Positions 1-64,000 of a DNA stretch of 64,000 nucleotides are shown here, piece by piece; within the stretch, counting starts at the first letter, position 1; the number at the start of each line of letters is the position of its first letter. Both the position numbers and the translations under genes were made by a program. The stretch is from positions 930,421 through 994,420 of the forward strand of contig NZ_SADE01000002.1 in assembly GCF_004005845.1 (NCBI RefSeq), in the 5' to 3' direction. A model generated the notes under the pieces. That model ran no database searches and was not told where the DNA came from. It was given only the letters and a program-made list of their open reading frames with translations. The stretch is from Hwanghaeella grinnelliae. Its GTDB lineage: Bacteria; Pseudomonadota; Alphaproteobacteria; UBA8366; Aestuariispiraceae.

Positions 1-576
1 AATGACTTGACCGCGAATGAGATGGTCAAGCGCGGCTGCGTTCAGGTCATGGAAGGCCGTCATTGTTTCGAACACCTGACCGTGGAGGAAAACCTCCTGA
101 CAGGCGCCTACACGCGGGGCGGGGCCTCCGACGTGAAGTCCGACCTGGAAAAGGTCTACGACTATTTCCCCAGGCTTAGGGAGCGACGGAGTTCTCAGGC
201 CGGCTATACGTCGGGCGGGGAACAGCAGATGTGCGCCATTGGGCGCGCGCTCATGGCACGCCCGAAACTGATCCTGCTGGACGAACCCTCGATGGGTCTG
301 GCGCCGCAATTGGTCGAACAGATTTTCGAGATCGTGAAGCAATTGAACGAGAACGAAGGCGTGACCTTCCTGCTCGCCGAACAAAACACCAATGTCGCGC
401 TGCGCTATTCCGATTACGGCTACATCCTGGAAAACGGACGGGTGGTGCTGGACGGGGCGGCGGCGGACCTCGCGAATAATGAGGACGTGAAGGAATTCTA
501 TCTCGGTCTGTCGACGCAGGGACGGAAGAGCTTCCGCGAAGTGAAGCACTACAAGCGGCGTAAGCGCTGGCTCTAG
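1..576 (+). CDS. livF: Branched-chain amino acid-type ABC transporter ATP-binding protein (LivF-like), 5' end missing
   Basis: This is the C-terminal 191 residues of a LivF-type ATPase; the reading frame is open from base 1, so the start and the Walker A lie upstream. A signature-like TSGGEQQM (usually LSGGEQQM), the Walker B LILLDEPSMGLAP and the switch region LLAEQN are visible. The basic tail ending in KRRKRW is longer than in plain amino acid LivF proteins. From memory, such versions occur beside acyl- or aryl-CoA ligase genes, as here. It would energise import of a branched-chain amino acid or an aromatic or organic acid at the inner membrane. The substrate cannot be read from the sequence; the next gene suggests an aromatic acid. 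Confidence 0.9.
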   Translation, partial: NDLTANEMVKRGCVQVMEGRHCFEHLTVEENLLTGAYTRGGASDVKSDLEKVYDYFPRLRERRSSQAGYTSGGEQQMCAIGRALMARPKLILLDEPSMGLAPQLVEQIFEIVKQLNENEGVTFLLAEQNTNVALRYSDYGYILENGRVVLDGAAADLANNEDVKEFYLGLSTQGRKSFREVKHYKRRKRWL

Positions 577-638
577 GGCGGTCCAAATTCAGCAAACGGG
601 CGGCGGAATGCCGCCCGACGATTTTCGGGGGGCGAAGT

Positions 639-1877
639 ATGACCGAATTCTTCGATGCATTGGAAACCCGCAGCGCGGATCAACGCGCGACGGACTTGGC
701 CACGGCGCTGCCTGCGCAAATCGCGCATGCCAAGGCCAACGCGTCCTATTACGGCAAAGTTCTGGCCGATATCGACCCCGCCACCATCGACACGGTTGCC
801 GCCTTGGTGGCATTGCCGGTCACGCGGAAGTCGGACCTGATGGCGCAACAGGCAGAGAACCCGCCTTTCGGCGGTCTCAACGCGACCCCGGTGCGCGACC
901 TATTGCGGGTTTTCCTGTCGCCCGGGCCGATCGCGGACCCGGAAGGGCGGGGGCGCGACTGGTGGGGCATGGGCCGAGGCATGTTTGCGGCCGGCTTCCG
1001 CAAGGGTGACGTTGCTCATAACTGCTTTAGCTATCACCACACACCTGCGGGCATGATGATGGAGGTCGGCGCGCAGGCGGTCGGCTGCACGGTCTATCCG
1101 GGCGGTGTCGGCGCCACCGAACAGCAGGTCCAGGCGATGGCCTATTTCCAGGCCGACGGTTATATCGGCACGCCCGATTTCTTGGGAAAGATACTGGAAC
1201 GCGCGGATGAAATGGGCGTTGCATTACCGTCGGTGAAGAAGGCGTTCGTTGGCGGCGGCGCCCTTTTCCCCAGTATGCGTGATGCCTATCAGGCGCGCGG
1301 TATCGCGACGCTGCAATCCTACGGAACGGCGGATCTGGGGATGGTTGCTTATGAAACCCCGGCGCTGGAAGGCATGGTGGTGGACGAACGCGTCATTGTC
1401 GAAATTCTACGTCCCGGTACCGGCGATCCAGTTGCGGAAGGTGAAGTGGGCGAAGTCGTGGTGACGACATTCAATGCCGACTATCCGCTGATTCGATTCG
1501 CGACCGGCGACATGTCCGCCGTCCTGTCCGGAACCAGCCCCTGCGGGCGCACCAATGTGCGGATCAAGGGGTGGATGGGCCGCGCCGACCAGCGTACGAA
1601 GGTCAAAGGCATGTTCGTCGACCCCGCGCAGGTCGATCGCGTTGCCAAGGCCCATGCGGAAATCGCCAAAATCCGTGTCGAGGTGACGTTAGTCGACAAC
1701 AGCGACGTCATGGTCGTGCGGGTGGAAGCGGACGGTACGAGCGACGGTTTTGCCGATGCGGTGGGCGATACCGTGCAGCGGGAACTGAAACTGCGGGGCA
1801 AGATCGAATTGGTCGCCCCCGGCAGCTTGCCGAACGATGGCAAGGTCATCGACGACCAGCGTAAATACGAGGTCTAG
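639..1877 (+). CDS. Phenylacetate-CoA ligase-like AMP-forming enzyme
   Basis: 412 residues, the length of the PaaK family of adenylate-forming ligases, which couple an aryl or acyl acid to CoA with ATP. Family landmarks include the SYGTADLG motif near residue 230, the adenylate-binding DYPLIRFATGD stretch near 285, and a hinge region with RIKGWMGRADQ and KVKGMFVDP. The usual Ser/Thr/Gly phosphate loop (YSGTTG in PaaK) is replaced by a segment around SPGPIADPEG near residue 90, so ATP handling may differ. It starts 62 bases after the transporter ATPase on the same strand, which fits uptake and activation of the same acid. Substrate unknown. Confidence 0.85.
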   Translation: MTEFFDALETRSADQRATDLATALPAQIAHAKANASYYGKVLADIDPATIDTVAALVALPVTRKSDLMAQQAENPPFGGLNATPVRDLLRVFLSPGPIADPEGRGRDWWGMGRGMFAAGFRKGDVAHNCFSYHHTPAGMMMEVGAQAVGCTVYPGGVGATEQQVQAMAYFQADGYIGTPDFLGKILERADEMGVALPSVKKAFVGGGALFPSMRDAYQARGIATLQSYGTADLGMVAYETPALEGMVVDERVIVEILRPGTGDPVAEGEVGEVVVTTFNADYPLIRFATGDMSAVLSGTSPCGRTNVRIKGWMGRADQRTKVKGMFVDPAQVDRVAKAHAEIAKIRVEVTLVDNSDVMVVRVEADGTSDGFADAVGDTVQRELKLRGKIELVAPGSLPNDGKVIDDQRKYEV

Positions 1878-1888
1878 CGGAACAAGCG

Positions 1889-2932
1889 CTAGCCGAACAA
1901 TTCCATCGCCATCCGAAGCAACGGATCGACCGCCGCGGCATCGGTCCAACGGGCAACCAGGACAATGCGCTGTCGGGGTGCGATCCATAACAGGTTTCCG
2001 CCGGCGCCCATTGCGGCAAAACTGTCTTCCGGTCCGGACGGCCATTCACGCCCGGCGGTGTTCAGCCACCAAAGCATCCCGTACCCGTCGTTGACGGCAC
2101 AGGGTTGCCGGACGGTTTCGGTCCATCCCTCAGGCAGCAGGCGCCGGTTGTCCCAGACACCGTCATTCAGGATGAGTTGCCCGAAAAGCGCATGATCGCG
2201 GCTGCTGATGCGTAGTCCCCCGCCCCAGTGGGACCCGCCGGGGACCGATTGCATTCGCGTCCCGTCGATATCGACATAGGAATTCTCATAGCCGTGCCAG
2301 GTCCATGTGTCAGACGCCCCGATCGGGTCCATGATCCGTTCCTTCAGGACCGCAGGCAGCGGTTGCCGGAAAAGCCGTAACAGGCACAGCGACAGCAGAT
2401 TTACGCGGACGTCATTATATTCCCAATAGGATCCCGGTGCCTGCAAATCACGGTGTTGGCCCTTGCGACTGTTGTCGGCGTCAGCGCCGACTTGCCGATT
2501 CCGGTCGACCAGATCGGGCTTGTCCCACAATTGGCCGTCCCACTCGCTGGTCAAGGTCAACAGGTGCCGCCACGTGATCGCGCCGTTATGCGGTCCGTCG
2601 AATTCCTGCCCGGGCAGTGTCTTTGCAACCGGGTCGTCCAACGACCCGATCAGCCCGTCGCCAAGCGCCACGCCCGCCAATATCGATAGATAGGATTTGG
2701 CGATTGAGAAAGTGAGGTCGCAACGGTCCGGGTCACCCCATTCCACCACGGCCTCGCCATTCTTAAAGACGATGCCGTTGGGCCCTCCGCGCTCGAAAAG
2801 CGGCCCGAGCACTTTGTTCCAGGGTGGCGGTTCGATCTCGGTCAGGCCGGGCAAGGGCGATTCATCGAGGTCGCGAGGCCAATCCACTTCCGACTGAAGG
2901 GCCAGTGCAATGAAGTCGTCTCTGGTCGTCAT
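1889..2932 (-). CDS. Serine hydrolase of the beta-lactamase / penicillin-binding protein family
   Basis: 347 residues. The SxxK nucleophile motif SIAK lies near residue 77, a YND triad that fits the Y-x-N position lies in WEYNDV, and an H-x-G motif (SHWGGG) follows near residue 235. This is the class C beta-lactamase/esterase EstB fold. No signal peptide is visible, so the protein is probably cytoplasmic and more likely an esterase or amidase than a resistance enzyme. It converges on the ligase gene (11-base gap) and diverges from the GlxA-type regulator. Substrate unknown. Confidence 0.85.
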   Translation of the reverse strand: MTTRDDFIALALQSEVDWPRDLDESPLPGLTEIEPPPWNKVLGPLFERGGPNGIVFKNGEAVVEWGDPDRCDLTFSIAKSYLSILAGVALGDGLIGSLDDPVAKTLPGQEFDGPHNGAITWRHLLTLTSEWDGQLWDKPDLVDRNRQVGADADNSRKGQHRDLQAPGSYWEYNDVRVNLLSLCLLRLFRQPLPAVLKERIMDPIGASDTWTWHGYENSYVDIDGTRMQSVPGGSHWGGGLRISSRDHALFGQLILNDGVWDNRRLLPEGWTETVRQPCAVNDGYGMLWWLNTAGREWPSGPEDSFAAMGAGGNLLWIAPRQRIVLVARWTDAAAVDPLLRMAMELFG

Positions 2933-3022
2933 GGGTTGAAATCATCCTGAAACCGATTGTTTCGGGCATTGGATTGTTTCACACGGCTTCCTGCAATCCT
3001 TCCCAAGTCCGCTCCAAAAATA

Positions 3023-3057
3023 TGGCAGAAAACGACGCTTAATTGACATTTCTGCCA
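3023..3057. promoter_or_regulatory. Inverted repeat TGGCAGAAA-N17-TTTCTGCCA, likely operator
   Basis: Two perfect 9-base arms (3023-3031 and 3049-3057) lie in the divergent gap between the serine hydrolase and the GlxA-type regulator. A TTGACA box (3043-3048) sits between the arms. Arm size and position suit a dimeric regulator controlling one or both genes, possibly the neighbouring AraC-type protein itself. The binding protein is inferred. Confidence 0.5.
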
Positions 3058-3119
3058 ATCAATATATCGCCTATGATCATAGAGGGGGTAGAAGAACATC
3101 GGAACGGATCGGTTACGCC

Positions 3120-4094
3120 ATGGCGGAGAAAGTAGTCGCAGCGGTTCTTTACCCGGATTTTCAGATGTTGGACGCGACGGGCCCCTTGGAGGCCTTCGCC
3201 CTAACCAACAGGCTGCTCGGCGGCGACCCGGCATATAAGGTCGTGACAACGGCCCGGCAAAAGGGACCAGTGGAGGCATCGTCAGGCCTGACGCTGATGG
3301 CGCAAACCAGCTGGGATCAGTTGGGCGAGAATCTGGACACGTTAATCTTTATCGGCGGGCGTGGTGTTCGCACGGCGATGAAGGATAAGGACATGCTTTT
3401 CTCCGCGCGCCGCCTTTCCGGCATGGCCCGCCGCACCGCGTCGGTCTGCACCGGTGCTTTCCTTCTGGCGGAAGCGGGGCTGCTGAACGGGCGTCGGGCG
3501 ACGACCCATTGGGACGATACTGACCAACTTGCCCGCGAGTATCCACGGATATCGGTTCAACGGGATGACATCTATGTCCGGGACGGTCAGTTTGTCACGG
3601 CTGCGGGTGTAACCGCGGGTATCGATCTTGCCTTGGCGCTGATTGAGGAAGACCACGGCCGGGATGTCGCATTGGCGACCGCACGTATGTTGGTGGTCTA
3701 TTTGAAGCGCCCTGGCGGGCAGAGCCAGTTCAGCCGGGAGCTGTCAGCCCAGGCCACGTCGTCAAGCCGGTTCGAGCGGCTGCGGCAATGGATATTCGAC
3801 AATCTGGACAAACCGCTGAGCGTGGAAGATCTGGCCGACCAAGCGGCGATGGCGCCGCGCAGCCTCGCACGGCGCTTTGCGCAGGATCTCGGCGTGACAC
3901 CCGCCAAATTCGTTGAGCATGCTCGGATCGACGCGGCGCGGCGGGACCTGGAGGATGGCGGCCTCACCATCGACAAGATTGCCGCAAATCGCGGTTTTGG
4001 CGGGGCGGATCGGATGCGACGATCATTCCAGCGTTCCCTCGGTGTATCGCCGCAGGAGTATCGTGACCGTTTCAGGAGTAAAGAAAGCGTATGA
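3120..4094 (+). CDS. GlxA-family transcriptional regulator (DJ-1/PfpI domain plus AraC helix-turn-helix)
   Basis: 324 residues. The N-terminal half is a DJ-1/PfpI (class I amidotransferase-like) domain with a nucleophile-elbow cysteine at about residue 110 (SVCTGAF). Residues about 215-324 form an AraC/XylS DNA-binding domain with two helix-turn-helix units, ending in the typical RRSFQRSLGVSPQEYR segment. Such proteins sense a small molecule through the DJ-1-like domain; the ligand here is unknown. The stop overlaps the next start by 4 bases (ATGA), so it is translationally coupled to a DJ-1/PfpI enzyme. An inverted repeat with a TTGACA box lies about 63 bases upstream. Confidence 0.92.
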   Translation: MAEKVVAAVLYPDFQMLDATGPLEAFALTNRLLGGDPAYKVVTTARQKGPVEASSGLTLMAQTSWDQLGENLDTLIFIGGRGVRTAMKDKDMLFSARRLSGMARRTASVCTGAFLLAEAGLLNGRRATTHWDDTDQLAREYPRISVQRDDIYVRDGQFVTAAGVTAGIDLALALIEEDHGRDVALATARMLVVYLKRPGGQSQFSRELSAQATSSSRFERLRQWIFDNLDKPLSVEDLADQAAMAPRSLARRFAQDLGVTPAKFVEHARIDAARRDLEDGGLTIDKIAANRGFGGADRMRRSFQRSLGVSPQEYRDRFRSKESV

Positions 4095-4690
4095 ATTCCA
4101 TTGCTATATTGCTTTTCGACGGGGTTGAAGAATTGGACGCCGTTGGTCCGTGGGAAGTGTTTGCCTGGGCCGCGAAGGAAGGGTCGCCGCCGAAACCGAT
4201 GTCTGTCTTCACCCTTTCCGGGGACGGTGCCCCGGTTACTTGCGGCAAGGGCATGGTGATCACACCGGACCATTCCTTCGAAACTGCCCCTCAAATCGAC
4301 ATCCTGCTGATACCGGGCGGCCCGGGGACACGCCCGATGATAAAGGATGAGGCGATGCTGGACTGGGTGCGAAAGACGGCAGCCGGCTGTACCTGGATCA
4401 CGGCGGTGTGCACCGGCGCCATGGTGTTGGCGAAGGCCGGCCTCGCCAAGGGCAAACGCATCACCACCTATCACGACGTCGTCGAACCGATGCGGCAATG
4501 GTCCGACGCGGAAGTTTTGGCGGGGGTGCGGTTTGTCCGCGACGGCAATCTGGTTACCTCCGCCGGTGTATCCGCCGGAATCGACATGGCCTTGTGGCTC
4601 GTCGGGCAACTGGCGGGCGCGGACTATGCGCGCGAGGTGCAACAGGGCATCGAGTATTTCCCCGCCCCGCCATATTCCTATGAGGCTTGA
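4091..4690 (+). CDS. DJ-1/PfpI family protein, isonitrile hydratase-like
   Basis: 199 residues, a single DJ-1/PfpI domain. The nucleophile is Cys107 in AVCTGAMVLAKAG and an early acidic residue sits in ELDAVGP near residue 16. Both match the pattern of Pseudomonas InhA, an isonitrile hydratase, and of the sensor half of the preceding regulator. It lies in an operon with that regulator (4-base overlap) and a cupin gene (3-base gap). A hydratase, glyoxalase or deglycase activity is possible; isonitrile hydratase is the nearest named match from memory and is not proven. Confidence 0.8.
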   Translation: MNSIAILLFDGVEELDAVGPWEVFAWAAKEGSPPKPMSVFTLSGDGAPVTCGKGMVITPDHSFETAPQIDILLIPGGPGTRPMIKDEAMLDWVRKTAAGCTWITAVCTGAMVLAKAGLAKGKRITTYHDVVEPMRQWSDAEVLAGVRFVRDGNLVTSAGVSAGIDMALWLVGQLAGADYAREVQQGIEYFPAPPYSYEA

Positions 4691-4693
4691 TCG

Positions 4694-5005
4694 ATGAATT
4701 TCATCACTCCGCACTCCTTCAAACCGGACACGGCTTGGAACGCTCTGGATATTGCCAATATGGACGGCGTGACCGTGCGGATGCATTGGACGGACCAGCC
4801 CTATCGTTGGCACGAAAACGACGGGCAGGAAGTCTTCGTGGTGTTGGACGGCGCCGTGAAAATGCACCACCGGAACGGCGATGGAGAGACGATTTGGCAG
4901 ATGGGGCCAGGGGACATCTGTCATTTCAAGGAAGGGGACGAACACTGCGCGGTGCCTGAGGGTGCAGCCTATGTTCTTGTGATAGAGCGGGAAGGCAGCG
5001 TTTGA
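4694..5005 (+). CDS. Small cupin-domain protein
   Basis: 103 residues, one cupin barrel. It has a metal-binding-type pattern (YRWHENDGQEVF near residue 38, then GDICHFKEGDEHCA near residue 78). It is the last gene of the three-gene operon with the GlxA-type regulator and the DJ-1/PfpI protein. Small single-domain cupins of this type act as isomerases, dioxygenases or ligand binders. Nothing here selects one, so the role is inferred only as co-regulated with its neighbours. Confidence 0.8.
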   Translation: MNFITPHSFKPDTAWNALDIANMDGVTVRMHWTDQPYRWHENDGQEVFVVLDGAVKMHHRNGDGETIWQMGPGDICHFKEGDEHCAVPEGAAYVLVIEREGSV

Positions 5006-5371
5006 TCGCCTTTCCCACACAGGCCGTTCTTACGGATAGTTTTCCAGACTTAGGGATGGTCGCCCAAGATTTCGTGAAGACCTGCCTTGAAATTGCCTTA
5101 ATTCAACCTCTGGGAAAGTTACCCCACCACCCCATATAGTGAAGCGCTGAGACCTCCCCTCTCAACGGGATCCATCCCCCAATCAGGATCCCGTAACGGC
5201 CCTGACCAGGCCGTTGCAGCAAATAGGCGGCCGTCGATACCTCCCCCATCGACGGCCGCCGCCCCCTCCAGCCCCTTAAACATGACGTAAAGCCAGCCGC
5301 GGAACCGCAAATCTCAAGCGATATTCCGGCTTGCACGGTTGCGAAAACGGGCGGTTTGGGTCTAATGCGGC
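5006..5371. other. Gene-free interval between the cupin gene and ccmA
   Basis: No convincing coding sequence: short frames on both strands lack ribosome binding sites and family features. The interval holds a run of perfect inverted repeats at 5148-5260, described separately. The 110 bases before ccmA show no clear promoter or T-rich terminator. Confidence 0.6.
5148..5260 (+). ncRNA. Candidate small RNA: four contiguous hairpins with anti-Shine-Dalgarno-like loops
   Basis: Four perfect stem-loops follow each other. H1: 5-bp stem 5148-5152/5160-5164, loop CCTCCCC. H2: 9-bp stem 5165-5173/5186-5194, loop ATCCCCCAATCA. H3: 7-bp stem 5195-5201/5209-5215, loop CTGACCA. H4: 13-bp stem 5226-5238/5248-5260, loop ACCTCCCCC. 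On the plus strand three loops expose CCTCCCC-like sequence able to pair with ribosome binding sites. This resembles alphaproteobacterial sRNAs with anti-SD loops, such as NfeR1 of Sinorhizobium and the CcsR/cuckoo RNAs of Rhodobacter. A TATAGT at 5135-5140 would place a start near 5147, but no good -35 and no T-run terminator are seen. The strand is therefore uncertain; a minus-strand RNA would show GGA-containing loops of the kind CsrA binds. A repeated palindromic element is the other alternative. Confidence 0.5.
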
Positions 5372-6013
5372 ATGGCCTCATTCTCCGGCACCGACATCTC
5401 CTGCATTCGTGGTGGCAGGCTCGTTTTCGACGGGCTCAGCTTTTCCGTGTCCAGCGGTGGTGCCTTATTGCTGACCGGCCCCAATGGCAGCGGCAAGTCG
5501 ACCTTGCTGCGCCTGATGGCCGGCCTTATTCCGCCTACGCTCGGCGCGTTGGCCTGGGACGATGTTCCCGTGGACCAAGACCCAGAAGATCATCGCGCCC
5601 GGCTGCATTACCTTGCCCATGCGGAGGCTGTGAAGCCGCCCTTGACGGTCGCTGAAGATCTATCCTTCTGGCAGGCGCTGAGCGGCAGCGATAAGCCGGT
5701 TTCGGCTGCGATCGACGCGATGGGGTTGGAAACGCAGAGCGCCTTGCCCGGACGCTATCTCTCCGCAGGGCAACGGCGGCGCTTGGCGCTGGCCCGATTG
5801 TTGGTTTCGGAAACGGATTTATGGCTGCTGGACGAACCCTCGGTCGGGTTGGATACCGCTTCCCTCGCGAAGCTGCGGTCGGCGATTGCGGACCATCGGG
5901 CGGCGGGCGGCATCGTGGTGGCCGCGACGCATGTCGACCTAGGGCTCGACGGGGCAGAGACGCTCTCGATCAATCAGTTCGCCGTGGACCCGGCGCAGAT
6001 GTCGGCACTGTGA
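5372..6013 (+). CDS. ccmA: Heme exporter ATP-binding protein CcmA
   Basis: 213 residues, the usual CcmA length. It has Walker A GPNGSGKST (near residue 38), the ABC signature LSAGQRRRLALAR, and Walker B LWLLDEPSVGLD. With CcmB and CcmC it forms the CcmABCD complex that releases holo-CcmE during cytochrome c maturation at the inner membrane. It is first in a ccmA-B-C-D-E-F-G-H-I run and lies 13 bases before ccmB. No strong ribosome binding site precedes the ATG. Confidence 0.96.
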   Translation: MASFSGTDISCIRGGRLVFDGLSFSVSSGGALLLTGPNGSGKSTLLRLMAGLIPPTLGALAWDDVPVDQDPEDHRARLHYLAHAEAVKPPLTVAEDLSFWQALSGSDKPVSAAIDAMGLETQSALPGRYLSAGQRRRLALARLLVSETDLWLLDEPSVGLDTASLAKLRSAIADHRAAGGIVVAATHVDLGLDGAETLSINQFAVDPAQMSAL

Positions 6014-6026
6014 AGGGCGCGGTCGA

Positions 6027-6695
6027 ATGAAACGGGGATTTCTCGCCATGCTGGGCCGCGACCTGCGGCTCGCCTACCGGCAGGGGTCGGATGTCGTCCT
6101 GGCGCTCGCCTTCTTCATCATAGCGGCCAGCCTGTTTCCGCTTGGCGTCGGGCCGGACCCGAAAGTCCTGGCGGGCATGGCGGCCGGCGTCATCTGGGTA
6201 CTGGCCCTGCTTTCGGTGATGTTGTCGCTCGACCGGCTGTTCCAGACCGATTACGACGACGGTGCGCTGGAGTTGATGGCCCTGTCGCCCGTGCCGATGA
6301 CGTTGCTGGTGCTTGCAAAAAGCCTGTCGCATTGGTTGACGACCGGTGTTCCGTTGCTTGTGCTGGCGCCGGTAATCGCGGTGATGTTGAACATGCCGGC
6401 GGAAGGCTTTCTGCCGCTGATCGTGGGGCTTGCGGTCGGGACACCGACCTTGAGCTTGATCGGCGCCATCGGTGCGGCTTTGGTTCTTGGCGCACGGCGG
6501 GCGAACCTGCTGACGGCTCTGTTGGTCTTGCCTTTATATATCCCAGTGCTGATTTTTGGTGTGACTGCCGTGGACGCGGCCCTTGCGGGATTGCCGATCC
6601 GTCCACATCTCCTATTGATGGCTGCGATACTGGCCGCGGCGCTTCCCTTGGCTCCTTGGGCGGCGGCTGCGGCGATTCGCACGTCCTTTCAGTAG
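6027..6695 (+). CDS. ccmB: Heme exporter permease CcmB
   Basis: 222 residues with about six hydrophobic segments, matching the CcmB family. It is the membrane partner of the ATPase CcmA in the complex that frees heme-loaded CcmE. The N-terminus (MLGRDLRLAYRQGSDVVLAL) and the FQTDYDDGALELM loop are typical. It follows ccmA closely, then a 96-base gap with an FNR-like box separates it from ccmC. Confidence 0.95.
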   Translation: MKRGFLAMLGRDLRLAYRQGSDVVLALAFFIIAASLFPLGVGPDPKVLAGMAAGVIWVLALLSVMLSLDRLFQTDYDDGALELMALSPVPMTLLVLAKSLSHWLTTGVPLLVLAPVIAVMLNMPAEGFLPLIVGLAVGTPTLSLIGAIGAALVLGARRANLLTALLVLPLYIPVLIFGVTAVDAALAGLPIRPHLLLMAAILAAALPLAPWAAAAAIRTSFQ

Positions 6696-6743
6696 TTTGT
6701 GACAGTTTGCACGGTTGAAAAGAATGATTAAAAAAAGCAAGTT

Positions 6744-6757
6744 CTGATCCACATCAG
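6744..6757. promoter_or_regulatory. FNR/FixK-type box CTGAT-CCAC-ATCAG upstream of ccmC
   Basis: The 14-base palindrome has the TGAT-N4-ATCA core of FNR, FnrL and FixK sites. It is centred 41 bases before the ccmC start codon. It lies in the only gap of the ccmA-F run longer than about 15 bases, after an A-rich stretch (6727-6740). It could give ccmC and later genes a low-oxygen promoter separate from ccmAB. Confidence 0.6.
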
Positions 6758-6791
6758 TGCCATGTCGAGGAAACCGGGCTAAAAGCGTTCC

Positions 6792-7583
6792 ATGCATCGA
6801 TTTGCGAACCCGACACGCTTCATGAAAATCGCCAACGCGGTCCTGCCGTTTGCGGTCGGTGGATTCGTGATTCTGACAGGCATCGGCGTATACCTCGGAC
6901 TGTTCAACTCCCCATCCGATTACCAGCAGGGCGACACTGTCCGGATCATGTATATCCATGTGCCGGCAGCCTATCTGGGTGTCATGATCTATGGCGTGAT
7001 CGCGGGCAGCAGTCTCAGCCTGTTGATTTGGAAACACCCCCTGGCCGAATTGATTGCCCGGGCCAGTGCGCCCGTGGGCCTCGTTTTCACCTTCCTGTGC
7101 CTCGTGACCGGGTCGCTGTGGGGCAAGCCTATGTGGGGCACATGGTGGGTCTGGGATGCGCGGCTGACATCGATGCTGATTCTGTTGTTCCTCTATGCCG
7201 GTTATATCGCGCTGTCGAATGCCTTTGATGAACCCGGCCGTGGCAACAAGCCCGCCGCGATCCTGGCGCTTGTCGGGGTGGTGAACTTGCCGATCATCAA
7301 GTTTTCCGTCGACTGGTGGAATACGCTGCATCAGCCGGCCAGTATTATCCGCATGGACGGACCGACCATCGCGATGGAGATGCTGACGCCACTGTTCTAC
7401 ATGCTGGGCGGTTTCACCTGTTTCTACCTAATGATCTTGGTAATACGGCTGCGATCTGAAATCGCGGCGAGCAAACTGCGTATCGCCATGATGTCGGGCG
7501 CCATGGCGTCGAACCCCGAAGCGGACAATCAACAGTCCGCATCGGAACCGGGGCGGCGGGAGATGGAGAAGGTGGGCGGATGA
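6792..7583 (+). CDS. ccmC: Heme transporter CcmC
   Basis: 263 residues with six hydrophobic segments and the tryptophan-rich WWD-type heme-binding motif (WGTWWVWDARLTS near residue 115) between conserved histidines (IHVPAAYL before, WWNTLHQPAS after). CcmC attaches heme to the histidine of CcmE on the periplasmic side. The C-terminal 40 residues are extended and polar compared with short CcmC versions. The stop overlaps the ccmD start by 4 bases (ATGA). Confidence 0.96.
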   Translation: MHRFANPTRFMKIANAVLPFAVGGFVILTGIGVYLGLFNSPSDYQQGDTVRIMYIHVPAAYLGVMIYGVIAGSSLSLLIWKHPLAELIARASAPVGLVFTFLCLVTGSLWGKPMWGTWWVWDARLTSMLILLFLYAGYIALSNAFDEPGRGNKPAAILALVGVVNLPIIKFSVDWWNTLHQPASIIRMDGPTIAMEMLTPLFYMLGGFTCFYLMILVIRLRSEIAASKLRIAMMSGAMASNPEADNQQSASEPGRREMEKVGG

Positions 7584-7792
7584 GCGATTTTTTCGCGATG
7601 GGCGGATACGGCGCCTTCATTTGGCCGTGCTACGGTCTGACCGCCCTGGTCATGATCATTTTGGTGGTCCAGTCCCTGCGCAGCATGCGTACGAACGAGA
7701 AACTCGTCGAGACCTTGCGCGCGGGCCGTGCCCGCAGGCGGGAACGGACCGCGGACCCCGCCACTAAACCCGAATTGGAGGCCAAGGCCTGA
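7580..7792 (+). CDS. ccmD: Heme exporter small protein CcmD
   Basis: 70 residues with one membrane span (about residues 12-32, starting MGGYGAFIWPCYGLTA) followed by a charged, arginine-rich cytoplasmic tail. This is the standard CcmD plan. CcmD stabilises CcmABC and is needed to release holo-CcmE. It overlaps ccmC by 4 bases, and its TGA shares one base with the ccmE ATG (TGATG). Confidence 0.92.
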   Translation: MSDFFAMGGYGAFIWPCYGLTALVMIILVVQSLRSMRTNEKLVETLRAGRARRRERTADPATKPELEAKA

Positions 7793-8259
7793 TGCGAAAA
7801 GCGGCAACGCGCAAACAAAGGCGCATGATGATCGTCGGGGCCGGATTCGCGTCCTTCGCCTTGGTGGTCGGCCTGACTCTCTTTGCGCTCGAAGACGGGA
7901 TCAACGTCTTTTATGGCCCCACCGAGGTGGTCGAAAAGGTGGTGGAACCCGGTCAGAAATTCCGTTTGGGGGGGCTTGTCGAAGAAGGCAGCGTAACGAA
8001 AAGCGGCGCGACGACGACCTTTCGGGTCACCGACATGAAAAGCTCGGTGCAAGTCGCCTATACCGGCATCCTGCCGGACCTGTTCCGCGAAGGGCAGGGC
8101 GTCGTGACGCAAGGCATGCTGGACGACGCGGGCCTTTTCACGGCTGACGAAGTCCTGGCGAAACATGATGAAAACTACCTGCCGGCCGAAGCCGTTGAGG
8201 CGATGAAACGGGCCGGTACGTGGAAAGATACGGCAGAAGGTGAAAAGGCAACGCAATGA
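7792..8259 (+). CDS. ccmE: Periplasmic heme chaperone CcmE
   Basis: 155 residues with an N-terminal membrane anchor (about 13-33) and the OB-fold CcmE domain. The signature VAYTGILPDLFREGQGVV spans residues 88-105. The heme-attachment histidine is His125 in LAKHDENY, with Tyr129 as the axial ligand candidate. It carries heme covalently from CcmC to the CcmFH ligation machinery. It overlaps ccmF by 4 bases. Confidence 0.96.
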   Translation: MRKAATRKQRRMMIVGAGFASFALVVGLTLFALEDGINVFYGPTEVVEKVVEPGQKFRLGGLVEEGSVTKSGATTTFRVTDMKSSVQVAYTGILPDLFREGQGVVTQGMLDDAGLFTADEVLAKHDENYLPAEAVEAMKRAGTWKDTAEGEKATQ

Positions 8260-10271
8260 TCGATGGACTCAGCATTGCCGAGATCGGCCATTTCACCCTG
8301 GTCCTGGCGCTTTGCGTAGCGGCGGTTCAGGCAATCGTCCCGATGGTGGGGGCGGCGCGCGACGACATGGCCTTGATGGCAGTCGCGCCGGCGACGGCGA
8401 TCGCACAATTTCTGGTCCTGTTGATTTCCTTCGCGGCGTTGATTCATGCTTTCGTAACCAGCGACTTCTCCGTCCTGAATGTTGTCCAGAATTCCCACTC
8501 TCTGAAACCGATGCTCTACAAAGTGTCGGGCGCCTGGGGAAACCATGAGGGGTCGTTGCTGCTTTGGGTGACCGTGCTGGCGCTGTTCGGCGCGATGGTA
8601 GCCTTTTTCGGACGTAATTTGCCGCCGGGTTTGAAGGCGCGGACCCTGTCCGTTCAGGCGATGATTTCCGTTGGTTTCCTGTTGTTCATGCTGTTCACCT
8701 CCAATCCTTTCGTGCGCGTCTTTCCGCCGCCGTTCGAAGGTCAGGACCTGAACCCGCTGCTGCAGGACCCCGGCCTCGCCTTCCATCCGCCGATGCTCTA
8801 CCTCGGCTATGTTGGGCTTTCCATTTCCTTCTCCTTCGCCGTCGCGGCCCTGATCGAAGGCAAGGTGGACGCCGCCTGGGCGCGGTATGTCCGGCCCTGG
8901 ACCCTGCTCGCATGGACCTGCCTCACCGCGGGGATCATGCTGGGATCGTGGTGGGCCTATTACGAATTGGGTTGGGGCGGGTTCTGGTTCTGGGATCCGG
9001 TTGAAAACGCGTCCTTCATGCCTTGGCTGGCGGCGACGGCATTGCTGCATTCCGCCATTGTCGTGGAAAAACGGGACACGCTGAAAAGCTGGACCATCCT
9101 GTTGGCGATCATCGGGTTTTCTTTCAGCCTGATCGGAACTTTTCTGGTTCGCTCGGGCGTGTTGACGTCGGTCCACGCTTTCGCGACCGACCCGGAACGC
9201 GGCGTTTTTATACTTCTGCTGTTGGTGATTTCGATAGGCGGATCGCTCGCGCTTTACGCTTGGCGGGCCCCTTCCATGCAGGGGGGCGGGCTGTTTCGGC
9301 CGGTCAGTCGGGAGGGTGCGCTGGTTCTAAACAACCTGCTGTTGACGGTGGCCTCCGCCGTTGTCCTGATCGGGACCTTGTTTCCGCTTTTCCTGGAAGT
9401 GACCGGGGGCGACAAGATCTCCGTTGGGCCGCCTTTCTTCAATCTCACTTTCGTGCCCTTGATGATCCCGCTTTTCATTGCTCTGGGCATCGGGCCGTAC
9501 TTGTCGTGGAAACGGGCTGACCTTTGGGCGGTCATGGGCCGGGTGAAAATAGCGCTCGGCATTACCTTGGCTGCGGGCGCTATCTCCCTCGTCCTGCTGT
9601 ATGGCGATTCCGGCTATGCAGTGATCGGCCTGACCCTGGCGGCATGGCTGATCGTGTCCGCGGTCAACGAATTGCTCACGCGTGCGGGACTGGGGCGGAC
9701 GGCGCTGGCGAATATTCCGCGCCGGCTGTTCGGTTTGCCACGCAGCAGCTGGGGCATGACGCTGGCCCATCTGGGTGTGGGTGTTCTGGTGGCCGGGGCG
9801 ACCGGGGCCTCATTGCTGACGACGGAAGTGATCACCGTCATGAAGCCGAAGGAAACGATCCAAGTTGGGCCGCAGAGCCTGGAGTTTCTTGGGGCAGAAG
9901 AGATCCGCGGGCCGAATTACGTCGCACTTCGGGGAAATTTCGCTGTCCGTGACGAAGAAGGCGGTAAGCCCGTCGCCCTGATGTCACCCGAAAACCGGCG
10001 ATATGTCGCCCGGGGCCAGGAAACGACGGAAGCGGCGATCATGTCCGGCTTTTTCACGGATGTTTATGTCGCGCTCGGCGATTTGGACGGGCAGGGCGGC
10101 ATCACGGTGCGCGCGTACCGGAAACCGTTCGCGCCCTGGCTTTGGTGGGGCACCATTGTCATGGTGCTCGGCGGTTTGATTTCCCTCAGCGACCGGCGCT
10201 TGCGTATCGGTGCGCCGAAGGCCAGCCGGAAATCTGCCGGACCGGATGCTCAACCGGCGCCTGCCGAATAA
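8256..10271 (+). CDS. ccmF: Cytochrome c heme lyase subunit CcmF
   Basis: 671 residues, multi-spanning, full family length. It contains WGNHEGSLLLW near residue 92, the WWD heme-handling motif GWGGFWFWDPVENASFMPW near residue 240, and conserved His-rich loops. CcmF works with CcmH and CcmI to ligate heme from CcmE to CXXCH motifs of apocytochromes c. It is translationally coupled to ccmE (ATGA); an 81-base gap separates it from ccmG. Confidence 0.97.
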   Translation: MIDGLSIAEIGHFTLVLALCVAAVQAIVPMVGAARDDMALMAVAPATAIAQFLVLLISFAALIHAFVTSDFSVLNVVQNSHSLKPMLYKVSGAWGNHEGSLLLWVTVLALFGAMVAFFGRNLPPGLKARTLSVQAMISVGFLLFMLFTSNPFVRVFPPPFEGQDLNPLLQDPGLAFHPPMLYLGYVGLSISFSFAVAALIEGKVDAAWARYVRPWTLLAWTCLTAGIMLGSWWAYYELGWGGFWFWDPVENASFMPWLAATALLHSAIVVEKRDTLKSWTILLAIIGFSFSLIGTFLVRSGVLTSVHAFATDPERGVFILLLLVISIGGSLALYAWRAPSMQGGGLFRPVSREGALVLNNLLLTVASAVVLIGTLFPLFLEVTGGDKISVGPPFFNLTFVPLMIPLFIALGIGPYLSWKRADLWAVMGRVKIALGITLAAGAISLVLLYGDSGYAVIGLTLAAWLIVSAVNELLTRAGLGRTALANIPRRLFGLPRSSWGMTLAHLGVGVLVAGATGASLLTTEVITVMKPKETIQVGPQSLEFLGAEEIRGPNYVALRGNFAVRDEEGGKPVALMSPENRRYVARGQETTEAAIMSGFFTDVYVALGDLDGQGGITVRAYRKPFAPWLWWGTIVMVLGGLISLSDRRLRIGAPKASRKSAGPDAQPAPAE

Positions 10272-10352
10272 CCGCATGATTTGGACGTCTCTGCTTGGAG
10301 GTGGGTACGGCCCGCTTCCCCGACAGAGTGAACCGATGGAGCAGACCAGCCT

Positions 10353-10883
10353 ATGAGCCGATTGTTCTTCCTGCTGCCGCTGCTGCTGTTCGCGGCCATG
10401 GCCAGTTATTTTTTCGTTCGCCTTGGCGATGATGCCAGCGTCGTGCCGTCCGCCCTGATCGACAAACCGGTGCCGCAAATCGACGCGCCGCCGCTGGTGG
10501 AGGGAAAACCCGGGGTCAGTACGGCGGATTTCACGGGTGAAGTGAAGGTGCTGAATATCTGGGCATCGTGGTGCGTTCCATGTCGTGCGGAGCACCCGCT
10601 GGTAACACGCCTTGCGCAGACGGAGGGCGTCCCAGTTTACGGCCTGAACTGGAAGGACAAGAAACAGGATGCGGTCGCCTGGCTGAACGAGCTGGGCGAT
10701 CCTTATGGCCAGATCGGCTTTGATGAGTCGGGGCGCAACGGGATCGAACTGGGTGTCTATGGCGTGCCGGAAACCTATGTCATCGATAAGGATGGTCGAA
10801 TTCGCTACAAGCGTGTCGGTCCGTTGACGCCGTCGATCATGAAAGATGAAGTCCTGCCGTTACTCAGGGATCTGAAGCAATGA
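10353..10883 (+). CDS. ccmG: Thiol:disulfide interchange protein CcmG (DsbE)
   Basis: 176 residues with one N-terminal membrane span (about 3-22) and a thioredoxin fold with active site Cys74-Val-Pro-Cys77 followed by RAEHP, the CcmG variant. The cis-proline region (YGVPETYVID) and the GL(N)WKDKK segment fit. It keeps the apocytochrome CXXCH cysteines, or CcmH, reduced. It overlaps ccmH by 4 bases. Confidence 0.95.
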   Translation: MSRLFFLLPLLLFAAMASYFFVRLGDDASVVPSALIDKPVPQIDAPPLVEGKPGVSTADFTGEVKVLNIWASWCVPCRAEHPLVTRLAQTEGVPVYGLNWKDKKQDAVAWLNELGDPYGQIGFDESGRNGIELGVYGVPETYVIDKDGRIRYKRVGPLTPSIMKDEVLPLLRDLKQ

Positions 10884-11425
10884 GGTCTTTCGTTTCATCC
10901 GTCCTTCCGGTCGTTCTTTTGGCGATGGCGCTTCTTTTTGGCGGTTTCCAGGTTTCCTGGGCCGTCCAGCCCGACGAGGTCCTGGACGATCCGGTCCTTG
11001 AAGGGCGGGCACGCGACCTGTCAAAGGAACTGCGTTGTCTTGTGTGCCAAAACCAATCGATCGACGATTCCAATGCCGAACTGGCGAAGGATTTGCGCGT
11101 CATCGTGCGTGAGCGTTTGGTCGAGGGCGATTCCAACGATGAGGTGCTGGACTTTGTCGTGGCGCGCTACGGCGACTACGTCCTGCTTCGTCCGCCGGTA
11201 AAGCCCGGGACATATCTGCTCTGGTTCGGGCCCGCGGCAATCCTGCTGATCGCCGGGATTGGGGTCGCTGTCTGGCTGCGCCGACAGTCCGCCGCATCCC
11301 CAGGCGCTGTGGCTTCCGCACCAGGCGGCAAGGGAGGCACCGGACTGAGCGAGGCAGAACAGAAGCGCCTCGCCGCGTTGATGAATGAGGACCGCGCCAC
11401 GGACGGCGAACACCGGAAAGGGTGA
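10880..11425 (+). CDS. ccmH: Cytochrome c maturation protein CcmH (CcmL-type)
   Basis: 181 residues with a signal/anchor (about 5-28), the LRCLVCQNQSI redox motif (Cys53, Cys56), and a second membrane span at about 105-125 followed by a polar tail. It handles reduction of apocytochrome c thiols in complex with CcmF and CcmI. Its start is coupled to ccmG, and ccmI begins six bases after its stop. Confidence 0.95.
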   Translation: MRSFVSSVLPVVLLAMALLFGGFQVSWAVQPDEVLDDPVLEGRARDLSKELRCLVCQNQSIDDSNAELAKDLRVIVRERLVEGDSNDEVLDFVVARYGDYVLLRPPVKPGTYLLWFGPAAILLIAGIGVAVWLRRQSAASPGAVASAPGGKGGTGLSEAEQKRLAALMNEDRATDGEHRKG

Positions 11426-11431
11426 CGAGTG

Positions 11432-13159
11432 ATGTTTTGGATTTTTGCCGCGCTGATCACGGCCTTGGTTGTTGCACTGATCGCATGGCCGTTCTTTAGA
11501 CAACGCCAAAAGGCGCAAACAACGGCGGATTTTGACGTCGAAGTCTATAAGAGCCAGCTGCGGGAGTTGGACCGGGAACTGGCTGAAGGCTTGGTCAACG
11601 ACCAGGAGGCCGCCGCGGCCAAGGCGGAAGTCGCCCGCAGGCTGCTTGCCGCCGACACAAAACGTGCCGTCGGGGCGCGGATGGGGTGGGGCGTCGGGCT
11701 TCACCGGATGACCGGCGTGGTTGTCTCTGTCGCCGTGCCGGCGGCTGCGGTGATGCTGTATTTGACCCTTGGTCAGCCTACTGCCTCGGATGTTCCTTAT
11801 GCGTCGCGGGCTGATGAAATCGCCCGGATGCAACAGGCCCAGGAACGGGATTTGGGCAATCTGGGTGCGATGGCCGAACGCTTGGCGGAACGGCTTGAAA
11901 AAGAACCCGGCGATGCCGACGGATGGTTGCTGCTGGGTCGAACCTACATGACCATGCAGGACTTTGGAAAAGCCGCTGAGACCTTCCGGAAAGTTGTCGA
12001 ACTGTCGCCCGACGATCCCGGTGCCTTTGGCGCATTGGGTGAGGCTCTGGTGCTCGCCGCGGAAGGCATGGTCACCAAGGATGCGGTTGCCGCCTTTGAA
12101 AAGGCACAAGAAATCGGCGCTGAGGGGGACCCACGCGCAAGCTTCTATTTAGCCGAAGCGGAATACCAGTCGGGCAATCATCAAGCCGCCTTGGATGCGT
12201 TGGTGAAATTGGCGTGGTCGGCAGAGCCGGGAGCGCCGTGGCTGGTAACCGTGCGGAACCGGGCGATCTCAATTGCAGACGAATTGGGTCAGGACGGGGC
12301 GTCGCTCTTGCCGAATGCTCCCGCGCCGCCTGCTGTCGCGGCAACGGACCAGTCCGGACCGACCGCGGAAGACATCGCGGCGGCGGACCAAATGGCCGAC
12401 GCGGACCGCCAGGCGATGATCCGCGGTATGGTCGATGGTTTGGCGGCGAAGCTTGAAGACAATCCAATGGACTTCCAGGGGTGGACCCGGTTGATCCGGG
12501 CGCGCACGGTCATGGGTGATATGGAACAGGCCCAGGCGGAACTGGACAAGGCGTTGGAAATCTTTGACCGCGCCCCGGTGCCGAAGGCCGAATTGCGTCG
12601 CTTGGCTGGTGAACTCGGCCTGACGGCGCCGGGTGCTGAGGGGGCGGTGTCGGAAACCGAAACTGCGCCCGGCCCATCCGCCGCCGATGTGGCGGCGGCG
12701 CAGGAGATGTCGGACGAAGACCGTCAGGCCATGATTGAGGGAATGGTCGGCGGGCTTGCCGCGCGGCTGGAGGAGAACCCAAACGATCTTGAGGGATGGA
12801 TGCGGCTCGCTCGGTCCTACAATGTGCTGGACCGTCCGCAGGACGCCTTGGCCGCCCTCGAAAAGGCCGGGGAAGCCTTCCCCGAAGAAACGTCGGTTAT
12901 GCTGCTGCGTGGGCGTTTGATCCGCAGTATGACGGGTGTGCCGACGACCGAAGAAAGCCAAGCGTTGATGGACAATGTGCTTGCGGTCGACCCCAACAAT
13001 GTCGAAGCGCTGTGGTTCAAAGCAATTGGTGCTCTGGAAAAAGGTGATCGTGATACCGCGGCAGAACATTTCGACAAGGCGGTGTCCGCTCTGCCGGAAG
13101 GATCGCAAGACCGCGCCGCACTCGAACGGCAGCGAGATGAACTACTATCGGTAGAATAA
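11432..13159 (+). CDS. ccmI: Cytochrome c biogenesis TPR protein CcmI, with an internal duplication
   Basis: 575 residues from the ATG (a GTG three bases earlier is possible). Two N-terminal membrane spans (about 2-20 and 88-112) flank a cytoplasmic loop with the CcmI-typical YKSQLRELDRE. Periplasmic TPR repeats follow. Residues about 310-385 and 430-505 are near copies of each other (GPTAEDIAAADQM.. against GPSAADVAAAQEM.., both running into DRQAMI..GMV.GLAA.LE.NP), so this CcmI is longer than most. It binds apocytochrome c C-termini. It is the last ccm gene, followed by a strong terminator. Confidence 0.93.
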   Translation: MFWIFAALITALVVALIAWPFFRQRQKAQTTADFDVEVYKSQLRELDRELAEGLVNDQEAAAAKAEVARRLLAADTKRAVGARMGWGVGLHRMTGVVVSVAVPAAAVMLYLTLGQPTASDVPYASRADEIARMQQAQERDLGNLGAMAERLAERLEKEPGDADGWLLLGRTYMTMQDFGKAAETFRKVVELSPDDPGAFGALGEALVLAAEGMVTKDAVAAFEKAQEIGAEGDPRASFYLAEAEYQSGNHQAALDALVKLAWSAEPGAPWLVTVRNRAISIADELGQDGASLLPNAPAPPAVAATDQSGPTAEDIAAADQMADADRQAMIRGMVDGLAAKLEDNPMDFQGWTRLIRARTVMGDMEQAQAELDKALEIFDRAPVPKAELRRLAGELGLTAPGAEGAVSETETAPGPSAADVAAAQEMSDEDRQAMIEGMVGGLAARLEENPNDLEGWMRLARSYNVLDRPQDALAALEKAGEAFPEETSVMLLRGRLIRSMTGVPTTEESQALMDNVLAVDPNNVEALWFKAIGALEKGDRDTAAEHFDKAVSALPEGSQDRAALERQRDELLSVE

Positions 13160-13188
13160 CCTCTTAAAAGTGCGGTAGATAGATAGGT

Positions 13189-13217
13189 GGTGGTGAAACT
13201 TCACCACCGTCTTTTTT
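13189..13217 (+). terminator. Rho-independent terminator after ccmI
   Basis: Arms GGTGGTGAA (13189-13197) and TTCACCACC (13200-13208) are perfectly complementary and give about 8 bp around a tight AACT loop. GTC and six Ts follow. It lies 30 bases after the ccmI stop and ends the ccm run. Confidence 0.85.
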
Positions 13218-13502
13218 GATGTTTTCTTCATATGTCATCTTTTTGTTAACCAAGAAAACTGAATAGTTTTAAATGGCTAATAAAATCATATAAAACAATC
13301 ACGTAACACTGTTTTTCGGATATTTTCGCCTGACGCATTTGGCAAAAACAGAACATTATGTGCGGTATTGGACAAATGTTCAGAATTGCACAATTATGCG
13401 ATGCCGTTTTCGGCGAATGAAATGGTCGCGTAAACCTAATAGTAGATTTACACCATTCCGGTGGCGGCGGATGGTATCAAGAGGTACGTGGGTGCCGCAA
13501 CG
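13218..13502. other. AT-rich gene-free stretch between ccmI and the nitrile hydratase genes
   Basis: This is the tail-to-tail gap between ccmI (plus) and the nitrile hydratase accessory gene (minus). About 13218-13460 is clearly more AT-rich than the surrounding coding DNA. It contains an imperfect long hairpin at 13421-13457 (AATGGT..ACCATT outer arms, GTAAA..TTTAC inner arms) and a small GCCG-TTTT-CGGC hairpin near 13403. A 74-codon plus frame starting at 13339 has no family features or ribosome site and was not accepted. Confidence 0.5.
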
Positions 13503-13898
13503 TCAGCCGGAGTTGCCGGTGGACCTTCTTGCGGCGTGTCCCGCGGACAGTTCAATCGGCTGACCATGGGGTGTATTCATATAGGCCTGCCGCCAAGTTT
13601 CGACACGGCCCTCCAGTTCGTCGCCCAGTGTCGCACCCTTTGCAACAACCAGCCGCTCAAGCGCGTTTTGCCAATGGCGGTAGTAGGTATTGCCAAGATC
13701 TGGGTCGCCGGAGGATTGAGCCGACGCGATTTCAGCGCTTAACGTCGCCGCCCATTCATCCCAGGTGAAAAGCCCCGCTTCGTGGAGTGTAACGGTGAGC
13801 GCGAAGGCTTGCGCTTCCCAAGGCTCTCGGAAGACCGGCCCATCGGCATCGATGCCTGGTATTGCGGTGAAGCCGTGGCTTTCACTGTCGGACGTCAT
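13503..13898 (-). CDS. Nitrile hydratase accessory protein
   Basis: 131 residues. The core (PVFREPWEAQAFALTV near residue 20 and NTYYRHWQNALERLV near 70) matches the small activator family related to the N-terminal half of nitrile hydratase beta subunits, such as P14K/NhlE, which helps metal insertion into the alpha subunit. It is third in the operon alpha-beta-accessory and overlaps the beta gene by 4 bases. The last 20 residues look unconserved. Confidence 0.85.
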   Translation of the reverse strand: MTSDSESHGFTAIPGIDADGPVFREPWEAQAFALTVTLHEAGLFTWDEWAATLSAEIASAQSSGDPDLGNTYYRHWQNALERLVVAKGATLGDELEGRVETWRQAYMNTPHGQPIELSAGHAARRSTGNSG

Positions 13899-14566
13899 CC
13901 AAGTTCCTCAAGATACGATTCCCAGAGGTCGATATAGATCGCTTCCCGGGAAGGGGCATCCGGGCCCCAGATCTCGGCTCCTTCGAAACGCACATTGTAG
14001 AGATGCACACCGGCCTTCTCCCCGTCAGCGCTGCGATCGGGGAGGATATGGGAACCATAGTGTTCATGGATCGTTCCGATATGGCCCCGGATGTAACGCG
14101 GAGCTCGCGTATGGCCTCGGGGGTGAAAGTTGCGGACCCGCACTCTATCCCCCGGGCCGAATTGGGGGGCATCCTGTGTCACCATATCCGCAGGCGCGCC
14201 TTTGGCCAGCACCGCCGGGACATTTTCCGCCTTCAATACGCGATCCAATAAAGCGGGATCGGCTTTACCCTTGGCCCTTCCGGTCGCAAGCTCTTCGGGC
14301 GTTACAATACCCTTCTCGAGCAGCAAGGTCTCCAAACCCGCCATCCAGTTTTCGTAATAGGTGTTGCGCAGGTAATCGACTGGATGCTGCCTCTCACGGG
14401 CATAACGGCTGGTATCGATGCTCCATTGGCCGAGCGCGCCCATGGCCAGGGTTACCGCAAGGGCACGTTTTTCCCATTCTTCGTGGAAAACCTGCTCCGC
14501 AGATTCCGGTTCCGGATCGATAGGCCCCAAGCCGTGGGCGCCGCCCAAATCGTGCGGTCCGTTCAT
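13895..14566 (-). CDS. nthB: Nitrile hydratase beta subunit
   Basis: 223 residues from an ATG at 14566 that overlaps the alpha stop by 4 bases; the open frame upstream to 14731 is not used. The start [16 protein letters not shown] is the family hallmark. The middle has [11 protein letters not shown] and [10 protein letters not shown], and the C-terminal SH3-like barrel has [19 protein letters not shown] and YIRGHIGTI. With the alpha subunit it forms the enzyme converting nitriles to amides in the cytoplasm. Confidence 0.95.
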
Positions 14567-15288
14567 TCCGCAGCTTCCTTGCCGGCTACGGTCCCCGGGG
14601 CTTTGGCGGGTTCGACACCAATCATGCTGTTTCGGGTGACGAAGGCTTCCAATTCTTCGGCAGACATTCCATCCGTACCCGAAGGTCGCATGGGCAAGAC
14701 CATGAACCGCATTTCGGATGTGGAATCCCATACGCGAATCTCGACATCGTCGGGCAGTTCAGTGCCGAACTCACCCAAGACACCCCGCGGATCGGAAACC
14801 ACGCGTGACCGGTAAGGGGCTGATTTATACCAGACCGGCGGCAAGCCCAGCACTGCCCAGGGATAACAGGAACACAAAGTGCAGACGACGACATTGTGTA
14901 CCGTGGGCGTGTTCTCCAGAACCCGCATGTGTTCGCCTTGGCGACCCGTAAATCCCATGGAGTGAATGGCCGCCGTGCCGTCGCGCAGCAGCCAGTCCTT
15001 GAAGTCAGGGTCCGTCCAGGCGCGGGCGACCACCTTGGCACCGTTGCGGGGGCCGATCTTGGTTTCATAGGTGTCGATCAGAACTTCCAAGGCTGCCGGA
15101 TCGATCAGCCCTTTCTCGACCAACAAGGATTCAAGCGCTTTGATGCGCAAAGCGGGGTCGGGCGGCGGGTCGGTGAAATTCTGTCCATGATGATGATGGC
15201 CACCATGATGATGGCCATGATGGTGGTCATGCCCGTGTTCGTGAGCATGGTGTCCACCGGACGCCGCCGGCTCATTCTCGTCACTCAT
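14563..15288 (-). CDS. nthA: Nitrile hydratase alpha subunit, cobalt type, with histidine-rich N-terminus
   Basis: 241 residues; typical alpha subunits have about 200-215. The metal claw is VCTLCSCY with Cys136, Cys139 and Cys141. A threonine between the first cysteines and a tyrosine after the third mark the non-corrin cobalt type (iron enzymes have VCSLCSCT). Conserved PPVWYK and [13 protein letters not shown] follow. Unusually, residues 13-34 hold 15 histidines in short runs, a tail suited to binding metal ions, perhaps for cobalt loading or storage. It is first of three coupled genes. Confidence 0.96.
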
Positions 15289-15342
15289 ATCCGTTTCCCG
15301 ACCCCTGTTGTCACCCTTAGATGGGTCGCCATTCCAAACCGG

Positions 15343-15714
15343 TCAACTGGCCGTCGCCGGTTTCCAGTCGCCGGCGTCGCGCCAAACGATGGCCTTGCGC
15401 CGTGCGAAGACGTAACACCGCTCGGCGCCGCGGCTGGAGCAGCGATCGATGGCGGTTTGAATGTACTTCTCTTCGTCGCAATCCTTTTCCACCGATTGGC
15501 AAAAATAGAAGTAGGCGTGCTCGCCATCCTGGGATAAGGCGAAGACAAGAGGGTCCGCCTTGGACGTGTAGGTTTGATAGGCGGAATAAGCGCCCGTTGA
15601 CATGACGACCGGGCCGGACCCACTTTCCGACGTGGTCGTCCCAGTCCCGGCGCAGGCGACGAGCAAGGCGCCGCCGGCGGCCAAAGCCGCAATTTTGTTC
15701 AGGGGCAGTTTCAT
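15343..15714 (-). CDS. Small secreted lipoprotein of unknown function
   Basis: 123 residues from the ATG at 15714. The N-terminus is a lipoprotein signal with lipobox LVAC near residue 20 followed by a Ser/Thr/Gly-rich linker. The mature domain has four cysteines (FCQSVEKDC.. and RCSSRGAERC), which could form two disulfides, and ends in RRKAIVW. I do not recognise a named family. It lies 54 bases upstream of the nitrile hydratase alpha start on the same strand; a shared transcript is possible but no functional link is visible. Confidence 0.75.
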   Translation of the reverse strand: MKLPLNKIAALAAGGALLVACAGTGTTTSESGSGPVVMSTGAYSAYQTYTSKADPLVFALSQDGEHAYFYFCQSVEKDCDEEKYIQTAIDRCSSRGAERCYVFARRKAIVWRDAGDWKPATAS

Positions 15715-15860
15715 TTCAATGCTCCGCTGTTGGCGCTTGAACAAAGCGATGACCGACCGCTCCGCCAAGCCGTTTGGCCCCCTATTCCCCGTTCGCCCGA
15801 CATATGCGCGACAGGGTTAGTGTAACCCAAAACAGATCCAAGTTCAGGTCTTTCGACAGG

Positions 15861-15879
15861 AAAAGAGCCAGAATTGGCT
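15861..15879 (-). terminator. Possible weak terminator after cobT
   Basis: Read on the minus strand, a 5-bp stem AGCCA/TGGCT (15866-15879) around ATTC is followed by CTTTTC (15865-15860). It lies about 30 bases after the cobT stop. The stem is short, so the call is tentative. Confidence 0.4.
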
Positions 15880-15907
15880 GGATTGACACGAAGACGGGGC
15901 GCGCGGC

Positions 15908-17797
15908 CTAACCGGCGCGCCGTTGTGCCTTTGCCTTTTTGCGGCCGGCCGGCATCTGTGACTCGTCGTCGAAAAGATCCGCGAGCTGCTCCATCATCGT
16001 GCCGCCAAGCTGTTCGACATCCACGATCGTTACAGCACGCCGATAATAGCGCGTCACATCGTGGCCGATGCCGATGGCGACCAATTCAACGGGGGATTGG
16101 GTCTCGATATATTCGATGACGTCCCGCAGATGGCGTTCCAGATAATTGCCGGGATTGACCGACAGTGTGGAGTCGTCAACCGGCGCGCCGTCTGAGATTA
16201 CCATCAGAATGCGGCGTTCCTCCGGCCGGCCGAGCAGCCGGTTATACGCCCAGAGCAATGCCTCGCCGTCGATATTTTCCTTCAGCAAGCCTTCTCGCAG
16301 CATCAGGCCGAGATTCTTGCGGCCCCGGCGATAGGGCAGATCCGCGCCTTTGTAGATGATGTGTCGAAGATCGTTCAGGCGGCCGGGATTGGCGGGTTTG
16401 CCATCCGCGATCCAGGCTTCGCGGGATTGACCGCCCTTCCAGGCACGGGTCGTGAAGCCCAGAATCTCGACCTTTACCGCGCAGCGTTCCAGCGTGCGGG
16501 CCAGGATGTCCGCACTCATCGCCGCGATCGAAATCGGCCGGCCCCGCATGGAACCGGAATTGTCGATCAACAGGGTGACGACCGTATCGCGGAAATCCGT
16601 CTCGCTTTCCTGCTTGAAACTCAACGGGTGCGTCGGATTGGTGACCACGCGGGACAGGCGCCCGGTATCCAGCAACCCTTCTTCAAGATCGAAATGCCAG
16701 GACCTTTGCTGCCGCGCCATCAAACGGCGCTGCAGCCGGTTGGCCAGCTTGCCGATGATGCCCTGCAAATGGGTCAGCTGTTGATCCAGCATGGTGCGCA
16801 GCCGGGTCAATTCCTCCGGATCGCACAACTCGTCGGCCGATACGATCTCGTCGTACCCGGTGGTGAAAGCGCTGTAGAAATCTTCTTTCGGCACGTTGGA
16901 CAGGTCATGTTCCGGCCGCCAGCGCTTGCCCATGTCGCCGGGCTCTTCGCTGCCGCTGGCCGGCATCATTTCGCCGTCCATATCCTCGTCCATCATTTCG
17001 GTGGAGTCGTCGCCTTCACCTTCCATGTCCGAGACGTCGGAGCTTTGTTGAGCCGAACTTTCCTGATCGCCGCTGCCTTCGCCGTCATCCTCGCCCTGGA
17101 CCTGGCTTTCGTCCTGGCTTTCGGATTCTTCGCCTGTTTCCTCACCGCCCTCGGCCTGATCGTCCAGGTCGATATCGATATCCATCATCTGGATCATGCG
17201 GCGGGCGACGTCCGCATAGGCCTGCTGATCGCCGACCTTGCCCTTCAATTCGTCGAGCAGGGATTCGATCTGCGGCTCGATATGGGGTTCCCACAACTCG
17301 TAAACGCGCTGCGCCGAGGGCGGCGGCTCTTCTCCAGTCAGATGTTTCCGCGCCATCAGACGGACGACTTCCGGCATCGCCGCTTCTGTCCGGTCGTTCA
17401 CCCGATGGAAGCCCAGGCGATGATAATGTTCTTCCAGCGCGGCCGCCATGTTCCGACGAACGCCGGCCATATGCTGCCCGCCCACAGCTTCAACGCGGGC
17501 ATCTTCCAGGGCGTTGAACAACATCGGGGCAACGTCGCCGCCGGGCATGTTGCGGGCATGCATCATGTTGTCATGATGACGCTGGCGTACCGCAAGCGTA
17601 TCCGCTTCACCGCGGCAACGGGATACTTCCTCGTCGCTCAGCGCGCGGGACGGGGCGGGAAGACGGGCGCGGTCGCCCGCCATCATCGCGGCGTCCGTTC
17701 CATAGACGACGTCCACCTCGCCTTCTTCCGCGATGGCCCGGAAGGCCGCCGCATTGGCGCGCTTGAACTCTTCAAGAATGTCGTTCTGGTCCGCCAT
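15908..17797 (-). CDS. cobT: Aerobic cobaltochelatase subunit CobT
   Basis: 629 residues, the usual CobT length. There is a helical N-terminal region, a long acidic low-complexity region (about residues 215-290, rich in Glu, Asp, Ser and Gln), and a C-terminal von Willebrand A domain with a MIDAS motif DNSGSMRG near residue 410. With CobS it forms the AAA/VWA module that, together with CobN, inserts cobalt into hydrogenobyrinic acid a,c-diamide using ATP. It lies 70 bases downstream of cobS on the same strand. Confidence 0.96.
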
Positions 17798-17867
17798 CGG
17801 GTCCGTCTGTTTCTGATTGGGCGCGTTGCCTTAGACTTCCGCCCGGCCCGGTGAGGGCCGGTGGAAA

Positions 17868-18869
17868 CTAGGCAACCCGTGCTGCCAGGGCCGAATCCGG
17901 CAGGTCTTCGCCGAAGCAGCGTTGGTAATATTCAGCAACGATGGGCCGTTCCGTCTCGTCGCATTTGTTCAGGAAGGTCAACCGGAAGGCAAAGCCGAGT
18001 TCACCGAAGATCTCAGCGTTTTCCGCCCAGGTGATCACCGTCCGTGGGCTCATCACCGTGGAAATATCGCCACTGATGAAGCCGTTGCGGGTCATATCCG
18101 CCAATTGCACCATGGCGTTCATTTTCTCGCGCCCTTCGTTGGTGTTGTAGGACTTCACCTTGGAAATGACGATATCGACTTCTTCGTCATGCGGCAGATA
18201 GTTCAACGTGGTCACCAGCGACCAACGGTCCATCTGGCCCTGGTTGATCTGCTGCGTGCCATGATACAGGCCTGTCGTATCGCCCAGGCCGACCGTGTTG
18301 GCGGTCGAGAACAGGCGGAAATATTTGTGCGGGCGGATCACCTTGCTTTGGTCCAGCAGGGTCAATTTGCCCTCGCGTTCCAGGATGCGCTGAATCACGA
18401 ACATGACGTCCGGCCGGCCGGCGTCGTACTCGTCGAAGCAAAGCGCGACCGGGCTCTGCAATGCCCAGGGAATGATGCCTTCGCGGAATTCGGTGACCTG
18501 AACGCCGTCGCGCAGGACGATTGCGTCCTTACCGACCAGGTCGATACGGCTGATATGGCTGTCCAGGTTGACGCGGATGCAGGGCCAGTTCAGGCGCGCG
18601 GCCACTTGTTCGATATGCGTCGATTTACCGGTGCCGTGGTAACCCTGAACCATGACGCGCCGGTCGAAGGCGAACCCGGCCAGGATGGCCAAGGTTGTGT
18701 CATGGTCGAACAGGTAGTCCGGGTCCAGATCGGGGACATGCTCTGACCTTTCGGAGAAGCCCGGTACTTTCATATCGATATCAAGGCCGAATACGTCGCG
18801 GACGGAAACATCGATATCCGGCGCGTCTAAGGGGTGGCCATGTTCATTTTCGTGCGTTTTCGCGGTCAT
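17868..18869 (-). CDS. cobS: Aerobic cobaltochelatase subunit CobS
   Basis: 333 residues from ATG 18869, chosen because CobS proteins are about 330 long and the start reads [10 protein letters not shown]. It is an AAA+ ATPase of the MoxR-like group with Walker [10 protein letters not shown] near residue 76, Walker [12 protein letters not shown] near 140, and sensor [14 protein letters not shown]. It forms hexamers that dock with CobT and drive CobN in late cobalt insertion of the aerobic B12 pathway. It sits between the J-domain gene and cobT in an apparent operon. Confidence 0.96.
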
Positions 18870-18957
18870 CAGGGGTGCCCCGGCTCTGTTTTTACCTGTC
18901 GGCGCCGAGCGCCGAACAGCTCTCTCCATTCAGTCTCAATTGGAAGGGAAGTTCCGG

Positions 18958-19545
18958 TCAGGAGTTTGGGATCGCGACCTTCTTAAGGGCCGCATAAGCC
19001 GCGTTGATTTCCTTCAGCCGTTCTTCCGCGTCCTTGTCGCCCCCATTCAGGTCCGGGTGCAGACGCTTCGCCAATTCCTTATAGCGCGCCTTAAGGGCGG
19101 TCAAGGATACCGGCGGTTTCAGTTGCAGCAGACGGTAGTGCTTTCCGTCCGGTCCGCGCATTGCTTGTTTCTGGGCCTGCTCGCGGCGATATCGTTCGGC
19201 CGCTTCCGCGCCGGCGCTGAAAACGCCCAACGGGTCGTCGAAACCGCGCGAGGCGTTGAGGTCGCGCGCACCCATCATGCCTAAAGGCCACGTCGGGCGG
19301 TCCCAGACGACATCGTTCCGAATGGCGGAATCGACTTCATCCTGGCTCATGCCGGCGCAGAAGTTCCAGGCGGCGTTGTATTCGCGTACATGATTGAGAC
19401 AGAACCAATAATAGTCGCGCAAGGACTGCGGGGATTTCGGCGCCCGATGTTCGCCGCCAAGCGCGCAATCGGGGTGATCGCACACCCGAATACCGGCGCC
19501 CGTGTCCGCCGTTTCCTTGCGCATATGGTCTGCCGTTTCCCTCAT
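18958..19545 (-). CDS. J-domain co-chaperone next to cobS
   Basis: 195 residues. The J domain is C-terminal (about 133-190), with HYRLLQL, the HPD motif in KRLHPDLNGGD, and INAAYAAL. The N-terminal part holds an aromatic segment (RDYYWFCLNHVREYN) and a few cysteines. From memory, such J-proteins are common immediately upstream of cobS in alphaproteobacteria, though their client is not established; assistance to chelatase assembly is plausible. It is 88 bases upstream of cobS and divergent from bolA. Confidence 0.88.
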   Translation of the reverse strand: MRETADHMRKETADTGAGIRVCDHPDCALGGEHRAPKSPQSLRDYYWFCLNHVREYNAAWNFCAGMSQDEVDSAIRNDVVWDRPTWPLGMMGARDLNASRGFDDPLGVFSAGAEAAERYRREQAQKQAMRGPDGKHYRLLQLKPPVSLTALKARYKELAKRLHPDLNGGDKDAEERLKEINAAYAALKKVAIPNS

Positions 19546-19714
19546 TGTCTAAGTATGGGTTTGCGTCCCAATACGGGCAAGCGCGATCCAAGCCAAAAGT
19601 GTATTTTCGGGGGATATGCGATTTTAAGGAATGAGTTCATTGACCCATCGGCAAGGCGCGCGCAGATAATTCAGAGAAAGAAATCGGGTTGCAGTAAATC
19701 GTCAGGAGATCATC

Positions 19715-19999
19715 GTGAGCGTTGAGGACACTATCCGCCGGAAATTGACCGAGGCATTCCAACCCGAAAGGCTGGATGTGGAAAACGAGTCCCATCTGCA
19801 TCACGGTCATCATGGGTCCCCGCAAACCGGCGAATCCCACTTTCGGGTGCTTGTCGCAGCGGATGCCTTCGACGGCGTCAACCGCGTTGAACGGCAACGC
19901 AAGATTTATGCGGTCCTGGCGGAAGAACTGGACGGGCCGGTCCATGCCTTGGCCTTGACGGCATTGACCCCGGCGGAAGCGGTACGCCGGAACCTTTAG
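19715..19999 (+). CDS. bolA: BolA family protein
   Basis: 94 residues starting at a GTG with AGGAG seven bases upstream. It has the BolA class II KH-like fold: N-terminal helix, LDVENESHLHHGHHG, SHFRVLVAADAF, then RVERQRKIYAVLAEEL. The conserved histidines (HLHHGHH) and the absence of a cysteine in the loop suggest partnership with a monothiol glutaredoxin in binding a [2Fe-2S] cluster, or a regulatory role. It is monocistronic and divergent from the J-domain gene. Confidence 0.93.
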   Translation: MSVEDTIRRKLTEAFQPERLDVENESHLHHGHHGSPQTGESHFRVLVAADAFDGVNRVERQRKIYAVLAEELDGPVHALALTALTPAEAVRRNL

Positions 20000-20011
20000 C
20001 CGCGTCTTCCT

Positions 20012-20500
20012 TCACGGGCTTTCGCCCTCTGCATCGTGCCCGCGTGTCTGTGCCAGGAACCCCTGAAGCAGGTCATGCAGTTCCGTCGTGTCGTTCGGCC
20101 CCAGGATTCCCCTTACCCGGGTTTCCGCCTCGCGCCAGGCTGGAAAGACTGCCTGGAGCAAGGATTTGCCTTCGTCCGTCACGGTCAGTTTGCGCCGGCG
20201 GCCGGAGGCGGCCGACTCCGTCGCGATCAGGCCGCGTTTCTGCAGGGGCCCAAGATTGCGGCTCAAAGTCGTACGGTCGGTCTCCAGCAAGTCGGCCAGG
20301 TCAGTAATGCTGATGCCGGGCCGGTTGATCAGGTTCACCAGAAGGGAATATTGCGTCAATTTCAGGTCGAAGGGCCGAAGGGCGTCATCATAGATCTGCG
20401 TCATCCGGCGCATCGCCCGCCTCAACAGCGCGCCGGTACAGGCCGGTGAATTGCGGCCGGGCAGAAGGTCGGGCAATGGGGTGGACTCGGGTTTCGGCAT
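20012..20500 (-). CDS. MarR-family transcriptional regulator
   Basis: 162 residues from ATG 20500. Winged helix-turn-helix in the middle: YSLLVNLINRPGISITDLADLL then DRTTLSRNLGPLQKRGLI, followed by the wing SGRRRKLTVTDEGKSLL. Helices at both ends form the dimer. It is divergent from the MFS transporter gene, and a perfect 16-base palindrome lies between the two. It probably represses the transporter, and itself, until a small molecule binds. Confidence 0.92.
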   Translation of the reverse strand: MPKPESTPLPDLLPGRNSPACTGALLRRAMRRMTQIYDDALRPFDLKLTQYSLLVNLINRPGISITDLADLLETDRTTLSRNLGPLQKRGLIATESAASGRRRKLTVTDEGKSLLQAVFPAWREAETRVRGILGPNDTTELHDLLQGFLAQTRGHDAEGESP

Positions 20501-20615
20501 GAATTGGCCCTGGCTTTGACCGGACTCTATCGGTCGTATCGTGTCATTAAGTCCCGTGCGGATAAGATTCCATTTCCCCGCAGGAACACGGTTCCGTCTT
20601 GCTAGCAATATTGTA

Positions 20616-20631
20616 ACGTGTATATACACGT
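20616..20631. promoter_or_regulatory. Palindrome ACGTGTATATACACGT, likely MarR operator
   Basis: The perfect 16-base palindrome sits in the marR-MFS divergent gap, 116 bases from the marR start and 57 bases from the MFS start. Size and symmetry match MarR-family operators. Confidence 0.65.
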
Positions 20632-20687
20632 AACTTCAAGCTTGGCCCCGATCGATGGGGAGCAGGCGGGTTTCGGAGGATGCGCAG

Positions 20688-21920
20688 ATGGCGGAAATCA
20701 ACGCAACGGACAGCATGGGCTGGCGGACACCCACAATGGTGATCGTGGCCGGGTGTGTCATCGCCGTCTTGGGGTTTGGTGTGCGTTCCACCTTCGGCCT
20801 GTTCCTGGACCCAATGACCGAAGCGCGCGGATGGGATACGGAAACCTTCGCGCTGGCCATGGCGATCCAGAATCTGCTGTGGGGGGTAGGGGCCTTCGCG
20901 GCCGGCGCCTTGGCGGACCGGTTCGGCCCAGTAAAGGTCATCGTCTTCGGGGCGTTGGCCTATGCATCCGGAATCTACGGTATGACGATCGCGGAAAGCA
21001 GCCTCATGCTGCATCTGACCGGCGGGATCCTCACCGGTATCGGGGTCGCCTTCACCGGGTTCGCCCTTGTCATGGCCGCCATGGCGAAGGTGGTCGGCCC
21101 GGAGAAACGCTCGTTGATTCTCGGCCTTGGCACCGCGGCGGGGTCGTTCGGGCAGGTCGTCTTCACGCCCATGGGGCAAGCCTTCATCGAAATTTACGGC
21201 TGGTCGAATGCGCTGCTGTTGCTGGCCGGTTGCGCAATGGTCGTCCTGCCACTCGCCTTCATTCTGCCGAACAATCCAGGCGTGAATACGGACACGTCGA
21301 ACACCCTCACCATGGGGCAGGCGCTGCAGGAAGCCTTGAACCACAGGGGGTTTGTTCTGCTGACGATCGGATTTTTCGTGTGCGGGTTTCATGTCGCGTT
21401 CATTGCCGTTCACTTTCCCAAATACGTTAAGGAATTGGGCCTGGACCCCAGCATCGGTGCGCTCGCACTGTCCCTGGTCGGGCTGTTCAATATCGCCGGA
21501 TCTTTCATGAGTGGGATGTTCGGCCAGCGTTGGAGCAAGCGGATCGGCCTCAGCGGCATTTACTTCCTGCGTGCCATTGCGATCTTTCTTTTGATGATCG
21601 CGCCGAAGACCGAGTTGACGATCTTCCTGTTTGCAGGGGCGATGGGGATTTTGTGGTTGTCGACGGTGCCGCTAACCTCGGGGCTTGTCGCTCAGGTCTT
21701 CGGTGTGCGGTACATGGCAAGCTTGTTCGGGATCGTGTTCCTTGGCCATCAGCTGGGTAGCTTCTTGGGCATTTGGCTGGGCGGCTACCTGTTCGACAAA
21801 TACGGTTCTTATGATGCGGTCTGGTGGGCCGGTGTCGCCTTGGGTCTGATGGCCGCCGTCGTTCATCTGCCGATCGACGAGCGTCCGGTCATGCGGGCAC
21901 CATCAACTGCGGGGGACTGA
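20688..21920 (+). CDS. Major facilitator superfamily transporter
   Basis: 410 residues from ATG 20688, chosen for the GGAGGA seven bases upstream. About 12 hydrophobic segments are present, with the MFS motif A-like ADRFGPVKV between helices 2 and 3. The start of the first helix (FGVRSTFGLFLDPM) resembles the oxalate/formate antiporter and monocarboxylate-type group. It is controlled by the divergent MarR protein if the palindrome is its operator. Substrate unknown; an organic acid or drug is possible. Confidence 0.9.
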   Translation: MAEINATDSMGWRTPTMVIVAGCVIAVLGFGVRSTFGLFLDPMTEARGWDTETFALAMAIQNLLWGVGAFAAGALADRFGPVKVIVFGALAYASGIYGMTIAESSLMLHLTGGILTGIGVAFTGFALVMAAMAKVVGPEKRSLILGLGTAAGSFGQVVFTPMGQAFIEIYGWSNALLLLAGCAMVVLPLAFILPNNPGVNTDTSNTLTMGQALQEALNHRGFVLLTIGFFVCGFHVAFIAVHFPKYVKELGLDPSIGALALSLVGLFNIAGSFMSGMFGQRWSKRIGLSGIYFLRAIAIFLLMIAPKTELTIFLFAGAMGILWLSTVPLTSGLVAQVFGVRYMASLFGIVFLGHQLGSFLGIWLGGYLFDKYGSYDAVWWAGVALGLMAAVVHLPIDERPVMRAPSTAGD

Positions 21921-21972
21921 GCGGATTTCGACTGCCCTGGATCAGGCGCCGGATTTTAATCGAGAGGCTGAA

Positions 21973-22590
21973 TCAGATGTCCAGGCGAAAGCGGCTCAAT
22001 TCTTTGAACAGCGCCTTTCGTGGGGCCGATGTCTTCAACATCACCGGTTGGTCATTGGATCCGGCGGTTAAAGCGGATGTCAGTGTGAAATTGGTGTGGG
22101 AGCCGAAGGTCTGACAACAGAAGAACATGTCGATTGCATCGCCTTTTTTGGACATGGGCGCGACCAAACGGTTGGTCTTTTGGACATCGTTGCCGGCCTG
22201 CGTTGCCACTTGGGAATACATGCATGAACCATGGTTGCGGATGTCTTCCAGCATGCCGCGAAGGTAGTCGTTGTATTCCTGGTTACTGGACAGGTTCTCG
22301 ACGAAATCGCCGGTGACGTCCCGGCCGACATATTCGCGTAAGCCCGTTCCGACCAAGCGGTAGCGATATCGGTCTTCGGAAACCTCTATCAGGCAAATCC
22401 AGGGAAGAATGCCCGGTGGCATTGCGCCCGGGTCCAAATCGGCGCGAAGCGGGAACTCACGGTCGCCGCGAATGAGGCTCCAATAAGTAGCAGCCAGCAG
22501 CAGCTTATCGTCGTCCAAGACGTCCATGCCGCCGGTCGGGTCCCCTGTTGGGTCCAATGCCACCGCTGCCGCCTCCCGATAGCCTAGCAA
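21973..22590 (-). CDS. PAS_5-type PAS-domain protein
   Basis: 205 residues. The start is a TTG with GGAGGA nine bases upstream; an internal ATG 21 codons later lacks such a site. The core YWSLIRGDREFPLRADLDPGAMP followed by YRYRLVGTGL and GRDVTGDF is the PAS_5 pattern common in Rhodospirillales, single-domain and with no output domain. The ligand and partner are unknown. Two other genes in this window (55056-55523 and 60839-61774) show a more distant version of the same pattern. Confidence 0.8.
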   Translation of the reverse strand: MLGYREAAAVALDPTGDPTGGMDVLDDDKLLLAATYWSLIRGDREFPLRADLDPGAMPPGILPWICLIEVSEDRYRYRLVGTGLREYVGRDVTGDFVENLSSNQEYNDYLRGMLEDIRNHGSCMYSQVATQAGNDVQKTNRLVAPMSKKGDAIDMFFCCQTFGSHTNFTLTSALTAGSNDQPVMLKTSAPRKALFKELSRFRLDI

Positions 22591-22814
22591 GAAAGAATTC
22601 CTCCATCATTTTTGTGCTCAGCAGCGCCAAGCGCCGACGAGCACGGGTCGATCTTATGAACCGATTGGTTAATGATTAGTGAAAGGCGAAAAACGACTAT
22701 AGTGGTGGTATGCCGGTCGTCTGCGCCTTGCCTGAGGGCGGTATCAACCTATGTCGATTCAGCGTCCAGGCCTATCTCACGGCCATCGGCGTTTACGGAC
22801 TGGGAGATAAAGCC

Positions 22815-23804
22815 ATGCATAGCAATTTTATGAGAAAAACTGGTTTTTCGAGCGTCTTGGCCGCTGCCGCGATGGCAGGGCTGTGTCTGGCCGGGACCGC
22901 GCAAGCGCAAACAGTCAAAGTCACACCGCTTGGCAGTCACGATGGCGAATTTTGTCTGTTCGACCGCGCCATGCTGTTGGAAGACCCTGATGGTACGCGC
23001 ATTCTCTACGATGCCGGCCGGACCGTGGCGGGCGCTGATGACGCACGGCTGGGTAAGGTCGATGCCTTGCTGGTCAGCCACATGCATGGCGACCATGTGG
23101 GCGACCGCCACATCCCGGGTACCGGAACCGGCGCATGCAACAAACCCGATGTCTCCACGGCGGTGCTTCCCGACACCAACACGGTCAATATCGCCTTGGC
23201 GAAGGACGCGGCGATTGTGACAGGCAGCGAAATGCCGAAGTTCTTCGCTGGAAAGCTGAAGAGCTTGGGTGGTGATCCGAAGAAATCACAGCTTGTCCGT
23301 TTTGGCGCATCCCGCAAGATCGGTGGGGTCACGATCACTACTGTCCCGGCGGTCCATTCGAACGGCATTGCCGGAGGTATGATCGGGGGTACGTTGGGTG
23401 ACCTTCTAAACGGTGCCGGTCTAACCGCCTATGCCGGCCCGCCGACAGGTTACGTGCTGACATTCAGCAACGGCCTTGTCGCTTATCTTTCGGGCGATAC
23501 GGGTGTGACGGCTGAGCAAAAGACAGTTGTCGGCGACCAATATGGCGCGGAACTTGTCGTTATGAATATCGGCGACACCTACACGACCGGCCCGACCGAA
23601 GCAGCCTTTGTGGTCAATGACTTGATCAAGCCGGCTTCCGTCATCCCGAGCCATGCGAATGAGCAGGCGACGGAAGGCGGCGCCGTCGTCGCGGGCAGTC
23701 GAACCGATCAGTTCATGAAGGCGGTAACGGTTCCAGCCCATTTACCACTTAGCGGTAGAACTATGGAGTTCGATGGTGACGGGGCATGCGTCACGGGGTG
23801 CTGA
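22815..23804 (+). CDS. Secreted metallo-beta-lactamase-fold hydrolase
   Basis: 329 residues from ATG 22815 (GGGAG ten bases upstream). A signal peptide covers about residues 1-33, ending AGTAQA. The zinc motif SHMHGDHVGD appears near residue 90, a second histidine in TTVPAVHSNG near 180 and an aspartate in YLSGDTGVT near 230. It has the MBL fold typical of UlaG-like or lactonase-like enzymes. Periplasmic; substrate unknown. It converges on the dioxygenase gene through a two-way terminator. Confidence 0.87.
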   Translation: MHSNFMRKTGFSSVLAAAAMAGLCLAGTAQAQTVKVTPLGSHDGEFCLFDRAMLLEDPDGTRILYDAGRTVAGADDARLGKVDALLVSHMHGDHVGDRHIPGTGTGACNKPDVSTAVLPDTNTVNIALAKDAAIVTGSEMPKFFAGKLKSLGGDPKKSQLVRFGASRKIGGVTITTVPAVHSNGIAGGMIGGTLGDLLNGAGLTAYAGPPTGYVLTFSNGLVAYLSGDTGVTAEQKTVVGDQYGAELVVMNIGDTYTTGPTEAAFVVNDLIKPASVIPSHANEQATEGGAVVAGSRTDQFMKAVTVPAHLPLSGRTMEFDGDGACVTGC

Positions 23805-23840
23805 TCTTGTAAGCGCAATCGTATTCGGAATTGAAACGGA

Positions 23841-23880
23841 AAATCCGGTGAGGAAAAAACCTCCACCGGATTTTTCGTTT
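23841..23880. terminator. Bidirectional terminator between the MBL hydrolase and dioxygenase genes
   Basis: A 10-bp stem AAATCCGGTG/CACCGGATTT (23841-23850 and 23864-23873) extends with AGG/CCT across a one-base bulge. T-runs follow on both strands. It sits midway between two convergent genes. Confidence 0.8.
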
Positions 23881-23909
23881 CCGGATGACAATGACCGGCA
23901 GAGCGCAGC

Positions 23910-24893
23910 CTAGGCCATCGCGACGATGACGCGGCGAGGGCCGGTGAATGGTTTGCGCCCATGCATTGCCAGGATATTGTCGATGACCATGACGTCGCCC
24001 GCCTGCCACGGGAACAGGACCTCACATTGTTTTGAGACGTCGCGGATACATTGCAGGTCGGCAATGTCGATTTCGCTGCCGTCTCCATAGACCACATGAT
24101 TGCCCAGGCTTGCCTCGCCGGATGTTTCAGGATTGAAGCGCGGGTCTTCCTTGGCGCCAAATGAAACCTTCACGCTGTCAAACCCGCGATGCCATTGGTC
24201 CGCCTGATTGTGCCAACACTTTTCCCCGGTCACCGGATGTTCCAAAACGGCGTCGTGCGTGGCGCGCGTTCTCAACCCAAAAGACGTCCATTCGAATTCC
24301 ATTCCGGAATCGGTCAAATACCGTTCAACCGCATGCCGGTCAGCGGTCTCGAAAGTTTCCTGCCAGCTCTTGCCAATTCCGGTTTCGCCGTCGGCGTCCC
24401 ATAAATGCTGAAGGTAGGTAATACCTCGATTTTCAAAGCGGCTCCGTATGTCCTGCGGCAGGGTTTCATAGATTCTCCGGCCATCCGCGATTTGTGTTTC
24501 GCCCCCGGTCAGCGCCGGCAATAGGCATCCGAAGAAGACGCGGTCCGGCGACCACCCGGCATAGGATAACTCGTTATGAAGCAGCACCTCCAGATGAGCG
24601 GGATATTCCGTTGAGGTATAAACTTGGTCGGCGACGCCGGTGCGCGGGGAATCGCCGCCCTTATAGTTCCGAAGGTCCGGCCGAATGGCATGGCAGAAAT
24701 TACGGAAATCTTCCGGCGTGACGATCTCAAAGCCTCGGATCAAGACAACACCGGCTTGACCGGTCAGGGCATCGATCTCGGATGCATGCGTGTGGGCCCA
24801 ATCCCGTGCCGCCGTGGCGGAACGATCGCCGATTGCGCTGATCGCGGGGACGACCGGGATGGCTTTTCCGTCTAGAAGCGGCGTGCTCTGCAT
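23910..24893 (-). CDS. TauD/TfdA-family dioxygenase (SyrP-like)
   Basis: 327 residues from ATG 24893, preferred because GAGG lies five bases upstream. An ATG at 24947 has its GAGG directly abutting. It is an Fe(II)/2-oxoglutarate dioxygenase with metal ligands in HNELSYAGW (H-x-E type) and the distal histidine in AMHGRKPFTGPRR, whose Arg binds 2-oxoglutarate. The H-x-E form and length resemble SyrP-like hydroxylases of amino acid-derived substrates. Substrate unknown; no biosynthetic cluster surrounds it. Confidence 0.87.
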   Translation of the reverse strand: MQSTPLLDGKAIPVVPAISAIGDRSATAARDWAHTHASEIDALTGQAGVVLIRGFEIVTPEDFRNFCHAIRPDLRNYKGGDSPRTGVADQVYTSTEYPAHLEVLLHNELSYAGWSPDRVFFGCLLPALTGGETQIADGRRIYETLPQDIRSRFENRGITYLQHLWDADGETGIGKSWQETFETADRHAVERYLTDSGMEFEWTSFGLRTRATHDAVLEHPVTGEKCWHNQADQWHRGFDSVKVSFGAKEDPRFNPETSGEASLGNHVVYGDGSEIDIADLQCIRDVSKQCEVLFPWQAGDVMVIDNILAMHGRKPFTGPRRVIVAMA

Positions 24894-25005
24894 GTGATCC
24901 TCATCTTTACACAAATCTTCAAAATAGCGCAGGTTATCTATCGCCATCCTCGCAGGGTAGAGCAGCCGCGGTTCGTTTCACAATATCGGATTGGACAAGC
25001 TGCTA

Positions 25006-25626
25006 TCAGGTAATCGGCAGCATGACATGGTCGCGATAGGCTTGGCGGCTGGTAAGCCGGCCGTACCAAGCTTCCAGGTTCGGCATGCTGGGCCGGTCTT
25101 TGACCAGCTCCATGAAGCGATAGGCCATGGCGCCGGCCGGAATGTCACCGATCGTAAGACTGTCGCCCAGCACGAAGTCTTTGCCGGCAAGCCATTTGTC
25201 CAGCATCGCGTAAAGAGCCTGTGAGGTTTGTGCCGCCGCACCGATGGCAGCCATGTCCCGCTCGGCTTCAGGTGTGCGCACCAATCCCCAAAAGACAGTG
25301 GTCATCGGACCGGCCAGGCTGGTCTTCTTCCAGTCCATCCACATATCCGCTTTTGCCCGATCGGCGGGATCTTCCGGCCAAAGCGATCCAGCGCCGTACT
25401 TGGCGGCGAGATATCGGGCACAGGCATTGGATTCCCAAATCGTCAGGTCGCCATCCTGTAGGGTCGGAATCCGCCCGTTCGGGTTCATCGCCAGGTATTC
25501 AGGCGTGTCCAAACCGCCGAATGGCCCACCAACATCTTTCCTGTCTACTTCAAGGCCCAATTCGGCCGCGGTCCACATTACAATTTGAACATTGATCGAA
25601 TTGGGACGTCCCCACACCGTCAGCAT
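25006..25626 (-). CDS. Glutathione S-transferase family protein
   Basis: 206 residues with GGGAGA six bases before the ATG. The N-terminal thioredoxin-like domain has the GST start (VWGRPNSINVQIVMW), the cis-proline stretch NPNGRIPTLQD, and ESNACARYLA. The C-terminal helical domain has GDSLTIGDIPAG. The likely activating residue is Ser9 or Asn10 (theta/beta-like). Soluble; probable detoxification or dehalogenation-type thiol transfer, substrate unknown. Confidence 0.9.
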   Translation of the reverse strand: MLTVWGRPNSINVQIVMWTAAELGLEVDRKDVGGPFGGLDTPEYLAMNPNGRIPTLQDGDLTIWESNACARYLAAKYGAGSLWPEDPADRAKADMWMDWKKTSLAGPMTTVFWGLVRTPEAERDMAAIGAAAQTSQALYAMLDKWLAGKDFVLGDSLTIGDIPAGAMAYRFMELVKDRPSMPNLEAWYGRLTSRQAYRDHVMLPIT

Positions 25627-25747
25627 TTTGCTCTCCCTTGAATTATCCCCGCGAAGACCTCGGCCGCCTGGATCCGGACGGGTCCGGTACAGGGCCAGCG
25701 GATAGTTGGCGCATTCGTCCTTTCAGTCTACTCGGGACTGCGTCCGC

Positions 25748-26506
25748 CTATTCAGATTTTCGTGTCCAGCGCACACGGTTTGCCGCTGCCGTCCCGACGG
25801 CGCCTGGAAGCACGACAAGCCGGCGGCGCGTTACGGGGCGGGCAGGGTTTGCGGCATAAACCTGTTTGCTCGCCTCAATCAGGATAACGCCGCCAAGCCG
25901 AGGCAATGTTCGCGCGCCGATGCGCTCGACGGGCAAAGACAATGGCATCCAGGTTCGGCTCCGGATCGGCGGCATATAGAGTGCGCGGCGTATGTCGCCC
26001 GGCTCAAATTGCGTATCTCTTAGCAAGCGCTGCAATTGGGCGCTGGAAAACGGTTTCCCGTGCCCGAAGGGCGTACGTTCGTTCCGTGACCACAGGCCGC
26101 GACGTGATGGAACGACGATGATCATTCGACCGATCCCGTTCAGCACTCGCCAGCACTCGCGGAGTGTGTCGCGCATCCGCTCGGTGTTTTCCAAGGTGTG
26201 AACCAACAACAAACGGTCGACTGACAGATCCGGGAAGGGAAGCTGCGTCTCTTCGGACAAGGCGACCAGCCCGGCCCGCCCTGGGGGCCAATGGGTCACC
26301 CCTTGATAGGCCGGCATAACAGCAAGAACCCGGTCGGCCTCACCCTTGAAATCTTCCAGAAAAGGGGTTGCGTACCCCAAACCCATGACGACCTCGCCCT
26401 GAACGCTTGGCCACAATATCCGGATCTGACGCTCAATAAGGTGTCGTGCGCGGCCACCCATCCTGCTTCGGTAAAAAGCATTTAAATCAATGACATCAGT
26501 CCACAT
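25748..26506 (-). CDS. Class I SAM-dependent methyltransferase-like protein
   Basis: 252 residues. The Rossmann core is recognisable (GEVVMGLGYATPFL for the SAM loop, then LPFPDLSVDRLLLVHTLEN and LRECWRVLNGIGRMIIVVPSRRGLW), as in type 11 methyltransferases. The glycine loop GLGYAT departs from GxGxG. A conserved C-terminal extension (GGVILIEASKQVYA) is present. From memory, this family often sits near the glyoxalase II gene gloB, which is found here 2 kb away on the other strand. Target unknown. Confidence 0.82.
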   Translation of the reverse strand: MWTDVIDLNAFYRSRMGGRARHLIERQIRILWPSVQGEVVMGLGYATPFLEDFKGEADRVLAVMPAYQGVTHWPPGRAGLVALSEETQLPFPDLSVDRLLLVHTLENTERMRDTLRECWRVLNGIGRMIIVVPSRRGLWSRNERTPFGHGKPFSSAQLQRLLRDTQFEPGDIRRALYMPPIRSRTWMPLSLPVERIGARTLPRLGGVILIEASKQVYAANPARPVTRRRLVVLPGAVGTAAANRVRWTRKSE

Positions 26507-26742
26507 GGATTGGCCTTTTTCTGCCGTATGCGCGGATGGGATCCCGGTTGCCCCGATCGCGTCTGAAATAGGTGCGGTATGATATTATCGCAAATTCTAA
26601 CTAATGGCGGCTGTTTTCCAGAAATGATCCGCGTTATTGTTTCCCGAAGCAATGAAGATTACTTCTCGACTTTAAGCCATTGGCAAGTCGAGCAGGATGG
26701 CGCGGCGGGCAGGCGTCTGAACAGGGAACTGGATCGATCTGA

Positions 26743-27054
26743 ATGACGGCACGGTCAATAGATCACAATAGTGGACACGGTCATGACGGTAAGCGGCTGG
26801 AGTCCGGGTCGGACGGCGGGAACAAGGCGCGTGCCGAGAAAAGCGGCTCGCTTATGCGGTTCGCGCGCATAGCCATGCGCCGAAAGCCAGCCCTGATTCT
26901 GTTAATTCTCTCTGTTTGCCTGATTCTGACCGTCCTTTACTCCTGGCAGTTGATCCGGAACGGGGAAGTTTCCGGACTTGTGCTTGTTGGCGCAAACCTG
27001 TGCGCCTTTGTTATCGCGCTCGTCTATCTTGCGGATGACCTTCTAAGGCGTTAA
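26743..27054 (+). CDS. Small two-span membrane protein, unknown
   Basis: 103 residues. A polar, Gly/His/Lys-rich N-terminal 37 residues lead to two predicted membrane spans (about 50-68 and 78-97) ending in DDLLRR. An internal ATG at residue 38 could be the true start. No family recognised. It lies 65 bases upstream of a methyltransferase gene on the same strand. Confidence 0.6.
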   Translation: MTARSIDHNSGHGHDGKRLESGSDGGNKARAEKSGSLMRFARIAMRRKPALILLILSVCLILTVLYSWQLIRNGEVSGLVLVGANLCAFVIALVYLADDLLRR

Positions 27055-27119
27055 GCGAACGCTTGCGGGTCGTGACCGATCCGACCTGCCAATCTTTGCT
27101 ACTATCCTGAGGTTTTCGC

Positions 27120-27842
27120 ATGACGGATCCGATCTGCCCGATCACCGGTAAGTCCGATTGGGAATCGCTCTGCGAACAAGACGGTTTCGAATGGGTGAGG
27201 TTCCGGGACAGTGGTTATGTTCAATTGCGGACGATGCCAAAATTGGACGAGGCCAAGGAAATACAATCGCCTGAAATCGGTGCCAGCTACATCGACGGCT
27301 ATACCAAGAAGGAAGACAGCAAACGTCGACGGTCGCATCGCCGTGCCGCGTATCTACGTCGCCACATGAAGACCGGCAAGCGGGTGATGGATGTGGGCAG
27401 CAATGTAGGATTTTTTGTCGAGGCAGCATCCGCATTGGGGCTCGACGCAGTTGGATTGGAGATCAATCCGGTTTTGGCCGATAGTGCCCGACGGCGCTTC
27501 CCACACCTTTCCTTCCACACCTGTGCGCTTGAGGAATTCGAGCAACAAGGCGTTTTCGACGGTGTCTATTGCTCCGAAGTCATCGAACACACGGTGGATG
27601 TTGTTCATTTCGCCCGGCAATTGTTCGATCTTTTGAAGCCGGGCGGGGTGTTGTATCTGACAACGCCCTCGATCAACGAATATATGAGTGGCGGCAAGGT
27701 GAACCGAAACCTGGGTGCGCCGGATCACAAGCTCTACTTCAACAAACGGAATATAGAGCAGTTTTTGCGAGGGATCGGGTTTTCGTCGGTCAGTCATAAA
27801 CTCGCCTTTGGCGGTGGACTCCAAGTGCTGGCGCGCCGCTAA
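27120..27842 (+). CDS. Class I SAM-dependent methyltransferase
   Basis: 240 residues with GAGG eight bases before the ATG. The N-terminus contains a Cys pair (PICPITGKSDWESLCEQ). The SAM-binding motif I is VMDVGSNVGFFVE near residue 87, followed by GLEINP and CSEVIEHTVD, then LLKPGGVLYLTTP. This is the Methyltransf_23 type found in ubiquinone-like and sugar or lipid modification. Substrate unknown. Confidence 0.85.
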   Translation: MTDPICPITGKSDWESLCEQDGFEWVRFRDSGYVQLRTMPKLDEAKEIQSPEIGASYIDGYTKKEDSKRRRSHRRAAYLRRHMKTGKRVMDVGSNVGFFVEAASALGLDAVGLEINPVLADSARRRFPHLSFHTCALEEFEQQGVFDGVYCSEVIEHTVDVVHFARQLFDLLKPGGVLYLTTPSINEYMSGGKVNRNLGAPDHKLYFNKRNIEQFLRGIGFSSVSHKLAFGGGLQVLARR

Positions 27843-28012
27843 CGCTAGTCGCGAAAATTTGCCGTTGCGACATCACGACTCTGTCAGGCGCAGTCCCCAG
27901 ATCGAAAAAACAGGAATCCGCCATGGTTTCCGCCGGTTCGCTTATGTTACCGTGCCCGCGCGCAGCGACGCGGCCGTTTGAATCAGCCAAAAAGAATTGG
28001 AGATATCTCATT

Positions 28013-28480
28013 ATGAAACGTGTTTTCGCCCTAGCCATTTTGCTGTTGGCCTTGCCCTTCGCCGCTGCCCAGGCGGAGCCGGCCAGTGAAGCGTCAATCC
28101 GGGAATACCTCCGCCTGACGGATTTCCGGCGCGCAATCGAACCGATCACGGCGAACATCACCGGGCAGGCCGCCCGACAGTTGCGGTCGCAAAATCCTGC
28201 GGTTCCGGACAGTGTGCTGCAAAATGTGGCGGCTTCGATCCATCAAGTGGTGACGGACAATATCGGCAGCTATGAAAACGCGGTCATCGCTGAATACCAG
28301 CAGCTTCTGACTGAAGAGGAAGTCCGTGCGGCGAATGCCTTCTTCTCATCGCCTGCCGGTCAGGGATTTGCACAGAAGCTTCCCTTGTTCAGCCAAGCGG
28401 CCGGTAGGGCGGCCCAGCAATGGCTGCAAAGCATTAATCCGCAGCTTCAAGCAGCGGTCGAGTCGGCCGTCGCCCAATAG
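28013..28480 (+). CDS. DUF2059-type secreted protein
   Basis: 155 residues from ATG 28013 (GGAG upstream). Cleavable signal peptide, about residues 1-20, ending AAAQA. The mature part is helical with the pattern YENAVIAEYQQLLTEEEVRAANAFFSSPAGQGFAQKLP, characteristic of DUF2059 periplasmic proteins. Function unknown. It lies 35 bases upstream of gloB and may be cotranscribed. Confidence 0.85.
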   Translation: MKRVFALAILLLALPFAAAQAEPASEASIREYLRLTDFRRAIEPITANITGQAARQLRSQNPAVPDSVLQNVAASIHQVVTDNIGSYENAVIAEYQQLLTEEEVRAANAFFSSPAGQGFAQKLPLFSQAAGRAAQQWLQSINPQLQAAVESAVAQ

Positions 28481-28515
28481 TTCGCCTGAATTCATAGAAG
28501 TCGATCAAGAGGCAC

Positions 28516-29283
28516 ATGATGTTGGATATCCGCCAAATTCCAGTCCTTAACGACAACTACGTCTATCTGGTTCGTGAGCCGTCCTCTGGGGCCGTCGCGG
28601 TGGTCGACCCCGCGGTGCCCGAACCGGTGATGGAAGAAGCCGACAGGCTGGGCTGGACAATCACCCATATCCTGAACACGCATCATCACGGCGATCATGT
28701 CGGCGGGAACAAGAAGATCAAATCGGCGACCGGCTGCACGATCGTTGGGCCGCGGGCGGATGCGGATCGGATTCCCGGAATCGACGTCCAGGTCGGCGAT
28801 GGCGACAGTTACCAATTCGGTGATGAGGCCGCGACCGTCTTTGACGTTCCGGGCCACACGCGCGGCCATATTGCCTTCTGGTTTGGTGCCTCCAACGCCC
28901 TGTTCTGTGGTGATACGTTGTTTGCGCTGGGCTGCGGGCGGATGTTCGAAGGCAACCCCGAGCAGTTCTGGACATCTCTTTCCAAACTGCGCGACCTGCC
29001 GGATGAAACACGTGTCTTCTGTGCTCACGAATATACCCAAGCTAATGCGCGTTTCGCCTTGTCGGTCGATAAGGGGAATCAGGCCCTGGTCGAGCGTTCC
29101 AAACAGATCGATGCGGCGCGGTCGCGCAACGAGCCGACGGTCCCCTCGCTGCTGGGTGAGGAGAAGACGACCAATCCCTTCCTGCGGGCGGACAATCCTG
29201 TGCTCGCCGCGAATGTCGGTTTGGCAGGTCGCGATCCTGTCACGGTCTTCGCGGAGGTACGCGCCAGGAAAGACAGTTTTTAG
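28516..29283 (+). CDS. gloB: Hydroxyacylglutathione hydrolase (glyoxalase II)
   Basis: 255 residues. The start is one of two adjacent ATGs (28516/28519); the second is better spaced from AGAGG. The binuclear metal motif is NTHHHGDHVGG near residue 55, with further ligands in VPGHTRGHI and FCGDTLFALGCGR. CAHEYT and the C-terminal helical region (RSRNEPTVPSLLGEEKTTNPFLR) are family hallmarks. It hydrolyses S-lactoylglutathione to lactate in methylglyoxal detoxification. Cytoplasmic. Confidence 0.96.
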   Translation: MMLDIRQIPVLNDNYVYLVREPSSGAVAVVDPAVPEPVMEEADRLGWTITHILNTHHHGDHVGGNKKIKSATGCTIVGPRADADRIPGIDVQVGDGDSYQFGDEAATVFDVPGHTRGHIAFWFGASNALFCGDTLFALGCGRMFEGNPEQFWTSLSKLRDLPDETRVFCAHEYTQANARFALSVDKGNQALVERSKQIDAARSRNEPTVPSLLGEEKTTNPFLRADNPVLAANVGLAGRDPVTVFAEVRARKDSF

Positions 29284-29402
29284 GCCACTTGTTTCCTGAT
29301 CGGATGGTTTTTGGTTTCCCGTAAAAACCGGCGCGCGGTATGAGGGTGTAACCCGGTCGCGCATTTCGCAGGCCGGAAACAACTGGGGAACAGGGAACGA
29401 CC

Positions 29403-29999
29403 ATGAAGCTGTATCACAATCCGGCATCGCCCTATACGCGCAAGGTAATGGTCCTGGCGCATGAAACCGGTCTTGTGGACCGGATCGAGCTTATGCCGAT
29501 CAAGGTTTGGGAAGAAACCGACCGTATCCGGTCCGACAATCCCTTGGGCAAGATTCCGACGCTGATCAATGATGATGGCCAGGCGGTTTATGACTCCACC
29601 GTCATTTGCGCCTATCTGGACAGCTTGCATGACGGCCCGAAAATGATCCCCGAAGGCGATGCGCGCTGGCCGGTCGAAAACCTGCACGCCTTAGCCCAAG
29701 GCATGACGGACGCCGCCCTGTCCCTGCGTGCGGATGTGATGCGGGGATTGGACAAGCAGGCGGATTTCTATTCCGACCGGATGCGCGCGACGATCAAGAG
29801 TGCCTGCGACGAGGCGGAACGACGGATTTCTGAAATCGACGGGAAGGTAAATCTGGGCACCGTGGCGCTGGGGGTTGGCTTGGCCTATCTCGATTTCCGG
29901 TTTCCGGAGAATGCTTGGCGTGATGGCCGTCCAGGGTTGAGCGCATGGTATGCGGCGTTTTCCGAGCGTCCGTCCATGAAGGCCACGCCTCCGGCTTAA
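29403..29999 (+). CDS. Glutathione S-transferase family protein
   Basis: 198 residues. The N-terminal domain begins MKLYHNPASPYTRKVMVLA with Ser9 as probable thiol-activating residue, and has NPLGKIPTLI and DSTVICAYLD. The C-terminal domain has VALGVGLAYLDFRFPENAWR. It is the YibF-like group. It lies 120 bases after gloB and just before a cupin and a Fe-S protein gene, likely one transcript. Substrate unknown. Confidence 0.9.
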   Translation: MKLYHNPASPYTRKVMVLAHETGLVDRIELMPIKVWEETDRIRSDNPLGKIPTLINDDGQAVYDSTVICAYLDSLHDGPKMIPEGDARWPVENLHALAQGMTDAALSLRADVMRGLDKQADFYSDRMRATIKSACDEAERRISEIDGKVNLGTVALGVGLAYLDFRFPENAWRDGRPGLSAWYAAFSERPSMKATPPA

Positions 30000-30011
30000 G
30001 GTGTATGGCTG

Positions 30012-30440
30012 ATGACCGCTGACGACGTTATCCGGCAACTTGACCTGCAACCGCACCCGGAAGGGGGCTGGTTTCGGGAAGTATTCCGCCATGCAGCGCC
30101 GGATGGCGGGCGGGGGCTGGTCACCTCTATCTACTACTTGCTGAAAACCGGGGAACGATCCCATTGGCATCGCGTGACGGATGCTGAGGAAATTTGGCAT
30201 TTCCATGCAGGGGCGCCATTGCGCCTGCGGATAGCGGCGCCGGAAGGGTCGGCTGAAAACCACATTCTTGGGATGAATTTGCCGGCGGAGGAGCGCCCGC
30301 AGGCGGTCGTTCCGACAGGCTGGTGGCAATCCGCGGAAACGACGGGTGAGTGGACCCTGGTGGGGTGTACCGTTGCGCCGGCCTTCGACTTCGCGGGGTT
30401 TGAAATGGCGTCGCCCGGATGGGAGCCTGCCGCCGGGTAG
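30012..30440 (+). CDS. DUF985 cupin protein
   Basis: 142 residues with the DUF985 (cupin_5) pattern: LQPHPEGGWFREVFR at the start, TSIYYLL, SHWHRVTDAEEIWHFHAG, and GWWQSAE, GCTVAPAFDF at the end. It is a single beta barrel. From memory, relatives bind small molecules or act on sugars. It is 12 bases after the GST gene. Confidence 0.87.
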   Translation: MTADDVIRQLDLQPHPEGGWFREVFRHAAPDGGRGLVTSIYYLLKTGERSHWHRVTDAEEIWHFHAGAPLRLRIAAPEGSAENHILGMNLPAEERPQAVVPTGWWQSAETTGEWTLVGCTVAPAFDFAGFEMASPGWEPAAG

Positions 30441-30456
30441 GCGGCTGTCGACCGCC

Positions 30457-31134
30457 ATGTCAGATAGCGCCGAGGATTCATTTCTGCAGGACCTGATCGA
30501 CCGCTTGGTCCCGCTGGGGTTGATTCTAAGGGGTGGGTTTCAGGCCGAACCGGACGACGGTGCGCCGGCGGGAACTGCGACCATGTTGCTGGTCGGCAAT
30601 GCGGGGCCGGGCCTATGGCGACGCAGTGGCGGGGACCTCCGCGATGAGGCGGACGCGATGGATGCCTGGACGCAACGCGTGATGGATCCGATCGGCGATC
30701 GTTTCGGCGCGACGGTTCTGTATCCTTTCGGCGGCCCGCCATACCACCCTTTTCAACGCTGGGCTAAACGGGCGGAAGGATTGCAGTCGTCGCCACTGGG
30801 GATTCTCATCCACCCCGAATACGGTTTGTGGCACGCCTACCGCGCGGCGCTTTGTTTCGGGGAAACGATGTCTCTGCCGGATGCATCGCCGGCGGGTTAT
30901 CCATGCGACACTTGCCTTGGAAAACCGTGCTTGTCTGCCTGTCCTGTTGCCGCGTTTTCCGAAACCGATGGCTATGACGTTCCCGCTTGCGCGGCGCATT
31001 TAAGAACAGAGGATGGGGCGGATTGCATGGGCATGGGCTGCCGTGCGCGCCGAGCCTGCCCACTGGGTCATGATTTCGTCTACGACCCGGGGCAGGCGGC
31101 TTTTCACATGCAAGCTTTCCTGCGGGCCCGCTAG
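30457..31134 (+). CDS. Cysteine-rich ferredoxin-like protein (QueG-related C-terminus)
   Basis: 225 residues from ATG 30457. The C-terminal half has a cysteine pattern CDTCLGKPCLSACPV, typical of a [4Fe-4S] ferredoxin-type site as in epoxyqueuosine reductase QueG. A second cluster of cysteines follows (CAAHLRTEDGADCMGMGCRARRACPLG). The N-terminal half (LVGNAGPGLWRRSGG, VLYPFGGPPYHPFQRWAKRAEG) lacks the QueG cobalamin domain. Redox role likely but undefined. Last of the GST-cupin-Fe-S group. Confidence 0.75.
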   Translation: MSDSAEDSFLQDLIDRLVPLGLILRGGFQAEPDDGAPAGTATMLLVGNAGPGLWRRSGGDLRDEADAMDAWTQRVMDPIGDRFGATVLYPFGGPPYHPFQRWAKRAEGLQSSPLGILIHPEYGLWHAYRAALCFGETMSLPDASPAGYPCDTCLGKPCLSACPVAAFSETDGYDVPACAAHLRTEDGADCMGMGCRARRACPLGHDFVYDPGQAAFHMQAFLRAR

Positions 31135-31153
31135 AGCAGGCGACGCAGGATGA

Positions 31154-31804
31154 TCAGAATCGATATCCGATACCGACGCCGAAGATCCATGGGTCAAGGT
31201 CCACGTCGGCGTTGATCGCGCCGCCGTTTACTTTCACGTCGGTGTTCAGGAAGACTTTCTTCACGTCGAGGTTCGCAGACCAATTGCCGTCAATGGCAAT
31301 GTCGAGGCCGGCCTGAAGCGCGTACCCGATCCCGTTCTCGAAATCGACGGAGCTGACCGCACCGCCGGCCGCTTTTTCGTCATAGAAGAAGGTATAATTC
31401 AAACCTGCGCCAAGATAGGGGCTGAAGCGGTTCTTCGGCAGGAAGTGGTACTGGACCGTCAGGGTCGGCGGCAGAAGGCTGACATCCGCCAGATCGACAT
31501 CGGCGCCGAGCGCGGAGCCTTTGACATTCACATCATGATCTGTTGTCGCCGCGATCAATTCCAGCGCGATGTTGTCGGTGATGAAATAGCTGATGTCCAG
31601 TTCGGGGACGTATTCGTTGCTGGCCTCGGCTTCGCCGCCGATCACGCTGATCGAGCTGCTTTCATCCGGTACCACACCGATCCCACGGGCGCGGATCAGG
31701 ATATCACCGGCTTCCTTGGTTTTGAATCCTTCGGCCATAGCCGCGCTCGACATCAAGGTGGCCGCTACGAGTGCCGACCCAACTGCAATTTTCAAGAGAT
31801 TCAT
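31154..31804 (-). CDS. ompW: Outer membrane protein OmpW
   Basis: 216 residues from ATG 31804. Signal peptide about residues 1-24 ending AAMA. The mature chain is an eight-strand beta barrel with OmpW features (GDILIRARGIGVVPDE, NIALELIAATTDHDV, LLPPTLTVQYHFLP, SPYLGAGLNYTFFYD) and a C-terminal IGYRF ending in Phe. It is a small hydrophobic-molecule channel. An FNR-like box lies 140 bases upstream, matching the oxygen-linked control known for ompW in other bacteria. Confidence 0.94.
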   Translation of the reverse strand: MNLLKIAVGSALVAATLMSSAAMAEGFKTKEAGDILIRARGIGVVPDESSSISVIGGEAEASNEYVPELDISYFITDNIALELIAATTDHDVNVKGSALGADVDLADVSLLPPTLTVQYHFLPKNRFSPYLGAGLNYTFFYDEKAAGGAVSSVDFENGIGYALQAGLDIAIDGNWSANLDVKKVFLNTDVKVNGGAINADVDLDPWIFGVGIGYRF

Positions 31805-31943
31805 TCGACCTCTCCCACAAAAATGACCTGACGGTCCGGCTTTCGCCGCCGCCTGCGGGCCGATCAGGAAATGCGCCACCCCCTACATGGAGGTGGTGTT
31901 CAGCCCGCTGCGGCACAAAAGACCCGACAGAAGGAAGGGTTCC

Positions 31944-31957
31944 TTGATCTAGATCAG
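31944..31957. promoter_or_regulatory. FNR/FixK-type box TTGAT-CTAG-ATCAG upstream of ompW
   Basis: The 14-base site differs from the TTGAT-N4-ATCAA consensus only in its last base. It lies between ompW and the uracil-DNA glycosylase relative, which points away. It probably drives ompW under low oxygen. Confidence 0.7.
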
Positions 31958-32010
31958 TTTTTTGTCGGAAAGTGCGTATCGGTTTTCCATCAGGTCCGAC
32001 TGTGTTGCCG

Positions 32011-32604
32011 TCAAGCAACAAGTAAAGCCGCGCGTTCCCTCAGAACCGGCAGAAGATCGGTGTCGAACCAGGGATTCTTTTTTTGCCAGGCGGTGGTGCG
32101 CCAACTGGGATGCGGCGTCGGCAGGTAGCCCGTTTCAAGATGTTTCCGGAAGTCACGGACCGTGTCGGTCATGGTCCGCGATTTGGTTTCCGCGAGGTAC
32201 CGTTTTTGCGCGTAGCTGCCGACAAGTATCGTCAATTCGATACCGGGCAGGAAATTCAGCAACGTGTCGTGCCATTGCGGTGCGCATTCCGGCCGCGGCG
32301 GCAGGTCGCCGCCTTTCGGGTCACGCCCGGGATAGCAAAACCCCATCGGCATGATCGCGACTTTAGAGGGATCGTAGAAAACGTCGTGGTCGATATTCAA
32401 CCAATCGCGCAGGCGGTCGCCGGATGCGTCGTTCCAAGGTATGCCGCTTTCATGTACCTTGGTGCCGGGCGCTTGACCGATAATCAGCAACCGTGCGCCA
32501 GGCGCGATCCGCACGACGGGACGCGGTCCCAGCGGCAGGTCCGCTTCGCAGGTCCGGCAGGCTCGAACTTTCGCCAAGCAAGTTTCTAAATCCGTTAACG
32601 TCAT
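32011..32604 (-). CDS. Uracil-DNA glycosylase superfamily protein
   Basis: 197 residues. Motif 1 is LLIIGQAPGTKVHESGIPW and motif 2 lies near the C-terminus in TPHPSWRTTAW. An N-terminal CRTCEADLP pair of cysteines resembles family 4 enzymes, but the full four-cysteine Fe-S set is not evident. This is the short conserved DUF-type branch of the superfamily; uracil removal is not certain. A single gene upstream of ompW on the same strand. Confidence 0.8.
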   Translation of the reverse strand: MTLTDLETCLAKVRACRTCEADLPLGPRPVVRIAPGARLLIIGQAPGTKVHESGIPWNDASGDRLRDWLNIDHDVFYDPSKVAIMPMGFCYPGRDPKGGDLPPRPECAPQWHDTLLNFLPGIELTILVGSYAQKRYLAETKSRTMTDTVRDFRKHLETGYLPTPHPSWRTTAWQKKNPWFDTDLLPVLRERAALLVA

Positions 32605-32745
32605 GAAAGGAGGCCAAATCCTAAGCCCAAAAACGATGACCAGGTGGTGACAGTTAGAATTTATAGCAACAGCTGCGGCCTGGAAGCATATTACAAAGTG
32701 TCACGAATTTGGGATCGTTCGACGTTCCACGTATTCTCGAAAGGG

Positions 32746-33477
32746 TCAGGCCGCGTTTCGCATCAGCAGTTCGTCAACGAAGGCGGGTACGATTTCGGTC
32801 GCCGGCCCGTGGCGGCATTCGTGAAACAGCGAAGACCCTTCAGACGGTTCCAGGTTCAGTTCGACCGTGTGGGCCTGTCCGCGCAAACGGGCCATGCTGA
32901 CGAAACCGGCCGCGGGATAAACATTGCCGCTGGTCCCGATGGAAACGAACAAGCCGCAATGGGTCAGCGCCCATTCGATCTTATCCATATGCAACGGCAT
33001 TTCGCCGAACCACACCACATGCGGCCGCTTCGTCCCGACCGATCCGCAGATGAAACACGGGGTGTCGATTGTCAGATCCTCATGCCATTCAGCGACATTG
33101 CCGCAGGCCTCACACCGCGCCTTCAACAATTCGCCATGCATGTGCACGACGTCCTTCGATCCGCCGCGTTCGTGCAAATTATCGATGTTTTGAGTCACCA
33201 GCATCACGTCTTCCGGCCAGGATTCCTGCAAACGCGCCAAGGCCTTGTGGGCCGCGTTCGGCTGGATCGCGGGATCGAGTAAACCGGCCCGGCGGTGGTT
33301 GTAGAATTCGAAGACCGTTTCCGGATCGCGGTGGAAAGCCTCAGGCGTCGCAACATCCTCGATCCGGACTTTGGACCAGATCCCGTCGGCGTCCCGGAAT
33401 GTGTCCAGGCCCGATTCTTTCGAGATGCCTGCCCCTGTCAGAATGACAATCGGCACAGGACGGTCCGGAATTGACAT
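32746..33477 (-). CDS. cobB: NAD-dependent protein deacylase (sirtuin CobB)
   Basis: 243 residues from ATG 33477. Sirtuin motifs: VILTGAGISKESGLDTFRD, TQNIDNLHERGG and the catalytic histidine in HMHGELL. Two CxxC pairs (CEAC, CFIC) bind zinc, followed by RPHVVWFGEMP. It removes acyl groups from lysines using NAD. A PatZ-like acyltransferase gene at 45.4 kb could act as the opposing enzyme. Confidence 0.94.
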   Translation of the reverse strand: MSIPDRPVPIVILTGAGISKESGLDTFRDADGIWSKVRIEDVATPEAFHRDPETVFEFYNHRRAGLLDPAIQPNAAHKALARLQESWPEDVMLVTQNIDNLHERGGSKDVVHMHGELLKARCEACGNVAEWHEDLTIDTPCFICGSVGTKRPHVVWFGEMPLHMDKIEWALTHCGLFVSIGTSGNVYPAAGFVSMARLRGQAHTVELNLEPSEGSSLFHECRHGPATEIVPAFVDELLMRNAA

Positions 33478-33639
33478 TGCGTATCCTCCAACAGCCCCCG
33501 GCGGCTTCTTTGATTGATGGGTCGGGGACCCCCTTAACTGCATGGTAGCGGTTGGTTCCGGCTTGGCAAAGGCCATGTCGCGCCGTACCAGTGTTTCGTT
33601 CTATATGACATTCGGAATCCATGCCGCGGGAGGAAATCG

Positions 33640-34110
33640 ATGCAGGTTCTGTTCGTTTGCACCGGGAATATCTGCCGTTCGCCGACGGCGGAAGCCGTGT
33701 TTCGGGACAAGGTAGTCAAGGCCGGGTTGGGGGATGCGATCACGGTCGATTCCGCTGGGACGACAGATTGGCATACGGGTGAGCAGCCAAGCCCGCACGC
33801 GCAGACCACTATGCGCAAATACGGCATCGATTTCTCTGGTGTCCGGGCACGTCCGCTGCAGGCCTCGGACTATATAGATTTCGACCTTCTGCTGGCGATG
33901 GACGAGGGACATTACAAGCACCTGATCGCTCATGCCCCGGAGGGAACAAAGGACAAGATCCGGTTGTTTCTGGCGGTCATGGACCAGGACGAACGGACAG
34001 AGGTGCCGGACCCGTATTACGGCGGCATCGAAGATTACGAGTTCACTTTCGGCCTGATCGAGCCCGCCTGCGAGGCTTGGCTTGAAAAGGTGAAGCCTGC
34101 GGTGCGGTGA
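33640..34110 (+). CDS. Low molecular weight protein-tyrosine phosphatase
   Basis: 156 residues with GGGAGGA six bases upstream. The P-loop VCTGNICRSPTAEAVF is at residues 6-20 (Cys7, Arg13), and the general acid loop is VPDPYYGG near residue 127. Cytoplasmic; dephosphorylates Tyr or arginine phosphate. Its stop overlaps the GTG of the next gene by 4 bases, so the two are coupled. Confidence 0.94.
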   Translation: MQVLFVCTGNICRSPTAEAVFRDKVVKAGLGDAITVDSAGTTDWHTGEQPSPHAQTTMRKYGIDFSGVRARPLQASDYIDFDLLLAMDEGHYKHLIAHAPEGTKDKIRLFLAVMDQDERTEVPDPYYGGIEDYEFTFGLIEPACEAWLEKVKPAVR

Positions 34111-34967
34111 CGCCGGACCAGAAATCCCGATGTGAAAGAGCGTCCGGGTCGCCTGCCGTGCGCCTGACGCCGCTTGCGGGCGGGTGCCTGGCGGAAGTGC
34201 TTCGGGTCGACCTTGCGGATGGGCGCGCCGTTGTCGTGAAAGCCGGGCGGGAAAGTGATCGGCTGGATATCGAAGGCCGGTCGTTACAGGCGCTGGGTGA
34301 AAAGGGCGGTGGGTTGCCGGTGCCGCGTCTGGACCTGGTCGATCCCGATTTGCTCGTCATGGAACACCTGCCGAATGACGGCGGGTTGGACGCCACCGCG
34401 CAGCGGGATGCCGCCCGTTATATCGCGACCCTGCATGCCGCGCCCCGTGACTTTTACGGCTATGATGAGGACACCCGCATCGGCCCGCTGCACCAACCCA
34501 ATCCACCCGCCGACAAATGGGTTCCGTTTTATCGGGATCATCGCCTTCTGTTCATGGGGCGCGTGGCGATGGAGCGCGGCGGGTTGAGCGCGGCCGGCTA
34601 TGCGGCGTTGGAAACATTGGCCGGCCGCCTCGAGTCCTTGATCGGCGAACCGGAACATCCCTCACTGCTGCACGGCGATTTGTGGACCGGTAACGTATTG
34701 GCTTCCGGCGGGCGCATAACCGGCTTCATCGACCCGGCGACCTATCACGGCGATGCGGAAATGGACCTTGCCTTCTCAACTCTGTTCGGAACGTTCGGGG
34801 AGGATTTCTTCGACGCCTATCGTGAAATTCGCCCGTTCGACTATGCGGGTTTCCTGGATACGCGCCGCGACCTTTTTAACCTCTACCCGCTTCTGGTGCA
34901 CACGGCCTTGTTCGGCGGAGGATACGCCAATTCGGTTTCCCGAATTGTGCAAAGATTCACCGGCTGA
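34107..34967 (+). CDS. Fructosamine kinase-like protein
   Basis: 286 residues starting at a GTG overlapping the phosphatase stop. It has a kinase-like fold: LTPLAGGCLAEVLRVDL (glycine-rich loop), VVVKAGRES (ATP lysine), the catalytic loop LLHGDLWTGNVL near residue 191, and metal-binding FIDPATYHGDAEMDLAF. The family phosphorylates fructosamines or ribulosamines for protein deglycation; linkage to a low molecular weight phosphatase recurs in bacteria. Confidence 0.92.
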   Translation: MTPDQKSRCERASGSPAVRLTPLAGGCLAEVLRVDLADGRAVVVKAGRESDRLDIEGRSLQALGEKGGGLPVPRLDLVDPDLLVMEHLPNDGGLDATAQRDAARYIATLHAAPRDFYGYDEDTRIGPLHQPNPPADKWVPFYRDHRLLFMGRVAMERGGLSAAGYAALETLAGRLESLIGEPEHPSLLHGDLWTGNVLASGGRITGFIDPATYHGDAEMDLAFSTLFGTFGEDFFDAYREIRPFDYAGFLDTRRDLFNLYPLLVHTALFGGGYANSVSRIVQRFTG

Positions 34968-35003
34968 GTTTGCGCTGGCCTGGTTCCGCTTAGTTGCCGT
35001 CTT

Positions 35004-35552
35004 CTACCAGACCAGTTCCCGCAAAGGGTAATCGGCCTCCGGTGTATATATTGCACCAGATTGGGAAAGGAAGCTGGAATACAGAACGAACTCATCCGCG
35101 GGGAAGGCAGGGACATTCAACCAGGAACGCTCCGCGCAATAGTGTTCCACATAGTCGACACTGGCGCCTTTGAGCCGGGCGAGCGTCACATGTGGCATGA
35201 ATTTTCGGACTTCCGGTTCCAGGCCGACGCGGACACAGGCGGATTCGATCTTGCGCTGAAGATGCAGCAACCCGTCCGTTTTTTCGGCGCAGGCGACGAT
35301 GGAGCTCGGTTTCTTCTTGGTGCCGAACCAACTGATGCCTTTCAAGTTCACCTCGAAAGCATCCGCCTGGATCCGCAGCAAAGCGTCATGAACGTCATCG
35401 GCGACGTGTTCATCGACATTGCCGACGAAGCGCAGGGTCAGATGATAATTTTCAGGGGGAAGCCATCGGGCGCCGGGAACACCATTGCCAAGCCGCGAGA
35501 GTGTTTCGCGAACGGAGTGCGGCAATGGTAACGCAACGAACAGGCGGATCAT
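35004..35552 (-). CDS. thpR: RNA 2',3'-cyclic phosphodiesterase (2'-5' RNA ligase family)
   Basis: 182 residues from ATG 35552, chosen for GGAGG five bases upstream. Two H-x-T-x motifs, YHLTLRFVG near residue 35 and FMPHVTLARL near 122, form the 2H phosphoesterase active site. It begins MIRLFVALPLP as usual. It hydrolyses 2',3'-cyclic phosphates at RNA ends. Single gene, convergent with the kinase gene. Confidence 0.93.
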   Translation of the reverse strand: MIRLFVALPLPHSVRETLSRLGNGVPGARWLPPENYHLTLRFVGNVDEHVADDVHDALLRIQADAFEVNLKGISWFGTKKKPSSIVACAEKTDGLLHLQRKIESACVRVGLEPEVRKFMPHVTLARLKGASVDYVEHYCAERSWLNVPAFPADEFVLYSSFLSQSGAIYTPEADYPLRELVW

Positions 35553-35681
35553 TTTATCCTCCCGCGTCATGGGACTATGAAAGTGAGCCTACCCCGATTC
35601 ATTTCCCCGCATAGTAAAAAAAACGGTCCCGGACGATAGGCGTCGACCGGGACCGATACATACATGGATTGCTGGGTTCTC

Positions 35682-36740
35682 TTATTCGGATGTGGGCACC
35701 GGCGTGTCGCGATGAATGGCGCCGATTTCTTCCATGACCTCGTCGGAAAGCATCAGGTCGGCCGAGCGGATGCAGGACGCCAATTGCTCGACCGAGGTGG
35801 CGCCGATGATGTTCGAGGTGACGAAGGGCCGGTCGTTGACGAATGCGAGTGCCATTTCCGTCGGGTCCAATCCGTGTTTCTTGGCGATGGCCACATATTT
35901 GCCGGCGGTTTCCAAGGCACGCGGTTTCAGGTAACGCGGGAAGTAATCGGGGAACAGCGTAAGCCGTGCGCCTTCGGGCCGCGCACCGTCCAGGTACTTG
36001 CCGCTCAACGCGCCCATGGCCAGTGGCGAGTAAGGCAGCAAGCCGCATTTTTCCCGGATCGAAACTTCGGCCATGCCGACTTCATAATTCCGAAGCAGCA
36101 GGTTGTAGACGTTTTGCACCGATTGAATGCGGGGCAGGCCTTTGGTCTCATGCAGCTTCAACATTTCCATCACGCCCCAGGGCGTTTCATTGGAAACACC
36201 GATATGCCGGACCTTGCCGGCCTTCACCAATTCGGCCAGTGCCGAAAGGGTTTCCTCCAACGGGATCGGGTCGTCTTCGGGATCGTGCTCGTAATCGAGA
36301 GCGCCGAATGTGTTGGTCTTCCGTTCCGGCCAATGCAATTGGTAGAGGTCGATGTAATCGGTTTGCAGGCGTTTCAGGCTGTCATCGCAGGCTTCCAGGA
36401 TCGACTGCCTGTCCAAGCGCGCTTCGTCCTTGTGAATGTGGGGGCGGACCCAGGGGAAGCGTGTCGTGCGGCCGATCACCTTGGTGGCCAGGATCACATC
36501 CTTGCGCCTGCCGGTTTTGGCAAACCAGGTGCCGATGATTTCTTCCGTGCGTCCGAAGGTCTCTTCAGTCACCGGTGTGGAATACATTTCCGCCGTGTCC
36601 CAGAAATTCACGCCATGGTCCAGCGCATAGTCCATCTGGTCGTGGCCTTCGGCCTCGGTATTCTGCTTACCCCAGGTCATGGTGCCGAGGCAGATTTTAC
36701 TGACGGAAAGGTCTGTTGTGCCGAGGGGGCGCATTTCCAT
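35682..36740 (-). CDS. Aldo/keto reductase, Tas-like
   Basis: 352 residues. Close to E. coli Tas in layout: MRPLGTTDLSVSKICLGTMTWG, the catalytic Asp/Tyr in NFWDTAEMYS, Lys in VILATKVIG, and His in LYQLHWPERKTN. NADPH-binding segments are SPLAMGALSG and the C-terminal GATSVEQL. Cytoplasmic reductase of carbonyls, substrate unknown. The ATG at residue 3 is an equally possible start. Confidence 0.92.
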   Translation of the reverse strand: MEMRPLGTTDLSVSKICLGTMTWGKQNTEAEGHDQMDYALDHGVNFWDTAEMYSTPVTEETFGRTEEIIGTWFAKTGRRKDVILATKVIGRTTRFPWVRPHIHKDEARLDRQSILEACDDSLKRLQTDYIDLYQLHWPERKTNTFGALDYEHDPEDDPIPLEETLSALAELVKAGKVRHIGVSNETPWGVMEMLKLHETKGLPRIQSVQNVYNLLLRNYEVGMAEVSIREKCGLLPYSPLAMGALSGKYLDGARPEGARLTLFPDYFPRYLKPRALETAGKYVAIAKKHGLDPTEMALAFVNDRPFVTSNIIGATSVEQLASCIRSADLMLSDEVMEEIGAIHRDTPVPTSE

Positions 36741-36904
36741 GGATTAGATTCCTATAGCGTTTGGGAATGGGTCGAGGACAGATTTGAAAGGTATGAAAAG
36801 TCGCGAATGATAACCACGCGCGAATAAACATCAAACTTTTGCGATTGGGTTGGTCTTGGACCGTGTGGTCGGGCTGGGTGAATTTGGTTAGGGAACGCGG
36901 TTTC

Positions 36905-38059
36905 CTACAGGAAGACCGCCAACACGCCGGTATAGCCGTAAAGGCGGTCGCTGTTGATTTCACCATTCGCGAAAAAGCCAACGATCGGGAAACTGCCCAG
37001 ATGGCGTTCGATCAAGTCCATTTCGGTATTCTTGCGGGAAAACTGATTCGGGCCGCGAGCGGCGCAGGAAATATAAATGCCGCCGCGGATTGCTTTGCCA
37101 CCGGCCCGGCGTTTCAGGTCCAGCAGCATTCGCTCCATATCCTCGACGGCGCTCTGCGGGTCCCGCTTGCAGAAGATCAGGTCGTCGCCGGCATTTACCG
37201 CCTCGCCGATGGCGATGATCTCATGGTTCAAATCGATGCCGATCAGATTACGGACCAGATAGTCGCCGGTGTCGGACCCCCGAACCGGCAAGGCGGTGAA
37301 GATGTGTCCCGAAATCTGTTGAAGGTCGTTTGCCAGATCCGGCCCGACATCGCGCTTCAAAACTTCCAGGGCCGGTTCGCCGTCGAGCGAAAAGATGACG
37401 TGCCCTTCCGCCGCGGTCACGCGATGGCATTCGCCGATCGGGCAGCATCCCTGGCTCAAACCGGTCTGCATCGCCACCTTCGAGGGGGAGAGCATGACAC
37501 CGCTTAACTTCCGGGCGACACCGTCGGCGATCTGGGCGCAAGCGCCCGGCATCGCATTGAGGCCGCCGAAAAGGTATCCGCCGCTTTTTTGGGCCAGGCA
37601 TTTTAGGTGATTGGGAAGATCGCCCATGGTCGGATCGCCATGGGTCAGAATCAACGGCAGCATCGCTGCATCGATCCAGTCGCTATTTGCGGCGATCACG
37701 GAATCGACGCAATCGCCGCAGCCATCTTTCACGTTGAAAACGCGAAAGGCATCTTCCGGGATCGGCAACAACAGCACGGCGGCGCCCGGTTCGCCGAATA
37801 CTTCGGTCCGGCCGGCGCAAATCCCATACCCTACGGCACCCACCCAATGGGGGACGCCGGTCGTTTGACGCAAAAAGACCTCGATATCCGCGAGGTCTTT
37901 TTGAAAATGTTCTGTCAGGTAGATGACGCCCAACCGGTGTTGCGATTCGATGGGACCCAATTGGATGATGATATCGGCCAGCGCGTTGCGCCAATCATCG
38001 TGTTTCCCCACGCCGTAGAGAAAGGTACCGGGACAGGTTTGCGGGGCTTCGTCGGTCAT
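36905..38059 (-). CDS. FIST-domain sensor protein
   Basis: 384 residues with FIST N and C domains (GVIYLTEHF, HWVGAVGYGICAG, GYLFGGLNAM, then VMLSPSKVAMQTGLSQGC and VIGIDLNHEIIAIGEAVNAGD-like C-terminal pattern, GIYISCAARG, VGFFANGEI). FIST domains are thought to bind small ligands such as amino acids and usually feed signalling proteins; this one stands alone. The C-terminal GxxxxGxF..GEI is a family mark. Confidence 0.87.
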   Translation of the reverse strand: MTDEAPQTCPGTFLYGVGKHDDWRNALADIIIQLGPIESQHRLGVIYLTEHFQKDLADIEVFLRQTTGVPHWVGAVGYGICAGRTEVFGEPGAAVLLLPIPEDAFRVFNVKDGCGDCVDSVIAANSDWIDAAMLPLILTHGDPTMGDLPNHLKCLAQKSGGYLFGGLNAMPGACAQIADGVARKLSGVMLSPSKVAMQTGLSQGCCPIGECHRVTAAEGHVIFSLDGEPALEVLKRDVGPDLANDLQQISGHIFTALPVRGSDTGDYLVRNLIGIDLNHEIIAIGEAVNAGDDLIFCKRDPQSAVEDMERMLLDLKRRAGGKAIRGGIYISCAARGPNQFSRKNTEMDLIERHLGSFPIVGFFANGEINSDRLYGYTGVLAVFL

Positions 38060-38138
38060 GGCAGGTAAACTAGCCCTACACAGCGATCTTTCCAGTATTG
38101 TTTATCGGGGATTTCAGCTTTGACCAATATCGCCGGCA

Positions 38139-38858
38139 TCAAGCGTCTTTCCCAAGCGCTTTCAACACGAAGGGCATGATCCGTTCGACGATGACGGCGA
38201 CCCCTTCGGCGTTCGGGTGAATGCCGTCATCCTGGTTCAGTTTCGGATCGGCGGCCACGCCTTCCAGGAAGAACGGATAGAAGACGGCATTTGGGTATTT
38301 TTCCGCCATATCGGGAAAGACCGCATCGAATTCCGCAGCATAGTCATTGCCAAGGTTCCGCGGCGCCAGCATCCCGGTAAACAGTACCTTCGCGCCGGAG
38401 GTAAAGGATTTTTCCAAAATGATATCCAGGTTCTTCCGTGTCTGGGCCGGCTCGAAACCGCGCAAACCGTCATTTGCCCCCAGTTCAAGAATCACGAGGT
38501 CAGGCTCGTCGGCCAACGCCCAGTCGATCCGGTTGGCGCCGCCGGCGCTAGTATCGCCGGAAACGCCGGCATTGATTACCTTGGCGGGATGACCCGCCGA
38601 GGCCAAGGCACGTGAGAGCTGGGCCGGAAAACTATCATTCTGCGGCAAGCCGTATCCGGCGGTCAGACTATCGCCGAAGGCCAGAATAACCGGCTCCTCG
38701 CTGGCCGAAGTTACCTGCGGACCGGCTAAAAGACTGGCAAGGAACAGGAAAACCGCGGCAAACCGGTTGAACTGGCCGAAGATACCGCCATATCGCTTAT
38801 GGTCCGTGTTGCGGTGCCGAAACGACCCGCATCCGGACTTTTTTGAAAGTTTCACCCC
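38139..38858 (-). CDS. tesA: Arylesterase/lysophospholipase of the TesA (SGNH) family
   Basis: 239 residues from a GTG at 38858 with GGAG seven bases upstream; an ATG at 38882 would overlap the divergent ybbA start. A hydrophobic signal segment (AAVFLFLASLLAG) precedes the SGNH blocks: ILAFGDSLTAGYGL (Ser), NAGVSGDTSAGG (Gly), LELGANDGLRG (Asn) and DGIHPNAEG (Asp/His). Periplasmic thioesterase/esterase. The divergent tesA-ybbAP arrangement matches E. coli, supporting all three names. Confidence 0.9.
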   Translation of the reverse strand, partial: GVKLSKKSGCGSFRHRNTDHKRYGGIFGQFNRFAAVFLFLASLLAGPQVTSASEEPVILAFGDSLTAGYGLPQNDSFPAQLSRALASAGHPAKVINAGVSGDTSAGGANRIDWALADEPDLVILELGANDGLRGFEPAQTRKNLDIILEKSFTSGAKVLFTGMLAPRNLGNDYAAEFDAVFPDMAEKYPNAVFYPFFLEGVAADPKLNQDDGIHPNAEGVAVIVERIMPFVLKALGKDA

Positions 38859-38877
38859 AACGCTCCGGAAAGTTGCC

Positions 38878-39627
38878 ATGAACCCACCCGATTCCAGTAA
38901 CCCGACGACGGCCCAGTCCCGCGATCCGATCATCGCGCTCAAGGACCTGCGCCTTACACTTGGGTCGGAAGCCGGTGAGGTCAACATCCTGCGCGGCCTC
39001 GATTTGACCGTTGGCGCGGGCGAAACGGTCAGCATCGTGGGACCGTCCGGGTCTGGAAAGACCTCCATGCTGATGGTCATTGCTGGTCTGGAGCGGGCAA
39101 CGGGCGGCCAGGTGATGATCGGCGGCAAGGACTTCATGAAGCTTGGCGAGGATCAATTGGCTCTGTTCCGGCGGGACAATCTTGGCATTGTGTTTCAGAG
39201 CTTCCATCTCGTCCCCACCATGAACGCGGTCGAGAATGTAGCGATCCCGCTGGAACTGGCGGGGCGGCGGGACGCATTCGACCGGGCCCGCGCCCTTCTG
39301 GAGCAGGTCGGTCTTGGCCATCGACTGTCACACTATCCGGGTCAGCTTTCGGGTGGTGAACAGCAGCGCGTTGCGCTTGCTCGCGCGTTCGCCGCGGAGC
39401 CGAAACTGATCTTGGCCGATGAGCCGACGGGCAATCTCGATGCCGGCACCGGGCAACAGGTGATCGATCTGATGTTTCAAATGTCGGATCACCAGGACAC
39501 GACTTTGATGCTGATCACCCATGACCCGGCCTTGGCGAAACGCTGCCGCCGTGTCGTCAGGATGGGCGACGGGGTGATCGAGGAGGATACGACCTCCGGC
39601 GAAACAGCGCGCCAAGCCGCGGAATAG
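38878..39627 (+). CDS. ybbA: ABC transporter ATP-binding protein YbbA
   Basis: 249 residues from ATG 38878. Walker [10 protein letters not shown], signature [13 protein letters not shown], Walker [13 protein letters not shown] and the H-loop LITHDPAL are intact. MacB/LolD group. It pairs with the FtsX-like permease directly downstream (20 bases) and lies beside tesA. The complex is thought to extract or export lipophilic molecules from the membrane; substrate not known. Confidence 0.93.
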
Positions 39628-39647
39628 GACGCCGGAAAGGCCCCGAC

Positions 39648-42170
39648 ATGTTCTCACTCGCTCTTACCTATGCCCGACGGGAAATGCGCGTCGGCTTGAA
39701 AGGGTTCCGGATTTTCCTTGCCTGCCTCGCCATGGGGGTGGCCGCCATTGCCGGTGTCGGTTCCGTATCGACGGCAATTGTCGAAGGTTTGCGCCAAGAT
39801 GCGAAAGTGCTGTTGGGTGGGGAAGTCGACCTGCGCCTGACCCATATCCGCGCGACCGAAGAGCAGTTCGCCTGGCTTGGCCGGAACAGCGACAGGCTCT
39901 CGGAAATGGTGCGCATGCGCGCCATGGCGGTGCGGGCAGACGGCGCCTCGCGGCGGCTTATCGAATTGAAGGCCGTCGATTCAGCCTATCCGCTGTATGG
40001 GAAGGCCGAACTGGCCGGCGGCGAACAGCTTGCCGCATCCCTCGCGCCGGTGGAGCCGAATGTCTTCGGGGCTGCGGTATCCCCGCGCCTGATGACGCGC
40101 TTGGACCTTGCGACCGGCGACCGGTTCAAGATCGGCGAGGCAACCTTGCAGGTGACCGCGGAACTGACCGCGGTGCCGGATCGCGGCAGCCAGGGTTTCG
40201 AACTTGGGCCGCCTGTCGTTATTTCCATGAAGGCGATGGAGGCGACCGGGCTGATTCAGCCGGGCAGTTTGATCCGCTATCATTACCGGGTGGACGTGCC
40301 TGTCGGCGTCGACGCGGAAACCTGGATCGAACGAGTGAAGGCAAGCTTCCCCGACGCCGGCTGGCGGATTCGGGCCGTCGATAACGCAGCGCCGAACATC
40401 CAACGCTTTGTCGATCAAGTTAGTCTGTTTCTGACTTTGGTGGGGCTGACCGCGTTATTGGTGGGCGGCGTTGGCGTGGGCAACGCGGTCCGGGCCTTTC
40501 TGGGGTCCCGCACCGGGACGATCGCCACGTTGAAATGCCTCGGCGCGCCCAGCCGCCTTATCTTTACGACCTATCTGATACAGGTGATGTCCCTTGCTGT
40601 GGTGGGGATCGTTATCGGCTTGGCGATTGGGGCTTTCGCACCGATGGCCGTCGGGCCGTTGTTGGAAGGGCGCTTGCCGGTGGCGGCCAGGATCGGCTTC
40701 TATCCTCAACCGTTGTTGATGGCTGCTGTTTTCGGCTTGCTGGTGACCCTGATTTTCGCGCTGCTGCCGCTGGCGCAGGCGCAATCGGTTCCGGCTGCGA
40801 CCCTGTTCCGTAACCTTTTGACGCCCGTGACCGCGCGGCCGTCCCCGCGCATCCTGGCGATACTGGCCGGCGCGGGACTGTTGCTGGCCGGAATCGCCGT
40901 GGTGACCGCCCAACGGCCGGTCATTGCGATCGTCTTCGTGCTCGGCGCGGTCGGCAGTTTGGTGGCATTCAGACTGGCGGCCTGGGCTGTGATGCGGCTG
41001 GCCAAGGCGCTGCCGCGGCCGCGCGGGGCGAAACTCCGCTTGGCGCTTGCCAATCTGCACCGGCCGGGGGCACCGACCGCCAGTGTCATTGTCTCCCTTG
41101 GGTTGGGGCTCACGGTGATGGCGACCGTGGCGTTGATCGAAGGTAATCTGGCCAATCAATTAAATAATACCTTGCGCGGCGAAGCGCCGGGTTTCTTCTT
41201 CATCGATATCCAGCCAAACCAGATCGAGGAATTCGACGATCTGGTCAGCGGCTTCCCGACGGTCACCCAGATGGACCGCGTGCCGATGCTGCGGGGTCGC
41301 ATCACCGGGATGAAGGGCGTTCCGGCAGACAAGATCGATGCGCCGCCTGACGAAGCCTGGATTCTCCGTGGTGACCGCGGTTTCACCTGGGCACGGACGC
41401 CGCCGAAGAACAGCGAAATTACGCGCGGGGAATGGTGGCCGGAAGATTACGATGGGGAGTTGCTCGTCTCCTTCGATGACGAAGCGGCGATCGCCTTCGG
41501 CCTGGATATCGGCGATTCGATCACGATTAACCTTCTTGGTCGGGAATTCGAGGCCAAGATCGCCAATCTGCGGCATATCGATTGGACCAATCTGGGCATC
41601 AACTTTGTCATGGTGTTTTCGCCCGGCATTCTGGAAAGCGCGCCGCAAACCTATCTGGCAACCGCCTATCTGGACGATGATCAGGAGCCCGCTTTAGAGG
41701 CGGCCGTGACGGACCGCTTCCCGAATGTTTCCGCCGTCAGAATGAAGGAAGTTCTGGAAAGCGTGGACGAAATCGTCGGCAATCTGGCCGTCGCCGTGCG
41801 GGCCATTGCCGCCATCGCCATCGTGGCCGGCGTGCTGGTGCTTTCCGGCGCGATCGCGGCGGGGCATGCGCGGCGGGTTTACGACTCGGTCGTGTTGAAG
41901 GTCCTGGGGGCAACGCGGCGCGATATCGCAACCGCCTTCTTGATCGAATACGGGCTGATGGGGCTGATCACGGCGGTGATTGCCGGAATAGTCGGGTCGG
42001 TTGCCGCCTATGGCGTGATCACCTGGGTGATGCGCGCGGACTGGATTTTCGTGCCCTGGGCCATGGTTTCCACGATTTTGCTCTCCATTGCGATCACCCT
42101 GGCGGTCGGATTGGCGGGAACCTGGGTGGCGCTGGGTCGCAAGGCAGCGCCGCTTCTCCGGAACGATTGA
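39648..42170 (+). CDS. ybbP: FtsX-like ABC transporter permease YbbP
   Basis: 840 residues with about ten membrane spans in the YbbP/LolE-like layout: one N-terminal span, a large periplasmic domain, three spans (about 260-390), two more (about 395-440), a second periplasmic domain, and three C-terminal spans (about 700-835) containing the FtsX motif SVVLKVLGATRRDIATAF. Partner of YbbA. Confidence 0.93.
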   Translation: MFSLALTYARREMRVGLKGFRIFLACLAMGVAAIAGVGSVSTAIVEGLRQDAKVLLGGEVDLRLTHIRATEEQFAWLGRNSDRLSEMVRMRAMAVRADGASRRLIELKAVDSAYPLYGKAELAGGEQLAASLAPVEPNVFGAAVSPRLMTRLDLATGDRFKIGEATLQVTAELTAVPDRGSQGFELGPPVVISMKAMEATGLIQPGSLIRYHYRVDVPVGVDAETWIERVKASFPDAGWRIRAVDNAAPNIQRFVDQVSLFLTLVGLTALLVGGVGVGNAVRAFLGSRTGTIATLKCLGAPSRLIFTTYLIQVMSLAVVGIVIGLAIGAFAPMAVGPLLEGRLPVAARIGFYPQPLLMAAVFGLLVTLIFALLPLAQAQSVPAATLFRNLLTPVTARPSPRILAILAGAGLLLAGIAVVTAQRPVIAIVFVLGAVGSLVAFRLAAWAVMRLAKALPRPRGAKLRLALANLHRPGAPTASVIVSLGLGLTVMATVALIEGNLANQLNNTLRGEAPGFFFIDIQPNQIEEFDDLVSGFPTVTQMDRVPMLRGRITGMKGVPADKIDAPPDEAWILRGDRGFTWARTPPKNSEITRGEWWPEDYDGELLVSFDDEAAIAFGLDIGDSITINLLGREFEAKIANLRHIDWTNLGINFVMVFSPGILESAPQTYLATAYLDDDQEPALEAAVTDRFPNVSAVRMKEVLESVDEIVGNLAVAVRAIAAIAIVAGVLVLSGAIAAGHARRVYDSVVLKVLGATRRDIATAFLIEYGLMGLITAVIAGIVGSVAAYGVITWVMRADWIFVPWAMVSTILLSIAITLAVGLAGTWVALGRKAAPLLRND

Positions 42171-42380
42171 GCCGGGAGTCAGCCGTAGAACTGCGAATGC
42201 ACCGTATTTTGCTTATGAAAAGCTGCGTAATGGATTGAAATTGTAACGCTTCATGCCAATATCTGTACGGAAAACCGAATTCGGGGATGAGCGGGCGTAT
42301 GGTGCGCTTACGAAAGATGCCCGAAATGCGGCTACGAACGAAAACAGGCAACTGATAAACAACAGGACTGGGTAGAGAAG

Positions 42381-43124
42381 ATGGCACTTGATCCGCGCGC
42401 TCGCGCAACGACTATCGACCAAGTCGGCACCCGCGCAGACTTCGACGAGGGTCTGCGCAAGTATATGCTGGGGACCTACAACTATATGGCCCTCGGTGTC
42501 GCCCTTACGGGTGTCATGGTTCTGGCCATGGCGAATATGCCCAATCTCATGGTGACCCTGGCGGTCGGCCCCATGAAATGGGTTCTGTTCATCGCCTTGC
42601 TCGGGATGGGCTGGTTCTCCCCGAAAATCATCACCATGAAGAGCGGCGTTGCGGCGCAGGGCTTCTATTGGATCTACTGTGCGCTTTGGGGCATCATGAT
42701 TTCCCCGATGGTGGCGTTCTTCCTGCAGACGACCGAAGGAACGATGGACGTCGCTAGGGCCTTCTTCATCACCGCGGGCATGTTCGCCGGCGCCAGCCTG
42801 TTCGGCTACACGACGAAGAAGAACCTGTCGGCAATCGGCCGTTTCGCTTTGATGGCGGTTATCGGCATCATCATTGCCGGTCTGGTGAATGCGTTCTTCG
42901 TCCAGAGCTCCGACTTCTCCCTGCTGCTCTCCTTCGGCACGGTGCTGTTGTTCGCAGCGATCACCGCCTGGGAAACGCAGGACATCAAGAACATGTACCA
43001 GGCGCATTATGGCCAGGACCAGGTTGCCCGTCTGGCAGTCTTCGGGGCCCTGCGTCTCTATGGCAGCTTCATCGTGATGTTCATCCATATTCTGAACATC
43101 CTGGGTATCATGCGCAGCGAATAA
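42381..43124 (+). CDS. Bax inhibitor-1 / YccA family membrane protein
   Basis: 247 residues with seven predicted spans. Family features: a polar N-terminus, LRKYMLGTYNYMALGVALTG, FGYTTKKNLSAIGRF, and the C-terminal WETQDIKNMYQ..DQVARLAVFGALRLYGSFIVMFIHILNILG. From work on BsYetJ, such proteins act as pH-sensitive calcium leak channels. Single gene closed by a strong terminator. Confidence 0.94.
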   Translation: MALDPRARATTIDQVGTRADFDEGLRKYMLGTYNYMALGVALTGVMVLAMANMPNLMVTLAVGPMKWVLFIALLGMGWFSPKIITMKSGVAAQGFYWIYCALWGIMISPMVAFFLQTTEGTMDVARAFFITAGMFAGASLFGYTTKKNLSAIGRFALMAVIGIIIAGLVNAFFVQSSDFSLLLSFGTVLLFAAITAWETQDIKNMYQAHYGQDQVARLAVFGALRLYGSFIVMFIHILNILGIMRSE

Positions 43125-43150
43125 TCCTCGCATTACCCATAGAACAGTTG

Positions 43151-43184
43151 AAGGCCCGGGCATTGTCCCGGGCCTTTGCTTTTT
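43151..43184 (+). terminator. Rho-independent terminator after the Bax inhibitor-1 gene
   Basis: A perfect 10-bp stem AAGGCCCGGG/CCCGGGCCTT (43151-43160 and 43167-43176) around CATTGT is followed by TTGCTTTTT. It lies 27 bases after the stop. Confidence 0.88.
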
Positions 43185-43245
43185 GGGGTGATACGCTACT
43201 CTCGCAGTCGCCGCATATTTTGCACCTCTCGAAAGGACGTTGTTC

Positions 43246-44154
43246 ATGAGTAACCCTGATCATGCTTGGCTCGATGGCCTCGTGAAGTGGGAAGACGCCA
43301 CCTGCCACGTATCGTCACTGGCCTTTAAATACGGGGCGGCTGTTTTCGAAGGGGTGCGCGCTTATTGGGATGCAGAACGCGGGGTGCTGAATATCTGGCA
43401 GTTGAACGAGCATCTTAAGCGGTTGGAATTCAGCCAGCGCTTCATGCGTTATGAACGGATCATCACCGCGGATGAGTGCCGTGAAGCGATCTTGGCTCTT
43501 TTGAAGGCAAATGGGTTCCGGGCCAATGTCCACATCACCGTAACGGCTTTTCTATCGGGGCCGGGGCAGCCCTTTGTCTGTGGGCCGGTCTCCCTTGCGG
43601 TTACCGCGATGGCCCGGGGCGACTATGCGACCGACGGGCTGGACGTTCAGGTGTCGAGCTGGCGGCGCACGCCGGACAGTTCCCTGCCCCAGCGGGTGAA
43701 GGCGAACGGCAATTATTTGAATGGCCGGGTGGCTGCGGTTCAGGCGAAGACGGACGGATACGATACGGCCCTTATGCTGACCCAGTCCGGCAAAGTGTCG
43801 GAAGGGCCGGCCATGTGTTTCTTCATGGTGCGGGATGGGGTTGCGATCACGGCGGACAAGACGTCCGACATACTGGAAAGCATTACCCGGTCGACCGTTA
43901 TCACGTTGCTGGAGGAGCAGGGGATACCTGTTGAGGAACGACCGATAGACCGGTCGGAACTGGCGGCGGCTGACGAGGCTTTTTTCTGTGGCACCGCCTG
44001 GGAAATCGCGCCCGTGCGGTCCATCGACAGGTTAGTGCTTCCGGCAGGGTCACCCGGACCGGTCACCAGCCTTTTGATGGAAAGATTCTCCGCATTGACG
44101 ATGGCTGCCGACGATGCGCATCCGGAATGGCGCACACCGGTGGAACTGTCCTAG
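43246..44154 (+). CDS. Class IV aminotransferase, branched-chain amino acid aminotransferase-like
   Basis: 302 residues from ATG 43246 with AAGGA eight bases upstream. PLP fold type IV features: KYGAAVFEGVRAY near residue 25, the PLP lysine in RVKANGNYLNGRVAA near 150, DTALMLTQSGKVSEGPA, and the C-terminal FFCGTAWEIAPV. The family transfers amino groups between Leu/Ile/Val and 2-oxoglutarate; D-amino acid or lyase activity cannot be excluded. A monooxygenase gene follows after 22 bases. Confidence 0.9.
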   Translation: MSNPDHAWLDGLVKWEDATCHVSSLAFKYGAAVFEGVRAYWDAERGVLNIWQLNEHLKRLEFSQRFMRYERIITADECREAILALLKANGFRANVHITVTAFLSGPGQPFVCGPVSLAVTAMARGDYATDGLDVQVSSWRRTPDSSLPQRVKANGNYLNGRVAAVQAKTDGYDTALMLTQSGKVSEGPAMCFFMVRDGVAITADKTSDILESITRSTVITLLEEQGIPVEERPIDRSELAAADEAFFCGTAWEIAPVRSIDRLVLPAGSPGPVTSLLMERFSALTMAADDAHPEWRTPVELS

Positions 44155-44176
44155 AGATCTAAAAGCTGGGGGTAAC

Positions 44177-45139
44177 ATGGCGCTCAAGACCAAACTGACC
44201 GAGCTTCTGACTATCGACCATCCTGTCCTGTGTGCGCCGATGGCGGGCGTCACGGGCGGCAAACTGGCGGCTGCCGTCAGCGAGGCGGGCGGTCTGGGGC
44301 TGCTCGGCGGCGGGTACAGCGAAACCGATTGGGTGATGCGGGAGCTGCGGGAAGCCGGCAACAGCCGCATCGGCACGGGCTTCATCACCTGGGCATTGGA
44401 TAAAAACCCGTCATTGCTCGACGGTGTCCTGGAACATTCTCCGGCGGCGATAATGTTTTCCTTCGGTGGCATCGAACCCTATGCGGCCAAGGTAAAGGAT
44501 GCGGGTGCGGTGCTGATTTGTCAGGTTCAGTCGGTCGCCCAGGCGCGCCAGGTCGCGGACCAGGGGGCTGATATCGTCATCGCCCAAGGAACCGAAGCGG
44601 GCGGACACGGCGCCGCGCGGGCGACCTTTCCCTTGGTGCCCGCCGTGCGGGACGCCTTGCCGTCGAATGTGGTTGTGGTCGCAGCGGGCGGCGTGGGTGA
44701 CGGCCGGGGCCTGGCGGCGGCATTGATGCTGGGGGCGGATGGTGTCTTGGTTGGAACCCGTTTCTATGCGACCCGTGAGTCGCTCGCGCCGGAGGAGGGC
44801 AAAAAGCGCCTCACCGAGGGCAGTGGGGACGCGACCTATCGCGGGTCGGTCTTCGACAAAGCCCGCGGCATCGACTGGCCGGAACCCTACGACATTCGCA
44901 CGCTGCGCAATTCGTTCATCGATCACTGGGCGGCGGAAGGATTGCAAGCGATGGATGCCGAGCTTCCTGAAATACAGACTGATTACACCCGTGCCCGCGA
45001 GGCCGGCGATATGGATAAATTCGCCACCATCGCGGGCGAAGCGGCGGATTTGGTGAACGACATTCCGCCAGCAGGGGATATCGTCACCAGAATGGTTGCG
45101 GAAGCGGAAGCCGCGCTCGGTAGGTTCGACCGAGAATAG
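44177..45139 (+). CDS. Nitronate monooxygenase
   Basis: 320 residues from ATG 44177 (GGGGG upstream). FMN-binding TIM barrel of the NMO family: HPVLCAPMAGVTGGKLAAAVSEAGGLGLLGGG, VIAQGTEAGGHG with the catalytic histidine, VVVAAGGVGDGRGLAAALMLGADGVLVGTRF for FMN phosphate. It oxidises nitronates such as propionate 3-nitronate with oxygen. Confidence 0.93.
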   Translation: MALKTKLTELLTIDHPVLCAPMAGVTGGKLAAAVSEAGGLGLLGGGYSETDWVMRELREAGNSRIGTGFITWALDKNPSLLDGVLEHSPAAIMFSFGGIEPYAAKVKDAGAVLICQVQSVAQARQVADQGADIVIAQGTEAGGHGAARATFPLVPAVRDALPSNVVVVAAGGVGDGRGLAAALMLGADGVLVGTRFYATRESLAPEEGKKRLTEGSGDATYRGSVFDKARGIDWPEPYDIRTLRNSFIDHWAAEGLQAMDAELPEIQTDYTRAREAGDMDKFATIAGEAADLVNDIPPAGDIVTRMVAEAEAALGRFDRE

Positions 45140-45351
45140 CGGCTTGGAAACAGATCAAAGTCCGGTGTTGGAAAGCAATTGTACGTCCTGTATTTTTGCG
45201 TTCTATGATTATCTCGGTTCTCGCATTCTGGTTTAGTCACCGAAGAGTGACGAAGATGCGTTCGCGTGAGGAAACGCCTTTTGTGACCCTAAACAGTAAA
45301 ATTACTGTGGCAGGGTGAGTGGGGAATCCCGCATTCAAGGACGAGTCCGAT

Positions 45352-48045
45352 ATGACGATACGCAATCTTGATCCCATCCTCGCGCCACAGTCGATCGCCT
45401 TGATCGGCGCTTCACCCAAGGAAGGTTCTGTCGGGCGGATCGTCCTACGGAACGTCGCCTCGAACGGGTTTCAGGGGAAGGTCTATCCCGTCAACCCGAA
45501 CCATGACGAAATCAACGGGATAAAGTGCTATCGCCAGATAAAAGATTTGCCGGAACCGCCGGATATCGCGGTCGTCATGACCCCCCCAAAGACAGTCCCG
45601 AAGGTCATCAAGGATCTCTCCAAACTCGGGACCCGCACGGCAGTTGTCCTGACGGCGGGGATAAACGACAGTAACGGTCTGCGTCAGAAAATGCTGGATG
45701 CGGCGAAGCCGAACCTGTTCAGGGTCATCGGCCCGAACACGGTCGGTATGATGGCGCCGCATGTCGGGCTGAACGCAAGCTTCACCCATATGGCGCCGAT
45801 GCCGGGCAAGCTGGCGCTATTGTCGCAATCGGGCGCGATCGTCACGGCGCTGATCGATTGGGCCGCCGACCGGGATGTCGGTTTCTCGCATATCGTCTCC
45901 TTGGGCGATATGGCGGATGTGGACATGGCGGATTGCATCGATCTGTTGGCTATGGACAGGCATACCAAGGCCATTCTGCTTTATTTGGAATCAATCCCAA
46001 ATCCCCGGAAATTCATCTCGGCGGCCCGGGCCGCGTCGCGCCTCAAACCTGTTCTGGCGGTCAAGTCCGGCCGGCATGAGGCCGCCGCGAAGGCAGCGGC
46101 CACCCATACCGGGGCGCTCGCGGGGTCCGACACCGTGGTCGACGCCATCCTGCGCCGGGCGGGCGTTGTGCGGGTGAAGGATCTCGACGATCTGTTCCTT
46201 GCCGCGGAAACCATCGAACATTTTTCCTCCATCCCGGACATGCGGGTGGGCATCGTCACCAATGGCGGTGGGGCCGGGGTGCTCGCGGTGGACCAGATGA
46301 TGGATTACGGCAGCGACCTCGCGGATCTCAGTCCGGAAACCATCGAGGCGCTGAATGCGGTTTTGCCGCCGACTTGGTCAAAGGCGAATCCCGTGGACAT
46401 CATCGGGGATGCGCCGCCGCAGCGCTACCGCGATGCGGTTTCCATCGTCGCAAATGATCCCGGTGTCGACGCGATCTTGGTCATGAGTTGCCCGACGGCT
46501 CTTGCTTCGCCGATTGAGGCGGCGCAGGAAATCTCCTCCATGGTCCAGAAAGGCCAGATCAACCGAAAGCCGGTTTTCGGGTGCTGGCTTGGCGAACATT
46601 CCGCAAAGGGAGCGCGCCATGTGCTGCGTAAGGCGGGTGTTGCCAGTTTCGATACACCGGCCCAGGCGGCGGAAGCGATGAGCCTGCTGGAAAGTTGGAC
46701 CCAATCCCAGCGCTTGTTGACCCGCGTACCGGCTTTTGGCGGGGACGAACCCTCCGGCGACAAGGCAGTCGTGTCTGAGATTTTCAAGACGGTCGCGGAT
46801 GAGGGCAGGACGATCTTGACCGAGCCGGAGGCGAAGCGCGTCTTTTCCGCCTATGGCATCCCGACTCCGCCGACCTTGGTGGCGAAAGACGTCAAGGAAG
46901 CCCGGGAAGTGGCTGCCGAACTTCTGCCGGGACATTCACGCTTAGTCGTGAAGTTGCTGTCGCGGGACATCACGCACAAAACCGATGTCGGCGGCGTCGC
47001 CTTGGGCCTGGAATCGCCGGAAGCCGTCGCCCAAACGGTGCAAGGCATGTTGGACAAAGTGGCCCGGACCCATCCGGATGCCCGGATCGATGGTTTCATG
47101 ATCCAGCCGATGGTCTCGCTTCCCGATTCCAACGAGTTGATCATCGGTATGAAGCACGACGCGACCTTCGGCCCGGTAATCCTCTTCGGCGCCGGCGGCA
47201 CGGCGGTGGAGGTGCTGAAGGATACGGCAATCGCCCTGCCGCCGATCGACGATGTGCTGGCGGGCGATCTTATCGACCAGACCCGGATCGGGCGTCTGTT
47301 GGCCGGCTATCGCGGCCACAAACCGGCGGATCGGGCGATGATCATCCAAATGATCCGGGCTGTGTCCAGCTTGGTCGTCGACTTCCCCTGCGTCACCGGC
47401 ATCGACATCAATCCGCTGCTGGTCAGCGGGGATCGGGCGCTGGCGCTCGATGCGCGGATCGTCATCGATGTGGACCGTGTCGAAGAACCCGGCCCGAATC
47501 CGGACCTGGCGATGACGCCCTATCCGAACGATTGGACGAAACGGGTCACGCTCGACAACGGCATGAAGCTCATCCTGCGGGCGATCAGGCCGGAGGATGC
47601 CGCGCTATACCCTGTTTTCCTGGACAAGACCTCGGCGGAGGATATCCGGAATCGCCTCCTGACCTCGGTCTCCCGCCTGACGGATGCGGAAATGATCCGG
47701 CTGACGCAGCTCGACTATTCCCGCGCCATGGCTTTCGTCGCGATCATCGATGATGAGGGTGAAAGCAAGGGCGAATTGGCCGGTGTCTCCCGCCTGATGG
47801 CGGATGCAGACCATGAACGCGCCGAATTCGGCGTCATCGTGCGCGGTGATCTTCAGGGTCACCGCATGGGTTGGGTCTTGATGGAACATCTGCTCGACTA
47901 TGCGCGGGCGGACGAGCTTCAGGTGATCGACGGCGTCACGTTCAAGGCAAACAAACGCATGCGGCAAATGTGCGATGAGCTGGGCTTCAAACAGAAGATG
48001 TCCCGCGAAGACCCGGAATTGGTGGAGCTTGAGCTCAAACTTTGA
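45352..48045 (+). CDS. PatZ-like protein: NDP-forming acyl-CoA synthetase domains fused to GNAT acyltransferase
   Basis: 897 residues from ATG 45352. The N-terminal CoA-binding domain starts DPILAPQSIALIGASP, followed by succinyl-CoA synthetase-like domains (LLSQSGAI, GIVTNGGGAGVLA) and an ATP-grasp domain (about 480-710; VVKLLSRDITHKTDVGGV, ILFGAGGTAVEVLKD). A GNAT domain occupies about 720-890, with the probable catalytic Glu in AEFGVIVRGDLQGHRMGWVLM. The phosphohistidine-type motif THTGALAGSD (His252) is present. E. coli PatZ acetylates lysines, including acetyl-CoA synthetase. Confidence 0.92.
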   Translation: MTIRNLDPILAPQSIALIGASPKEGSVGRIVLRNVASNGFQGKVYPVNPNHDEINGIKCYRQIKDLPEPPDIAVVMTPPKTVPKVIKDLSKLGTRTAVVLTAGINDSNGLRQKMLDAAKPNLFRVIGPNTVGMMAPHVGLNASFTHMAPMPGKLALLSQSGAIVTALIDWAADRDVGFSHIVSLGDMADVDMADCIDLLAMDRHTKAILLYLESIPNPRKFISAARAASRLKPVLAVKSGRHEAAAKAAATHTGALAGSDTVVDAILRRAGVVRVKDLDDLFLAAETIEHFSSIPDMRVGIVTNGGGAGVLAVDQMMDYGSDLADLSPETIEALNAVLPPTWSKANPVDIIGDAPPQRYRDAVSIVANDPGVDAILVMSCPTALASPIEAAQEISSMVQKGQINRKPVFGCWLGEHSAKGARHVLRKAGVASFDTPAQAAEAMSLLESWTQSQRLLTRVPAFGGDEPSGDKAVVSEIFKTVADEGRTILTEPEAKRVFSAYGIPTPPTLVAKDVKEAREVAAELLPGHSRLVVKLLSRDITHKTDVGGVALGLESPEAVAQTVQGMLDKVARTHPDARIDGFMIQPMVSLPDSNELIIGMKHDATFGPVILFGAGGTAVEVLKDTAIALPPIDDVLAGDLIDQTRIGRLLAGYRGHKPADRAMIIQMIRAVSSLVVDFPCVTGIDINPLLVSGDRALALDARIVIDVDRVEEPGPNPDLAMTPYPNDWTKRVTLDNGMKLILRAIRPEDAALYPVFLDKTSAEDIRNRLLTSVSRLTDAEMIRLTQLDYSRAMAFVAIIDDEGESKGELAGVSRLMADADHERAEFGVIVRGDLQGHRMGWVLMEHLLDYARADELQVIDGVTFKANKRMRQMCDELGFKQKMSREDPELVELELKL

Positions 48046-48061
48046 TGCTGGTGAGCATCAA
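48042..48061. terminator. Hairpin overlapping two convergent stop codons
   Basis: The perfect 8-bp stem TTGATGCT/AGCATCAA with loop GGTG spans the stop codons of the PatZ-like gene and the convergent membrane-protein gene. There is no full T-run directly after it on either strand (CTTTTC follows 11 bases later on plus), so termination is only possible. Confidence 0.4.
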
Positions 48062-48558
48062 GGAGATCCTGCTTTTCTCAATTTTTGCAACAATTTTGAA
48101 AAGCCCGATGGGCTCGTGATGCACAAAATGCCAAATGCTCCGAAAAAGGCGCAGCGAATTATGACGGTAAGGATTCCGCTGAAATCTATACCCATCGAGG
48201 TCATGGAGACCAACTGGGCAATGAGATAGAACGATGCTTGAAACAACATATATACACCAAGCAATACCAGCCCTACCTGCAACAACGTCTCCGCCGTAAG
48301 AGGTGAAGTTTCGGGTTCCGGGGAGTCCTTTAGAGGGGCGACAATCTTGGAGCTTATCCATTTGGCTCCGAACCACAGCATACAGGATGAGCCTGCAAGG
48401 ACCAGAAAGCCGAATACCCCTAGTAAGAACGTTGCGTCGCGCCCTGCAAAATAGGCCTGGATCATCGAAACTATATAGGGCGACTGCAGCAGGGCTTGAT
48501 AAGCGACCACGATTGCGCCCAGGCGTAGCACAACGTACGCAAAGCTACCTGCATTCAT
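48058..48558 (-). CDS. Four-span membrane protein, unknown (second of a tandem pair)
   Basis: 166 residues with four predicted membrane spans (about 5-30, 42-66, 90-112, 125-150) and a short polar loop after span 2 (APLKDSPEPETSP). No family recognised. It is related to the gene directly upstream: F-A-x-V-x-L-R-L-G-A near both N-termini, then W-[IL]-S-x-K-[IV]-x-A-P before the polar loop, and a shared SP..(F/I)..K..(R)KAG-like end. It overlaps that gene by 4 bases (ATGA). Confidence 0.75.
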   Translation of the reverse strand: MNAGSFAYVVLRLGAIVVAYQALLQSPYIVSMIQAYFAGRDATFLLGVFGFLVLAGSSCMLWFGAKWISSKIVAPLKDSPEPETSPLTAETLLQVGLVLLGVYMLFQASFYLIAQLVSMTSMGIDFSGILTVIIRCAFFGAFGILCITSPSGFSKLLQKLRKAGSP

Positions 48559-49079
48559 TGATTCGCACCCGTCTCTTTGGCGCCCAATCCGGCTCTTTTA
48601 GCAATTGATTGCGGCGACAGAACGCACACTAGGCCGATCAACACAGGAATGAGCTTGTAGATGAGAGGCCAGGAAGAAACCCAGATGAAGTCGAGACGCG
48701 TCGAGGTGAAACCTCTCGTCAGAAGTTCAAAAATCTCCAAGAGTAAACGCGGCAAGGCGACCGCCAAAATCAACAATCCGACGACGACCAACGCAACAAC
48801 CAATAGATCTTTCATACTCAACTGTTTAGAGTGCTTTTCTGTGGTATCGCTTACAGGAGCGGTCACTTTGCGGCTTAACCAACCACCGAAGATCCAAAGG
48901 GTTCCGGCCAAGCCAAAAAGAATGATCCGTTGGATAAACCATGACGAGTAAAACTCTAATTCTCCACTAAGCCATGACGCCACAAGTTCAAGGGCGTTGG
49001 GGATATCGGTCACGATCACGCAAGTTATCAGAACGGCGCCGAGACGTAGGAATACGAACGCCAAATTCTCCGGTGTCAT
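48555..49079 (-). CDS. Four-span membrane protein, unknown (first of a tandem pair)
   Basis: 174 residues, four predicted spans, same layout as the following gene. N-terminus MTPENLAFVFLRLGAVL, loop WLSRKVTAPVSDTTEK, C-terminus PQSIAKRAGLGAKE. The pair looks like a tandem duplication that has diverged strongly. Base composition is somewhat more AT-rich than the neighbours, which hints at acquisition. No enzymatic motif is seen. Confidence 0.75.
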   Translation of the reverse strand: MTPENLAFVFLRLGAVLITCVIVTDIPNALELVASWLSGELEFYSSWFIQRIILFGLAGTLWIFGGWLSRKVTAPVSDTTEKHSKQLSMKDLLVVALVVVGLLILAVALPRLLLEIFELLTRGFTSTRLDFIWVSSWPLIYKLIPVLIGLVCVLSPQSIAKRAGLGAKETGANQ

Positions 49080-49172
49080 TTCTCGTGCCTATCCTTTGAT
49101 TGCAAAGAAGTTCATGATTTTGCCAGGACGCATTGGCGTTGTCATTGTTTGCGGTCGCAATCTTCGGAATGC

Positions 49173-50390
49173 TTACCGATCTATGATCGCCGTCCCCGCC
49201 GCCCAGCCGGATGACCAGGCCCATTGGAAATTGTACCCGCCGAGCCATCCGGTGACGTCCACAACCTCACCGATGAAATAGAGGCCGGGGACGGTTTTCG
49301 ATTCCATGGTTTTGGAATTGAGGCCCGCCGTGTCGACGCCGCCGACGGTGACTTCTGCCGTTCGGTAGCCTTCCGACCCCGCCGGGCGGATCTCACGGGC
49401 CTGTATGGTCGTGGCGAGTGCAGCGAGGACCTTGTCACCGATATCGGCGATGTTGCGCTCCGCCAGCCCCGCATGTTCGGCAAAGGACTGAGCCAGCCGT
49501 TTGGGCAGGTAGTCCGATAGGATGGTCGCCAGATGCCGTTTGCCGTTCGCTGTCTTCTGCCGTTTCAGCTCAGCCAGCAGGTCGATATCGGGCCGTAGCG
49601 CCAAGGTGACGGGCAGTCCTTCGCGCCAATAGGACGAGATCTGCAAAACGGCGGGACCGGACAGACCGCGATGGGTGAACAGCACGGCTTCCCGGAACCG
49701 TGCCTTGCCGTAGGGGCCGCCAGAACAGGAAAGCGCCCCCTCGCAGGACAGGCCGGAGAGGGCTTTGAATTCCTCGGTCTCATCCGGCGTGAAGGTTAAG
49801 GGAACGAGACCGGCCCGAATGCCTGTCACCGTGTGATCGAAATGGCGTGCGATCTCATAACCGAAGCCCGTGGCGCCCATCTTGGGGATCGACTTGCCGC
49901 CGCAGGCGATGACAAGGTTCCGGCAGGTTACAGGCACACGTTGACCGTCTGTCTCAAGCGTCAGCGCGAAGCCGGGGTCGGTCTTGGAATAATCGACCAA
50001 CCTTGTTTCCAGCCGCATTTCCGCACCGGCCTTGTCCATCTCGTCCAACAGCATCCGGATGATGTCCTGGGCGGTGGTATTGCAGAAGAGCTGCCCCAGT
50101 GTCTTTTCGTGGTACGGAATGCCGTGGCGTTGAACCAGGGCGACGAAGTCCTGTTGCGTATACCGGCTGAGCGCCGATTTGCAGAAATGCGGATTGGCGG
50201 ACAGGAACCGGTCGGGGGCGGTTTCCAAATTGGTGAAATTACACCGCCCGCCGCCGGAAATGCGGATCTTCTCCCCCGCCGCTTTGGCATGGTCGATCAC
50301 CAATACGCGTGGGCCGCCTGGTTTCGCGGCATGGATCGCACACATCATGCCGGCCGCGCCGGCGCCGATGATGACAGTGTCGTATTGCAT
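49173..50390 (-). CDS. FAD-dependent oxidoreductase of the HI0933/YhiN family
   Basis: 405 residues from ATG 50390; a TTG three codons earlier is less likely. N-terminal dinucleotide-binding motif VIIGAGAAGMMCAIHAA, then the family mark GEKIRISGGGRCNFTN near residue 45. The C-terminal FAD contact is GLYFIGEVVDVTGWLGGYNFQWAWSSGWAAG. Soluble flavoprotein; role unknown in most bacteria, although BaiN in Clostridium acts on bile acids. Confidence 0.92.
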   Translation of the reverse strand: MQYDTVIIGAGAAGMMCAIHAAKPGGPRVLVIDHAKAAGEKIRISGGGRCNFTNLETAPDRFLSANPHFCKSALSRYTQQDFVALVQRHGIPYHEKTLGQLFCNTTAQDIIRMLLDEMDKAGAEMRLETRLVDYSKTDPGFALTLETDGQRVPVTCRNLVIACGGKSIPKMGATGFGYEIARHFDHTVTGIRAGLVPLTFTPDETEEFKALSGLSCEGALSCSGGPYGKARFREAVLFTHRGLSGPAVLQISSYWREGLPVTLALRPDIDLLAELKRQKTANGKRHLATILSDYLPKRLAQSFAEHAGLAERNIADIGDKVLAALATTIQAREIRPAGSEGYRTAEVTVGGVDTAGLNSKTMESKTVPGLYFIGEVVDVTGWLGGYNFQWAWSSGWAAGTAIIDR

Positions 50391-50436
50391 GGGTTCCAAC
50401 CGCAGGCGCTCCGCTCATGAGGGTTCGGGTCGGTAG

Positions 50437-51477
50437 CTATAGACTTTGGAACACCTCCGCAATCGGTGAGGCAAGCGCCGGCGACGCCACGGTCAACCCG
50501 ATGCGCAATATCGTGGACAGGTTCGTTCGAATATCCGTCAGGCCCAGTTGTTCCATAAGGGATTGGCGGCCTTCCTGACCGCTCTCGCGGACGGCGCCGC
50601 TGATATCGCGCAGCAGAACGATAAGGCCGGGCGCGAAAGTGGCGATCAGGGTCATGGTGAACATCAGACCCGATGCCGTGGAAATCTCGCCCGCGAAATC
50701 GCTGTAGATCTTATAGATGCCGGGGTCGGGCGCATCCTTTGCCGGGACGGCCAGCATTTTCGGCACGATATGGAAATAGGCGCGCGCGGTCAGGGTCGAG
50801 GAAACGAGGATCAGGCTCAAAACGGCCGCATAGGTCTTCAGCGACCGCAGGCACGCGGCATAGTCTTGTTCCCACCCCTCGGTGCCGAAGGCTCTACGGG
50901 ACTGAACATCGTGGTGGAAATTGGCGGAGGCCAGGGTCACGCACAGAATACCGAAGGAGGTCGGGCCCAGGGTTCCCAAGGAAAGATAGAGCCAGGGATC
51001 GCCGTCTTGACCGGTAAATTGATCGGCGAGGCCGGCAGCGGTCAGGAAATTGTAGAAAGGGGTCATGACCAGATAGGCGAAAGCCGCATCGATCGTGTCC
51101 CCGGTCCGGTCGGGCGTCAGGACCATATAGGCAAGAACACCGACGGTTCCGACGATAATGGCGACAACGGTGGCAAGCCGTGGCAATACTTCCCGCGAGG
51201 CGCGTTTCGTGTGCCCGACAAGCAGGGTGGCGAAATAGGCCGCGACGGTCATGCAGATCAGAACATGGGCAAAGACCCACCAGCCATATTCAAGGGTTAC
51301 GATCCCCAGTCGGGCGGACGGAAACGGTTTCAGGATCGCCGGGCTGAACGCCTCAGAACTGGTCAGTCCCTTCAGTTCTCCGTCGCCGGCGCCGAACAGA
51401 GACAAGATGCTCGTGAACAGGACCAGCGGAATCACGGCCGCGACGATGGCCAATACCCATTTGATCCATTGTTTCAT
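50437..51477 (-). CDS. Multi-span membrane protein, unknown
   Basis: 346 residues with about seven hydrophobic segments: an N-terminal span (8-28), then spans near 65-87, 100-125, 165-185, 215-235 and 265-290. The first hydrophilic loop (residues 30-60) and a long loop with FHIVPKMLAVPAKDAPDPG may be periplasmic. The C-terminus is amphipathic (LTDIRTNLSTILRIGLTVASPALASPIAEVFQ). No family recognised. Confidence 0.7.
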   Translation of the reverse strand: MKQWIKWVLAIVAAVIPLVLFTSILSLFGAGDGELKGLTSSEAFSPAILKPFPSARLGIVTLEYGWWVFAHVLICMTVAAYFATLLVGHTKRASREVLPRLATVVAIIVGTVGVLAYMVLTPDRTGDTIDAAFAYLVMTPFYNFLTAAGLADQFTGQDGDPWLYLSLGTLGPTSFGILCVTLASANFHHDVQSRRAFGTEGWEQDYAACLRSLKTYAAVLSLILVSSTLTARAYFHIVPKMLAVPAKDAPDPGIYKIYSDFAGEISTASGLMFTMTLIATFAPGLIVLLRDISGAVRESGQEGRQSLMEQLGLTDIRTNLSTILRIGLTVASPALASPIAEVFQSL

Positions 51478-51818
51478 TTGGTCCCCGCCAATCTGTTGTC
51501 TGCGTCCTTGGCTACCACACTAACAGTATTCTTTGATATAGCGGTTATTGTCTGTCAAAAGGCGGCAGCGGTACCGTTCGGGGCTTGTGGCAGAATTCCA
51601 AGGCCCGGGGAACCGAAATGGTGGCTTGCATCTGTGGGGTTCCTCCCGTATATCCCCGCGGTCGCGCGGAGGCAGAGCCTTCGGGCGGTAATGTGTATGC
51701 GGTTGGTGGGGCCGGTTGGGTATGCCTCATCGCCGATCGATAGATCGCCGGACCCGGATTCTTCACCGGTCATCCGGCCCCCGCCCGAAACGGCGGGGCA
51801 GATAAAAAGGAGATCGAA
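51478..51818. other. Leader region upstream of rpmI
   Basis: No gene is visible between the divergent membrane-protein gene and rpmI. A 7-bp GC hairpin CCCCGCC/GGCGGGG (51779-51785 and 51792-51798) sits just before the strong ribosome site AAAAAGGAG (51804-51812) of rpmI and could influence its translation. A TTTGATATA-like AT-rich patch near 51533-51541 may hold a promoter. Confidence 0.5.
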
Positions 51819-52019
51819 ATGCCCAAGCTGAAGAGCAAGAGCTCCGCGAAAAAGCGGTTCAAGGTCACCGGCACCGGCAAGGTGCGGTTCTACAGCGCGT
51901 GCCTGCGGCACAACACGTCCAATCGTCCGCAGAAAATGAAGCGCCAGAACCGCGGCGGTCAGATCATGTGTGATTCCGACGCCAAGGTCGTCCTGGACAA
52001 TTGGTTGCGCGGCCGCTGA
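51819..52019 (+). CDS. rpmI: 50S ribosomal protein L35
   Basis: 66 residues, standard length. [20 protein letters not shown] at the start and a basic C-terminus match L35. AGGAG lies six bases before the ATG. It is followed after 44 bases by rplT, as in nearly all bacteria. Confidence 0.97.
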
Positions 52020-52063
52020 GGCCCGTTCCCGAACGCATATTTCGAGATTAGGAGCACAGAACA

Positions 52064-52432
52064 ATGGCACGCGTGACCAACGGCAAGACGCGCCAAGCAC
52101 GTCACAAGAAGATTTTGAAGGCTGCGAAAGGCTATTACGGCCGCCGCAAATCCACCATCCGCGTTGCAATGCAGGCGGTGGAGAAGGCAGGTCAGTACGC
52201 CTATCGCGACCGTCGCGTCCGCAAGCGGGATTTCCGCAAGCTGTGGATCCAGCGTATCAACGCTGCCGTCCGCCAGGCGACCGACAATGAAATGACCTAT
52301 GCTCGCTTCATGGACGGCGTGCACAAGGCCGGTATCGAGCTGGACCGCAAGGTTCTGGCCGACATCGCCGTGCATGAGCCCGATGCGTTCAAGGCCATCG
52401 TCGATCAGGCGAAAGCCGCGATCGCGAAATAA
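52064..52432 (+). CDS. rplT: 50S ribosomal protein L20
   Basis: 122 residues, slightly longer than the common 117-120. [26 protein letters not shown] and [24 protein letters not shown] are L20 hallmarks. AGGAG is present upstream of the ATG. It binds 23S rRNA early in assembly; in several bacteria it also represses the rpmI-rplT mRNA. Confidence 0.97.
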
Positions 52433-52475
52433 GGTATCGCGCTTTAGGGACTTGCCTGGGCGTCTCGGCCGGCCG

Positions 52476-52604
52476 ATGGCTTGCCAAGACGCGGGCGAAA
52501 CCGCTAAACAGCCCGTGGCCTTCCACGGGCTGTTTTTGTTCGACCCCTTCGTTCGGTCCTTTTTGATCGTTCCACGAGTATTCAGGCAGGTTCTGGAAGA
52601 ATGA
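52476..52604 (+). CDS. Candidate phenylalanine-rich leader peptide before pheS
   Basis: A 42-codon frame starting at ATG 52476 reads through the rplT-pheS terminator hairpin. It carries six Phe codons within 21 codons (residues 16-36) and ends with a TGA that overlaps the pheS ATG by 4 bases. pheST is controlled by a Phe-rich leader peptide in E. coli (pheM). Against the idea: no ribosome site is visible before this ATG, most Phe codons lie after rather than before the terminator stem, and some come from its T-run. Confidence 0.25.
52506..52537 (+). terminator. Strong Rho-independent terminator or attenuator between rplT and pheS
   Basis: A 10-bp perfect stem CAGCCCGTGG/CCACGGGCTG (52509-52518, 52523-52532) with loop CCTT is lengthened by A-T pairs on its base and followed by TTTTT. 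It should end most rpmI-rplT transcripts or act as an attenuator in front of pheS, which starts 64 bases later. Confidence 0.85.
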
Positions 52605-53689
52605 CGGCAATTGATGTTGAGGCGTTGAAATCGGAGCTTCTGGAAGAAGTTTCGTCCGCTGCGGACCTTGCGGCCCTGGATTCGGCGCGGGTAGGAGCCT
52701 TGGGCAAGAAGGGCAAGATCACCGCCGCCATGAAGGGGCTGGGCGGCCTGTCGCCGGAAGAACGCAAAACGACGGGGCAGGCGCTCAACGCGGTAAAGGA
52801 CGCCGTTGCCGAGGCGATCGACGCTCGCAAGGCAGACCTGGAAGCCGCGGCGCTTCAACAACAGCTCGAGTCGGAAAGATTGGACGTTTCGCTGCCTGTC
52901 CGCCCGGAATCTCGCGGCAAACTGCATCCGATCAGCCAGACCATGGACGAAATCGTTGCGATTTTCGGCGCCATGGGGCTTTCCGTCCGCGAAGGGCCGA
53001 ATATCGAAGACGACTTCCACAATTTCACCGCGCTGAACATTCCAGCCGAACATCCCGCCCGGCAGATGATGGATACGTTCTATCTGCAGGACGAGAACGG
53101 CAATCCGGATTTCGAGAAGGTGCTGCGCACTCATACCTCGCCCGTTCAGGTCCGGACGATGCAGAGCGAAGAACCGCCGATCCGCATCATCGCGCCGGGC
53201 CGTACCTACCGATCCGACTATGACGCGACCCATACGCCGATGTTCCATCAGGTTGAAGGCTTGGTCATCGACAAGCACATCACATTCGGCCATCTGAAAG
53301 GCTGCTTGCAGGAATTCTGCGACGCCTATTTCGAGGTGGAAAACGTGCCGCTGCGCTTCCGACCCAGTTACTTCCCCTTCACGGAGCCGAGTGCGGAAGT
53401 GGATATCGGCTGTTCCCGCGAAGGCGGCGAATTGAAGATCGGCCATTACGACGATTGGCTGGAAATTCTGGGCTGCGGCATGGTGCATCCGAAGGTGCTG
53501 CAGCATTGCGGCATCGATCCAGAGGAATACCAGGGTTTCGCTTTCGGGATGGGGATAGAGCGGATCGCGATGCTGAAATACGGCATCCCGGACCTGCGCA
53601 CCTTCTATGAAGCGGATATCCGCTGGCTGAAACATTACGGTTTCGTGCCGCTGGAAGTCGCCAGTCTGGAACGCGGGCTGACGCCGTAA
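52601..53689 (+). CDS. pheS: Phenylalanine-tRNA ligase alpha subunit
   Basis: 362 residues. N-terminal coiled-coil region (residues 1-85), then the class II catalytic core with [51 protein letters not shown] and the motif 3 [15 protein letters not shown]. Together with PheT it charges tRNA-Phe. It is not followed directly by pheT, as is usual, but by a hairpin and a 3.9-kb insertion. Confidence 0.97.
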
Positions 53690-53707
53690 ACCGCGTAGCG
53701 GTTTACG
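53685..53707. repeat. Perfect inverted repeat across the pheS stop codon
   Basis: CGTAAACCGC (53685-53694) and GCGGTTTACG (53698-53707) form a 10-bp hairpin with loop GTA that includes the pheS stop TAA. There is no T-run on either strand. It could be mRNA 3'-end protection, a two-way weak terminator, or the edge of inserted DNA. Confidence 0.5.
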
Positions 53708-53728
53708 CGCCACAACCTTCCGACAGTA

Positions 53729-54229
53729 TCAGCTTTTTGGCGCCGGCATGATCGAGCATGTCGTGGTGCCATGCGCCAACAGCTTGCCGCTTTCCGACAT
53801 CAACTTGCCTTCGGCCGTGGCCGTGGTGCGGCCGCGATGGATCAAGGTCCCGGTCGCCCGGATGATGCCGGTATGCGGCAGGATCGGTCGCACCATGTTC
53901 ACCTTGGCTTCAACCGTGATATAGGCCTCGCCCGGCAGCAGCGTGGTGTGGATGGCGCATCCCATGCAACTGTCCAGTACCGTCATGGCATAACCGCCAT
54001 GCACAGTACCGATCGGGTTCAAGAGGTGTTCGTCCGGATCGGAAGCGAAGACCGCGCGCCCCTCTTCAACTTCAACCAACCGCATCCGCATCGGGCCGGC
54101 GATTGGCGGGATGGGATAAACACCGTCCCGGACACCGGTCAGGAAGTCCATCCCGGACATCGAGAACACTTCGGACACCGGCAAAGTGCCGAGTTCATCT
54201 GCGCCGGGCGCGGAAAAGACCTTTTCCAT
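53729..54229 (-). CDS. PaaI-type hotdog-fold thioesterase
   Basis: 166 residues from ATG 54229. Hotdog domain with LLNPIGTVHGGYAMTVLDSCMGCAI (the HGG motif with the likely catalytic region) and ITVEAKVNMVRPI, GTLIHRGRTTATAEGKL. It hydrolyses acyl- or aryl-CoA thioesters in the cytoplasm; substrate unknown. It is the first gene after pheS and on the opposite strand, so it breaks the pheST operon. Confidence 0.9.
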   Translation of the reverse strand: MEKVFSAPGADELGTLPVSEVFSMSGMDFLTGVRDGVYPIPPIAGPMRMRLVEVEEGRAVFASDPDEHLLNPIGTVHGGYAMTVLDSCMGCAIHTTLLPGEAYITVEAKVNMVRPILPHTGIIRATGTLIHRGRTTATAEGKLMSESGKLLAHGTTTCSIMPAPKS

Positions 54230-54439
54230 TGTTCTACCAGGATAGCGGTTCTGACAGTTGGAGACGCGTAAATATCTGAGTGCGAAGCCGGGGGAAAGCT
54301 TAAAAGCGACGCGATCCAGCACGCGGTGCCATTGAAAGGGTTGAGGGCGGCGGTGCCAGACCTCTCTCATAACGGGCAATAGACCGGCGCATGGTTCATG
54401 CGTAGCAATAGTGTTCTTCACCAAGACGGGAGACACACA

Positions 54440-55111
54440 ATGAATCCATTCAATGCATCATTTCTAATGTCGGAGCTGATCGACGAGGCTGAAGAGGCTG
54501 GAATCCGTATCTCGTTCCGCACCGATATTGCCGCGCTTTACAGGCTGGAGAACGAGTTGACCGGTAAGGCGCTATCGCCCCTGTTCCATCCTGGGAAGTT
54601 TGATCTCGTTTCAGATCGTGTTTTTTGGATCCACGGGACGAACGAGGAAGGTCGCACCGTGCATGTCCAGGCATCGAAATTGGACGATACGGGCAGGAAC
54701 AACCTAGAGGAGTTGCTGCAGGCACAACTCGCCCGCTGCTTCCATTCTGACCCACCGCTGACCAATGGTTCGCCGATGCGGGCGTTGCAGGGTCTGTGCG
54801 CCTATCATGGGGATACCTGGGTCGATCGGGACCTTCGAAAGAACGGTCTGGGACCGCTGCTAACCAAGATAGGGCTGCTTGCAACCTTCATCCGCTGGCA
54901 GCCCGACTATGTCTATGCCTGGTTCGAAAACCCTATCATGTATGGCGGGTTTGGGGTGCGGTCATGGTACACCAACTTCGCCCGTGTCGGGCAGCACTGG
55001 CATAAATGGATCCTGCCGCAGGAGTTCTTCTCGTGGATGTCCCACGAGGACATGATCAATTTAATAGAATTGGAGACTCCGCGAAGCGGGCTAAAACACC
55101 TACCGCGTTAA
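54440..55111 (+). CDS. Uncharacterised GNAT-like acyltransferase, copy 1
   Basis: 223 residues from ATG 54440 with GGGAG seven bases upstream. Not a named family to me. The C-terminal half has a GNAT-like acyl-CoA loop, YHGDTWVDRDLRKNGLGPLL (R-x-x-G-x-G), followed by a helix and a strand, FIRWQPDYVYAWFENPIMYGGFG. The N-terminal half (SPLFHPGKFDLVSDRVFWIHGTNEEG) aligns with the gene at 60175. Substrate and acyl donor unknown. Its last 56 bases overlap the convergent PAS-like gene, the same design as the second copy. Confidence 0.75.
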   Translation: MNPFNASFLMSELIDEAEEAGIRISFRTDIAALYRLENELTGKALSPLFHPGKFDLVSDRVFWIHGTNEEGRTVHVQASKLDDTGRNNLEELLQAQLARCFHSDPPLTNGSPMRALQGLCAYHGDTWVDRDLRKNGLGPLLTKIGLLATFIRWQPDYVYAWFENPIMYGGFGVRSWYTNFARVGQHWHKWILPQEFFSWMSHEDMINLIELETPRSGLKHLPR

Positions 55112-55523
55112 ACTCGTTGAAACGCACGGGGAACACGTAGCGGAAAAACTCCACTGAGAACTTCGTACCGTAGACGTCGATCGGCGCACGCACCCGCTGC
55201 GCAATCGGCGTCTCGGTGCGGCTCACGATCCAATAGTCACGGTTCAGCGTTTGCTCGAAGGCGCTGTCCGGCAGGCCTTCCTTGCCCTGGGCATCGACGC
55301 AGAATTCCTCGCCGTACAAGTCCCCGACGACCGACTTCGCCCCACAATAAAGATAACGCGATCCGTTATCGCCGACCGCATGGAGTTGCAAGAAAGGCAG
55401 AAAATCTTCCAACTCATTCTGGTTCAACGAGAAACGGCCTTTGGACGTGGCATACCAATCCAGGCAACGCCGGAACAAGACGTCGTCGACCTCCTCCGGG
55501 GAGGTCAAGGTGAGCCTTTCCAT
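55056..55523 (-). CDS. PAS_5-like single-domain protein
   Basis: 155 residues from ATG 55523; an earlier ATG at 55562 lies inside the upstream gene. The pattern LDWYATSKGRFSLNQNELEDFLPFL followed by RYLYCGAKSVVGDLYGEEF and a C-terminal VYGTKFSVEFFRYVFPVRF resembles the PAS_5 group, with no output domain. It is second in a minus-strand pair after a 76-residue protein (19-base gap). It overlaps the GNAT-like gene tail to tail by 56 bases. Ligand unknown. Confidence 0.7.
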   Translation of the reverse strand: MERLTLTSPEEVDDVLFRRCLDWYATSKGRFSLNQNELEDFLPFLQLHAVGDNGSRYLYCGAKSVVGDLYGEEFCVDAQGKEGLPDSAFEQTLNRDYWIVSRTETPIAQRVRAPIDVYGTKFSVEFFRYVFPVRFNEFNAVGVLARFAESPILLN

Positions 55524-55542
55524 TGGGACGTCCGTCAAGGAT

Positions 55543-55773
55543 CTAGTCGCCTTTCCGCGCAAGGTCCCGGAAACCTTCGATGAACCCGATCAGGTCGCGC
55601 ATTTGCCGATTGTTCAGTTCGTTCAAAGACATGACGCCGAACTTGTCTGAAATATAGGCCCGAACGAGCGGCGCCAATTCAAAATCTTCGGATAGGGCCT
55701 GAATCTTAGCAGCATTGCTGTCGAGCAGAATGCTGAGGATTTCCGACGAAACCTGTGTGTGTCTATTGACCAT
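55543..55773 (-). CDS. 76-residue protein of unknown function upstream of the PAS-like gene
   Basis: 76 residues, mostly helical by composition: HTQVSSEILSILLDSNAAKIQALSED, then LVRAYISDKFGVMSLNELNNRQMRDLIGF. No DNA-binding or membrane motif is evident and I recognise no family. Its frame, strand and 19-base spacing to the PAS-like gene suggest a two-gene operon. Confidence 0.6.
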   Translation of the reverse strand: MVNRHTQVSSEILSILLDSNAAKIQALSEDFELAPLVRAYISDKFGVMSLNELNNRQMRDLIGFIEGFRDLARKGD

Positions 55774-55866
55774 TGAGTATCACACCGTTGGTGAACAAGA
55801 GTGGCCGGAACATAATCCACTAAACCCAAACGGGCAAACACCGTGTTTCGGTTGCGGCCCCTTTGG

Positions 55867-56346
55867 TCACACCGGCAACAGCCTGCTCAGGAAGGTCGAA
55901 CGCTGGCGGTCTTCTTCCTCCAGATGGACGAAATGTTCGTACATCAAGGCAATCAGCCGGGCGCGTTTCTCCGTAGAGATGTTGACGTCGAACTGCGACA
56001 AGCGTTCTTCGAGATTTTCGATGACCATTGCCAGCAAATCGTGATCGATCGGGCCTTCCTGCTCGACTGTCGGCCGGTGTTCCTCGCCATAGGCCAACCA
56101 ATCCATGCCGACGCCCGCCGCCGATGCCAGGGCGCGGACGGTGAAGAAAGTCGGCTTCGCCTTACCGTCGATGTATTTGGTGATCATCTCCGCCTTTACA
56201 TTGGCGATCAGTCCGGCGCGTTTGCGGCTGCCGATTTCATCGACAACCTGCCGCAGCCTGTCCCTGAATCCGGTGTCCTGGGAAAAATCCTCTGGCCATA
56301 AGGCCGTGTCGACCTGGACGGGCCGTTCCTTCGTGGTCGTACTCAT
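55867..56346 (-). CDS. XRE-family transcriptional regulator
   Basis: 159 residues from ATG 56346. A helix-turn-helix sits at about residues 28-90: FRDRLRQVVDEIGSRKRAGLIANVKAEMITKYIDGKAKPTFFTVRALASA, then AGVGMDWLAYGE, typical of Cro/CI-like domains followed by a WL..G helix. The C-terminal part is helical and acidic (HDLLAMVIENLEERLSQF), perhaps for dimerisation. A near-perfect palindrome lies 77 bases upstream. It is on the same strand as the 76-residue/PAS-like pair, 93 bases before it, and may regulate it. Confidence 0.85.
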   Translation of the reverse strand: MSTTTKERPVQVDTALWPEDFSQDTGFRDRLRQVVDEIGSRKRAGLIANVKAEMITKYIDGKAKPTFFTVRALASAAGVGMDWLAYGEEHRPTVEQEGPIDHDLLAMVIENLEERLSQFDVNISTEKRARLIALMYEHFVHLEEEDRQRSTFLSRLLPV

Positions 56347-56422
56347 CTGCTGTCTACCATTCCCCCTGGTTGCGGGCCCTCGCATGAACACGGATCGCCG
56401 GATGCCCAAAACCGATTTCCAA

Positions 56423-56436
56423 ACCATAACTATGGT
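56423..56436. promoter_or_regulatory. Inverted repeat ACCATA-AC-TATGGT upstream of the XRE gene
   Basis: Perfect 6-base arms around two central bases, in the divergent gap between the XRE gene (minus) and the ParB-like gene (plus). It may be the XRE protein's own operator. No consensus promoter was identified next to it. Confidence 0.4.
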
Positions 56437-56640
56437 CGCTGATGAATGCGATGACAACCAACCGAAAGTATAGCATCGAATGCCGACAATAGAGGGTTAC
56501 CTAACGTCTGTGGATTGAAAAGCCGTGCCGCGATGCATTAGTTTAATTGGAATAGTTGTTTGGTGGGGGCGGCCGGCAGTATGCGTGGCGGGATCACCCC
56601 TGTTGTTTAAACCGTATTGAATAGTGGCGTTTCCCGTCCC

Positions 56641-57453
56641 ATGAAAGTTCATCATATTTCCCTCTCCGAAATTGAGGTACGCGATCGACTCCGCCCGGCC
56701 ACGCCGGAATATGTCGACGGTTTGGCCGGTGACATGGACAAGCGCGGCCTTCGTTCTCCGATTGAAGTGAGCAAAGAGCCCGACGAACAACACTACATAC
56801 TGGTAAGCGGTCTGCATCGGTTGATGGCGGCGCGGCAGCTTGGTTGGGAAACCATCCCGGCCTTTGTCGTCTCGGGGTCGAATGAGGAGTTGCGGCTGGA
56901 CGAATTGCTGGAAAACTTGCAGCGGAACGAGTTAACGCGGTTGGAGCGCTGTCTTTTCGTGGCGGAATACCGCCGACTTATCCAACAAAGTCGGCCCGAG
57001 ACCCGCCGTGGGGGGGATCGAAAGAGCGGTGATTTCCACCAAAGTGCAGTTGATGGCACTTTGACAAGCTGGTGGGACGACTTGGCGGTGCGATCGGACC
57101 GGTCGCGCCGAACCATCATGCGGGAAGCATCCGTGGGTGAGAAGTTGGACCCGGTAGCGGTTTCCAAATTGAGTATGTCGCCCGTCGCCGACAATCTTGG
57201 CGAGCTGGAGGTCCTCAGTAAATTCGATGGGGCGAAACAATCGCAGATCGCTGATGTCCTTGCCACGACCAATGCGCCTGTCCCCACGGTGGGTGCTGCG
57301 GTCCGGGCCATGGAGAAGAGGGGCGATTCCGAGGAAACCGAGGGTCCGGATGACCTTGCCTATAACAAGCTGCTTTGGCATTGGCGGTCGGCCAGCGCAA
57401 CGGTGCGCCGCCGCTTTATCGTCCATGTCCTGGAAGAGAAGGATTTGCCTTGA
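56641..57453 (+). CDS. ParB-like (ParB/sulfiredoxin-fold) DNA-binding protein
   Basis: 270 residues from ATG 56641; a TTG start eight codons earlier is possible. N-terminal ParB fold: ISLSEIEVRDRLR, RGLRSPIEVSK, the box SGLHRLMAARQLGW and ENLQRNELTRLERCLF. A helix-turn-helix-like region follows (DDLAVRSDRSRRTIMREASVGEKL). The C-terminal part (ADNLGELEVLSKFDGAKQSQIADVLA) is helical. No parA or parS-like site accompanies it, so it is more likely an orphan regulator than a chromosome partition protein. It lies immediately before pheT. Confidence 0.85.
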   Translation: MKVHHISLSEIEVRDRLRPATPEYVDGLAGDMDKRGLRSPIEVSKEPDEQHYILVSGLHRLMAARQLGWETIPAFVVSGSNEELRLDELLENLQRNELTRLERCLFVAEYRRLIQQSRPETRRGGDRKSGDFHQSAVDGTLTSWWDDLAVRSDRSRRTIMREASVGEKLDPVAVSKLSMSPVADNLGELEVLSKFDGAKQSQIADVLATTNAPVPTVGAAVRAMEKRGDSEETEGPDDLAYNKLLWHWRSASATVRRRFIVHVLEEKDLP

Positions 57454-57571
57454 ACGGGGACGTCTCGTCACTGGCTGGCTGCCTTGTTTCGCGCGCCGGG
57501 CCTGTTTATAAGCCCGGGACGCCTTATGTTTCAGGCGTCTTCAGAAAGCATTCCACGGTCACGGCAAGCAC

Positions 57572-59980
57572 ATGAAATTCACACTCTCCTGGCTCAAGGA
57601 TCACCTCGATACCGACGCTTCGGTGCGAGAAATCGCCGATAAGCTGACCTCCATCGGGCTCGAGGTAGAATCCGTCGACGACCCTTCCGCGGGTTTGGCG
57701 CCGTTTGTCATCGGTTACGTGGAAGAGGCACGGAAGCACCCGAATGCAGACCGTCTGCAAGTGTGCATGGTGAATACCGGGTCCGAAATTGTCCAAGTGG
57801 TTTGCGGCGCGCCAAATGCGAGGACCGGCATGAAGGGCGTTTTCGCACCGGCCGGGTCACACATTCCGGGTACCGGTATCGACCTGAAATCCGGGGAAAT
57901 CCGGGGGGAAGCATCAAACGGTATGCTGTGCTCCGAGCGTGAGATGGGCCTCAGCGACGAGCATGACGGCATTATCGAATTGGCTGCCGATGCGCCGGTT
58001 GGAACAGGCTTCGCCGCGTTCGCCGGTCTGGACGACCCTGTTTTCGAGATCGGCATTACCCCGAACCGGGCAGACTGCCTGGGTGTCTATGGCATCGCAC
58101 GCGACCTTGCCGCGGCGGGGTTGGGTACCTTGAAAGCACCGGATCTGGACCGGATCGACGGTGTCTACGACAGCCCGTTGACATGGGAAATCGCCGATGA
58201 AGCAGTCGGCGTTTGCCAATATGTTGCCGGTCGGCATTTCCGGAACGTGAAGAACGGGCCGAGCCCGAAATGGATGCAGCAGCGCCTGAAGGCGATCGGC
58301 CTTCGCCCGATTTCGGCCCTAGTGGATATCACAAACTATGTGACCTATGACCTGGGGCGGCCGCTGCACGTCTTCGATGCGGATAAGGTCAAAGGCAATC
58401 CGACCATGCGGTTCGCCCGCGACGGCGAGAGCATACTGGCATTGGATGGCCGCGAATACGCGTTGGACGACAGCATGCTGGTCATTGCGGACGAAAACGG
58501 TCCGGAAGGGATCGGCGGTGTGATGGGCGGCGAGGTTTCGGGCTGTACGTTGGAAACCACAAACGTCTTTCTGGAAGTGGCGCTTTTCGATCCGATCAAG
58601 GTTGCGGAGACGGGCCGAAAGCTCGGCATCAACTCCGATGCCCGTTACCGCTTCGAGCGCGGGCTTGATCCGGCATCCGCGGAATGGGGCGTTCAGGTCG
58701 CCACGCGACTGATTCTGGCGCTTTGTGGCGGTGAAGCCAGCCAGGAAGTGAATGTGGGTGAAGTTCCGACGCTGGACCGCAAGATCGACTTGCGGATGGC
58801 GCGCTTGCAAAGGCATAGCGGCATAGAAGTGCCGGCGGCTGAGGCGGAAGCCATTCTTTCGCGTCTTGGCTTCGGCACGATGCGCGACGGGCAGGTCATC
58901 ACGGCCGATGTGCCGGGATGGCGGAAAGACGTCGAAACGGAATATTGCCTGATTGAGGAAGTGCTGCGGATTTACGGGTTCGACAAGGTCCCGGCAGTCC
59001 CCCTGACGCCGGAAACGGCCCTTCCCACGCCGGCGGTCAGCAACGAACAGCGGCGCGTCGCCTATGCGAAAAAGATTTTGGCGCAACGGGGTATGTTGGA
59101 AGCGGTGACATGGTCCTTCATGCCCTCGGCGCTGGCGATGAAATTCGCGGATGAGGACAATTTCGATCTTGCTGAAATGACGCTTGCCAACCCGATCAGT
59201 TCGGATCTGGACGTCATGCGTCCCAGTATTTTGCCGAATCTCATCCAAGCCGTGGTTCGCAATGCCGACCGTGGCCAACCGGATGGCATGCTGTTCGAAG
59301 TTGGCCCTGCCTTCCGGGACCCGTCGCCCAAGGGGCAAGACACGGTTGCCGCCGGTATCCGGGCCGGAAAGTCCGGCCCCCGGCATTGGGAGCATGCGCC
59401 GCGGGATGTTGATGCGTTCGACGCCAAGGCAGACGCGATGGCGGTTTTGGAAGCGTGCGGCGCCCCAGTGCAGAACCTGCAAGTCTCGACCGATGCGCCG
59501 GCTTGGTATCATCCCGGCCGGTCCGGCGGACTGCGTCTGGGACCGAACGTGCTTGCCTGGTTCGGTGAATTGCATCCTGGCCTGGCGCGGCAGATGGATA
59601 TTAAGGGCAAGGCCGCCATTTTCGAGATCTTCATGGACCGCATTCCGCAACCGCGGTCGAAAGGCGGCGGTAAGGCGCGCCCGCTGTTAAAGACTGAGAA
59701 TCTTCTGCCGGTCTACCGGGACTTCGCATTCCTTGTTTCTTCCGGTACATCCGCCGATGCCTTGGCGCGTGCGGCTGCCGGTGCAGACAAAAAGATGATC
59801 ACGGATGCGGCGATTTTCGATGTCTATACCGGTGCCGAACTTGAGGGGCAGAAATCCGTGGCCGTCACCGTGACGATCCAACCGACGGACAAGACCCTGA
59901 CGGATGAGGACATCGACGCGATCGCCGGCAAGATCGTCGCGAATGTCGAAAAGCAGACCGGCGGGAAGCTGCGCGTCTAG
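57572..59980 (+). CDS. pheT: Phenylalanine-tRNA ligase beta subunit
   Basis: 802 residues, full length. The N-terminal tRNA-binding (EMAP-like) domain is at about 40-150 (HPNADRLQVCMVNTG). B3/B4 editing domain near 210-400 with LVDITNYVTYDLGRPLHVFDADK; B5 near 400-475; a catalytic-like fold with EAVTWSFM and LPNLIQAVVRNADRG; and the C-terminal anticodon-binding FDX domain (PVYRDFAFLV). A 118-base gap separates it from the ParB-like gene, so it probably has its own promoter. Confidence 0.97.
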   Translation: MKFTLSWLKDHLDTDASVREIADKLTSIGLEVESVDDPSAGLAPFVIGYVEEARKHPNADRLQVCMVNTGSEIVQVVCGAPNARTGMKGVFAPAGSHIPGTGIDLKSGEIRGEASNGMLCSEREMGLSDEHDGIIELAADAPVGTGFAAFAGLDDPVFEIGITPNRADCLGVYGIARDLAAAGLGTLKAPDLDRIDGVYDSPLTWEIADEAVGVCQYVAGRHFRNVKNGPSPKWMQQRLKAIGLRPISALVDITNYVTYDLGRPLHVFDADKVKGNPTMRFARDGESILALDGREYALDDSMLVIADENGPEGIGGVMGGEVSGCTLETTNVFLEVALFDPIKVAETGRKLGINSDARYRFERGLDPASAEWGVQVATRLILALCGGEASQEVNVGEVPTLDRKIDLRMARLQRHSGIEVPAAEAEAILSRLGFGTMRDGQVITADVPGWRKDVETEYCLIEEVLRIYGFDKVPAVPLTPETALPTPAVSNEQRRVAYAKKILAQRGMLEAVTWSFMPSALAMKFADEDNFDLAEMTLANPISSDLDVMRPSILPNLIQAVVRNADRGQPDGMLFEVGPAFRDPSPKGQDTVAAGIRAGKSGPRHWEHAPRDVDAFDAKADAMAVLEACGAPVQNLQVSTDAPAWYHPGRSGGLRLGPNVLAWFGELHPGLARQMDIKGKAAIFEIFMDRIPQPRSKGGGKARPLLKTENLLPVYRDFAFLVSSGTSADALARAAAGADKKMITDAAIFDVYTGAELEGQKSVAVTVTIQPTDKTLTDEDIDAIAGKIVANVEKQTGGKLRV

Positions 59981-60061
59981 CACGAAAGCGCGTGTGAACG
60001 GGCCCGGTTCCATTAGGAACGCGGCAAGGCTGTGTTCAGCGTCTCCTCGATTGTAGATAAT

Positions 60062-60083
60062 TGCGGAAACCCGCAGTATTTTT
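60062..60083 (+). terminator. Probable short terminator after pheT
   Basis: A 5-bp stem TGCGG/CCGCA with loop AAAC is followed by GTATTTTT, 82 bases after the pheT stop in an AT-rich patch. The stem is short. Confidence 0.5.
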
Positions 60084-60174
60084 ATAAAATTACAATCTTC
60101 GATTTATTTTCTTTAAGTTGACACCCGCTATTGTTCCTTATCGGAATTCGAAACGATGGGTTAAGGCGCGGGGC

Positions 60175-60888
60175 ATGATCAATGAGTTGAAGACTGTTCG
60201 TTTTTTGACGGCGCTGGACGGCAAAGCGAAGGAAGCCGGTGTCTCGATCGAGATGTCGACGGATTTTGTCCATCTGCAGCAATTGGTGGACGAGTTGGAC
60301 GGGCGGGACCCGCTTTCGCCGATTTTCGATTGGCGGAAATGCCGTGTCGGCGCAGAGAACGCTTTTTGGATCAAAGGGGTGAACGATACAGGCGCGTGCG
60401 TATTGCTGCAGGCCGCGCGGATCGACGATTTGGGGAACAAGAACCTCGCCGAGCACATCGCGGAGAACAGGGACCTCATCCACACGCCTTATTTCAAGGC
60501 AGACACAAAGAACTCCATTTTTGACGAGTGCTACTATCTTGAACGGATCACGGGCAGGGTCGTCTACGCTGGTGAAACTTGGATTTCGCCAAATGGCCCG
60601 TATCGCGGCGGTGGATTGGCGTCTGTATGTTCAGGCTTCGCCTTCGGTCTATCCCTGTTGCGATGGCGGCCGGACTATATGTATGGCACGGCAACGCATT
60701 CCCTGATGGTGCGCGGGATTGCCGCGAAATACGGCTACTATCACCAGCATCCCAAAGGCCTTCGTTGGCGGCGGGCCGATGGGAAGGGGCATGTGGATGA
60801 ATGGATCGTTTGGATGGACCTGAAAGATCTGGCCGATGCTACGGGGTCTCTAGAAACGGAAACGCCACATTTGGCAGCAGATCGGTAA
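60175..60888 (+). CDS. Uncharacterised GNAT-like acyltransferase, copy 2
   Basis: 237 residues from ATG 60175; the frame extends to a TTG at 60118 that is part of a TTGACA -35-like box. It is related to the gene at 54440: EAGVSIEMSTDF against EAGIRISFRTDI, then FWIKGVNDTG against FWIHGTNEEG, and LRWRPDYMYG against IRWQPDYVYA. The GNAT-like loop reads GPYRGGGLASVC. No family name is known to me. Its last 50 bases overlap the convergent gene at 60839-61774. Confidence 0.75.
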   Translation: MINELKTVRFLTALDGKAKEAGVSIEMSTDFVHLQQLVDELDGRDPLSPIFDWRKCRVGAENAFWIKGVNDTGACVLLQAARIDDLGNKNLAEHIAENRDLIHTPYFKADTKNSIFDECYYLERITGRVVYAGETWISPNGPYRGGGLASVCSGFAFGLSLLRWRPDYMYGTATHSLMVRGIAAKYGYYHQHPKGLRWRRADGKGHVDEWIVWMDLKDLADATGSLETETPHLAADR

Positions 60889-61774
60889 AAACCTGCACGG
60901 CAGGCACGTGGTGTCCGCTGGGCACCGGCAGCATGAGCCGCTGATACTGTACCCAAGCTGAAATCCCGCTCGGCAGTTCCAGATGGCCGACAACAAAGTC
61001 CACCCTTGGCTTGAAGGTGCGCGCCACGTCCCGGTATTCTTGGTTCATCCGGGCTTCATGACGATTATGCGCGCCCAGTTTGCGGGAATTGACGCTCAAT
61101 GCTTCTGCCTTCCAATCCTCGCCGTAGTACCGAAGAATCGGCGCCTGTGTTCCGACATAGCTCAGCCGGAGGGTGTCGTCGTCATCGTCGGCTGACGCCA
61201 GGACAGCGCGCGTGCCGGCAAGTTTCCAGAAAGCTTCCTTTGCTTCCGGGCATTTCTTCTCGATCATTTGGCGCCAAAGCGAAAAGGCCAATCTTCCGAA
61301 CGGTGTGACGATGTTCCCCTCGGTCGGCTCGGTTTGCCGTATGAAAGTGGTCGGCAGGGGGACCAAGTTCCCGGCGGAAGACAGTGCGCGAAAGCGATCC
61401 GCTGCGCCGTGTGGGGAATATACCCGCTCGATGCACCACCCGCCCATGTCGTAACAAAGAAGGATAACTTTTCCAGGCGACTCGTTGCGCAGCCTTTGTT
61501 CCGTGAAACAGGCGGCACGGGCGCTGAGGCGCATTGGGTTCCATCGGATGACGAAGAAATGTGAATCCCGAAAGGTCGCAACCCCACCCTGACTATAATC
61601 AAGGGCCAAGGGGAACGGGGCGACGCTAAGATTCAGTGCGTGTGGATTGAGTTCCGGCATCAAATCCACGGCGAGCGTTTCAACGCCGGATGCATGGATC
61701 CGGGATGCAACGCCAAATCGCGTGTCGCTGATCCCCCCCACAAGATTAGTCGTCAGACTGGTTGAGCCAATCAT
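60839..61774 (-). CDS. Unknown protein with a PAS_5-like C-terminal half
   Basis: 311 residues from ATG 61774, chosen for GGGGAGG ten bases upstream (the frame reaches a TTG at 61804). The N-terminal part (about 1-110) has no recognisable motif (TTNLVGGISDTRFG, FVIRWNPMRLSARAACF). The C-terminal half (about 150-311), with RLAFSLWRQMIEKKCP, LRLSYVGTQAPILRYYGEDW, YRDVARTFKPRVDFVV and WVQYQRLMLPVPSG, follows the PAS_5 pattern. It overlaps the GNAT-like gene by 50 bases, as its counterpart does at 55 kb. Confidence 0.7.
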   Translation of the reverse strand: MIGSTSLTTNLVGGISDTRFGVASRIHASGVETLAVDLMPELNPHALNLSVAPFPLALDYSQGGVATFRDSHFFVIRWNPMRLSARAACFTEQRLRNESPGKVILLCYDMGGWCIERVYSPHGAADRFRALSSAGNLVPLPTTFIRQTEPTEGNIVTPFGRLAFSLWRQMIEKKCPEAKEAFWKLAGTRAVLASADDDDDTLRLSYVGTQAPILRYYGEDWKAEALSVNSRKLGAHNRHEARMNQEYRDVARTFKPRVDFVVGHLELPSGISAWVQYQRLMLPVPSGHHVPAVQVFTDLLPNVAFPFLETP

Positions 61775-62225
61775 CTGCGGCACGCCTCCCCAAGCGCCAT
61801 ACAAATCAAAACCGCGAGCAAAGAAAATGTTGCACGGTTCAAAAAAACAAGCAAACGCAAAAGCTTATAGCACACATAAGGCGATGTTCATTAACACTAA
61901 TAATAATCAAAGGTAGCAAAATCGTCTTTCCGTCAGGCCCCAATCAACGTCGGGAGGTTTTCAAACATGGAGGCACGGTGTCAGGGTATGGCGTTCGTAT
62001 GACCTATGTATTTGGTTGCCATTGGCGAGCGTTGTTGTAGGTCGCCGCCGCCTCGAGTAACTTCATTGGTAGTTTGTGCGTGGCGTTCGGAATTGAGCGG
62101 TTTTGGGAAGTTTCTTTTCGTTTTCCTTCATCTACGTATGTTTCTACTGGCCTAAATAAGTAAATCACAGTAAATCCAAATAACGGAGAGTGAGCGAATA
62201 TTTGATGAGTGAGGAGATCGGTGCG
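61775..62225. other. AT-rich gene-free interval upstream of the J-domain gene
   Basis: No supported gene. It holds the upstream region of the unknown minus-strand gene (A-rich 61802-61920) and of the J-domain gene. An 11-codon frame at 61967 behind GGGAGG is too short to call. No clear terminator is seen. Confidence 0.5.
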
Positions 62226-62945
62226 ATGGACGGTTTCACGATAGGAGCGGATTCCCTGCGGAATACGGGGCGATCCACGGCTTCGTCACCGGAGGAGGAT
62301 GTCAAATCCGCCCGAAAACTGTCATACGCTGTTCCTTGTTCATCACGCTTCCGAGACGCTGTTCTAGAGATGGCCGCGGACCGCGAGGTCAATGTCGGCG
62401 ACCTGGCGCGGTCGATCATGCTGACCTTGTCGCCGGACGCCATTAAAGGCGCCACGGATCCGGGAGAGCCGGAAGAAAGCGACCGCGAAACCGTCGTGCT
62501 GAAATCCGGGCCAAGTGCGGGCAAGCCGTGGCGTCGGAAGCCCCGTCTGCAGGTCAGATTGCCGGCAGGCCATGATGTCGTCGATATACGAAAGGCGCTG
62601 GGGATTGCTTTGGACCTGCATGGCGGAGATTGCGAAGTCCGACTGGAATCGGCGGCCGCCCCGGAATGGCCTGAAATCGTCCATGAATTGGAAGAGAAAG
62701 TCGCGCGCCTTCAAGTAACGATCGCGACATTGGCTTTCGAACCCTTGGCGAACGGCGTGCGAACGCAAGATGAAGCGATGCATGTCTTGGGGTTCATTCC
62801 AGGCACCCGTCCAGATTCGAAAACAATCAAGGCGCGATACAGAATGATGGCGGCAATACACCATCCGGATAGCGAATTTGGCGACCACGCGCGGATGTCA
62901 CAGATAAATCAGGCCATGAGTTTGCTGAAAAACGGCCTGCTTTAG
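62226..62945 (+). CDS. J-domain protein with a possible DNA-binding N-terminus
   Basis: 239 residues from ATG 62226, preferred because GAGGAG lies nine bases upstream; ATG 62205 and GTG 62190 are alternatives. The C-terminus (about 185-239) is a J domain with EAMHVLGF, the HPD motif in AAIHHPDSEFG, and INQAMSLLKNG. Near residue 40, SSRFRDAVLEMAADREVNVGDLARSIML resembles a ribbon-helix-helix domain. A coiled segment (EIVHELEEKVARLQVTIATL) precedes the J domain. The client is unknown. Confidence 0.8.
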   Translation: MDGFTIGADSLRNTGRSTASSPEEDVKSARKLSYAVPCSSRFRDAVLEMAADREVNVGDLARSIMLTLSPDAIKGATDPGEPEESDRETVVLKSGPSAGKPWRRKPRLQVRLPAGHDVVDIRKALGIALDLHGGDCEVRLESAAAPEWPEIVHELEEKVARLQVTIATLAFEPLANGVRTQDEAMHVLGFIPGTRPDSKTIKARYRMMAAIHHPDSEFGDHARMSQINQAMSLLKNGLL

Positions 62946-62973
62946 CCTACGCTCTCAGGCAAGCGCCCAATAC

Positions 62974-63003
62974 AGGGCCCTGGCAGGCATGCTGGGGCCT
63001 TTT
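62974..63003 (+). terminator. Probable terminator after the J-domain gene
   Basis: GGCCCTGGCA (62976-62985) pairs with TGCTGGGGCC (62990-62999), including two G-T pairs, around loop GGCA, followed by TTTT. It lies 30 bases after the stop. Confidence 0.65.
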
Positions 63004-63103
63004 GCATGTCCGAGACCATTCGGGCGCATGAGAAACGACTAAAATCCATATATGCTTCAGAATATAGCGTCATCAGAACAAAAATCGTTTGACTATGCGT
63101 TTT

Positions 63104-63118
63104 ACGAATATTATTCGT
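63104..63118. promoter_or_regulatory. Inverted repeat ACGAAT-ATT-ATTCGT, likely operator
   Basis: Perfect 6-base arms lie 37 bases upstream of the helix-turn-helix/prephenate dehydratase start. A TTGACT box (63089-63094) precedes it, so a bound protein would cover the promoter. Size and spacing suit a Cro/CI-like dimer, and the first product of the gene carries such a domain. Confidence 0.6.
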
Positions 63119-63155
63119 GCCGCAAATACATTGTGCGCAAAAAGGTTGCTGTGAA

Positions 63156-64000
63156 ATGCTTGAAACCATGAGTGATCGGATAAGACAAGCCCGGATTTCC
63201 GCCGGACTGACACAAACGGAGTTGGCTGGGCGACTTGGGGTTACCCAATCGACGGTGAACCGCTGGGAAGGCGGCCGACACGATCCTTCGCGGGAAATGG
63301 CAACCCGCATCGCGGAGGCCTTGGATGTCACGACACAATGGCTTGAAATGGGCGAAGGCGATCCCGGAGAGCGGCCGCCGACCGGGGCCGCAGGTGGGGT
63401 GGAACATCGCAAGCCGAAAACCGCTGACCTTTTTTCCCCCCTACTGCGTTATGTCGACAATCCGGTCATTGCCTATCAAGGGGTCCCGGGCGCCTATTCG
63501 CATCTTTCCTGCACAGAGGCTTTCCCGACCTTGAAGCCGCTGTCCTGTCCCAGTTTCGAGGACGCCTTCGCGGCGGTCGAGACCGGCCGTGCCGGACTGG
63601 CTATGATCCCGATCGAAAACAGCTTGGGCGGGCGGGTTGCCGATATCCACCATCTGCTGCCGGAATCCAGCCTATACATTGTCGGTGAACACTTTCAGCC
63701 GGTACATCACAACCTGCTCGCGCCGAAAGGGGCGACCCTGGAAGGGATCAAGGAGGCGCGCAGTCATCCCCAGGCCTTGGCACAGTGCCGTGAAACTCTG
63801 CGTGAGTTGAAGATCAAGCCGGCGAGCAGGGCCGATACGGCAGGTTCCGCCGCGGAAGTCGCTGAATTGGGCGACCCAACAATCGCCGCCGTCGCGTCAA
63901 GCCTTGCTGCGGAATCCTACGATCTGGATGTGCTTCGCAGTCGGATCGAAGACCGGATCGGCAATGTAACGCGGTTTGTCATCATGTCCCGTACGCGGAT
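63156..64000 (+). CDS. pheA: Prephenate dehydratase with N-terminal XRE helix-turn-helix domain, 3' end cut by the window
   Basis: 281 codons visible in one uninterrupted frame. Residues about 5-65 are a complete Cro/CI-type HTH: IRQARISAGLTQTELAGRLG, VTQSTVNRWEGG, then DVTTQWLEMGEGDP. A 35-residue linker leads to prephenate dehydratase from about residue 102: NPVIAYQGVPGAYSH, AMIPIENSLGGRVADIHHLLPE, and the catalytic TRF in NVTRFVIM near 275. The ACT domain would follow beyond the window. The enzyme makes phenylpyruvate for phenylalanine. No in-frame ATG starts the enzyme part alone; a GTG at 63399 could. AAAGG lies ten bases before ATG 63156; ATG 63168 is an alternative. Confidence 0.88.
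   Translation, partial: MLETMSDRIRQARISAGLTQTELAGRLGVTQSTVNRWEGGRHDPSREMATRIAEALDVTTQWLEMGEGDPGERPPTGAAGGVEHRKPKTADLFSPLLRYVDNPVIAYQGVPGAYSHLSCTEAFPTLKPLSCPSFEDAFAAVETGRAGLAMIPIENSLGGRVADIHHLLPESSLYIVGEHFQPVHHNLLAPKGATLEGIKEARSHPQALAQCRETLRELKIKPASRADTAGSAAEVAELGDPTIAAVASSLAAESYDLDVLRSRIEDRIGNVTRFVIMSRTR

Follow-up and report, generated by a model that had tools for sequence, protein, structure and literature searches.

Two pairs of convergent genes with overlapping 3′ ends, each combining a GNAT-fold acyltransferase-like protein with a PAS-like protein, are present in the 64,000-nucleotide stretch of the Hwanghaeella grinnelliae genome analysed here (the window), and such pairs recur across the order and the class of this bacterium. 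We tentatively propose, with a confidence just short of even, that the GNAT/PAS pair is a two-gene small-molecule signalling unit, consisting of a producer of an acyl-metabolite and a PAS receptor or regulator. Among the papers listed in searches of open-licence PMC literature, no title or abstract start described a GNAT/PAS pair.

Re-inspection of the open reading frames placed both convergent pairs, with overlaps of 56 and 50 bp, where the preliminary description had located them, on either side of pheT (57572-59980). The GNAT gene of pair 1 (54440..55111, plus strand) encodes a 223 aa acyltransferase-like protein, assigned from the ORF, an AlphaFold model and Foldseek/VIA comparisons. Its partner, a predicted single-domain PAS-fold protein (PAS 1; 55056..55523, minus strand; ORF and predicted structure), shares 56 bp at its 3′ end with the GNAT gene and starts at the ATG at 55523 or possibly at the TTG at 55562, the ORF 55056-55562 being the version modelled. 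Directly upstream of PAS 1 is a small ORF of 76 aa (55543..55773, minus strand); homologues occupy the equivalent position in pair 3 (L002, see below), L012 (G007) and L016 (G003), and a Pfam search with it gave no convincing match. This ORF is preceded by a helix-turn-helix (XRE/CI-like) gene (55870..56457, minus strand), whose true start may fall inside its own ORF. Its match to Pfam HTH_3 (E 0.0023) is below the cut-off; tblastn revealed a 33% identical HTH gene at the equivalent position in L012, with an HTH_3 match above the cut-off (E 5e-5). Such an HTH neighbour was found in just one other genus. The small ORF and the HTH gene are two added genes of conserved order, outside the module originally described. 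In pair 2, the GNAT-family gene (60175..60888, plus strand; 237 aa; ORF and alignment) shares 50 bp with the gene of a 311 aa PAS-like protein (PAS 2; 60839..61774, minus strand; ORF and profile). Judged from its sequence, the latter protein appears to consist of an N-terminal region and a C-terminal PAS-like region, and the predicted folds of both pair-2 proteins (GNAT and PAS-like) follow from alignments A3 and A4. A DnaJ-like gene adjoining PAS 2 (62190..62945, plus strand) is a conserved landmark that is thought to lie outside the GNAT/PAS system.

The GNAT proteins of pairs 1 and 2 are homologues (E 4e-27; 27% over 230 aa), whose PAS partners show only weak similarity (E 3e-4 for this single comparison; 24% over 86 aa). 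Both window PAS proteins score in a 25-sequence seed profile, which was built with both included. Two more pairs are present in the same genome: pair 3, located on another contig, is the nearest same-genome relative of pair 1 (GNAT 43%, PAS 38%, overlap 56 bp), and pair 4 is more divergent (overlap 48 bp). Because the closest relative of pair 1 is located on another contig, we reject a recent, local duplication giving rise to pair 2, as the term "duplicated module" had implied; the four pairs are old paralogues.

In agreement with the original designation as GNAT-like, the AlphaFold model of the pair-1 enzyme (pLDDT 91.4) has a GNAT fold. Foldseek returned 194 matches at E <= 0.001 (best E 8e-7), those listed being GNATs, and the VIA comparison with SpeG gave a Z score of 12.4 (rmsd 3.2, 150 aligned). 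Protein N-acetyltransferases were among the top fold matches; the VIA list was headed by polyamine acetyltransferases and included one bacterial toxin structure among the rows listed. AHL synthases were absent among the 50 VIA matches listed, which excludes nothing. The CoA-binding loop of the GNAT superfamily has the motif R/QxxGxG/A, and the RxxGxG loop of the pair-1 protein lies within LRKNGLG. R133 of this loop is present in at least 90% of the 31 sequences of A3, and the G/A positions are retained in many of them, not all (pair 3 has RKTNLA). None of the four window pair proteins had a Pfam or NCBIfam match above cut-off, and NCBIfam gave nothing meaningful for GNAT or PAS proteins. The two window GNATs had no Pfam match; 3 of the 31 members matched Acetyltransf_1 (best E 0.0054), none matched Autoind_synth (LuxI) at E <= 1, and comparison of the GNATs with solved structures by sequence profile gave no match. 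Membership of the GNAT superfamily is therefore indicated by predicted fold and CoA loop.

The PAS fold is likewise clear in the pair-1 model (pLDDT 91.2; VIA Z 10.2). Nearly all fold matches listed were PAS proteins, and the best Foldseek match had an E value of 4e-3 with a probability of 1.00, none reaching 0.001. The more specific suggestion of a PAS_5-like domain had to be abandoned: none of 27 PAS partners matched Pfam PAS_5 at E <= 1, and one matched PAS_4 (E 0.0027). At the same threshold, none of the 27 matched Autoind_bind or GerE (LuxR), and comparison with solved structures by sequence profile gave one meaningless match (E 4.1). Pfam detected no HTH in the window PAS proteins, and PAS 1 has no DNA-binding domain. 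In four relatives (L048, L120, L121 and L128), HTH_1 (E 7e-11 to 3e-9) and a PAS-like domain form one fusion protein, encoded immediately upstream of a GNAT gene; this HTH is of the LysR type, not the LuxR type. The fused region, in a profile built from three fusions, aligned in hhalign with the PAS profile (96%, E 2e-9). With the same program, the tandem PAS copies located upstream (A5) could not be linked to the PAS proteins of pairs 1 and 3 (A2; probability 0.1%); both sets score in the seed profile, of which the proteins of pairs 1 and 3 are part. Locus L038 was omitted from A3, A4 and A5, and A4 comprises adjacent partners only.

The preliminary description had suggested a co-inherited working pair, and had named the lack of a GNAT or PAS fold and a pairing limited to this genome as findings that would refute it; both folds were found, and the neighbourhood survey showed that the pair recurs across order and class. 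In the host order, 39/43 GNAT genes face a convergent PAS gene, which argues against chance pairing; of the remaining four, three come from genomes that carry the related PAS gene at another site, and the last lies at the end of a contig. This count also took in two weaker PAS matches (G007:C15:401558 and G004:C271:72221) and five GNATs beside PAS genes. In a class-wide sample of 385 genomes, the GNAT was detected in at least 44, with matches in many families of Alphaproteobacteria and up to five pair copies per genome; up to 7 candidates per genome were scored, so that the counts for class and phylum are minimum values. Culturable carriers include Azospirillum brasilense Sp7 (plasmid p1, locus L135) and Oceanibaculum pacificum (L081). 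Distances between GNATs and between PAS proteins were strongly correlated over 62 adjacent pairs (Mantel r = 0.83; 0/2000 permutations as high).

Several collections together yielded 81 distinct GNAT ORFs, among them tandem copies and two fragments of a single interrupted gene (L066). Of these, 62 face a PAS ORF, 52 of them overlapping it by 6-222 bp, and four have the PAS gene downstream on the same strand, showing that orientation can change. Overlaps of at least 20 bp were observed for 48/62 pairs versus 1/18 controls (Fisher test, indicative only since paired loci are related). The control is small: manual inspection of three 50-kb stretches gave 18 ordinary convergent neighbours, the PLSDB tables being incomplete, and three of these neighbours overlap (4, 4 and 38 bp). 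Overlap length and phase vary widely, all three phases occurring, so that there is no fixed antisense element. A search for a DNA element common to the upstream regions of three GNAT genes gave nothing convincing.

The two genes also occur apart. PAS solos are frequent in the order, where 25 of the 69 strong PAS matches have no GNAT close by, and some tandem PAS arrays likewise lack a neighbouring GNAT; conversely, among the 20 order genomes with a GNAT, only one, with the gene at a contig end, had no strong PAS match. Neighbourhoods were inspected for 20 of the 25 solos, in 14 loci; the other five are G016:C138, G018:C293, G034:C53, G036:C276 and G017:C31, and several solos are on short contigs. 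In genus g7, a lone GNAT occurs in three genomes, the same three that have a related PAS gene beside the DnaJ-like gene, and the other three genomes had neither a detectable GNAT nor a PAS gene beside DnaJ. This split-but-kept case may go back to one event among closely related genomes. The DnaJ-side pair stays in place in genera g1 and g3, and between pheT and DnaJ pair 2 has undergone gain or loss.

GNAT relatives without an adjacent PAS gene were found at 5/7 plasmid loci, four actinomycete loci, L063 and L089, and, in the phylum sample, at L122, L123 (near a contig end) and L124. On rhizobial plasmids they adjoin ATP-grasp genes and EctB-type aminotransferases, in actinomycetes ThiF and methyltransferase genes, and at L122 the homologue precedes an MFS transporter gene; some of these relatives are thus likely to sit in biosynthetic operons. 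Among the records listed, 18/20 plasmid relatives are annotated as hypothetical protein.

These results are consistent with the following scheme. The GNAT-fold enzyme, for which fold and CoA loop were obtained by prediction and alignment, would acylate an amino compound from an acyl-CoA or acyl-carrier donor, and the PAS protein would take the resulting metabolite into the pocket of its predicted fold. The signal would reach transcription through the fused LysR-type DNA-binding domain in one family, where the fusion is seen in the sequence, and, in pair 1, possibly through the adjoining XRE-type regulator and small protein, whose gene order is observed. The convergent, usually overlapping layout may hold both genes together, and transcription of one probably damps the other. 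Several divergent pairs per genome could form separate signal channels, and solo PAS genes could be receptors that listen without producing. A signalling unit is suggested by the frequency of convergent pairing in the order together with the correlated divergence, by the survival of the pairing through changes of orientation and unlinking, and by the presence of PAS solos in the order when almost every GNAT genome has a strong PAS match. The fusions directly upstream of GNAT genes argue for a regulatory role of the PAS protein, and the biosynthetic neighbours of GNAT homologues for a producing role of the enzyme. Together with the luxI/luxR-like topology, these data lend indirect support to the earlier idea of a producer and its receptor, in which we infer the metabolite, its binding by the PAS protein and the regulation. 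Against a signalling unit stand the generic nature of both folds, GNATs without adjacent PAS genes, the lack of Autoind_synth, Autoind_bind or GerE matches, the lack of a DNA-binding domain in PAS 1 with the HTH neighbour in one other genus, the varying length and phase of the overlaps, and a g7 case that is perhaps a single event.

Strict pairing and correlated divergence would fit a physical complex equally well. The GNAT might acetylate the PAS protein, or the PAS protein might bind and control the GNAT, with no diffusible metabolite, and the protein N-acetyltransferases among the top fold matches point in this direction. PAS solos and tandem arrays away from any GNAT, and GNAT homologues in likely biosynthetic operons without an adjacent PAS gene, however, make this unlikely in our view; co-retention after unlinking is neutral in this respect. 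Another explanation is homeostasis rather than cell-cell signalling, the GNAT modifying an internal metabolite or detoxifying a compound and the PAS protein sensing the substrate. Substrate-responsive regulators, too, are usually encoded where the LysR-HTH-PAS gene is found, immediately before an enzyme gene, and polyamine acetyltransferases top the VIA list, but for a housekeeping switch it would be unusual to have PAS arrays and several divergent pairs in one genome, and we regard such feedback as distinctly unlikely.

Divergent multi-copy pairs, partner-only copies, the gain or loss of pair 2 between pheT and DnaJ, and the existence of GNAT toxins (one bacterial toxin structure being among the VIA matches listed) would also suit a defence or toxin-antitoxin unit in which the GNAT is the toxin and the PAS protein the antitoxin. 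This is very improbable, however, since the genes are convergent instead of operonic, the DnaJ-side pair keeps its place in g1 and g3, and seven proteins gave no PADLOC profile match at E <= 1; in addition, one viral-contig scan with a single query alignment (A6), a weak test of phage origin, found no relative. Finally, the range and mixed phases of the overlaps could reflect accidental gene drift in a pair without joint function. The survey already disfavoured this, and the 39/43 paired GNATs in one order, the matches in many families of the class, the split-but-kept cases, the same-strand pairs and the LysR HTH fusions render it scarcely credible.

A bolder form of the signalling proposal, which is possible although we rather doubt it, is a new family of cell-cell signalling systems in a sizeable share of the Alphaproteobacteria, with a GNAT synthase, a PAS receptor, orthogonal copies, an origin of the convergent overlap independent of luxI/luxR, and LysR- or XRE-type DNA-binding partners as output. 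If the producer/receptor model holds, annotation has missed a signalling family in a class rich in symbionts and marine species, and the pairs provide a ready handle on new acylated metabolites. The model can be tested on the variants in which the genes are split, solo, tandem or fused. Should no signalling be involved, a 3′ overlap recurring across many genera would still be a good natural system for studying why convergent overlaps persist.

Among known systems, photoactive yellow protein likewise consists of one PAS domain with no output domain attached (VIA Z 10.2, rmsd 3.0, 114 aligned), but identities among its listed matches are 7-10%. EctA/EctB-type acylation of diaminobutyrate belongs to the ectoine pathway; two rhizobial plasmids similarly carry a GNAT gene and a gene annotated ectB on one short stretch, but these stretches add ATP-grasp ligases and no PAS gene was found there. 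The VqmA/DPO system of Vibrio has an intracellular small-molecule receptor with a PAS fold, and VqmA was the first Foldseek match of the PAS model, in support of a signalling unit, although this weak match (E 4e-3) is limited to the fold, and photoactive yellow protein scores equally. VqmA carries its own HTH, so that PAS and HTH are in one protein, whereas the window PAS proteins have no HTH match, and no GNAT is known to make the VqmA signal. LuxI-type synthases have a GNAT-like fold. The luxI/luxR genes of type R2 are convergent with overlaps of 2-79 bp (PMC3386692), and the SprI/SprR genes share 23 bp at their 3′ ends (PMC6930789). This topology, seen here in 52/62 convergent pairs (6-222 bp), further argues for a signalling unit, with putative synthase and receptor roles; receptor solos, as judged from the titles and abstract starts of the papers listed, correspond to the PAS solos. 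The pair differs in matching none of Autoind_synth, Autoind_bind and GerE at E <= 1 and in having as partner a PAS protein, in the window without DNA-binding domain. On the best reading, the GNAT/PAS unit, which matches neither the LuxI nor the LuxR family, would work like LuxI/LuxR.

Two tail-to-tail pairs of a GNAT-like and a PAS-like gene had been described on either side of pheT (57572-59980), and both are indeed present, with overlaps of 56 and 50 bp. In pair 1 the GNAT ORF (54440-55111, plus strand) runs into a PAS-like ORF on the minus strand, which extends from 55056 to 55523 or 55562 depending on which of two possible starts is used; in pair 2 the corresponding ORFs are located at 60175-60888 (plus strand) and 60839-61774 (minus strand). 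The GNATs of the two pairs share 27% identity over 230 aa, and their PAS proteins 24% over 86 aa. The H. grinnelliae genome (5.3 Mb, 7 contigs) harbors two more pairs: a third (contig 1, 1365883-1366975; 56 bp overlap), whose GNAT and PAS proteins are 43% and 38% identical to those of pair 1, and a fourth (contig 4, 500153-501601; 48 bp overlap). Genes pheS and pheT are often neighbours. Here, within the pheS-pheT interval (52601-59980), the ∼3.9 kb between the two genes contains a 4HBT thioesterase gene, pair 1, a small ORF, an HTH gene and a lone ParB-like gene (56617-57453), the latter flanked by the HTH gene and pheT.

None of the GNAT and PAS proteins in the window matched a Pfam or NCBIfam family above cut-off. 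The best relevant Pfam matches were Acetyltransf_1 in 3 of 31 aligned GNATs (E 0.0054) and PAS_4 in 1 of 27 aligned adjacent partners (E 0.0027); the Pfam scan of these partners gave no support for the PAS_5-like domain of the preliminary description. The folds it had proposed fared better, as AlphaFold models of the two pair 1 proteins, based on the same alignments, predict a GNAT fold (pLDDT 91.4) and a PAS fold (pLDDT 91.2). The GNAT model resembles known GNATs (best Foldseek E 8e-7; SpeG by VIA, Z 12.4, rmsd 3.2, 150 aligned residues), and the R-x-x-G-x-G/A loop is kept in this protein. For the PAS model the top Foldseek hit was VqmA (E 4e-3, probability 1.00; no hit at or below 0.001), and VIA gave Z 10.2 for photoactive yellow protein and 9.5 for VqmA-DPO.

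The pairing is not confined to H. grinnelliae. Genome searches of the order yielded 38 GNAT matches in 19 of 43 genomes; together with five more located beside PAS genes these make 43 GNATs, 39 of which face a convergent PAS gene. The other four are found in three genomes of one genus (g7), which have PAS genes elsewhere, and at a contig end. Eleven of the order's pair loci carry another PAS gene, upstream of the first. GNAT matches were present in at least 44 of 385 genomes of the class sample and at least 10 of 398 of the phylum sample; all ten belong to the same class, as do the non-matching genomes shown, so that this sample is uninformative on other classes. In loci pooled from several genome collections, 62 of 81 distinct GNAT ORFs face a convergent PAS ORF (two cases, in L059 and L066, being distant second ORFs), four have a PAS gene downstream on the same strand and 15 have none at E <= 1e-3. 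Four of these 15, two tandem GNATs each in L054 and L057, run by eye into a PAS-resembling ORF. The remainder comprise L048, with a LysR-PAS gene upstream, the three g7 genomes, L024 at a contig end, four actinomycete loci, and L063 and L089, where no PAS was seen at the locus; the L063 GNAT faces, by eye, a histidine-kinase-like gene. Nine further phylum-sample loci include two with a convergent PAS (L125, L129), three with a LysR-PAS gene (L120, L121, L128), L126, whose HTH-PAS protein is doubtful, and three without PAS (L122, L123, L124); in L122 an MFS transporter gene follows the GNAT.

The convergent genes overlap by 6-222 bp in 52 of the 62 pairs, and by at least 20 bp in 48; the median over all 62, with gaps taken as negative values, is 50 bp, and all three overlap phases were found. 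Among 18 ordinary convergent neighbours in three annotated 50-kb stretches, three overlap, by 4, 4 and 38 bp (Fisher p 4e-8 against the pairs, which is indicative only).

In a set of 62 adjacent pairs that also counts those on the same strand, GNAT distances correlate with PAS distances (Mantel r 0.83, with 0 of 2000 permutations as high), and in 39 of the 62 both proteins have the same nearest neighbour, versus 1 expected. Since linkage alone might produce such a correlation, the unlinked case weighs most. A DnaJ-like gene (62190-62945) marks the pair 2 site in 13 of 14 genomes of the family. It directly follows pheT, with no pair between, in G006 and G007, and the G005 site contains neither GNAT nor PAS. 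The PAS gene adjoins it in H. grinnelliae, G002 and G004, and lies ∼1.4 kb off in G001, where PAS is kept and no GNAT was detected. PAS also adjoins the DnaJ-like gene in G010, G012 and G013, in which a related GNAT is located elsewhere in the genome, unlinked from it. In their congeners G008, G009 and G011 there is neither a GNAT match nor a PAS gene next to DnaJ; G008 and G009 have one weak PAS match each, elsewhere. By distance, the three unlinked GNATs fall closest to L011, L003, L045 and L018; for the corresponding PAS proteins the closest are L018, L045 and L003. The subfamily is the same, and the order of neighbours differs. As the three genomes may be close relatives, this separation may be a single event.

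Several loci link the PAS protein to transcription. On the minus strand of pair 1, the HTH gene (55870-56457) is followed by the small ORF (55543-55773) and PAS, an order also seen in another genus (L012). The small ORF recurs at pair 3 and L016; no such HTH gene was found within the stretch examined at pair 3. In four loci of family f26 (L048, L120, L121, L128) the gene directly upstream of the GNAT, on the same strand, encodes an HTH_1 domain of LysR type (E 7e-11 to 3e-9), and the C-terminal region of these proteins, in a profile built from three, could be aligned with the PAS profile (hhalign 96%, E 2e-9); the L128 member was recognised via this LysR-PAS family (E 3e-98), not via the PAS profile. 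The L126 protein, which faces its GNAT with a 66 bp overlap, combines a region like the pair 1 HTH (35% over 69 aa) with a weak PAS-like end, and has no Pfam match.

Other neighbourhoods touch on small molecules. By tblastn the GNAT occurs on 26 plasmid records. An ATP-grasp gene lies beside it in four of seven plasmid loci inspected, and both ATP-grasp proteins scanned contain an L-amino-acid-ligase C-terminal domain; two of the four loci also have a gene annotated ectB, and the one that was scanned encodes a class III aminotransferase. No PAS was found at five of the seven. The Azospirillum brasilense Sp7 plasmid GNAT has a convergent PAS at a gap of 18 bp, and the Roseibium one has a convergent PAS with a SnoaL-like gene between. 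Rhizobial plasmids (L132-L134, including pNGR234a) are among the seven; their GNATs adjoin ATP-grasp genes, and two of them are the loci with the ectB-annotated gene. Four actinomycete GNATs (L082-L085; hosts Microbispora, Microtetraspora and Streptosporangium) have no PAS beside them. Their neighbours include ThiF and methyltransferase genes (scanned in one each) and, by eye, PLP-like genes, likely a natural-product cluster.

Beyond the two predicted folds and the observed pairing, layout, co-variation and fusion to HTH, we infer that an acylated metabolite, its binding, regulation and interference at the overlap may be involved. A producer and its receptor is the reading we tentatively favour, at slightly below even chances. 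PAS genes do occur alone: of the order's 69 strong PAS matches (E <= 1e-15), 44 have a GNAT at most 1.6 kb away; the other 25, with none so close, include tandem arrays of two to four genes (L106, L108, L117, L118), and among 20 GNAT genomes one lacks a strong PAS match, its GNAT being at a contig end. Signal systems would be expected to show this pattern, in which receptors often lack a synthase but a synthase rarely lacks its receptor; regulators with shared inputs might also yield this asymmetry. Direct control between the enzyme and the PAS protein seems rather improbable, and a metabolite feedback unit is a still less probable account. In L118 (1879-4202), where four tandem PAS genes lack a GNAT, the 3' side is occupied by a different convergent ORF that looks unrelated.

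Among the open-licence PMC papers listed by our literature searches, none was seen to describe the GNAT/PAS pair. Profiles of LuxI and LuxR matched none of the 31 GNATs and 27 partners. The luxI/luxR genes of type R2 are convergent with overlaps of 2-79 bp, a topology recorded in 53 genomes (PMC3386692), and SprI/SprR overlap by 23 bp (PMC6930789); the GNAT/PAS pair has the same convergent, overlapping layout as R2.
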